Assembly: GCA_024280295.1 (NCBI GenBank)
Contig: JAJRQK010000024.1
Coordinates: 1-32,815 of the forward strand
Origin: Bacteroidota bacterium
GTDB lineage: Bacteria > Bacteroidota > Bacteroidia > Flavobacteriales_D > Crocinitomicaceae
Direction of reading: 5' to 3'
Length of the DNA: 32,815 bases
Shown: one piece after another, positions 1 through 32,815 of the stretch
Position numbering within the stretch: the first letter of the stretch is position 1
How the letters are laid out: the number at the start of each line of letters is the position of its first letter
The notes under the pieces: generated by a model
Databases searched by the model: none
The model's input: only the letters and a program-made list of their open reading frames with translations
What the model was told of the DNA's origin: nothing
Position numbers and translations under genes: made by a program

Positions 1-1
1 A

Positions 2-2458
2 GAATATAGTCTCAACGGAGGAACAACTTGGACGCAACTAGGTAATGGAAATGATCCTTTCTGGTACAACACTACAAGTTGGTGGAGGAATAGTTATACT
101 GCACCTGTTGATTCATGGACAACCCACCAAAACAACTTATGTAATCTTGCCGGTCAACCATGCGTGAAATTGCGTTTCTACGGCCGACCTTATTACAGTA
201 CGCCAAACTATTCTAATTATCATAAATTTGCTTTCGATAACATTGAAATCAAAGAAGGTGGCGGTGATGTTGGAATAATTGCACACATTGAACCACTAGA
301 TCAAGGATGCTTATATAATACTACACAAAATGTTACGGTCGAGGTATTCAATTTCGGTTGCCAACCCATCTCAAATATTCCCGTTAATTGTGATATCACG
401 GGGATACTTACAACTACATTAACAGGTACAGTTCCTGGTCCAATACCTTCTGGAGGATCGGTTAACTATACATTTCCAACTACAATAGATCTAACGCCTC
501 TTGGGGTTTACAATTTCACTTCATACACATCTCTACCAGCTGACATTCAAATAAATAATGACACCAATGCGATATCAATAAATGTAAATCAAATAACCAT
601 TACAACATTTCCTTACTACGAAGATTTTAATGCAGGTCCATCCTATTGGATTCCAGGCGGGTCAGCTCCTCCATTAAACGGTGGTCGAAATTTTGTATTG
701 GGAGCACTACCCTATCTTAACGGACCAGAAGGACATGGTGATTCATGGTACTGTGAAACTACTTCATCAAATAATGGGACATATATCTGGGTGGAAAGTC
801 CAGTATTTGATTTCTCAGGAATAGCCAATCCTAAAATGCTTTTTGATATTAAGCACTCTCTGCACAATTCTGATTTCTTCCACGTGGAGTACACTTTGAA
901 CGGAGGAACAACATGGATTCAACTAGGTTCGTCTGCAGACCCATACTGGTACAACACAACGAGCTGGTGGAGAAATAGCTTCGCCAATCCTGTTGATGTC
1001 TGGACTACTGTTGAGATTCCATTATGTGCTTTGGCAGGACAAGGTTGCGTGAAATTCAGAATATATGGCCGACCTTATTACAGTACGCCAACGTATGCGG
1101 ATTATCACAAGTTTGCCTTTGACAACTTCCACATTGCTAATACTCCTATAGATGCTGAGGTATTATACACATTAGGCTGTTACGGAAGTCAATATTCCAT
1201 TGATGCAACTATCTTTAATAATAATAGACTATGCTTAACTTCCGATACAATAACATCAATTGACATAAGCTATACTATTGATGGTGGTGCAGTCGTAACT
1301 CAAACGTTTACAGGGCTAAGTATTCCATTCGGACAAAGTCAAATAATAACAATTCCAAATATCACGATTCCAACAAATGGAAGCGCAGTAGTTGTTTGGG
1401 CAGAATCACCGAACGGCCTCTTTGATCATATTTTTGAGAACGATACTTTCTTTGTTGATGTTTCTAGCTGGCCAAACTGTAATGATTATTGCTCGAATGC
1501 AATTGGCGTTGGAATTGGATCTACTACTATTAGTCAAACAAGTAATGCAACGACGTCACCTGGAGTTGATCCACTTTTCCCATGTGGCTCACCAACTCTT
1601 GAAAATACAGTTTGGTACTATTTCACAACCGATTCAATAGGTGGACTTGTGACAGTATCCTTCTTGAATACTATTTGCACTCCTTCGAGTAACGGAATTC
1701 AAGTCTCTATTAATCAAATCTCTGGACCTCCGTGTGATACCGCGAACTATACCAATGTGTTCTGTGCAAATAACGGAAACGTCAATGATATAATTTGGGG
1801 ACCATTAATTCTACCTCCAAATACTCAATATTACATAACAATAGATGGTTATGCTGGAAACGATTGCATATTCGATTTAGATATCCAAGGTGCCATCATC
1901 CCATTACCCATTGAATTGTACGAGTTCAATGCATTCTGCCTTGGAGATAAAGTATCATTGAACTGGACAACTACTTCAGAATTAAATAGCGACTATTTTG
2001 ATGTGGAACGATCAGCTGATGGATTAAACTTCATATCAATCGGAACAATGAATGGACAAGGAAATTCGTTAATTTCCCATAGTTATATATTGAGAGATGA
2101 TCAACCAATAAATGGAATTGGATACTATCGTCTAAAACAGGTTGATACAGACGGTGATTTCACTTATTCTGAAATAGTAGCTACTGATTGCAAATCGAAT
2201 GAAGAAGGTGTAGAATTATTCCCGAATCCTTCCGAAGGAATTTCCTATCTCACTATTAATAGCTTGTATAGTAAGAAAGCAATTCTTCAAATTACAAATT
2301 CAGATGGAAAATTATTATTTGAAAATGAAATCAAGTTGGAAGGAAGTTCATTGGTCTACCCTCTAAATTACCCTAAATTGCCAGCTGGAATGTATACTAT
2401 ACAAATTCAACTCAACGAAAAGACCATAATTAAGAAGTGGGTAATTGTGAGCCACTAA
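2..2458 (+). CDS. Large secreted multidomain protein with T9SS type A sorting domain (5' end outside window)
   Basis: The frame is open from base 2, so this is the 3' part of a longer gene; the ATG at 164 lies inside a domain and is not the start. The visible protein (about 818 residues) has, in order: the end of a jelly-roll/MAM-like domain, a CARDB-like beta domain, a second complete MAM-like domain (bases about 600-1140), another CARDB-like segment, a PPC-like domain around 'ENTVWYYF', a fibronectin-like module beginning 'PIELYEF', and a C-terminal sorting domain with 'LFPNPSEG' and 'LPAGMYTIQI'. Such C-termini direct proteins across the outer membrane by T9SS and are then cleaved or anchored. 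The two MAM-like copies are 885 bp apart and share exact DNA blocks. No catalytic motif is visible; adhesion or a structural surface role is inference only. Confidence 0.85.
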   Translation, partial: EYSLNGGTTWTQLGNGNDPFWYNTTSWWRNSYTAPVDSWTTHQNNLCNLAGQPCVKLRFYGRPYYSTPNYSNYHKFAFDNIEIKEGGGDVGIIAHIEPLDQGCLYNTTQNVTVEVFNFGCQPISNIPVNCDITGILTTTLTGTVPGPIPSGGSVNYTFPTTIDLTPLGVYNFTSYTSLPADIQINNDTNAISINVNQITITTFPYYEDFNAGPSYWIPGGSAPPLNGGRNFVLGALPYLNGPEGHGDSWYCETTSSNNGTYIWVESPVFDFSGIANPKMLFDIKHSLHNSDFFHVEYTLNGGTTWIQLGSSADPYWYNTTSWWRNSFANPVDVWTTVEIPLCALAGQGCVKFRIYGRPYYSTPTYADYHKFAFDNFHIANTPIDAEVLYTLGCYGSQYSIDATIFNNNRLCLTSDTITSIDISYTIDGGAVVTQTFTGLSIPFGQSQIITIPNITIPTNGSAVVVWAESPNGLFDHIFENDTFFVDVSSWPNCNDYCSNAIGVGIGSTTISQTSNATTSPGVDPLFPCGSPTLENTVWYYFTTDSIGGLVTVSFLNTICTPSSNGIQVSINQISGPPCDTANYTNVFCANNGNVNDIIWGPLILPPNTQYYITIDGYAGNDCIFDLDIQGAIIPLPIELYEFNAFCLGDKVSLNWTTTSELNSDYFDVERSADGLNFISIGTMNGQGNSLISHSYILRDDQPINGIGYYRLKQVDTDGDFTYSEIVATDCKSNEEGVELFPNPSEGISYLTINSLYSKKAILQITNSDGKLLFENEIKLEGSSLVYPLNYPKLPAGMYTIQIQLNEKTIIKKWVIVSH
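182..1091 (+). repeat. Internal duplication inside the secreted protein, 885-bp period
   Basis: Bases 182-206 and 1067-1091 are identical over 25 bp, and the flanking codons keep the same protein motif (Y-G-R-P-Y-Y-S-T-P, then H-K-F-A-F-D-N). The offset is 885 bp, or 295 codons, so a unit of MAM-like plus CARDB-like domains has been duplicated in frame. Confidence 0.8.
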
Positions 2459-2522
2459 AATGATTGATATTAATTGGACTTACCTTCAATTCCTTTAAAT
2501 TAGTGGCACATTATTAATTTAA

Positions 2523-2541
2523 CGAACCATTGAACGGTTCG
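2523..2541. promoter_or_regulatory. Inverted repeat CGAACC-N7-GGTTCG upstream of the TPR-LuxR gene
   Basis: Perfect 6-bp arms with a 7-nt spacer lie 29 bp before the ATG at 2570. The symmetry and position fit an operator, possibly for the LuxR-type protein encoded just downstream; binding is not shown by the sequence. Confidence 0.35.
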
Positions 2542-2569
2542 AATACGACAACTTATACATTATACATTT

Positions 2570-4192
2570 ATGCGTTTGACTATCATAGGATTACTTGTAA
2601 TTACATCCTTCTTCGGGAGATCTCAGGTTGATAGTTTAGCTTCAGTTCTCTCCCGAACTCATGGGATTGATCGCGTTCCTATATTAAATGAATTGTCATG
2701 GCAGTTATCCTTTGAGAACGGCCCTCAAGCTCTCGTTTACGCTAAAGAAGCGCTAGGACTAGCATCAGCTTTGGGTGACAAAGAAGGAACGGCGACAAGC
2801 TTTGCACGCATCGGACTCGTTTATGATTACGAAGGACGCTACAAAAGAGCACTGGACTCTTATCAAAAATCACTTGACCTTAGGATAGTGATTGGTGATA
2901 GCACTCCAATTGGTAATGCTTGGAATAATCTTGGAGCAGTTCACCAAATGACAGGAAACTATCAAGACGCTATATCTGCACATCTTGAGGCTCTAAAAAT
3001 TCGAGAAGGAATACTTGAGAGATCATCATCGAATGAAAATTTAAAATTAGTAGCACAATCTTTAAATAATATAGCAATCATTCATCGAGTGATGAAAAGG
3101 ACAAACAAGGCAATAAAATCTTATGAGCGATCCTTAGAAATAAAACGAGAAGTTAAAGATTACGCAGGTGTAATCATAACACTTTCCAATCTTGCAGTAG
3201 CTTATCAATCAAAAGGCAATTCGGAAGCAGCACTAAATTTCTACCTTGATGCTTATCGTCTGGCGGAGAAACAAAATCTAATAAGTGAAATTGGGCATTG
3301 CCTAAATAATATGGGCCTGACCTATATCTCGTTAGAAAACTACACTGAAGCTGAAAATAAATTTAATTCCGCGCTAAAATTAGCATATCAACACAATGAG
3401 CGACATCAAATTGCAACCTCGTATATAAATTTAGCTAAGTTATACCATATAAAAGGAGATTTCATGCAAAGTGTTGAATTTGCAACGAATGGATTACATC
3501 TTGCAGATTCAATCAATTTCCAAGAAGGAATAAAAAAATCTTTACACCAATTAACTGCATCGCATGAATCTATGGGACATTTTGCACTGGCACTTCAATT
3601 TCACAAAAAATACACTTCGATTAAAGATAGTCTATTAAATAAAACCAATTCTGACAAAATATTAGAACTTTCTGCTCGCTATGATGCTGAATGGAACGAA
3701 AGTAAGATTGATCGTCTTACCGCACAGAGTAATTTTGATCAATCTGAACTAGAAAGACGAAGCGCATTATCAACAGCCTTGTTTATTTCGTTTTTACTCG
3801 TATTAACAATCTCTTTCTTCGTTATTCGTAATACGCGAACTAAAAAATTACTTGCCGAAGAAAAAGCAGAGGAAGAGATTATTCGTCACCTGAAAGAAAT
3901 AGATCTCTTGCGTGCAAATATCCAAAATCAATTGCATCAAGCTGATAAATTCGTAGTCGGAATACCAAAAGGTGAACTCAACATGTATCTACTTAATCCG
4001 CTTTCTGAAAGAGAACTTGAAGTCATGTTTCTTCTTGCTGATGGTAAATCCAATAAAATTATCAGTGAAGAACTTTTCGTGTCTATTAATACTATAAAAA
4101 CGCATGTATTAAAAATTTATGAAAAACTCGATGTAAACAATCGAACGCAAGCTGCGGTTAAGGCAGGGACAATGAATATTCTTGAAAATTAG
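2570..4192 (+). CDS. Membrane-anchored TPR protein with C-terminal LuxR-type helix-turn-helix
   Basis: 540 residues. Residues 1-19 look like a signal peptide ending near 'GRSQVDS'. Residues about 25-370 are a run of tetratricopeptide repeats (for example 'AWNNLGAVHQMTGNYQDAI'). One transmembrane helix lies near 399-420, followed by a basic/coiled-coil stretch and a LuxR-family DNA-binding domain at about 472-533 ('LSERELEVMFLLADGKSN', then 'SINTIKTHVLKIYEKL'). The layout puts the TPRs outside and the HTH in the cytoplasm, so this is a one-component membrane regulator without receiver or kinase. The signal is unknown; TPRs usually bind protein partners. An inverted repeat just upstream could be an autoregulatory site (inference). 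ATG 2570 is chosen because it gives the signal peptide. Confidence 0.88.
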   Translation: MRLTIIGLLVITSFFGRSQVDSLASVLSRTHGIDRVPILNELSWQLSFENGPQALVYAKEALGLASALGDKEGTATSFARIGLVYDYEGRYKRALDSYQKSLDLRIVIGDSTPIGNAWNNLGAVHQMTGNYQDAISAHLEALKIREGILERSSSNENLKLVAQSLNNIAIIHRVMKRTNKAIKSYERSLEIKREVKDYAGVIITLSNLAVAYQSKGNSEAALNFYLDAYRLAEKQNLISEIGHCLNNMGLTYISLENYTEAENKFNSALKLAYQHNERHQIATSYINLAKLYHIKGDFMQSVEFATNGLHLADSINFQEGIKKSLHQLTASHESMGHFALALQFHKKYTSIKDSLLNKTNSDKILELSARYDAEWNESKIDRLTAQSNFDQSELERRSALSTALFISFLLVLTISFFVIRNTRTKKLLAEEKAEEEIIRHLKEIDLLRANIQNQLHQADKFVVGIPKGELNMYLLNPLSERELEVMFLLADGKSNKIISEELFVSINTIKTHVLKIYEKLDVNNRTQAAVKAGTMNILEN

Positions 4193-4276
4193 AGCATCTA
4201 GTGAAACTCTCGCCCCAGTAAATAAATTATTCAACCAAATGAATCAATCATTTAAGATCATTACTATTTGAATTCT

Positions 4277-4384
4277 ATGAGTTTTAAGGACAAAATAAAG
4301 AAGATATCCCCCTACTTTGTTGATGTTTGGCAGTACATAGTGATCATCGTAATCTTTATTATTGCTGCGATTTTCATTTTATAG
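4277..4384 (+). CDS. Small single-pass membrane protein, 35 residues
   Basis: A short frame from ATG 4277 to TAG 4382-4384. The N-terminal half is basic and amphipathic (MSFKDKIKKISPYFVDVW) and the C-terminal half is one strongly hydrophobic helix ending at the last residue. That is the pattern of a genuine small membrane protein rather than random sequence. It sits in the gap between the TPR-LuxR gene and the choice-of-anchor B gene on the same strand, 43 bp before the latter's ATG. Function unknown. Conservation in relatives would settle whether it is real. Confidence 0.5.
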   Translation: MSFKDKIKKISPYFVDVWQYIVIIVIFIIAAIFIL

Positions 4385-4426
4385 TCTTGGCTCAAAGTTG
4401 TATCTTAGTTGAAAATAACCTCATTT

Positions 4427-5713
4427 ATGAAATTATTACTGGGCTCTCTTTGTCTAATAACCTCTCTTACAACTTTCTCTCAATTAAATATGACTCAGCT
4501 TGGTCATATTGATTACAGTACTTTACATACAACTGTCTTAAACGATATTTGGGGTTATGTTGATGAGAATGGCAACGAATATGGATTATTAGGAACAACT
4601 AAAGGTACTAGTATTGTTGATCTAACCGATCCTACAAATCCGACAGAAATTTTTTGGATGCCAGGAATGACCTCTACATGGCGTGATTTGAAAACTTTCG
4701 GTGATTTTGCTTACGTTACAACTGAAGCAATTGAAGGCCTCTTGATAATCGACATGTCACCTTTGCCTGCTTCAACTACTCTTGCTACTAATTATTATAG
4801 CGGTGCTATTGGTTTCGAGTGGCAATCCGCCCACAACATCTATGTCGATACTGCTGGGTATGCTTATATTTTTGGTGCAAATAGAGGAAACGGGGGTGTA
4901 ATTATTCTGGACCTCAATACTGATCCAATGAATCCTGTGGAAATTGGAGTTTTTGATAATTGGTATGTACATGATGGTTATGTTCAAGGCGACACGATGT
5001 ACCTTGCACATATAGGAGAAGGCACAATTAGTATGGTCGACATTACAGATCGAACAAGTCCTATATTGTTAGGCACAAAAACTACTCCAAGTACATTTGC
5101 GCACAATATATGGGCCTCGGCCAATGGGAATTATGTATTTACGACAGATGAACTACCTTTTGCATACATGACAGCTTATGATGTTAGCGATCCAGCCAAT
5201 ATCATAGAAGTAGATCGGATTCAGTCCTCTCCAGGCTCTGGAACCATCCCGCATAATGTTCACGTCAAAGGTGACTATCTGGTAACCAGTCATTATTCAG
5301 ATGGTGTTATAATCCATGACATTACATACCCATATAATATGGTCGAAGTTGGCTATTATGACACCTATCCGACTCAAACAACTGGCTATGAAGGATGTTG
5401 GGGTACATATCCTTTTCTTCCATCTGGAATCGTTCTGGCATCAGATCGAACTGAGGGCTTTTTCGTTTTGGGAGCAACTTATTCAAAAGCCGCTTATCTC
5501 GAAGGAATTGTTACCGATGCCTCAACACTTTTACCAATTGACGTTGTCGATATTCAAATTTCAGGAGATGATCAAATTGAAGATACTAATCCTACTGGTT
5601 TCTATGCCACAGGAATTGCAACAGCGGGGACTTATGATGTGACTTATTCAAAAATTGGATATTACCCTCAAACGCTATCAGTTCCAATGATCAATGATGT
5701 GATCTTCACCTAA
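4427..5713 (+). CDS. Choice-of-anchor B-like secreted protein, N-terminal part, ending at a premature in-frame TAA
   Basis: The ATG at 4427 gives a signal peptide (MKLLLGSLCLITSLTTFSQ); a TTG 18 bp upstream is possible but gives no better n-region. The body is a beta-propeller-like series of LVIVD-type repeats ('GTTKGTSIVDLTDPTNP', 'DGYVQGDTMYLAHIGEG', 'TIPHNVHVKGDYLVTSHY'), followed by a carboxypeptidase-regulatory-like beta domain from about 'AAYLEGIVTDAS'. It stops at TAA 5711-5713 in the middle of that domain's tail, so the product lacks the T9SS sorting domain that such proteins carry. The next codons continue the same frame for another 348 sense codons. As it stands the product would be exported by Sec but not secreted by T9SS, unless the stop is read through. 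Confidence 0.8.
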   Translation: MKLLLGSLCLITSLTTFSQLNMTQLGHIDYSTLHTTVLNDIWGYVDENGNEYGLLGTTKGTSIVDLTDPTNPTEIFWMPGMTSTWRDLKTFGDFAYVTTEAIEGLLIIDMSPLPASTTLATNYYSGAIGFEWQSAHNIYVDTAGYAYIFGANRGNGGVIILDLNTDPMNPVEIGVFDNWYVHDGYVQGDTMYLAHIGEGTISMVDITDRTSPILLGTKTTPSTFAHNIWASANGNYVFTTDELPFAYMTAYDVSDPANIIEVDRIQSSPGSGTIPHNVHVKGDYLVTSHYSDGVIIHDITYPYNMVEVGYYDTYPTQTTGYEGCWGTYPFLPSGIVLASDRTEGFFVLGATYSKAAYLEGIVTDASTLLPIDVVDIQISGDDQIEDTNPTGFYATGIATAGTYDVTYSKIGYYPQTLSVPMINDVIFT

Positions 5714-6760
5714 AACGTCCAATTGATTCCAATTCCACCGTATAGTCTTACTATTACCGTACTTGAACTGGGAACAAATACCCCAATAATAAATGCTGAT
5801 ATTAGATTGAAGGCAACCCTATTAACGCACGAAGGAATTACGAATGGTATCGGTGTAGAAAATTTCACATTGTTTTATGAAGAAAGTTATGACATTACAA
5901 TTGGACATTGGGGACATATAACTGAATGTTATTCTCAATTAATCGATAACTCAACTGGAGCAATAACAATATATCTTGATTTGGGAATTTATGATGATTT
6001 CTCATTCGATTTTGGCTGGTCCACAAACGCAAGTGCAACAACTGGATTATGGGAAAGAGGCCTTCCATTTGGTACAAGTTCTGGATCCGCACCAGATTCT
6101 GATTACGTAAATGATTGTGATCAGTTCACTTATGTTACTGGAAATGCATCAAATCCTGGTCCAGATGCCAATGACGTTGATGGAGGTGCTGTTGTTCTTG
6201 TTTCACCTGTCATCGATTTGTCAGGATATTCAGACCCATACATAAATTATGTTCGATGGTTCTATACAAAGTTTGGCCCAAATCCACCTGATGACTCTTT
6301 ACGAATTCAAGTTTCTAACGGAACAGATATGATTCAAATTGATATTGTCGGAGATGAACCTCTCACATTTGGTGATTGGCAGCCACAAAGTATTCGACTT
6401 CTCGATTATATTACATTAACATCAACAATGCAATTTTTCTTTACTGCAGATGATTTTGATCCAAACGTGAATATCACTGAAGCAGGAATTGATCTTTTCT
6501 TTATTAACGAAAGTTCCGTCGGACTTAACGAACAAGGAGTGACACAAATCTATGTATCTCCTAATCCCACCAATGGGATAGTGACAGTTGCTAATATTTT
6601 TAAAACAGAGCGGTACGGATTGAGGTCAGTCAACGGACAGTTAATTCAATCGGGGGTTCTTAGTCCTACTGTACAAACTGTGGATATGAGAAACTTAAAA
6701 TCTGGCATCTACTTTTTAACTATAAATGGACAAGTTGTTAAAATTTTTAAAACAAAATAG
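5714..6760 (+). pseudogene. C-terminal part of the choice-of-anchor B protein (MAM-like domain and T9SS sorting domain), separated by an in-frame stop
   Basis: This frame is the direct continuation of 4427-5713; only the TAA at 5711-5713 divides them. It lacks a signal peptide and a credible start: the first possible initiator is TTG 5723, directly after the stop. It encodes the end of a regulatory-like beta domain, a MAM/jelly-roll-like domain ('YDDFSFDFGWSTNASATTG' onwards, 'VVLVSPVIDLSGYSDPYI') and a type A sorting domain ('VSPNPTNGIVTV', 'LKSGIYFLTI'). Reversing one base (TAA to CAA, Gln) restores one open frame of about 777 codons. The rest of the frame is undamaged, so the lesion is recent, or it is a sequencing error or a readthrough site. 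Confidence 0.75.
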
Positions 6761-6802
6761 AGCTTCCCACCGTAATCATTATTAAGCACGATTGAGTTTG
6801 AT

Positions 6803-6810
6803 TATATTTG
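6803..6810 (+). promoter_or_regulatory. Bacteroidota -7 box (TATATTTG) for the glycosyltransferase operon
   Basis: Exact match to TAnnTTTG, ending 21 bp before the TTG start at 6832. No TTG is found at the usual -33 distance. It is the only good promoter signal before the three tightly spaced genes that follow. Confidence 0.55.
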
Positions 6811-6831
6811 TGCAATTAATAAGCAATCACG

Positions 6832-7791
6832 TTGGATTTAAAAATCGATATTTCTATTGTTATACCCCTCTTTAACGAGGTTGAATCATTACCCGAACTT
6901 CATGCTTGGATCAAGCGAGTAATGGATGAGAATTCATTAGCCTACGAAATTGTCTTTATTGATGATGGAAGTAAAGACGGATCTTGGAATGTAGTTGAAG
7001 GACTCGGAAAGATAAATACTGAGGTTAAGGGCATTAAATTTCAACGAAATTATGGCAAGTCAGCAGCTCTTCAGAAAGGCTTTGAGGTTGTTCTGGGAGA
7101 TGTTGTGATAACTATGGATGCTGATCTTCAAGATTCTCCTGATGAAATCCCTGAACTATATCGAATGATTATGGAAGATGATTTTGATGTCGTTTCAGGC
7201 TGGAAGAAAAAGCGTTACGATCCGATTACCAAAACAATTCCAACTAAACTATATAATTGGGCAGCAAGAAGAATTACAGGAATCAAACTCCATGATTTTA
7301 ACTGCGGATTGAAGGCATACAAAAACATCGTTGTGAAAAGTATAGAATTGTATGGTGATATGCATCGATACATCCCTCCACTAGCAAAATACGCTGGATT
7401 TACAAATATTGGAGAAAAAGTAGTTCAGCACAAAGCTAGAAAATACGGAGTTACAAAATTTGGATTGAATCGGTTTTTAAATGGTCCGCTTGATTTGATG
7501 ACAGTTGCCTTCATGGGAAAATTTGGAAAGAAACCAATGCACTTTTTTGGAGCAATCGGTACACTTCTTTTTATGATAGGTTTCGGTTTTGCATTATACC
7601 TTGGCATTGATAAGTTATTTATTGACAAATCTGCTCGATTGATTTCGGAGCGTACCGAATTCTATATCTCTCTTTCAGCAATGATTATTGGTACTCAATT
7701 TTTCTTGGCTGGATTTGTCTCTGAACTAATCGGTAGGAGTTCATCTAGCCGAAACAATTACCTCGTAGAAAGTACATTAAATGTCGATTGA
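6832..7791 (+). CDS. Membrane-associated family 2 glycosyltransferase (DPM/GtrB-like)
   Basis: 319 residues. A GT-A fold with 'VIPLFNEVES' near residue 10, DDGS at 44-47 and a DxD-type 'DADLQD' at 96-101, followed by two C-terminal transmembrane helices (about 234-259 and 277-300). This is the layout of polyprenyl-phosphate sugar transferases (dolichol-phosphate mannose synthase-like, GtrB-like), which move a sugar from a nucleotide donor to a lipid phosphate at the cytoplasmic membrane. The donor is not readable from sequence. The start is TTG: an in-frame stop lies 12 bp upstream, no ATG exists before the first strand, and the -7 box sits 21 bp before it. The 3' end overlaps the next gene by 11 bp, so the two are translationally coupled. 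Confidence 0.9.
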   Translation: MDLKIDISIVIPLFNEVESLPELHAWIKRVMDENSLAYEIVFIDDGSKDGSWNVVEGLGKINTEVKGIKFQRNYGKSAALQKGFEVVLGDVVITMDADLQDSPDEIPELYRMIMEDDFDVVSGWKKKRYDPITKTIPTKLYNWAARRITGIKLHDFNCGLKAYKNIVVKSIELYGDMHRYIPPLAKYAGFTNIGEKVVQHKARKYGVTKFGLNRFLNGPLDLMTVAFMGKFGKKPMHFFGAIGTLLFMIGFGFALYLGIDKLFIDKSARLISERTEFYISLSAMIIGTQFFLAGFVSELIGRSSSSRNNYLVESTLNVD

Positions 7792-8323
7792 TGATTGGGG
7801 GATAGATGGCTCATGGACACTCTTTCTCGATAGAGACGGTGTCATCAACGAAAGGAATATGAACGGTTATATCACTCAAATTGAAGATTTCATATTCATT
7901 TCAGACACTGTCAAATCAATTTCTCGTCTTTCTAAATTCTTCAATAGAATCATTGTCGTTACTAATCAACAAGGCATCGGAAAGGGATTGATGTCTGAGC
8001 GTAACGTTCTCGAAATACATACTTATATGTGCGATGAAGTTCACGTTGCTGGCGGTAAAATTGATAAGTGTTATTTTGCTCCAAACCTAAAAGGAGCTGA
8101 AGATGATATGAGAAAGCCAGATTCCGCAATGGCTGAATTGGCAAAAATGGAGTTTCCAGAAATCGAATTTGAGAAAAGTATTATGGTAGGTGATACGGAT
8201 TCGGACATGTTATTTGGCAAGAATCTTGGTATGAAGACAGTAAGGATAAGAACTGAAGAGCCCATCAATGTTGAAGCGGATCTGACTGTAATGAATTTGA
8301 CTGAATTTTTGAAAGTGGTATAA
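7781..8323 (+). CDS. HAD-IIIA phosphatase, GmhB/HisB-N-like
   Basis: 180 residues with all HAD motifs: motif I 'LFLDRDGVINE' (nucleophile D17, acid/base D19), motif II T61 in 'VVTNQQGIGKG', motif III K112 in 'RKP', motif IV 'GDTDSDM' (D138, D142). Related enzymes dephosphorylate heptose bisphosphate or histidinol phosphate. The cysteine cluster that binds zinc in typical GmhB, just before the RKP lysine, is absent here ('CYFAPN...DDMRKP'), so the substrate is open. It overlaps the glycosyltransferase by 11 bp and the next ATG follows its stop by 1 bp, which points to one operon and a role in sugar-phosphate or glycan metabolism (inference). Confidence 0.85.
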   Translation: MSIDDWGIDGSWTLFLDRDGVINERNMNGYITQIEDFIFISDTVKSISRLSKFFNRIIVVTNQQGIGKGLMSERNVLEIHTYMCDEVHVAGGKIDKCYFAPNLKGAEDDMRKPDSAMAELAKMEFPEIEFEKSIMVGDTDSDMLFGKNLGMKTVRIRTEEPINVEADLTVMNLTEFLKVV

Positions 8324-8324
8324 A

Positions 8325-9077
8325 ATGAAGTGGACGACTATAGTAGCAATAATTTTGATGATTTCACCTGTATTTTCGCAGGTCAATCAAACTGATGCAA
8401 ATGGAAAAAAGCAAGGTGTCTGGGAAAAGATCTATCCCGGAACGCGGGTCTTTATGTATCGAGGGCAGTTTAAAGATGATAAACCTGTTGGGAAATTCTC
8501 CTACTTCTACAAATCCAGTAAAGTTAAGGCAATCATCATACATAGTACTAGCTCGTCAAGATCTGAAGGATACTATTACCATGAAACTGGTGGACTTCTC
8601 AGTTATGGCATCTACCAGAATCAGAAAAAAGATAGTATTTGGGTAAATTGGGATAAAAATGGTAAATTGAGTAGTAAAGAGTCATTCTTAATGGACTCCC
8701 TGCATGGAATTAAAGTTGTGTACTACATACCTAAATTAGAAGATCGATCTCAACGCCCATCCTCAGTAATTAGATATGATAATGGATTGCTTCATGGCGA
8801 ATACCAAGAATATTTCGAATCAGGAAGAATTAAAGTCAGTGGTAATTACAAGAAGAACAAAAAAATTGGAGTATGGCTAACTTACCATCCTAACGGAAAG
8901 AAAATGATGCTTGTTCGTTATAAAAATGGTATAAAGCATGGGTGGTGTTACGCCTATGATAAATTTGAAAAAGAGACTGGTAAAAAATACTTTTACTATG
9001 GCACATTTCTCCAAGGGAAGCGTCTTAAGGATAAGATGAAGCAATTAAAAGAATTAGGGATTCACCCTAATGATTAA
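8325..9077 (+). CDS. Exported MORN_2/YwqK-like repeat protein
   Basis: 250 residues. Signal peptide MKWTTIVAIILMISPVFSQ, then repeated short hairpin units of the type 'NGKKQGVWEKIY', 'NGLLHGEYQEYFESGRIKV', 'KKNKKIGVWLTYHPNGKKM' and 'KNGIKHGWCYAYDK'. These are the MORN_2 motifs found in proteins often labelled toxin-antitoxin YwqK antitoxin. In Bacteroidota such proteins are common, secreted and mostly uncharacterised; the antitoxin label is not supported here because there is no toxin neighbour. It is the third gene of the glycosyltransferase/HAD operon (1-bp gap). A weak AT-rich hairpin (9097-9111) follows the gene and may mark the transcript end. Confidence 0.8.
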   Translation: MKWTTIVAIILMISPVFSQVNQTDANGKKQGVWEKIYPGTRVFMYRGQFKDDKPVGKFSYFYKSSKVKAIIIHSTSSSRSEGYYYHETGGLLSYGIYQNQKKDSIWVNWDKNGKLSSKESFLMDSLHGIKVVYYIPKLEDRSQRPSSVIRYDNGLLHGEYQEYFESGRIKVSGNYKKNKKIGVWLTYHPNGKKMMLVRYKNGIKHGWCYAYDKFEKETGKKYFYYGTFLQGKRLKDKMKQLKELGIHPND

Positions 9078-9247
9078 TCAATTTCAATAAAAACAAATTA
9101 TCAGCGATAATCTTAAGTATCTTTTTAACAAAGTAATACGCAGTTCAAAACCCATAAAAAGTAACATGTCTAGTCAAGAGTCGTATCCACACCCAACCAA
9201 AGACAAATTAGTTTCGTCTAAGAAATGGAACTGAATATTACACCGTA

Positions 9248-11926
9248 ATGATGAAAACTACCAGATTCATAGTCTTAGCAGGAATATTCCTATCTGTATC
9301 CCATTTGTCTATTGCTCAACGTGACAAAGAAGGAACTTACGTTGCCCCTGCAGGAAATACTGTTGTAAATACATACACATATCTCACTGCTAATGCAACC
9401 GCAGGCACTAACTCCATTATAGTTAATAGCAATGCTATGACTGGTGGAGTTTTCGGAGGAAATTTAGCACCTGGTGATCTAATTATGATCATTCAAATGC
9501 AAGGAACATCAATTGATGTCAATACAACACCAACCGTTTCTTGGGGAGGGAATTATACCGTACCTACAAGTTATTTCAATCCTATTTTCCCTGCTTTTTT
9601 TGGCGTGAATCCCGAAAACTGGGGTGGCGTTACTAATTACAATCAATCAGGATTGCATGAGCGTGTTGAAGTTCTGAGTGTATCTGGAGCTAATACAATC
9701 ACACTTAATTGTAATCTTATCAATTCTTATACATCAACAGGGCACGTTCAGGTTATTCGAATTCCAAGGTTTACTGATCTTACTGTTAATGCTGGAGCAA
9801 CAATAGAGCCAACACTTTGGAATGGGAACTCTGGCGGAGTTGTCGCTTTGGAAGTTAATGGCACACTTACTGTAAATGCTGGAGGATCAATTAGTGCATC
9901 TGCTTTTGGATTCAGAGGTGGACAGTTAGATCCTAATAGTTTGACAGCGACAGGTGATGTAACTCAAGTTCGGCATCTGGGATCTTTTGATAACCTTGAA
10001 GGATCTGAAAAAGGAGAGGGAGTAGCCGGTTATTATACCGAATATGATTTAATGTTTTCTCGATATGGAATTGGCGCACCTGCTACTGGCGGCGGAGGCG
10101 GTGGTTACCAAAACACAGGTGGCGGTGGTGGCTGTAATGTAATGGTTGGAGGCACATATACTGGACAAGGAAATCCACAAGGTTATACCGCAACATGGAA
10201 CCTAGAAGCTGCTGGTTTCGGTGGATCAACTTCTTCAGGAGGAGGTCGCGGTGGATATGCTTATTCTAATATTGATATGGATGCAACTGTTGTCGGACCT
10301 AGAAATAACCTTTGGGGAGGTGATGGCAGAAAAACAAATGGTGGCTTTGGAGGACACCCATTACCCTTTGTTGCAGACCGAGTTTGGTTCGGCGGTGGTG
10401 GAGGAGCTGGTGATCAAGATAGTGATGAAGGTGGTGCTGGAGGTAGAGGTGGTGGACTCGTATTTATGAATTTATATGGACCTATTGCAGGATCTGGAAC
10501 GATAGAAGCCAACGGAGAAGCTGGACAAAACAGTAATCCATCTGGTGCAACAGCAAGTCCTGGAAGTCCTCAAGTGGGAAATGATGGTGCAGGTGGCGGT
10601 GGTGCAGGTGGGTCGATTCATATAGTAAATGTCTCTCCATTCCCTGGAACAATGTTATTGGATGCTCATGGCGGTGATGGCGGTGATCAAGATGTTGGGT
10701 TCTATAATCCTGGACCGCCCTTCCCTACTCAAGCTGAAGAAGCAAGCGGACCTGGTGGATCTGGCTCTGGTGGATACATCCGAATTACTTCTGGTGCACC
10801 AGTTAAAAATGTGGTAGCTGGAGTTGGTGGGACAACAAACTCTTCTCACTTAACTGAATTCCCACCAAACGGAGCTACTGAAGGATCTGATGGATTTCCA
10901 TTTTTACCAGCTAACCCAGCTTTCAATATTATACTTTCAGATATAACTATTTGTGAAGGATCAACCGTTAACTTATCAGCAACGGTTTTCGGCACTCCTC
11001 TTGGCACTGTAACATGGTTTGATGCCATGGTTGGTGGCTCTGTTGTTACAACAGGGAATTCTTACTTAACCCCAGTACTTAATGCAACAACTACATACTG
11101 GGTTGGAACTTGTCCAGGATCATTTAGAGAACCAGTTACCGTTATTGTTACGCCAACTGATGATCCAAGTTATACTTATTCAGCTCCAAGTTTTTGTGTG
11201 TCTGACCCTAATCCTTCACCAACTGTTACGGGTTTAGCTGGAGGCACATTTACAAGTTCACCAGCTGGATTAACTATTAACAATGGAACCGGATTAATTA
11301 ACGTAAGCACATCAACCCCTGCATCCTATACGATTACTTATACAACTTCAGGACCTTGTCCGACCACAGCAACCTTCGGAATAACTATTGACCCTTGTCC
11401 ACTACCAATTGAATTGTATGATTTTTGGGGCAATTGTGAAAACTATCCTGTTCTGCATTGGCAAACTTCATCAGAATATGACAACGATTATTTTACACTT
11501 GAGCGATCATGCAACATGATTGATTATGAATTTGTTGCAATGATCAATGGACTTGCAAATAGTTCAACACTTACAGATTATATATACATGGACAATGATC
11601 GCGCCAATTGTAACGACCCAAAGTTATTTTATCGTTTGTCTCAGACTGATTTTAATGGTGTAAAGGAAATTGTTGGTCATGTAGCAACCAATTGCCGCCA
11701 GAACACAAACGAACCTTCGTTAGCAATGATGGATAAAACGTTTAGAATTCAATATGAAAATGATTTCGCTGTGAATGTATATTCAACCACGGGAAAATTG
11801 GTGTTCCAAGGAAATAGTTCTTCAGGAAAAATTCTGATCGATAAATCTGAGTATAGCGCAGGAGTTTACATTATTAGAATTGCGTCAGATCAAGTGTTCA
11901 CAAAAAGAGTAATGGTCTCGAATTAG
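9248..11926 (+). CDS. Large glycine-rich secreted protein with Ig-like domain and T9SS type A sorting domain
   Basis: 892 residues. Signal peptide to about residue 23 ('SHLSIAQ'); the start is ATG 9248 or the adjacent ATG 9251. Residues about 30-270 form a beta-rich region. Residues about 278-520 hold repeated glycine clusters ('ATGGGGGGYQNTGGGGG', 'GGGGGAGDQDSDEGGAGG', 'GAGGGGAGGSIHI'), a composition like that of the gliding-associated AgmC type of protein (resemblance only). An Ig-like domain follows at about 565-640 ('CEGSTVNLSA...TYWVG'), then a second beta domain, a 'PLPIELYDFWG' module shared with the first protein of this window, and the sorting domain ('AGVYIIRIASDQVFTKRVM'). Probably a surface or released structural protein; no enzyme motif is seen. 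Confidence 0.85.
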   Translation: MMKTTRFIVLAGIFLSVSHLSIAQRDKEGTYVAPAGNTVVNTYTYLTANATAGTNSIIVNSNAMTGGVFGGNLAPGDLIMIIQMQGTSIDVNTTPTVSWGGNYTVPTSYFNPIFPAFFGVNPENWGGVTNYNQSGLHERVEVLSVSGANTITLNCNLINSYTSTGHVQVIRIPRFTDLTVNAGATIEPTLWNGNSGGVVALEVNGTLTVNAGGSISASAFGFRGGQLDPNSLTATGDVTQVRHLGSFDNLEGSEKGEGVAGYYTEYDLMFSRYGIGAPATGGGGGGYQNTGGGGGCNVMVGGTYTGQGNPQGYTATWNLEAAGFGGSTSSGGGRGGYAYSNIDMDATVVGPRNNLWGGDGRKTNGGFGGHPLPFVADRVWFGGGGGAGDQDSDEGGAGGRGGGLVFMNLYGPIAGSGTIEANGEAGQNSNPSGATASPGSPQVGNDGAGGGGAGGSIHIVNVSPFPGTMLLDAHGGDGGDQDVGFYNPGPPFPTQAEEASGPGGSGSGGYIRITSGAPVKNVVAGVGGTTNSSHLTEFPPNGATEGSDGFPFLPANPAFNIILSDITICEGSTVNLSATVFGTPLGTVTWFDAMVGGSVVTTGNSYLTPVLNATTTYWVGTCPGSFREPVTVIVTPTDDPSYTYSAPSFCVSDPNPSPTVTGLAGGTFTSSPAGLTINNGTGLINVSTSTPASYTITYTTSGPCPTTATFGITIDPCPLPIELYDFWGNCENYPVLHWQTSSEYDNDYFTLERSCNMIDYEFVAMINGLANSSTLTDYIYMDNDRANCNDPKLFYRLSQTDFNGVKEIVGHVATNCRQNTNEPSLAMMDKTFRIQYENDFAVNVYSTTGKLVFQGNSSSGKILIDKSEYSAGVYIIRIASDQVFTKRVMVSN

Positions 11927-12029
11927 AAGTTGATTTTATCGAAATTGGAAATTGTACTATCTTTACTTAAAAACGACTACAATATATCAACCTATTACAC
12001 GTTTTTAGCGACATACTATTAATGAAAGC

Positions 12030-12719
12030 ATGAAAAATTACTTCTTACTTCTCGCTCTTGGCACTATTCTTTTATTAAATGGATGTAAGAAGAAGAATGC
12101 AGCCCCAGATTTCCACTATGAATATTTCGCATTGGAAGAAGGTCGTTATGTTATCTATGATGTAATGAATGTAGTTCATGATGATGGTGCTACAATCAAG
12201 CACGATACGACTTACTCCCAACTTAAAACTGTTTGGAAAGGTGAGTACATTGATAATCAAGGTCGAACAGCTCGTGAATTTTGGCGTTACACACGTGATT
12301 CTACGGCAGGGGTTTGGGTACTCAAAGATGTTTGGACAGGTATAATTGATGGAATTAGAGCAGAGCTAATCGAAGAAAATGAACGGGTTATTAAGTTGAT
12401 TTTTGCACCAACACTCCAAAAATTATGGAATGCAAATGCCTACAATCAACAAAGCGAATTAGAATGCTTCTATAGAGATATTCAGAGTGATACTACTATT
12501 AACAATATTAATTTCGACCCAACGGTAACGGTGGAGATTAAGACTCAAAACTCGTTAATTGATAGTGTTCATTTCTATGAAGTTTATGCTGAAAATATTG
12601 GTTTGATCTATAAGCATAAACGAGATGTCCATTTTCAATACGATACACTTGCACAAACTTGGTTTCTAGATCAAGGTACAGAGCTTTATTACGAGTACAT
12701 ATCAAGTGGAATTGAATAG
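12030..12719 (+). CDS. Uncharacterised lipoprotein
   Basis: 229 residues. A type II signal peptide with lipobox 'LLNGC' (Cys 19) is followed by KKK, then a soluble beta-rich domain with many aromatic residues ('EYFALEEGRYVIYDVMNVVH', 'REFWRYTRD', 'YYEYISSGIE'). The protein should be lipid-anchored in the cell envelope. I do not recognise the family. It stands alone between the glycine-rich T9SS gene (103 bp upstream) and secDF (272 bp downstream), same strand. Confidence 0.8.
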   Translation: MKNYFLLLALGTILLLNGCKKKNAAPDFHYEYFALEEGRYVIYDVMNVVHDDGATIKHDTTYSQLKTVWKGEYIDNQGRTAREFWRYTRDSTAGVWVLKDVWTGIIDGIRAELIEENERVIKLIFAPTLQKLWNANAYNQQSELECFYRDIQSDTTINNINFDPTVTVEIKTQNSLIDSVHFYEVYAENIGLIYKHKRDVHFQYDTLAQTWFLDQGTELYYEYISSGIE

Positions 12720-12750
12720 GTTAAGTTGATATCTCTTCCCTGAAAAAGAC

Positions 12751-12765
12751 TTGCTAACTTAGCAA
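12751..12765. promoter_or_regulatory. Palindrome TTGCTAA-C-TTAGCAA before secDF
   Basis: Perfect 7-bp arms around a single C, 32 bp after the lipoprotein stop and 176 bp before the secDF promoter. It may be part of a weak terminator or a protein site; no T-run follows directly. Nothing else is seen in the remaining 12720-12926 gap. Confidence 0.3.
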
Positions 12766-12926
12766 ATAGAGACAATTTCAACTTTTTTATAATTTATTCA
12801 ATCATCAATTTTCAAATAGAACGGATTTAAATATTCCCAATTGATGACCTTAGCCCTTGATTACTAGTCATTTCTTGAAAAGTAGTACAAACTCTTAATT
12901 CTATCAAATAAGAATCGACGAATCTA

Positions 12927-12957
12927 TTGACTTTAAGAAAGGATTCAGCTATATTTG
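12927..12957 (+). promoter_or_regulatory. Promoter of secDF (TTG-N20-TATATTTG)
   Basis: TTG at 12927-12929 and TATATTTG at 12950-12957 with a 20-bp spacer exactly fit the Bacteroidota sigma factor consensus. The ATG of secDF lies 34 bp downstream of the -7 box. Confidence 0.75.
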
Positions 12958-12991
12958 CGGGCTTGAATAATACACTAAACTAATTTACGAA

Positions 12992-15900
12992 ATGCGTAAT
13001 AAAGGATTTTTTTGGTTTCTAACAATTTTACTGACTGTAGTATGTATCTATCAACTGTCTTTCACATGGGTTTCTAGCTCTGTTGAGAAGAAAGCTGAAA
13101 AGGAAGCGCAAGCTAGAGTTAATGATGAGTGGGCAGGCAGAGATGGAGCGGATTCGCTTTATTTGCCAAATGGAACTGCTGTAAGTTATGATGATTCTGA
13201 AGCAAAAGAGCTTGCAAAAGCTGCTTACGTGAATGACATCCTAAAATCTAAAGCAGAAACTCCAGTATACCCATTGTTTGGATCAACATTTAAAGATGTA
13301 AAGAAACGAAGTCTTGCTCTTGGGCTTGACCTTGTGGGGGGAATGAGTGTCACACTCGAAGTCTCAATGCCTGAACTGCTGGCTAGTTATGCTAGAAACA
13401 TCAAAGAACTCGATTTTAAAAGAGTTTATACTGCAGCTAAGGATGATTATGACGAAAACGGAGGTGAATTTGTAGATATTTTCGCGGGGAAATATGACGA
13501 AATCATCAAGGATGATAAAATGGTGAAGTTATTCGCTATTGCTGACATCGATGAACTCGGAATTAAATCTACGAATCAAGATGTGGTTGATTTCTTAAGC
13601 TCACAAGAGGCAAAAGCAATGGATGGAGTTGAGGAAATAATGAACCGCCGTATCAACCAATTCGGTGTTGCACAACCAAACATTCAAAAAGATCCAGCGA
13701 ACAATCGATTATATATCGAACTTCCTGGTGTAATGGATGAAAAGACTGTGGCTGAGAAGTTAAAGTCAACTGCAAACCTTCAGTTCTTCGAAACCTACCG
13801 ATTCGGAGTTGATTTCGATGCTCAATGGGAAGCTATTGTAACAACTGCTGCTCAACCTGAAAGAATAGAAACAGAAATAGTCGCTGTAGTTGATTCTTCT
13901 GACACAAATTCATTAGCTGGAGATGTTATTCCAGGTCCAAGTGATCCTGACTCAGCCGATACAGGAAAACAAGATATACAAGAACTGACATCATTATCTG
14001 GGAGTAGCCTAGATAATACAAGTGAAGATGGAAATCAAGGACTTCGCGAATTAGTTCTAAGAATTGATGAAACGCGTTTATTCGTGAGAAGTGAGGATCG
14101 TGGTCAAGTTGAAAAACTGCTGAATCGAAAAGACGTTATAAACGTGTTTAACGATAACCTAAAGTTGATGTGGGGTGCATCCATGGAAAAATTAAATGAC
14201 GAAATTGGTCTCGGTTATTTCTTGTACCCATGTAAAGTTCCAGAGAGTGGTAAAGCACTTGTTGGAGGTAAAGATATAAAGTCTGCTTCACGTGATTATG
14301 ATCAACAAGATGGAGAAATCGCAGTAAGCATTCGAATGACAACGGAAGGAGCAGATAAATGGGCACAAATGACAGAAGAGAATGTCAACCAACTTATCGC
14401 AATTACCATGGATAACGTTGTGTACAGTGCACCAAATGTAAATGGTCCTATTCGTGATGGAAACACACAAATTAGTGGATCATTCAATGTTCAAGAAGCT
14501 GATGACCTCTCTGGATTACTTAATGGAGGAGCACTTCCTGCACCATGTGTGATTAAAGAACAAACAAAAGTAGGACCTACAATTGGAGCAGCGAACTCTA
14601 AAGCTGGTTTAATGTCTTTCGCAATTGCATTAGTTCTTGTATTCATTTACATGATTTTCTACTACGGAAAAGCGGGGATCGTTGCTGATATTGCTCTTAT
14701 CGCTAACATCCTATTCTTATTCGGATCGCTTGCATCATTTGGAGCGGTGTTAACACTTGCCGGAATTGCAGGTATCGTTCTTACAATTGGTATGGCGGTA
14801 GATGCGAACGTACTTATATTTGAAAGAATACGAGAAGAACAAGCAAACGGTAAAGACTTGAAATCTGCCGTTGATACTGGATTTAAGAAAGCGCTTTCTT
14901 CAATCATTGATGCCAACGTGACAACTATGTTAACAGCGATTGTACTGAAAACATTTGGATCTGGTCCTATCGAATCTTTCGCGACAACCTTAATCATCGG
15001 TATTTTCACTTCTGTATTTGCAGCTCTTGTGATTACACGATTAGTGATTAATATGTGGTTAAAGCGAGCAGGCACAATCAACTTTGAGTCTAAATTCACG
15101 AAAAATGCATTCAAAAATTTCAATTTCAACTTTGTTGGAAATCGTAAGAAATACTATACGATCTCTGGAATATTAATTGTTGGAGGAATTATAGCAATCG
15201 CATTTAGAGGATTGAATCCTAGTGTTGAATTCTCTGGTGGACGTACATTTGGTGTTAAATTTGAGAAGTCAACAGAGGGAAAACAAGACATCATTAAAAA
15301 TGCACTTATCGCGGACTTCGTTGAAGAAGATGGGAAAATTGCATCAGTAGAAACTAAAACGAAAGCAAATAGCTTCTACTTAGAGATTTCAACAAACTAC
15401 AAGCGAAAGAACGAAAATGCGAATGAGGAAGTTAAAGAAGAACTTCTTGCAAGCTTAAGTAAATTAGAAGATCAAGTTGGAAAAGCTTCGGTAAAAGAAT
15501 CTCGAAGTGTCTCGCCAACTGTTTCGAAAGAACTGATGTCATCCTCCATGATTGCAATTATACTTTCGCTGGTAATCATCTTTGCTTACATCTTAATTCG
15601 ATTCGGAAGATGGCAATACTCAACAGGAGCAATTGTTGCCATGATGCACGATGTTACTTTAGTGCTTGCAGTATTTGCAATTTTCCATGGTATTCTTCCA
15701 TTCAATATGGATATCGATCAAGCATTCATCGCAGCCATACTAACGGTAATTGGTTATTCGATAAATGATACCGTGATTGTATTTGATAGAATTCGCGAGA
15801 ATCTAAAAACATTTAAAGGTCAGGATGAAACATCTACAATTAACAGAGCCCTAAACTCTACTCTTTCTCGTACCATCAATACATCGATGACAACGTTTAT

Positions 15901-16102
15901 TGTTTTGCTAATGATCTTCATCTTCGGTGGAGCTGCAATTAAAGGATTTATCTTTGCCTTGATGATCGGTGTTATCGTTGGAACATACTCTTCTGTATGT
16001 ATCGCGACTCCAATCCTAATCGACTTTTCAAGAAGAACGAAAACGGATTTGAAAGACAAAGAAAAAGAAGTTAAAACTGACGAGGCTGTTTTGGTAGGCT
16101 AA
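12992..16102 (+). CDS. secDF: Protein translocase subunit SecDF (fused)
   Basis: 1036 residues, the usual length for the Bacteroidota SecD-SecF fusion. It uses proton motive force to pull exported proteins through SecYEG at the inner membrane. SecD part: TM1 at 7-27, the motif 'LGLDLVGGMSV' near 111-121 (the common Arg or Lys after LDL is Val here), the large P1 periplasmic domain, then five helices at about 540-690 with 'GIVLTIGMAVDANVLIFERI'. SecF part: TM near 718-738, 'EFSGGRTFGVKF', a periplasmic loop, then helices at about 848-1010 with 'VIGYSINDTVIVFDRIREN'. Residues about 290-350 are an acidic, Ser/Asp-rich insert. It has its own promoter and terminator, so it is a single-gene unit. 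In this window it also serves the many Sec-dependent T9SS cargo proteins. Confidence 0.97.
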   Translation: MRNKGFFWFLTILLTVVCIYQLSFTWVSSSVEKKAEKEAQARVNDEWAGRDGADSLYLPNGTAVSYDDSEAKELAKAAYVNDILKSKAETPVYPLFGSTFKDVKKRSLALGLDLVGGMSVTLEVSMPELLASYARNIKELDFKRVYTAAKDDYDENGGEFVDIFAGKYDEIIKDDKMVKLFAIADIDELGIKSTNQDVVDFLSSQEAKAMDGVEEIMNRRINQFGVAQPNIQKDPANNRLYIELPGVMDEKTVAEKLKSTANLQFFETYRFGVDFDAQWEAIVTTAAQPERIETEIVAVVDSSDTNSLAGDVIPGPSDPDSADTGKQDIQELTSLSGSSLDNTSEDGNQGLRELVLRIDETRLFVRSEDRGQVEKLLNRKDVINVFNDNLKLMWGASMEKLNDEIGLGYFLYPCKVPESGKALVGGKDIKSASRDYDQQDGEIAVSIRMTTEGADKWAQMTEENVNQLIAITMDNVVYSAPNVNGPIRDGNTQISGSFNVQEADDLSGLLNGGALPAPCVIKEQTKVGPTIGAANSKAGLMSFAIALVLVFIYMIFYYGKAGIVADIALIANILFLFGSLASFGAVLTLAGIAGIVLTIGMAVDANVLIFERIREEQANGKDLKSAVDTGFKKALSSIIDANVTTMLTAIVLKTFGSGPIESFATTLIIGIFTSVFAALVITRLVINMWLKRAGTINFESKFTKNAFKNFNFNFVGNRKKYYTISGILIVGGIIAIAFRGLNPSVEFSGGRTFGVKFEKSTEGKQDIIKNALIADFVEEDGKIASVETKTKANSFYLEISTNYKRKNENANEEVKEELLASLSKLEDQVGKASVKESRSVSPTVSKELMSSSMIAIILSLVIIFAYILIRFGRWQYSTGAIVAMMHDVTLVLAVFAIFHGILPFNMDIDQAFIAAILTVIGYSINDTVIVFDRIRENLKTFKGQDETSTINRALNSTLSRTINTSMTTFIVLLMIFIFGGAAIKGFIFALMIGVIVGTYSSVCIATPILIDFSRRTKTDLKDKEKEVKTDEAVLVG

Positions 16103-16130
16103 GGTCTAAAAAACAACCTAAAAACATATT

Positions 16131-16160
16131 AGCCGCTTCGTTTATACGGAGCGGCTTTTT
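16131..16160 (+). terminator. Rho-independent terminator of secDF
   Basis: A 10-bp stem (AGCCGCTTCG / CGGAGCGGCT, one T-G pair) with loop TTTATA and a TTTTT tail, 28 bp after the secDF stop. Confidence 0.92.
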
Positions 16161-16269
16161 AATGCTCAATTTATTCTTTAAATAGGATAGTCAATTAAAG
16201 TATAAGACACATCAATTATTCGCATAGTTCATTTGATCCCCTTTAATCTGTAAACAAATCAATAGAATT

Positions 16270-16398
16270 ATGGAAGTACAAGAGAACCAACCAGGTAAAC
16301 CAGCTAAGAATGTCTATATAGAAAGGTTTAATCGAATTTTTAGAGAAGATGTACTGGATGCATTAGCTAAAAACTCACTTTTCCAGGTCGTTATTTGA
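16270..16398 (+). pseudogene. Fragment of IS3-family transposase OrfB (integrase core)
   Basis: 42 codons from ATG to TGA. 'QPGKPAKNVYIERFNRIF' followed by 'REDVLDA' is the conserved C-terminal integrase stretch of IS3-family OrfB, including the catalytic Glu of the DDE triad (in YIERFNR). The OrfB match ends at about 16363; the last codons are the reverse strand of orfA. The two upstream catalytic Asp residues and the rest of the protein are lost. Confidence 0.75.
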
Positions 16399-16514
16399 TT
16401 TGCATGGATTTCATACTTACTCGATAACTCCTGCATCGTTATACGTTCCTTTAACGCTTCAAGCACAACCTTGGACTTGAATGCAGCACTGAATTTTCTT
16501 CTTGTCTTTTTCAT
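16314..16514 (-). pseudogene. IS3-family OrfA (transposase_8 HTH), truncated
   Basis: 66 residues. 'MKKTRRKFSAAFKSKVVLEA', then 'HANQITTWKSEFLANASS', is the N-terminal helix-turn-helix protein of IS3-type elements, intact to about residue 50. The tail after 'NASS' is antisense orfB sequence rather than the leucine-zipper end of OrfA. No -1 frameshift partner orfB follows in the same direction. Confidence 0.75.
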
Positions 16515-16538
16515 ATTTTCAACTGTTAAATTTACACT

Positions 16539-16839
16539 TTAATCAGTTGTCTTAAATTTGGGGAGTACTATACTGTTGTCCACATCCATACTTTGATGCA
16601 ATATTCTAATGACTTTCATGTTTTTTTCGTCATACAGTCGATAGAAAACTAGATAAGATTTTATTTTCACTGATCTATATCCTTCTCGAGCATGCTCCAT
16701 TGACTTTCCATTGTAGAAATTTATTTTAAGATGCTCAATTTCGTCAATGATTAAAAGCGTAGTATCGGTCCGCTTGACCTGCTGATCACTTATGATAAGT
16801 ATACACCCAAATTTTCTCAAGATCTTCTAGTGCTTCAAT
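16539..16839 (-). pseudogene. ParE/RelE-family toxin remnant (stop codon and frameshift)
   Basis: In the minus direction the frame begins with 'EALEDLEKIWVYTYHK', then TGA at 16788-16786 where a conserved Trp (TGG) is expected, then 'SAGQADRYYA'. One extra base in the AAAA run at 16753-16756 (TTTT on the coding strand) shifts the frame, and the rest continues as 'LIIDEIEHLKINFYNGKSME', 'REGYRSVKIKSYLVFYRLYD', 'VIRILHQSMDV'. Removing the extra T and restoring TGG rebuilds a normal ParE of about 90 residues, apart from its first codons. ParE toxins inhibit DNA gyrase and normally follow a ParD antitoxin gene; none is present. The start is gone: the frame abuts the Dph6-like stub. The downstream half alone is an open frame of 93 codons but would not make the fold. 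Confidence 0.8.
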
Positions 16840-17011
16840 TTACTTGACTAAGAGTTTTTTTCTTAGACCATGTATCGATACACGATTTTGGTGTGAATTA
16901 ATAGAAGTGACTAAGTGTTCGACATCAAATTCATTTTCTTTCAGTATTATGATAGAGTGCAAGAGCAGAATCCTTGCCAGAACTCCAATTGAAGTAAATC
17001 AGTTTCGCCAT
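16840..17011 (-). pseudogene. N-terminal stub of a Dph6-like PP-loop ATPase (diphthine--ammonia ligase family)
   Basis: The ATG at 17011 lies 3 bp after the stop of the class V aminotransferase, as in an operon. It encodes 'YFNWSSGKDSALALYH', the PP-loop (SGGKDS-type) ATP-binding motif of the adenine nucleotide alpha-hydrolase family. An extra base at 16948 then shifts the frame, and the next frame continues with 'ILKENEFDVEHLVTSINS' and 'NRVSIHGLRKKLL', the expected second block of this family. A TAA (16842-16840) follows where Gln is usual, and the remaining two thirds are missing, replaced by the parE remnant. The gene is dead; both lesions look like single-base events plus one deletion. 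Confidence 0.78.
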
Positions 17012-17014
17012 TAA

Positions 17015-18178
17015 TTAGTGTAATTTTATCATTCCTTTCGAGATGATTTCTTTCAATGAATTTGACAGGAAGTCTATGTCATCTTGTTCAATATAAACTT
17101 GTGTGGATAATCTCAGAAATACCTGATCCCTAAGTTTGAAAACTGGAATTTCTATTTTATAGTCATTGTATAAGATGGTTTTTAACTGTAATGGATCATT
17201 AATAGGAACAGGAACACTACAAATTTGTCCTAGAAACTCACTTGTTACTGGGACAATCGGATTTGTTTCAAAAATATCACAAAGAGGTTGATAATTCGTT
17301 AGGATATCTTGTTTACATTTTGATGATACTTCCTCCCAGTTATTGTCATTGAGATATTTAATAGCTGTGGGAATTGTTAGAAAAGCGGAATAATCTCTTG
17401 TGCCTTGAAGCTGGTGGTAGTCTAAAAATTTCGATTTTCCAGGGGTATCAGCATTGTAGCCCCAACTGATTAATAATGGATCAAACTGGTCTTGAATTTC
17501 ACGTGAGACATACAAAAATGAGCATCCTTTCGGAGTTAACATCCATTTATGACAAGCCCCAGTGTAGATGTCGGCTTTCAATTTTGATAAATCTAAAGGA
17601 ATATGACCTGGGACATGAGCGCCATCTACAATTGTGATTAAACCAAGTTCCTTCGCTCGTTCACAAATTTCTTTTACAGGAAATATAGTTGCTGTTGTAC
17701 TTGTAATATGACTAATAAATATTGCTTTCGTTTTGTGTGTATAGCCTTTCCAAAATTTTTCAATGAATTCTTCCTTTGAAGTTAAGGGAATTGGAATTTC
17801 TTGTCGAACGTATTTAGCTCCAGATTTCTTGCAGTAATAGTCCCATGTTCGGTCAAGAGCACCGTATTCATGGTTTGTAGCTAAAACTTCATCCCATGGA
17901 CTTAAATTCAAACTTTTTGCAATGATATTGATTGAATAGGAGGGATTCATTGTCATCACCACATCATCGGGGTCGCAATTTATGTATTCCGCAAGGGCTG
18001 ACTTTGATTTTTGAAGTTGTGCGGTTCCATCATGGATGAAAAATTGGACAGGATCGCGTTCAAGTGCTAATTGCCATTTTTGATAGTCTTCAAAGATAGG
18101 TTTTGGACACGCTCCAAATGATCCATGATTCAAATGGCGGTAGTTAGGATTGAGAAGAAAATCGTCTTTTAATGACAT
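17015..18178 (-). CDS. Class V PLP-dependent aminotransferase, isopenicillin N epimerase-like
   Basis: 387 residues from ATG 18178 (a TTG 9 bp upstream would add three residues). It opens with 'YRHLNHGSFGACP', typical of the isopenicillin-N-epimerase-like branch. PLP-site residues: Asp 185 and His 188 in 'VDGAHVPG', and the Schiff-base Lys 211 in 'TGACHKWM'. Family members act on amino acids or small amines by racemisation, desulfuration or lyase chemistry; the substrate cannot be read here. It begins 11 bp after the stop of the AAA+ ATPase gene, so the two are very likely cotranscribed. The next gene of the run (Dph6-like) is broken. Confidence 0.88.
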   Translation of the reverse strand: MSLKDDFLLNPNYRHLNHGSFGACPKPIFEDYQKWQLALERDPVQFFIHDGTAQLQKSKSALAEYINCDPDDVVMTMNPSYSINIIAKSLNLSPWDEVLATNHEYGALDRTWDYYCKKSGAKYVRQEIPIPLTSKEEFIEKFWKGYTHKTKAIFISHITSTTATIFPVKEICERAKELGLITIVDGAHVPGHIPLDLSKLKADIYTGACHKWMLTPKGCSFLYVSREIQDQFDPLLISWGYNADTPGKSKFLDYHQLQGTRDYSAFLTIPTAIKYLNDNNWEEVSSKCKQDILTNYQPLCDIFETNPIVPVTSEFLGQICSVPVPINDPLQLKTILYNDYKIEIPVFKLRDQVFLRLSTQVYIEQDDIDFLSNSLKEIISKGMIKLH

Positions 18179-18189
18179 AAAAAACAATG

Positions 18190-20763
18190 TTAGAATCCAA
18201 TTCTTGTTCGTTGCGAGCTACTTATTACTGATGTATCTGGTAAATTTCGTAAATCCTCTAAGGTGATTGTTTCAATCATTTCTAAGTTTCGATCAGATGA
18301 AGGGACATCAGCCAAACGCAAGTTGTGATCTCGAACTGTTTGTTGCACAATTTTTCGCGCAAAACGAGCATTTCCAAAGTGCTCATCGCGGTTATCGTAT
18401 GCCTCCGTTAAACAAACATTTAAGCGTGTTAAGGCTTCCTCATTAAACGTATGCCCTTCTAATTCCATCATGTAAATGGAGATGTCTAATAGATCTTTGG
18501 GCGAATAATCTTCAAATGTGATCGTTTTTTCGAATCGTGATTTCAGACCTGGGTTTGCCGATAGAAATTCGTGCATGTTTTTTGGATAACCTGCAGCAAT
18601 GACGATAAAAGCCGTTTTATTATCCTCCATCCGTTTAAGAATTGCTTGTACAGCTTCATGGCCAAATGAGTCATTCTCTCCATTAACCAATGCATAAGCT
18701 TCATCAATAAAAAGAACACCACCCATCGCACGATCGATTATAGCAGCAGTTTTAATAGCTGTCTGTCCCGTATAACCAGCAACCAATGATTCACGATCGC
18801 ATTCTATCAAATGCCCCCGTTCAATTAACCCTAATGCCTTGAAAATTTGTGCGAAAATTCGAGCAACAGTTGTTTTTCCAGTTCCAGGGTTTCCTGTGAA
18901 GACAGTATGCATCACAAATTGATTCAACACATCCTTGCCAATTTCACGATAGTAGGCAACAAGCTTTACTAACTCTCTAATTTCGGTTTTTACATTTTCC
19001 ATACCGATTAGAGCATCTAAATCATGTAGTGCCATTTTCAGCATTTCTTGATCAACTTGGAGTTGTAATTTCTTCGTGTGTGACGTTACAAATACTTCTT
19101 GAACATCTGTTTTTACAATACGGGAAAGTTCTTCAGCGGTCATATTTTCTGTTTCTGAATCTTTCATTAATCGCAGTGCCATATTTCGCTTACTTTCATC
19201 TACAACTGACATCACAAAGCGGGCGTTTCCAAATGTCCTATCTCGTTTTCTGAACGCTTTTGTTAATTGCTTTAAAAGTAATTCCCGTGCATCTTCAGTG
19301 ACTTCAAGCTCACGATTACTAAATCCTAAATTTGCAATTTCCATGAGTTCATTAGGCATGTAATCTGGGAAGTGAAAGAAGTGAGAAAAACGCGACCTTA
19401 ATCCAGGATTTGAGTTAATGAAATCAGTCATTTCGGCAGGATAACCAGCACACACAACAATAAGATTACCTGGTCCATCTGACATTTCTTTAAGTAAGAT
19501 TTCAATAACTTCATGTCCATAATCATTCTTAGTCTCTTTTCTATAAAGTGCATAAGCTTCATCTATGAATAGAATTCCACCTCGTGCTTTCTCGATGGCT
19601 TTACGAACTTTCGGAGCTGATTGACCAATGTATTCACCAACCAAATCAACGCGATCAACTTCATGGACATGTCCGATGGTTAAAAGCCCCATCGCTTTAT
19701 AGATTTTTCCCAATTGTTTTGCGACAGTCGTTTTTCCAGTCCCTGGATTACCTGTTAAAACAGTATGTAATTTTAGTTCTTTAGGAGAAGAAAGCCCTTT
19801 ATCTTTTCGGATTTTCTCAAATTTCAGGTATTCAATGTATTCTCGAATTTCAGACTTAATCTCAGTTAATCCGATGAGTTCATCCATTTTCTCCAAGAGC
19901 TGATCGAGCGAAAGATCATCTGGTTCCATCGTTATTTTAGCTCCTTGGATTAGTTCTGAATTGGCAATATCAGGCTCACCTTCCATCCATTGTGATCCAA
20001 CATTAAATGGAACGATGGCAATTCGTTGATTCATAAAAATAACCTCCAGTGAAAACGCACCATCCTTCCAAATACTTTTAGAGTCATTACCCCAAGCAAA
20101 GGTGGCAGTTTTTGTTTCCCCTTCAACTTTAAAAACTCGGTTTGAATGACCGCGAAGCCTACCATTTTCATCGTAATAATAGTACTGAAGCTCACAGTAC
20201 CAAGGCGTTTTTAATTTGTTCCTCAAAGTGAACTCTGTACTCAAGTAACGTGTTTCTTTACCAATGAACTGTGTGACATACCTTCGATCTTTAACGGGCA
20301 TACTTTTCTGTGCATCCTCAAAAAAACGGATGCTTTGAATGTCGAAATAGGGATTTTCGGTTGTGGTTACCTCACCTGCATCTTCAACATAAAACTTACT
20401 TGTTCCAACCAGTTTATTATCAACATACGCCTTCCATTCATATTTACCTTTTTTCCAGTATGTTTTATTTTTATTTCCCCATCCATATCGAAATTGGTAA
20501 ACGTTTTCAGTCTTTGCAATATCACATTTTTGTTCATATTCAAAAACTTTCTCGTTTGACTTCCCAATATTATAAGCTTCGTATTTAATTGTGCATGACC
20601 AGTCCTCTTCATCAAACAATATGTTGTACAATTCCAATTCAGCTCGCAGATAGTCGGTATTTTGAGCTAAGAAAACTGAGCAGTACATTTTTTCATTGAC
20701 GAACCATTCTTTTGAAGCGTACGTTTTGAGTTCTTTTAATTTGTATTTTTTCTTAGTCGCCAT
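18190..20763 (-). CDS. Tandem AAA+ ATPase (CbbX/SpoVK/EccA-like) with duplicated N-terminal beta domains
   Basis: 857 residues from ATG 20763 (MATKKKYKLKEL); a start 75 bp further up is possible but its leader is not domain-like. Residues about 15-125 and 138-260 are two related beta-sandwich-like modules, each with W-x-C on one strand and 'F-x-W-G-N...W-K-x-G' near the end. Two AAA+ domains of the CbbX type follow, each complete: Walker A 'GNPGTGKTT' at about 338 and 624, Walker B 'GGILFIDEAYAL' and 'GGVLFIDEAYAL', and 'NPGL(R/K)SRF' with the arginine-finger region in both. Relatives remodel proteins (Rubisco activase CbbX, type VII secretion EccA, sporulation SpoVK). No such partner is nearby. 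It is the first gene of the operon with the aminotransferase and is divergent from the SpoIIE gene. Confidence 0.88.
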   Translation of the reverse strand: MATKKKYKLKELKTYASKEWFVNEKMYCSVFLAQNTDYLRAELELYNILFDEEDWSCTIKYEAYNIGKSNEKVFEYEQKCDIAKTENVYQFRYGWGNKNKTYWKKGKYEWKAYVDNKLVGTSKFYVEDAGEVTTTENPYFDIQSIRFFEDAQKSMPVKDRRYVTQFIGKETRYLSTEFTLRNKLKTPWYCELQYYYYDENGRLRGHSNRVFKVEGETKTATFAWGNDSKSIWKDGAFSLEVIFMNQRIAIVPFNVGSQWMEGEPDIANSELIQGAKITMEPDDLSLDQLLEKMDELIGLTEIKSEIREYIEYLKFEKIRKDKGLSSPKELKLHTVLTGNPGTGKTTVAKQLGKIYKAMGLLTIGHVHEVDRVDLVGEYIGQSAPKVRKAIEKARGGILFIDEAYALYRKETKNDYGHEVIEILLKEMSDGPGNLIVVCAGYPAEMTDFINSNPGLRSRFSHFFHFPDYMPNELMEIANLGFSNRELEVTEDARELLLKQLTKAFRKRDRTFGNARFVMSVVDESKRNMALRLMKDSETENMTAEELSRIVKTDVQEVFVTSHTKKLQLQVDQEMLKMALHDLDALIGMENVKTEIRELVKLVAYYREIGKDVLNQFVMHTVFTGNPGTGKTTVARIFAQIFKALGLIERGHLIECDRESLVAGYTGQTAIKTAAIIDRAMGGVLFIDEAYALVNGENDSFGHEAVQAILKRMEDNKTAFIVIAAGYPKNMHEFLSANPGLKSRFEKTITFEDYSPKDLLDISIYMMELEGHTFNEEALTRLNVCLTEAYDNRDEHFGNARFARKIVQQTVRDHNLRLADVPSSDRNLEMIETITLEDLRNLPDTSVISSSQRTRIGF

Positions 20764-20865
20764 AGTTGATTTTGGTACTGAAAGTGTGGACGACGAAAGA
20801 TAGTAAAAGTCAATTAATGAATGGATTAATTGTGACATTATTCTTACTTTTTTGCCAATCTCACT

Positions 20866-20893
20866 TTGATCTACTTAATAAGTTTTATTTTTG
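20866..20893 (+). promoter_or_regulatory. Promoter of the TPR-SpoIIE gene (TTG-N17-TATTTTTG)
   Basis: TTG 20866-20868 and an exact TAnnTTTG box at 20886-20893 with a 17-bp spacer. The only usable start codon, GTG 20898, is 4 bp after the box, so the message is probably leaderless. Confidence 0.6.
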
Positions 20894-20897
20894 TTAA

Positions 20898-23057
20898 GTG
20901 TACAGATCTTATATTCATGTTGTTATTCTAGTTCTCCTGTTTTTAGGATCATCAACAGCACATACACAAATTGATTACCAAAAGGAGGCAAAGCGTTGTT
21001 TCCTGAACTTTCAAGCGATAGAGTACATCGACATGGAGAAGGCGAAAATGTACGCTGATTCTGCAATGTTTTATGCCTTGAAATCTAAGGATAATTCATA
21101 TATCGCCCGTGCACATCAATATATGGGATGGCATTTTGAGGATATTTCGTCCTTCAAGAAGGCAAGAGAATCCTATTACAATTCACTTAAATTTTATAGG
21201 AAAGCAAATGATGAGCAAGGGATAGCTGATGCGTATGGAAATATTGGCAACTCTTATTTTGACATGGATTTATTCCGAAAAAGTCTTGAGTACCAGTTAA
21301 AATCAATGACTGCAAATGAAAGGATTCTTCTAAAAGCAACAGACGAGGAAGAATTAGTGAGTGCTAAACAAGGGAAAACCTATGCGATACACAATATTGC
21401 GGCCATCTACACGGATATTGGGTTACATGATCGCGCACTGATTTACGAATTGGAAAGTTTGAAAGAAGAAGAAATTGCAGGGAATTACAAAGGAGAAGCC
21501 ATTTCATGTAATGCCATAGCGATTAGTTATAAAAACCTTAATCAGATTGATAGTGCGATTATTTATTTTGAACGAGCTATTTCGATTTATGATACACTAG
21601 AGAATGTACAAGGCTTGGCTTCTACTTACTTTTCGTATGCGACAATGGAAGGTTCTACTTTGACTCAATTTGAGAAAAAAATGATGATTGATGCTTCTTT
21701 AACTATGCACTTTGAAAGTGGAGATATGGATGCATATACACATCAATTATTGAGTTTAGGTATTCAACAGTTCAATAGCATCTCTAATGACAGCATTGAT
21801 AATCTTTTAGAAGTAGTTGATAATCTCATTATCAATAATGATTTACCACATCATAGATTGAAATATTACTTACTTGAATCTAACTATTATGAGCGAACGG
21901 AAGATTACAGGAAAGCACTAAAATCAACTAAAAAGTATTTGGACTTAAAAATTCTTTTTGATAATGAAAAGAGAAGTCGAGAGATTGTAATTGGAAGTGT
22001 AAAGCACGATATGCAAATGAAGGCTTACAATGATAGTATTGTACAAAGTGAACATTATAAAACGTTAAGCGCAGAGGACCAGGAAAAAATTGCCGATCAA
22101 CGCTCATGGATTGTTTTAGGTGTTCTGGGAGGATTGATTTTAATTATTTCGCTGTTCTTTGTTGTTAATTCGAACCGAAGAAAAAAACGAATGAATGAGG
22201 TTTTGTCAGGAAAGAACGAAGCGATTAAAGAGAAAAATGCAATCGTTGAAGAACATAATCGTTCTGTGGCTGCATCAATTCAATATGCAAAACGACTTCA
22301 AACGGCAATTTTACCAACACGAAAAGAAGTTAATGAATATTTGCCTGATAGCTTTTTGTTATTCATTCCAAAAGATGTTGTGAGTGGTGATTTCTATTGG
22401 TTTGGTGTTGCTGGCGAAATAATTTTTATTGCAGCAGCTGATTGCACAGGCCATGGTGTTCCTGGTGCAATGGTAAGTGTTGTTTGTAGTAATGCTCTTC
22501 ATCGAGTTTTGAATGAGTTTCACATCACAGAACCTGGTGCGATGCTAACTAAAACACGGGAACTTGTAATTGAAACCTTTGCAAGAAGTGATAAAAAAGT
22601 GGAGGATGGAATGGATATCACTCTCTGCGCTATTAATCGTAAGAAAGGCATTGTAGATTATGCTGGAGCGAATAATCCGTTATGGATCGTTCGTAAGAAT
22701 TTTTTACTAGATGGACATTCAGCAGATCGAGTTGTGAAGGGAGATCAAGTTAGTTTACTTGAATTTAAAGCTAATAAACAACCCATTGGATTGTATCCTG
22801 ACATGAAGAAATTTGAATCAACTCAAATTGAACTTAAGTTAGGAGATCAGCTTTATCTGTTCTCAGACGGCTTTGCAGATCAGTTTGGTGGTGAAAATGG
22901 TAAGAAATTCAAATCGAGTAACTTCAAACAACACATTTTGGAGAACTCTGGAGTTAGTATGATGCAACAAGGTGAAATTCTAAAGGATTCATTTAATGCT
23001 TGGATGGGTGATCAGGATCAAGTTGATGACGTTTGCGTGATCGGGTTTAAGCTTTAG
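20898..23057 (+). CDS. TPR-containing SpoIIE/PP2C-type serine phosphatase
   Basis: 719 residues. The start is GTG 20898: a TAA directly precedes it in frame and no other initiator occurs before the signal peptide (HVVILVLLFLGSSTAHTQ). Residues about 30-380 are extracytoplasmic TPRs; a transmembrane helix lies near 404-424, then a short coiled coil with 'SIQYAKRLQTAILP', and a SpoIIE/PP2C domain at about 455-718. Metal-binding motifs are present: 'SGDFYW', 'ADCTGHGVPGAMVS', 'LFSDGFADQFGG', and 'DDVCVIG' at the end. The protein should sense through the TPRs and dephosphorylate a cytoplasmic protein, typically an anti-sigma-factor antagonist or similar; none is encoded nearby. The downstream DoxX-like gene is convergent with only 4 bp between them. 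Confidence 0.9.
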   Translation: MYRSYIHVVILVLLFLGSSTAHTQIDYQKEAKRCFLNFQAIEYIDMEKAKMYADSAMFYALKSKDNSYIARAHQYMGWHFEDISSFKKARESYYNSLKFYRKANDEQGIADAYGNIGNSYFDMDLFRKSLEYQLKSMTANERILLKATDEEELVSAKQGKTYAIHNIAAIYTDIGLHDRALIYELESLKEEEIAGNYKGEAISCNAIAISYKNLNQIDSAIIYFERAISIYDTLENVQGLASTYFSYATMEGSTLTQFEKKMMIDASLTMHFESGDMDAYTHQLLSLGIQQFNSISNDSIDNLLEVVDNLIINNDLPHHRLKYYLLESNYYERTEDYRKALKSTKKYLDLKILFDNEKRSREIVIGSVKHDMQMKAYNDSIVQSEHYKTLSAEDQEKIADQRSWIVLGVLGGLILIISLFFVVNSNRRKKRMNEVLSGKNEAIKEKNAIVEEHNRSVAASIQYAKRLQTAILPTRKEVNEYLPDSFLLFIPKDVVSGDFYWFGVAGEIIFIAAADCTGHGVPGAMVSVVCSNALHRVLNEFHITEPGAMLTKTRELVIETFARSDKKVEDGMDITLCAINRKKGIVDYAGANNPLWIVRKNFLLDGHSADRVVKGDQVSLLEFKANKQPIGLYPDMKKFESTQIELKLGDQLYLFSDGFADQFGGENGKKFKSSNFKQHILENSGVSMMQQGEILKDSFNAWMGDQDQVDDVCVIGFKL

Positions 23058-23061
23058 AGAA

Positions 23062-23484
23062 TTATTTTCTTCTTGAAATCAAATTATCAAGCGAGAATAA
23101 GTCCCAAGTTTTCGGTAAAAGAAGAAGTGCAGCGAGAGGAATCAATCGAAATATTACATGCTGTAAATCCCAAATTGGTTTTTCTAATCCATGACCAAAA
23201 GAGACAATGACCAAGACACTTCCAAGCAGGTAAAGCCCCCAGTTGATTTTAAACCCAAGAACCAGTAAGATACCGCCAATCAATTCGATGTAAGATGTAT
23301 AATAAGCAGTTGCATATGTGATGAAATCTGGTAAAATATCTTGAAATGTAGCTTTGAAAAATTCATTATAAACATTCTTAACTCCAATGCTGAAGACCTT
23401 TCCGAATCCCTGCATCAAGAAGATGAAGCCAAGAACTAAGCGAATTATTAGAATTCCAGCAGCCCTATTTTTGATTGTTTCCAT
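23062..23484 (-). CDS. DoxX/MauE-like four-helix membrane protein
   Basis: 140 residues, four predicted membrane helices starting 'GILIIRLVLGFIFLMQGFGK', with 'YIELIGGILLVLG' and 'HVIFRLIPLAALLLL'. This is the DoxX-like fold, linked in the literature to quinone or redox functions but mostly uncharacterised. It is convergent with the SpoIIE gene. An inverted repeat (TGTCAAA...TTTGACA) touches its start codon region, suggesting repression by an unlinked factor. Confidence 0.75.
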   Translation of the reverse strand: METIKNRAAGILIIRLVLGFIFLMQGFGKVFSIGVKNVYNEFFKATFQDILPDFITYATAYYTSYIELIGGILLVLGFKINWGLYLLGSVLVIVSFGHGLEKPIWDLQHVIFRLIPLAALLLLPKTWDLFSLDNLISRRK

Positions 23485-23485
23485 G

Positions 23486-23512
23486 TGTCAAAATAAGAAT
23501 GATTATTTGACA
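23486..23512. promoter_or_regulatory. Inverted repeat TGTCAAA(A)TAA-N6-TTATTTGACA at the DoxX start
   Basis: Ten-bp arms with one bulged base, 1 bp upstream of the ATG at 23484 (minus strand). The site lies where the promoter and ribosome site of the DoxX-like gene must be, so a bound dimer would block expression. Confidence 0.4.
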
Positions 23513-23637
23513 ATCAAGCTTTTTGACGCACGATCCAAGGATAAATTCATTAAGATGATAATTATCAAGAGTGTATTTACTTAATAGTAAGTAAACCTTT
23601 GTAGAATAATGCAGCGTAGACTTTAGTGTTTATAACA

Positions 23638-23672
23638 GAGAAAGATTGACCCCAGTGGAACCAATCTTTCTC
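23638..23672. repeat. Perfect 11-bp hairpin, GAGAAAGATTG / CAATCTTTCTC
   Basis: The arms at 23638-23648 and 23662-23672 are perfectly complementary with a 13-nt loop. There is no T-run on either side, so it is not a standard terminator. Confidence 0.6.
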
Positions 23673-23745
23673 GTCTGATTTGCTTTAGCTATAAAAAATA
23701 AATCACTTATATATTTTGATCTGCTACTTACGAGAGATTCCTTTT

Positions 23746-23880
23746 ATGTATAGGATATACTCATCCAAAGATGCGTTTAACATCATCTCTACTGCTGTGG
23801 TATTTTTGTTGTTACTTTTCATAATTCAAAGTTTTGAGTTGCTTACTAGGATATTTGCAAGTAGCGTGCCAAAAAATTAA
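23746..23880 (+). CDS. Possible small membrane protein, 44 residues
   Basis: The frame runs from ATG 23746 to TAA 23878-23880. A short polar N-terminus (MYRIYSSKDAFN) is followed by one hydrophobic helix ('ISTAVVFLLLLFIIQSFELL') and a short tail. The composition suits a single-pass protein, and the frame lies in an otherwise empty stretch that ends in a plus-strand terminator at 24056. There is no homology support, so it may be chance. Confidence 0.35.
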   Translation: MYRIYSSKDAFNIISTAVVFLLLLFIIQSFELLTRIFASSVPKN

Positions 23881-24055
23881 TACACTGACAATGAGCAGTA
23901 TGAAGCGTCTTATCTCGTCGAGATCACACAAAAGTGAAATATCTTGTGCAAGAGTGTTAACTTTTTATCGTTTTTGACATTATAATAGTAGAGAGAGTAC
24001 TTGAACAATTAGTTGGAGACTTTAAGTTCGAGTGCAAGAGGAAGAGTAGTTTATA

Positions 24056-24087
24056 GGATGCGATCAATTTTGGTTGCATCCTTTTTT
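24056..24087 (+). terminator. Strong rho-independent terminator with no obvious gene upstream
   Basis: A 10-bp stem (GGATGCGATC / GGTTGCATCC, with G-T pairs) with loop AATTTT and a TTTTTT tail. On the plus strand the nearest upstream annotated gene ends 1 kb away; the convergent lipoprotein gene ends 18 bp downstream. Confidence 0.85.
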
Positions 24088-24105
24088 GATTACACTTGTT
24101 TCATT

Positions 24106-24702
24106 CTAATCCGCAAATTGAATCAAGGATTTCTTAAATGCTGTATAGCTTGATTTATACTTTTCGTAAGTTGCTTGATCTTTGTATTTGATTCCGAAAA
24201 CCAAATGCGTTGATTCGCTTTTTTTCGAATAAACTGAGCGGATGTACTTTCCGTTCTTATCTTCAAATGTAATCCAGCGGTAAATTCTGTTAGGATCAAT
24301 TTCATCGACTGTTGTTTTATCACTCGAAATTTTTTCGTTCGGAAGAGTATTCAAATAGTTCTTAGGATTTCCTCCCCATTGTGGAGAGTAAACGAAAAAT
24401 TGAACGTCTCCATTCAAAGAAGTAAAAATTGCTTCATCCGTGGCTACAAATTCGTAGTCATCAAAAATATCTATGGGACTGTCTGGACTTACTGTAAATT
24501 CCTGTGAGTAGTTAATTGTAAACCACTCACCTTTGAAAGTATCTACTTTAAGTTCAACAACTTCCGTTTCAGAAGCCATACTTTCAGAATTTTGGTTGCT
24601 TTCTTCAATTGTTAATTTAGCTTCAGTGAGATCAATGTTGGTTGTTAACACCTCCGTTGAGCATCCACTAACGGCAGATATCGCCAGGATAAGTAAGTAC
24701 AA
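24106..24702 (-). CDS. Uncharacterised lipoprotein
   Basis: 198 residues if started at TTG 24702. Lipobox 'AVSGC' at residues 10-14, then an acidic Ser/Thr-rich linker and a compact alpha/beta domain ('GEWFTINYSQEF', 'AIFTSLNGDVQFFVYSPQWG', 'STHLVFGIKYKD'). I do not recognise the family. A TAA directly precedes the TTG in frame, and the natural-looking ATG (24713, only 4 bp after the helicase stop) is in another frame. With TTG the signal peptide has no positive charge, so a base may have been lost near 24703. Its position right behind a DEAD-box helicase suggests cotranscription. Confidence 0.7.
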   Translation of the reverse strand: MYLLILAISAVSGCSTEVLTTNIDLTEAKLTIEESNQNSESMASETEVVELKVDTFKGEWFTINYSQEFTVSPDSPIDIFDDYEFVATDEAIFTSLNGDVQFFVYSPQWGGNPKNYLNTLPNEKISSDKTTVDEIDPNRIYRWITFEDKNGKYIRSVYSKKSESTHLVFGIKYKDQATYEKYKSSYTAFKKSLIQFAD

Positions 24703-24717
24703 TTATAGTTCATGGAG

Positions 24718-26010
24718 TTAATTCGATGACTTATTTTGACCAGGTTGAGGATTTTGATTGTTGCTTCCTTGTGGTTTTCTTGGACCTCTATTCTTTCCTC
24801 TCAAATTGTTGTTTTTCTTCTTGTGGAAGCTGCGTTTTTGACCACCACCTCCAGATCGACCTTCTTTCCATTCAGGTCCAGGCCCCATACTTTCTGGTGG
24901 TTGCAATTTCTCGATTTTCGTTTCAATCAATCGTTCAATTTTCCAGACTTTATGCATGTCCTTCTCGTTGATCAGTGTAATTGCTTCCCCTTTTGTATTT
25001 GCACGAGCTGTTCGACCCACTCGATGAACATAATCTTCTGCATCGTGTGGAACATCATAATTCACAACCATATTAATCTCCTTGATGTCAATTCCTCGAC
25101 TCATCACGTCAGTTGCAACCAAAATACGAATGCGTTTGGCTCTAAAACCGCGTAAAACTTCTTCTCGTTGATCTTGTTCAAGATTAGATGATATTCCGGT
25201 TGCTTTCAGCCCTACTCGACCGAGAGATCTAACAATATCGGAGACTTTACTCTTTGTGGATGTAAAGACAATAATACTATCGAAATCCTTTTTGTTAGCT
25301 AGAATATGCGCTAATAGTTTGATTTTTTGATTTTCGTGCGTCATGTACATCTTCTGCGCAACTCCAGCTGCTGGCTTAGAGATCGATAGTGAAATCTCCG
25401 CTGGATCTTTCATTATTCGTTTAGCGAGTTGCTTAATGTTATGTGGCATTGTAGCACTGAACATCAATGTTTGACGATTTGTTGGTAGATGTGAAAAAAT
25501 CGTTTTTAAATCATCAATGAATCCCATGTCAAGCATACGATCCGCTTCGTCTAGAACAAGGTGCTTAACATGTTTAAAGTTGACATAACCCATCTTTAAG
25601 TGGGAGATTAATTTCCCAGGTGTACTCACAACAATGTCCACCCCGTTTGTGAGGGCTTCCTTTTGAATTTGCCATTCTTTTCCACCACCACCGCCATATA
25701 TTGCGATAGATCCAACAGATACGAAGTAGCCTAATCCTTGAATTTGTTGCTCAATTTGAATAGCTAGTTCTCGGGTTGGAACGATAATTAATGTATCAAT
25801 ATTCGTGTCTTGTTTTCCAACAAGTTTGTTTAATATTGGAAGTACAAATGCCCCCGTTTTTCCTGTTCCAGTTTGAGCACAGGCTATGAGATCTTTATTT
25901 TCAAGGACAATCGGAATTGCTTTCTCTTGAATTGGAGTTGCGTTCTCGAATCCCATGTAAGAAATTGCTTCCAATACTTGATCGTCGAGTTTGAGTTCGG
26001 TAAATTTCAT
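24718..26010 (-). CDS. DEAD-box ATP-dependent RNA helicase, RhlE-like
   Basis: 430 residues with the full motif set: Q motif 'GFENATPIQEKAIP', Walker A 'AQTGTGKT', 'PTRELA', 'TPGKL', DEAD, 'SATM', 'VFTST', 'RGIDI', 'HRVGRTAR'. The C-terminal tail (from about residue 375) is Gly/Lys/Asn/Gln-rich and basic, typical of RNA-contacting tails in RhlE types. Such enzymes unwind short RNA duplexes in ribosome assembly or RNA turnover. A second helicase lies upstream on the same strand, with 375 bp between. Confidence 0.95.
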   Translation of the reverse strand: MKFTELKLDDQVLEAISYMGFENATPIQEKAIPIVLENKDLIACAQTGTGKTGAFVLPILNKLVGKQDTNIDTLIIVPTRELAIQIEQQIQGLGYFVSVGSIAIYGGGGGKEWQIQKEALTNGVDIVVSTPGKLISHLKMGYVNFKHVKHLVLDEADRMLDMGFIDDLKTIFSHLPTNRQTLMFSATMPHNIKQLAKRIMKDPAEISLSISKPAAGVAQKMYMTHENQKIKLLAHILANKKDFDSIIVFTSTKSKVSDIVRSLGRVGLKATGISSNLEQDQREEVLRGFRAKRIRILVATDVMSRGIDIKEINMVVNYDVPHDAEDYVHRVGRTARANTKGEAITLINEKDMHKVWKIERLIETKIEKLQPPESMGPGPEWKEGRSGGGGQKRSFHKKKNNNLRGKNRGPRKPQGSNNQNPQPGQNKSSN

Positions 26011-26385
26011 TGGGGATGAAGGTAGTGACTACTTTTTAGATAATTGAGAAAATGACTATAAATCTAGCAATTGGTATTGTTTATTGATAGGGTTTTCATT
26101 TGGGCGTTTACCTAATCGGATGATTACAGCATCAGGTTATTCGCTATATCTTTTAAATCAAACGGAAGTTGAAGCACTCGAAGTTTCTATTTGATTTAAA
26201 AGGATGCCGCTGCTACCCCTAACGCAAAACTGCTTCGGAAATTTACGCCATTCTAGTAAAATGGATAATGAATTGTCTCCCGCCATAAATACGATCAACA
26301 TCAAATTTACAGTCTTATTATCTTCAAGTCTCAAAGTCTTCTTGTCTTGAGGTATTAAAGTCTGTCCGTCTAATCCACTTAAAAT
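26011..26385. other. Intergenic region between the two helicase genes
   Basis: No gene seen. It contains a 13-bp inverted repeat (26150-26202) and an imperfect CTTCAAG/CTTGAGG-rich stretch at about 26321-26350. Read on the minus strand it is the 3' region of one helicase and the leader of the other. Confidence 0.6.
26150..26202. repeat. 13-bp inverted repeat CTTTTAAATCAAA / TTTGATTTAAAAG
   Basis: Perfect arms at 26150-26162 and 26190-26202 with a 27-nt loop, about 140-190 bp before the start of the 24718-26010 helicase gene. It has no T-run, so a terminator is unlikely; a structured leader or a binding site remains possible. Confidence 0.5.
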
Positions 26386-27528
26386 CTAATAATTATGTAA
26401 ATCAATTCCATCACTCTCAATCATATCCACCCAACGCTTCATCTTCTTTTGAATTACACGGAAATGATGCTTGTCCTCTTCTGTAATCAATGAAATCGCA
26501 TCTCCAGGAGTTTCAGCACGACCTGTACGACCAATTCTATGAATGTAATCTTTAGGCGATCTTGGAAGTTCGTAGTTAATTACACAAGGCATATTTTCAA
26601 TGTCGATTCCTCTAGCAAGAAGATCTGTTGATACCAAAACGTTTACTTTTCCTTGTTTAAACGCGATTAATGATTCACGTCGTGATCCTTGACTTTTCTT
26701 GCTGTGAATTGCGCGAGCTTCAATGCCATTACTCTTTAATTTATCAACTACGTTATCCGCTTGAAAAACGGAGGATGTAAACACCAATACTTGCTTGAAA
26801 TTGTTGTTTTTTATTATATAGCGCAATAATGGACCTTTTCTTTCTTCTGTGACGTTGTAAGCGACTTGCTTGATTAACGAGAGGTTTTCTTTTTCTCCTT
26901 CAATTTTAACAACTACTGGATTGTCAAGCAGCAATTGATTTACTGCTGAAACATCATCGCTAAGTGTTGCTGAGAATAATAAGTTCTGCCGTTTTTTTGG
27001 AAGAAGGTTGAAAATTTGAGTCATTTCGTCCTTGAAACCCAAATTGAGCATTTTATCCGCTTCATCAAGTACAAGTGTTGAAATAGTTGACAGATGAACG
27101 GCATTTTTCGACTCCAATTCGATCAACCTTCCAGGAGTTGCAACAAGTACATTAACACCGCGAATTGATTTCATTTGAGGATTAATCGAAACGCCTCCAA
27201 AAACGGAAACAGTTCGCACTGATTCAGGCAAATTCGTGCTGAATGATCTGAAAACGTCTGCAACCTGCCCTGCTAATTCACGTGTTGGAACTAAAACTAA
27301 AACATTCACATGCCGGCTATCAGGATCCATGTTCCCAATCAGATTACTCAAAATAGGGAGGACGTAACTCGCTGTTTTCCCTGACCCTGTTTGAGCAATA
27401 CCTAGAAGATCTCGCCCTTCAAGGATCGCAGGAATTGCCTGTTCTTGAATCGGGAAGGGTTTTTCATAATCGTGAGCAGGTAATCCTTTTGTAATGAAAA
27501 TGGGTAAACCTAGAGAGCTAAATGGCAT
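26386..27528 (-). CDS. DEAD-box ATP-dependent RNA helicase
   Basis: 380 residues, ATG at 27528. Motifs: 'FPIQEQAIPAIL', Walker A 'AQTGSGKT', 'PTRELA', 'TPGRL', DEAD, 'SATL', 'VFTSSVFQ', 'RGIDIE', 'HRIGRTGR'. It lacks the basic low-complexity tail of its neighbour and ends shortly after the core, so it is a minimal helicase. It is clearly diverged from the neighbour, so this is not a recent duplication. Its start region is divergent from the LytS-type kinase. Confidence 0.94.
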   Translation of the reverse strand: MPFSSLGLPIFITKGLPAHDYEKPFPIQEQAIPAILEGRDLLGIAQTGSGKTASYVLPILSNLIGNMDPDSRHVNVLVLVPTRELAGQVADVFRSFSTNLPESVRTVSVFGGVSINPQMKSIRGVNVLVATPGRLIELESKNAVHLSTISTLVLDEADKMLNLGFKDEMTQIFNLLPKKRQNLLFSATLSDDVSAVNQLLLDNPVVVKIEGEKENLSLIKQVAYNVTEERKGPLLRYIIKNNNFKQVLVFTSSVFQADNVVDKLKSNGIEARAIHSKKSQGSRRESLIAFKQGKVNVLVSTDLLARGIDIENMPCVINYELPRSPKDYIHRIGRTGRAETPGDAISLITEEDKHHFRVIQKKMKRWVDMIESDGIDLHNY

Positions 27529-27557
27529 AAAAATGGACGTCTATTTATTGTTTTGTG

Positions 27558-27565
27558 CAAATGTA
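27558..27565 (-). promoter_or_regulatory. -7 box (TACATTTG) of the second helicase gene
   Basis: Exact TAnnTTTG match on the minus strand, ending 29 bp before the ATG. No clear -33 TTG. Confidence 0.5.
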
Positions 27566-27663
27566 CGTATTCGATTGAAAGCCGATCGGATAATTTGGAA
27601 GAAAGATATAGATATTCGATGCATTTTATCCAACTACTTTAATGGTCAATGGTAGCTTTAAAA

Positions 27664-27736
27664 CGAACGTTCGCAAAACAAATCCACTATTTGGTACAGA
27701 CGATAAGGTTTGGTATACCGAATTTCATCATTTTTG
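27664..27736 (+). promoter_or_regulatory. Upstream region of the sensor kinase: palindrome CGAACGTTCG, single TTCGCAAAAC box, weak promoter
   Basis: CGAACGTTCG (27664-27673) overlaps TTCGCAAAAC (27670-27679), the same word as in the LytTR-type boxes further right, here without a good second copy 21 bp away. A candidate promoter follows: TTG 27710-27712, 16 bp, CATTTTTG 27729-27736. The kinase starts 13 bp later. Confidence 0.4.
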
Positions 27737-27748
27737 TGATAGTTAAAT

Positions 27749-30652
27749 TTGAAAGTATATTATCACATAGCGCGATTATTCTGTGTATTCATTTTTTGTG
27801 CATCGCTTTTCCATAGTTACGCTCAACAATCATCTCATTTTTATTTAGGTTCCGACGAATTCGCTAATCGTCATATTTACTCATTGATTCATCATTCAGA
27901 TAAATTACTCTATGTTGGAACTAACGATGGCCTATTAGTCTATAAGAATGGGGCTTTTGAAACAATAAAACCTGCTCCAGGGCAAATTGGTAATTCGATT
28001 TTTTCATTAGTAGGCAATAGTAAAGGAGTCCTGCATTGTGCGAATTTGTCAGGTCAGCTATTTAAAGTTATAGACGGTCGACTTGTCTATCTAGACCAAT
28101 TACCTCCTGAATTCTTAGGCTCAGGTGTTATGTTTACGTTTGATGCAAATGACATATTGATCGTTGTTTCTGATGGTATAGTCAAGCGTCAAGACGACCA
28201 ATGGCAAAGAATATATAACCCAAGTACTCAATTTCAATTTCAAGTAAATCCTTTTGATCGATCCAATATTTTGACGTCAGATTCATCAAATGCACAAATA
28301 ATATGTCTTCAGAATGGAGCTTTTGGTCCTGAGGTTATGCTTCCCACGGAGTTTATTGGTTTTAGTAGTTCCTTCTTTTCGGGCAGACTAAATGGTGATT
28401 TAATTTCTATGAATAACCAAGGAACCATCTATAAGCATGAAGATAAACAAATTGAATATTTGAAGGGACTTAACGTACGAGAGTACATTCAAGTGGATGA
28501 TAATCAAATCTGGGCACTTGATCAGACGCGTGGACTTCAATTAATTTCAATGAAAAATAAGGAGCTAAATCTTGGCGCTTTATTGTTCGAATCAGAATTC
28601 ATTTCTTCCATTTCCAGATCTAACAATGGGACAATTTTTCTTGGTACGTTTAATCACGGGATTGTTGTAATTCCAAATATTGACAGTGATGTAACTTTTA
28701 TTGAGAATCGATATTTGGCAAGTATATGTGCTACTTCGTCAGCAATTGTGGCGTTGGATAATTCAGGATCAATCTATGCGATTTCTGACAATGAGCTCAC
28801 ATTATATAAAGAGAAGGCATCTTATGAAAGAGGTAATGTGATGAGCTTTCCTGGAGTCAATTTCGGGATTGATCCAAATCAGAAATCGCTTATATATGAT
28901 TTTCAACTTGGTAAAATAAAAACGCTTATAGGCGTATTAAAAGATGGCGTTCAAATCGATGAGACAACTGCAATATTAGCAACATCTAAAGGTTTATTTC
29001 GTAAAGGAGAAGGCGCCAATCAGCTTAATTGGATTGATTGTTTTAATGGTTTTAATGATTTTAATGGTTGGTCAAGACTCTCTCCAAAGAGTTACCGCGC
29101 TAGAGCTGTTACATTTGACACGAAGAATCACGATCTATATTATTCAACTCAAAAAGAACTTAGACAACTAAATGCGAAGGGGCAATTAGATGTAATCAAA
29201 ATTGATGGAGAAGATATTGCCTGCAACGACTTGATTTACAAGAATGGCTTCGTTTGGTGTGCCACTCAGAAATATGGTATTCTCAAGATTAAAAATGGAA
29301 AGATTGTTAAGAAAATATCAATCGATCATGGACTTGGAAATGCTTATGTTTTTAAAATTGAGTTTTATGATGCAAAACTCTTCATCTCTCATAGGAGTGG
29401 ATTTCAGATTTACAACGAAAGCAACCATCGCTGGAAATCAATTGGAACAGCAGAAGGTGTAAAAAATGGATCGGTCAGAAGTTTTACATTTCATAATTCC
29501 AAACTTTATGTCCTTTCCAGAGGAAAGCTAATTTCTCTTCCATTAGATCAACTTGAAAAGAAACCAGATTACGTACTACATATCCCACTCGTTAAATTAG
29601 GTTCTTTTGAGTTGAAAGAAGGCCGAGAGTCGAGTTATTCGTATGGACAGAACCACTTAATAGTAAAATTTGATTTTAGAGGAATTGAATTTGAATCTGA
29701 AGCAAGAATCCAATATCGACTTATTGGACTAAGTGATAAGTGGAAGGAAATGGTATCTACGACTTCAGAAGTTGAATTTAACGCGCTCGCCGCTGGTGAA
29801 TACGAATTACAAATTCGAACAAAATATCGATCAGTAATAACTGAAAGTCAATGTTACCCATTCAATGTTACTCCACCTTTCTGGCAGACAATCGGGTTTT
29901 ATATGTTAATCGTCTTTTTCACAATAGTTGTCTTAGTTGTGTTCTTCCGATTTCGATTGAAAAGAAGTCGAATTGAACAAAAAAGAGCATTGGATAGGCA
30001 AAAAATGCAGACCGATTTATTTGAATCCGAATTAAAAGCGCTTCGTTCACAGATGAATCCACATTTTATTTTCAACTCTCTAAACTCTATTCAAGCGTTG
30101 GTTTTGAAGGAGGATACAGAGAGTTCGTATGACTATATCACACTTTTCGCCAAATTAGTGCGTAATACGCTTAATTATTCGAACCGTGAATTTATACCCA
30201 TAGAGAGTGAATTGGAATTTCTCGAAGTTTATCTTTCCCTTGAGAAGTTACGATTTGGCGACAGTTTTAATTACGAAATTGTGTTTGATGGAGACAAGAA
30301 CATTGATGTCCCATCACTTTTAGTTCAACCATTTATTGAGAACGCTTTGGTACATGGCTTAATGCATCGTAAGGGATTGAAAGAGCTATCAATCAGATTT
30401 GAATTAACAGACCTATTGACCTGCACAATTATAGATAATGGCATTGGAAGAGAGAAGTCTAGAGAAATCCAAAAACGAAGAAATGGTGATCATGAATCTT
30501 TTGCATTATCTGCAATAGAGCAACGAATGAATCTACTTAATAAACAACTCGGTGATCAGGTTGGGAGCTATAAAATTGAAGATCTTTATAAAGATACTGT
30601 TGCTACGGGAACAAAAGTAAAAATTGTCATACCTTTTATACCACATTATTGA
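27749..30652 (+). CDS. LytS/YehU-type sensor histidine kinase with extracytoplasmic beta-propeller and Y_Y_Y domain
   Basis: 967 residues. The start is TTG 27749: a TAG lies 9 bp upstream in frame and no other initiator precedes the signal peptide (LFCVFIFCASLFHSYAQQ). Residues about 25-620 form a propeller-like series of Reg_prop-type repeats ('IYSLIHHSDKLLYVGTNDGL', 'GTIFLGTFNHGIVVI', 'GFVWCATQKYGILKIKNG'), then a Y_Y_Y-like beta domain ('IQYRLIGLSDKWKE...LAAGEYELQIRT'), a transmembrane helix at about 711-735, and a His_kinase domain of the LytS class with phospho-acceptor His 772 in 'NPHFIFNSLNS', an N-box 'QPFIENALVHGL' and a G-box 'DNGIGREKS'. The partner is the LytTR regulator 70 bp downstream. 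The propeller suggests sensing of an external ligand, in other members often a glycan. Confidence 0.93.
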   Translation: MKVYYHIARLFCVFIFCASLFHSYAQQSSHFYLGSDEFANRHIYSLIHHSDKLLYVGTNDGLLVYKNGAFETIKPAPGQIGNSIFSLVGNSKGVLHCANLSGQLFKVIDGRLVYLDQLPPEFLGSGVMFTFDANDILIVVSDGIVKRQDDQWQRIYNPSTQFQFQVNPFDRSNILTSDSSNAQIICLQNGAFGPEVMLPTEFIGFSSSFFSGRLNGDLISMNNQGTIYKHEDKQIEYLKGLNVREYIQVDDNQIWALDQTRGLQLISMKNKELNLGALLFESEFISSISRSNNGTIFLGTFNHGIVVIPNIDSDVTFIENRYLASICATSSAIVALDNSGSIYAISDNELTLYKEKASYERGNVMSFPGVNFGIDPNQKSLIYDFQLGKIKTLIGVLKDGVQIDETTAILATSKGLFRKGEGANQLNWIDCFNGFNDFNGWSRLSPKSYRARAVTFDTKNHDLYYSTQKELRQLNAKGQLDVIKIDGEDIACNDLIYKNGFVWCATQKYGILKIKNGKIVKKISIDHGLGNAYVFKIEFYDAKLFISHRSGFQIYNESNHRWKSIGTAEGVKNGSVRSFTFHNSKLYVLSRGKLISLPLDQLEKKPDYVLHIPLVKLGSFELKEGRESSYSYGQNHLIVKFDFRGIEFESEARIQYRLIGLSDKWKEMVSTTSEVEFNALAAGEYELQIRTKYRSVITESQCYPFNVTPPFWQTIGFYMLIVFFTIVVLVVFFRFRLKRSRIEQKRALDRQKMQTDLFESELKALRSQMNPHFIFNSLNSIQALVLKEDTESSYDYITLFAKLVRNTLNYSNREFIPIESELEFLEVYLSLEKLRFGDSFNYEIVFDGDKNIDVPSLLVQPFIENALVHGLMHRKGLKELSIRFELTDLLTCTIIDNGIGREKSREIQKRRNGDHESFALSAIEQRMNLLNKQLGDQVGSYKIEDLYKDTVATGTKVKIVIPFIPHY

Positions 30653-30718
30653 TTCGCAAAATGAAACCCTAGTTGCGCAAAATGAATTTAATCAATACAA
30701 AAATTCTTAGTTGATTTG
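30653..30718 (+). promoter_or_regulatory. LytTR-type direct repeats and -7 box before the response regulator
   Basis: TTCGCAAAAT at 30653 and TGCGCAAAAT at 30674 are 21 bp apart, and TTGATTTG (one change from TAnnTTTG) starts at 30711, 37 bp after the second repeat. The first repeat begins directly after the kinase stop codon. The ATG at 30723 is 4 bp after the -7 box. Confidence 0.6.
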
Positions 30719-30722
30719 AAAG

Positions 30723-31481
30723 ATGGAAAAATTGAGAATCATACTTGTTGACGACGAAGACTTAGCATTGGATGTGCTGACGAATTTAATCTGTCGATCA
30801 AGCACTCCTGTTGATATTGTTGCCACATGTAATGATGTTCTTGAAGCAGTGAATAAAATTAATGAATTGAAGCCTGATGTTGTTTTCTTGGATGTTCAGA
30901 TGCCAGATTACGCGGGATATGAGATTGTTAATTTCTTTGATGAAATCAATTTTGAAATAATATTTGTTACAGCTTATGACCAATATGCAATTAAAGCGTT
31001 TGAATTAAGTGCGATTGATTATATAGTAAAACCTGTTGAACGTTATAGACTGGAAGAGGCACTCCAAAAAGTGATGGAGAAGCGCGAACAGATTGCTGTA
31101 AAGGAGAATTATCAAGTACTTCTAGACTCTATGCGCGGTAAAGAATTGGGGAAAATCATTCTTCCAGAAATAACGGATGGACAATTAAGTCGTCGCGTTC
31201 TTCACTTTAAAGATATCATTGCAGTTGAAGCAATGCGGTCTTATTGTCAGATTCATTTAAAAGACGAGTCTCCTTTTTTAATCAGCAGAAATTTAAAGTA
31301 TTTTGAATCGCTACTACCTGAAAAGCACACGTTTTTTAGATCTCACAGGTCATGGATTTTAAACCTAGATTATGTTGAGAAGTATTACCGAAAATCTGAT
31401 GAAGTGGGTATGGGTAAAGATATTGTTGCAAAAGTTTCGAAGAACCGATTGAGTCTCTTTGAGGAACAAACAACAACCTAG
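30723..31481 (+). CDS. LytTR-family response regulator
   Basis: 252 residues. Receiver domain 1-120: acidic pocket D10, D11 and E12, phospho-acceptor D57 in 'VVFLDVQMP', T82 in 'FVTAYD', K102 in 'VKPVERY'. A linker follows, then a LytTR DNA-binding domain at about 145-250 ('RRVLHFKDIIAVEAMRSYCQ', 'LPEKHTFFRSHRSWILNLDY'). LytTR proteins bind two short direct repeats about two helical turns apart. Exactly such repeats occur before this gene and before the two LRR genes, so autoregulation and control of the LRR genes is the simplest reading (inference). It is cognate to the kinase directly upstream. Confidence 0.94.
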   Translation: MEKLRIILVDDEDLALDVLTNLICRSSTPVDIVATCNDVLEAVNKINELKPDVVFLDVQMPDYAGYEIVNFFDEINFEIIFVTAYDQYAIKAFELSAIDYIVKPVERYRLEEALQKVMEKREQIAVKENYQVLLDSMRGKELGKIILPEITDGQLSRRVLHFKDIIAVEAMRSYCQIHLKDESPFLISRNLKYFESLLPEKHTFFRSHRSWILNLDYVEKYYRKSDEVGMGKDIVAKVSKNRLSLFEEQTTT

Positions 31482-31486
31482 CTAGT

Positions 31487-31624
31487 CGTTCGCAAGAATA
31501 ATTCCGCCCTTCGCAAAACGCATTATTTTCATCCTTCCAATTGCTTTAATCTTGTATCAACTAATTTAAAACAGATGATATGAAAAGAATGATACTCTTA
31601 CTTCTCTTGGGAAGTGCAACAATG
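31487..31624 (+). repeat. Tandem-duplicated gene start unit, copy 1 (operator, promoter, leader, signal peptide)
   Basis: It matches 32678-32815 with no length change between the operator and the ATG (93 bp in both). The operator core, the last part of the leader and all 45 visible coding bases are identical; the stretch between operator and -7 box is diverged. Confidence 0.85.
31489..31554 (+). promoter_or_regulatory. LytTR-type direct repeats and -7 box before the first LRR gene
   Basis: TTCGCAA at 31489 and 31510 (21 bp apart); TAATCTTG, a one-mismatch -7 box, starts at 31547, 37 bp after the second repeat. No TTG at -33, as expected for an activator-dependent promoter. Confidence 0.65.
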
Positions 31625-32620
31625 ACAAATGCACAAATTGTGAATATTCCTGATGCCAATTTTAAAGCTTATTTGGTGGGTAACGCGTTAATTAACACGA
31701 ATGCGGATGCAGAAATACAAGTAAGTGAAGCGAACGGGTTTGCAGGATCAATTTACTGCCATAGTTTATCAATTTTAAACTTTACAGGAATTGAAGCATT
31801 TATTCTCTTAGATAGTTTAACATGTAGCGGGAACTCATTGTCTACAATAGATTTATCTAGTAATACTTCATTAAGATACCTGTATTGCGTTGGGAATTCA
31901 TGGACTTCGTTGGACGTTAGTAATAATGCTGCACTAACTTACTTGAATTGCGCCGCTAATTCATTAACGACTCTTGATGTAAGCAATAATACATTATTAA
32001 CATCATTGGTTTTTACAGGAAATTCCCTATCGGCAATTGATATTACTAATAATTCGTCATTACTGACATTAGGTTGTAGCAATAACTTACTTAGCTCTAT
32101 AGATGTGAGTAATAATTTGTTGTTGAGATATTTAATATGCAGGAATAATTCTTTAAGTATCTTTGATTTAAGTAATCATAGTGATTTATTTTGGTTTGAT
32201 GCGGATGACAATAATTTTGCAGACTTAAATATTGCTAATGCAAATAATATTAATTTTTTAACCTTCTCTATTACTGGTAATCCTAATTTAAGCTGCATTG
32301 AAGTAGATGATGTTGCCTACAGCACCACTAACTGGCTGGGCATCGATGCAACCACAAGTTTTAGTACAAATTGCAATGGAGCAAGTATTGATGAACTAGG
32401 TTCAATTACTGTTAATGTATTCCCCAATCCAACATCTTCATCACTCACCATTGAGTCTTCAGAAAACATAGAATCAGTTGCCATATACAACACGCTCGGT
32501 CAATTAGTTCAACAAGAATTCACAACGTATTTTTCAGTAGAAAATCTTCCAACTGGAATCTATATGATCCATGCGGAAACAGAAATCGGAATTATCCGAA
32601 GTCGATTTGTAAAAGAGTAG
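31580..32620 (+). CDS. Secreted leucine-rich-repeat protein with T9SS type A sorting domain
   Basis: 346 residues. Signal peptide MKRMILLLLLGSATMTNAQ, then an N-terminal cap 'VNIPDANFKAYLVGN', and about seven 21-residue leucine-rich repeats (pattern L-x-x-L-x-C-x-x-N-x-L-x-x-I/L-D-V-S-N-N) at about 75-222. A short beta segment follows, and a sorting domain with 'VNVFPNPTSSSLTI' and 'LPTGIYMIHA'. LRR solenoids of this type bind proteins or glycans; the protein should end up on the surface or outside. It follows the response regulator by 98 bp under its own promoter with LytTR-type boxes. A second copy of the gene start follows 150 bp after its stop, so it is one member of a tandem family. Confidence 0.9.
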   Translation: MKRMILLLLLGSATMTNAQIVNIPDANFKAYLVGNALINTNADAEIQVSEANGFAGSIYCHSLSILNFTGIEAFILLDSLTCSGNSLSTIDLSSNTSLRYLYCVGNSWTSLDVSNNAALTYLNCAANSLTTLDVSNNTLLTSLVFTGNSLSAIDITNNSSLLTLGCSNNLLSSIDVSNNLLLRYLICRNNSLSIFDLSNHSDLFWFDADDNNFADLNIANANNINFLTFSITGNPNLSCIEVDDVAYSTTNWLGIDATTSFSTNCNGASIDELGSITVNVFPNPTSSSLTIESSENIESVAIYNTLGQLVQQEFTTYFSVENLPTGIYMIHAETEIGIIRSRFVKE

Positions 32621-32642
32621 CGTAGTTTTTCATATAAGGGAG

Positions 32643-32677
32643 CCGGTTTTCGTCTTAGGATGGAGGTCGGTTTTTTT
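32643..32677 (+). terminator. Probable terminator of the first LRR gene
   Basis: Stem CCGGTTTTC / GGAGGTCGG (nine pairs, several G-T), 10-nt loop, then TTTTTTT. It ends directly before the next operator and separates the two LRR transcription units. Confidence 0.65.
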
Positions 32678-32679
32678 CG

Positions 32680-32745
32680 TTCGCAAGAATAATCCTATCC
32701 TTCGCAAAACGCAATTTTCTAATTTTTGAAGATGTCTTATTCTTG
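32680..32745 (+). promoter_or_regulatory. LytTR-type direct repeats and -7 box before the second LRR gene
   Basis: TTCGCAA at 32680 and 32701 (21 bp apart); TATTCTTG starts at 32738, 37 bp after the second repeat, the same geometry as the first copy. Confidence 0.65.
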
Positions 32746-32770
32746 TATCAACTAATTTAAAATAGATGAT

Positions 32771-32815
32771 ATGAAAAGAATGATACTCTTACTTCTCTTG
32801 GGAAGTGCAACAATG
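32771..32815 (+). CDS. Start of a second LRR/T9SS-type gene (3' end outside window)
   Basis: Only 15 codons are visible (MKRMILLLLLGSATM). They are identical at the DNA level to the first 45 bp of the LRR gene at 31580, and the leader and operator are also duplicated. By analogy it encodes a paralogous secreted LRR protein; the repeats and sorting domain cannot be seen. Confidence 0.7.
   Translation, partial: MKRMILLLLLGSATM

Follow-up and report, generated by a model that had tools for sequence, protein, structure and literature searches.

The stated consensus for LytTR operators is a pair of 9-bp repeats separated by 12 bp (PMC2766830), and in the LRS of Streptococcus mutans and its relatives, such as HdrRM and BrsRM, 9-bp direct repeats mostly lie 12 bp apart (PMC6193735). 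For Bacteroides, a presumed ‘LRS-like’ operon has been presented with TCCGGTATTCA and ACCGGAAATCA separated by 11 bp, followed after another 11 bp by TGTA, 19 bp and TATCTTTG (PMC6193735 Table 3). AgrA of Staphylococcus aureus binds as a dimer to two direct repeats (PMC4227749; structure 3bs1), and the repeats of streptococcal SilA are 10 bp long with 11 bp between them, both being needed for activation (PMC2766830). In the open-licence LytTR literature that we searched, we found no description of the operator of a Bacteroidota LytTR response regulator, and none of TTCGCAA as an operator word.

Here we describe a locus of a Bacteroidota bacterium at which TTCGCAA-like direct repeats precede the gene of a LytTR response regulator and two LRR genes. 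From the sequence, we read these repeats as the activating, autoregulatory operator of the adjoining regulator, which would drive LRR genes for T9SS export, and we give this reading a probability of roughly 0.83. The window, i.e. the whole stretch of DNA that was analysed, is the entire contig C35 (32,815 bp) of an assembly of 3.46 Mb in 74 contigs that is 98.8% complete. Its relevant features are the following:

27670..27736, + strand: possible weak kinase operator-promoter (TTCGCAA at 27670, TTGGTAC at 27691, box CATTTTTG at 27729)
27749..30652, + strand: sensor kinase, 967 aa, with His_kinase, Y_Y_Y and weak Reg_prop (profile matches)
30653..30659, + strand: regulator promoter, upstream half-site TTCGCAA
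30674..30680, + strand: regulator promoter, downstream half-site TGCGCAA
30711..30718, + strand: regulator promoter, -7 box TTGATTTG
30723..31481, + strand: LytTR response regulator, 252 aa (profile matches)
31489..31495, + strand: LRR1 promoter, upstream half-site TTCGCAA
31510..31516, + strand: LRR1 promoter, downstream half-site TTCGCAA
31547..31554, + strand: LRR1 promoter, -7 box TAATCTTG
31580..32620, + strand: LRR1, 346 aa, LRR protein with a T9SS sorting domain (profile matches)
32680..32686, + strand: LRR2 promoter, upstream half-site TTCGCAA
32701..32707, + strand: LRR2 promoter, downstream half-site TTCGCAA
32738..32745, + strand: LRR2 promoter, -7 box TATTCTTG
32771..32815, + strand: start of LRR2, truncated by the contig end (continuation on contig C3)

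The gene assignments largely agree with what had been predicted from the DNA alone. Both domains of the regulator exceed their curated cut-offs (receiver domain PF00072, 73.9 bits against 30.2; DNA-binding domain PF04397, 52.7 bits against 22.6, 5.2e-14), which makes it a LytTR-type response regulator, as expected for this cluster, and the profile of its LytTR domain matches the AgrA structure 3bs1 (E 1.4e-6). The gene predicted to encode a beta-propeller kinase is a kinase by its His_kinase domain; the beta-propeller part is weak, with Reg_prop at 19.6 bits, below the cut-off of 20.4. LRR1 carries a C-terminal sorting domain recognized by PF18962 (46.9 bits) and TIGR04183 (43.6 bits) and thus qualifies as T9SS cargo. 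LRR1 also scores 101 bits with the internalin J model, whose cut-off is 1700, a match that probably reflects merely the common LRR repeats.

At the end of the window, the start region of LRR2 is identical to the first 79 bases of the reversed contig C3, on which a 365-aa LRR gene with a sorting domain (PF18962, 42.2 bits) is followed by a 318-aa gene and then by a DUF1456 gene. The junction of C35 and C3 that this overlap suggests is drawn from the assembly, and additional LRR copies may have collapsed at it. Three contig ends lie in or beside LRR genes of the LRR1/LRR2 type (C35:32815, C3:11469 and C40:264480), so that the LRR arrays are probably longer than assembled and partly collapsed. 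The ‘growing set’ of T9SS-secreted LRR proteins that had been envisaged stands at two LRR genes, and the secreted-looking 318-aa gene that follows them has no operator visible on inspection of its sequence by eye. A family of secreted-looking proteins, each about 320 aa long, recurs in the cassettes, with IEGxxG near the N-terminus and a K-rich centre, and two members scanned against Pfam and NCBIfam matched no model. Members of this family are located at:

L067:9348-10304, - strand
L068:9979-10977, + strand
L075:6635-7437, + strand
L083:2703-3653, - strand

The geometry of the three promoters is exact to the base, as originally claimed: in 3/3 the repeats are 21 bp apart and the second repeat lies 37 bp before the box. 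Each of the three predicted boxes agrees at five of six positions with TAnnTTTG, the -7 element of Bacteroidota sigma-A promoters, and no TTTG ends 16–22 bp before the box at the regulator, LRR1 or LRR2 promoter, in keeping with the claim that a -33 element is lacking. As 7-mers with a period of 21 bp in all three promoters, the repeats have the format of LytTR operators (direct repeats of ~9 bp with 11–13 bp between them, period ~21), and one pair stands directly upstream of the regulator’s own predicted promoter (30653–30718, ATG at 30723). Such similarity could also be a copying artefact of tandem LRR duplication, combined with a chance site at the regulator. The LRR1 and LRR2 promoters, with 28/44 non-motif columns identical in an ungapped comparison, are indeed probably duplicates, and together they count as about one independent case. 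The regulator promoter, however, shares 13/14 repeat bases with the LRR promoters but 17/44 of the other columns, and on this comparison it is an independent case of the motif; in addition, multi-promoter loci of relatives have the identical frame (G075 C5, G131 C61), and we find the copying explanation hardly credible.

A further candidate lies upstream of the kinase gene, with an offset of 38 and a second repeat that matches at only 4/7 positions. With three mismatches allowed, the window holds six matches where 5.3 are expected, and because this tier is at chance level the site has to be considered weak. The site may be a degenerate operator at the kinase promoter; by itself, it is not significant.

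Within the assembly, the motif is close to unique to these promoters. The exact pair occurs twice in the window and never in 100 dinucleotide shuffles, and over the whole 3.46 Mb it is found only at the LRR1 and LRR2 promoters. When up to one mismatch is allowed there are four places, namely these two, the regulator promoter, whose pair is one base off the exact one, and a place on contig C29 within an open reading frame. The whole-assembly scan that the original prediction had proposed thus returned its promoters as three of the four best places; it gave no general excess at up to two mismatches, where 44 matches compare with the 34 of a reversed pattern used as control. Occurrence at random, unconnected with LytTR or LRR genes, had been named beforehand as an outcome that would count against the prediction; it was tested for and not seen. 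A wide TTCGCAA regulon in this assembly is rejected, as a half-site plus box at up to one mismatch occurs 41 times against 34 for the reversed control, which is chance. Four off-locus pairs were examined, on C29 (one mismatch) and C12 of this assembly and, as exact matches, in G173 and G107, and all (4/4) fall within open reading frames; that on C12 matches the word of the C51 type. Nor is the exact TTCGCAA pair a genus-wide operator, as it occurs in 3/34 genomes of the genus and, in the two other than our own, inside reading frames.

Relatives keep the layout with other words, so that it has the appearance of a private, self-regulated switch controlling exported proteins. Matches to the regulator were found in 195/200 genomes of the family that were searched (E up to 1e-20). 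Among the 20 related stretches listed, 17 have kinase and regulator matches, whichever comes first, and in 16 the two are adjacent; of these 17, 11 also hold a gene matching an LRR, LamG or sorting-domain query, and three hold a homologue of the 318-aa protein. The sample was widened by 40 stretches around regulators 37–50% identical to that of the window, and by 80 named loci. Over 437 regions from 119 LytTR loci, a count that leaves out the window and keeps duplicate regions in, the combination of spacing 21 and offset 37 was the top of 546 cells, with 28 against a mean of 4.9 (sd 3.1). Once duplicates are removed, the maximum for the 80 distant loci (274 regions) falls at exactly 21/37, with 19 against a mean of 3.7. 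The 54 close loci (224 regions; mean 2.3) have a broader peak that covers both spacing 20 and spacing 21 (15 at 20/39 and 20/36, 13 at 21/35 and 21/34 and 12 at 21/37), which makes spacing 20 a second form; TTGCTGA and TTCCTGA are among its words. The period at the relatives’ LytTR loci is 20–21. Our strict test for a pair was passed by only 37/227 regions (55 close loci, window included), part of them probably by chance; most cassette promoters fail it, and in the paralogous C40 cassette no pair passes. In the closest relative, whose regulator is 62% identical, CTCGTAA/TCCGTAA stands at -70/-49 relative to the regulator start codon, the positions seen in the window. Among more distant records, TTCAGAA-like pairs in the 21/37 frame stand at kinase or neighbouring promoters (L106, L113, L120, L122), which suggests a wider operator form. 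At L201, L224 and L225, a conserved TATCATA/TATGATA pair 20 bp apart stands before an unannotated gene near the regulator; its second copy is the reverse complement of the first, and it looks like a different kind of site.

The frame was then compared with promoters of a far set, made up of twenty 20-kb stretches from our own and six related genomes plus the remainder of the window; a single regulator match (1.8e-7) and several to sorting-domain or LRR models occur in this set, all of them weak. The 21/37 frame was present at 9/42 secreted genes, 6/87 kinases, 4/67 regulators and 10/125 other contiguous genes. The four cassette sets together reach 29/321 against 1/196 in promoters elsewhere (Fisher 6.7e-7 for secreted genes and 7.6e-6 for the four sets, with promoters of related genomes treated as independent). 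Nearby genes, under the identical rule, gave 16/371 (Fisher 0.0067 against the far set, related genomes again treated as independent). In an earlier comparison, other genes in LytTR stretches (16/367) and cassette genes (31/492) had nearly equal rates; nearby genes are probably contaminated by targets as a control set, and the far stretches were substituted for them. Matches at spacing 20 or 21 and offset 36–38 number 43/367 among nearby genes; some have signal-peptide-like starts and good pairs (L202, L188, L103), and many look like chance. Some nearby secreted-looking genes may be targets, on an after-the-fact reading. These rates support a tie of the 21/37 frame to LytTR loci and not to promoters elsewhere and, with the repeats in the relatives’ kinase-regulator spacers, they favour the LytTR-operator reading originally put forward. 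It is conceivable that another DNA-binding protein, which happens to control the locus, binds the repeats, as it is sequence that assigns them to the LytTR regulator. That the frame follows LytTR loci over many genomes and is at background level elsewhere, and that the stated LytTR format has 9-bp repeats with 12 bp between (PMC2766830, PMC6193735), makes such a protein very unlikely, and we keep to the LytTR regulator.

The kinase stands before the regulator at 101 loci, with a spacer of 55–110 bp in 36; these 36 range from 59 to 103 bp, and 29 of them measure 65–80 bp. Comparing the upstream regions of regulator orthologues, as had been recommended, revealed 21-bp-spaced 8-mer repeats (at least 7/8) in a third (33%) of the 36 spacers, against 2% of the 65 other-gap loci and 3% of shuffles. 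A motif fit to the 36 spacers and the window returned the half-site CYATTSMTRAA at 15.6 per sequence, with shuffles at 8.1–8.8 and a control on kinase-end coding sequence at 14.1, a score that hardly separates the motif from homologous coding sequence. In 14/36 spacers, exactly 4 nt separate the -7 box from the start codon, and in 17/36 the gap is 4–5 nt; a box of 5/6 ending 3–6 nt before the start is found in only 18/36. The -7 box spans -12 to -5 (PMC6847099), so that transcription would begin at the start codon; the predicted start in the window is 30723, the A of ATG. The regulator mRNA is thus predicted to be leaderless, which we consider probable. In Flavobacterium psychrophilum, 5.5% of the mRNAs examined were leaderless (PMC9723704).

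Under the proposed mechanism, the upstream kinase, as the likely input, would phosphorylate the regulator in a presumed phosphorelay, and a dimer of the phosphorylated regulator would bind the two direct half-sites, which are two helical turns apart on one DNA face. The bound sites would end ~30 bp before the -7 box of a sigma-A promoter that has no -33 element, at which the dimer would recruit or position RNA polymerase. In this way, the regulator would activate its own gene in a positive feedback, through a predicted leaderless mRNA, and also the adjoining LRR genes, whose proteins would be exported by T9SS. Surface recognition or adhesion would fit the LRR and LamG cargo. The sign of regulation is not readable from sequence, and on the same LytTR operator the regulator might instead repress these promoters or act as its own negative feedback; AgrA is reported to repress bsaA, with a site just downstream of the bsaA promoter (PMC4227749). 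The sites described here, in contrast, precede a -7 box that has no -33 element, a layout resembling that of the activating LytTR repeats (PMC6193735), and we consider repression unlikely and activation the preferred reading.

Half-site words tend to be re-used within a locus. Recurrence was seen in 23/123 within-locus comparisons (window excluded), while 1000 permutations of loci gave a mean of 4.3% and a largest value of 12.3%. For example, TTCGGAA/TTGGGAA is present at three promoters of G075 C5, and CTCACAA/CCCACAA at two of G131 C61. At the paralogue on C51, the 332-aa gene has CTGGTAA/CTAGTAA, the regulator CAGCTAA/TTGGTAA (offset 38), and the LamG gene a single TTGGTAA 37 bp before TACTATTG (by eye). 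A clean rule between half-site word and recognition residue was sought by eye and not found. Where the regulator has HRS at the position of AgrA-N201 (for example in the window, G183, G131 C61 and G075), the words depart from CYATTSMTRAA, a consensus that is commoner with HKS regulators (both by eye); two further HRS regulators, those of C40 and G131 C59, lack a strict pair. We offer, as a tentative and rather doubtful proposal, that kinase-LytTR-exported-protein cassettes have multiplied in Bacteroidota into parallel private circuits, in which regulator and word drift together within a rigid frame, with a half-site period of 20–21 bp, an offset of 37 bp to the -7 box and a leaderless mRNA for the regulator. 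If true, a single cell would have insulated switches for its different surface proteins; as C40 has no strict pair and the words of some loci are alike, full insulation stays at the level of a proposal. With a fixed frame, targets could be predicted for each locus separately (here T9SS-exported proteins), and the paralogous regulators with their operator words form a natural set for learning how the LytTR domain reads DNA.

With the LRS, this locus has in common a conserved place upstream of the promoter, autoregulation and poorly conserved repeat words (PMC6193735). In the LRS, however, a LytTR regulator is paired with an inhibitory membrane protein in place of a kinase (PMC6193735), whereas here the regulator has a receiver domain and a His_kinase gene precedes it; unlike in the LRS of Streptococcus mutans, the promoter here belongs to the -7 type of Bacteroidota. 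The Bacteroides ‘LRS-like’ systems are similar in that direct repeats precede the promoter, of the TAnnTTTG type, of a LytTR operon, and differ in their transmembrane LytTR proteins, a period of 22, other words and an assigned -33 element (PMC6193735). Their passages in PMC6193735 name no secreted targets, whereas here the LRR genes encode a T9SS domain. AgrA differs in that its proximal repeat lies at about -60 (PMC4227749), and its N201 is K or R in the 16 aligned regulators. Streptococcal SilA resembles our regulator as a kinase-coupled LytTR regulator with two direct repeats, but its input is peptide quorum sensing (PMC2766830). The original prediction knew of no description of this operator. 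For the word, we likewise found none in the open-licence literature; the architecture, a general design of fixed geometry, free words and autoregulation, is already known from other LytTR systems (PMC6193735). Here, that design comes with T9SS-exported proteins as predicted targets and a probable leaderless regulator mRNA.
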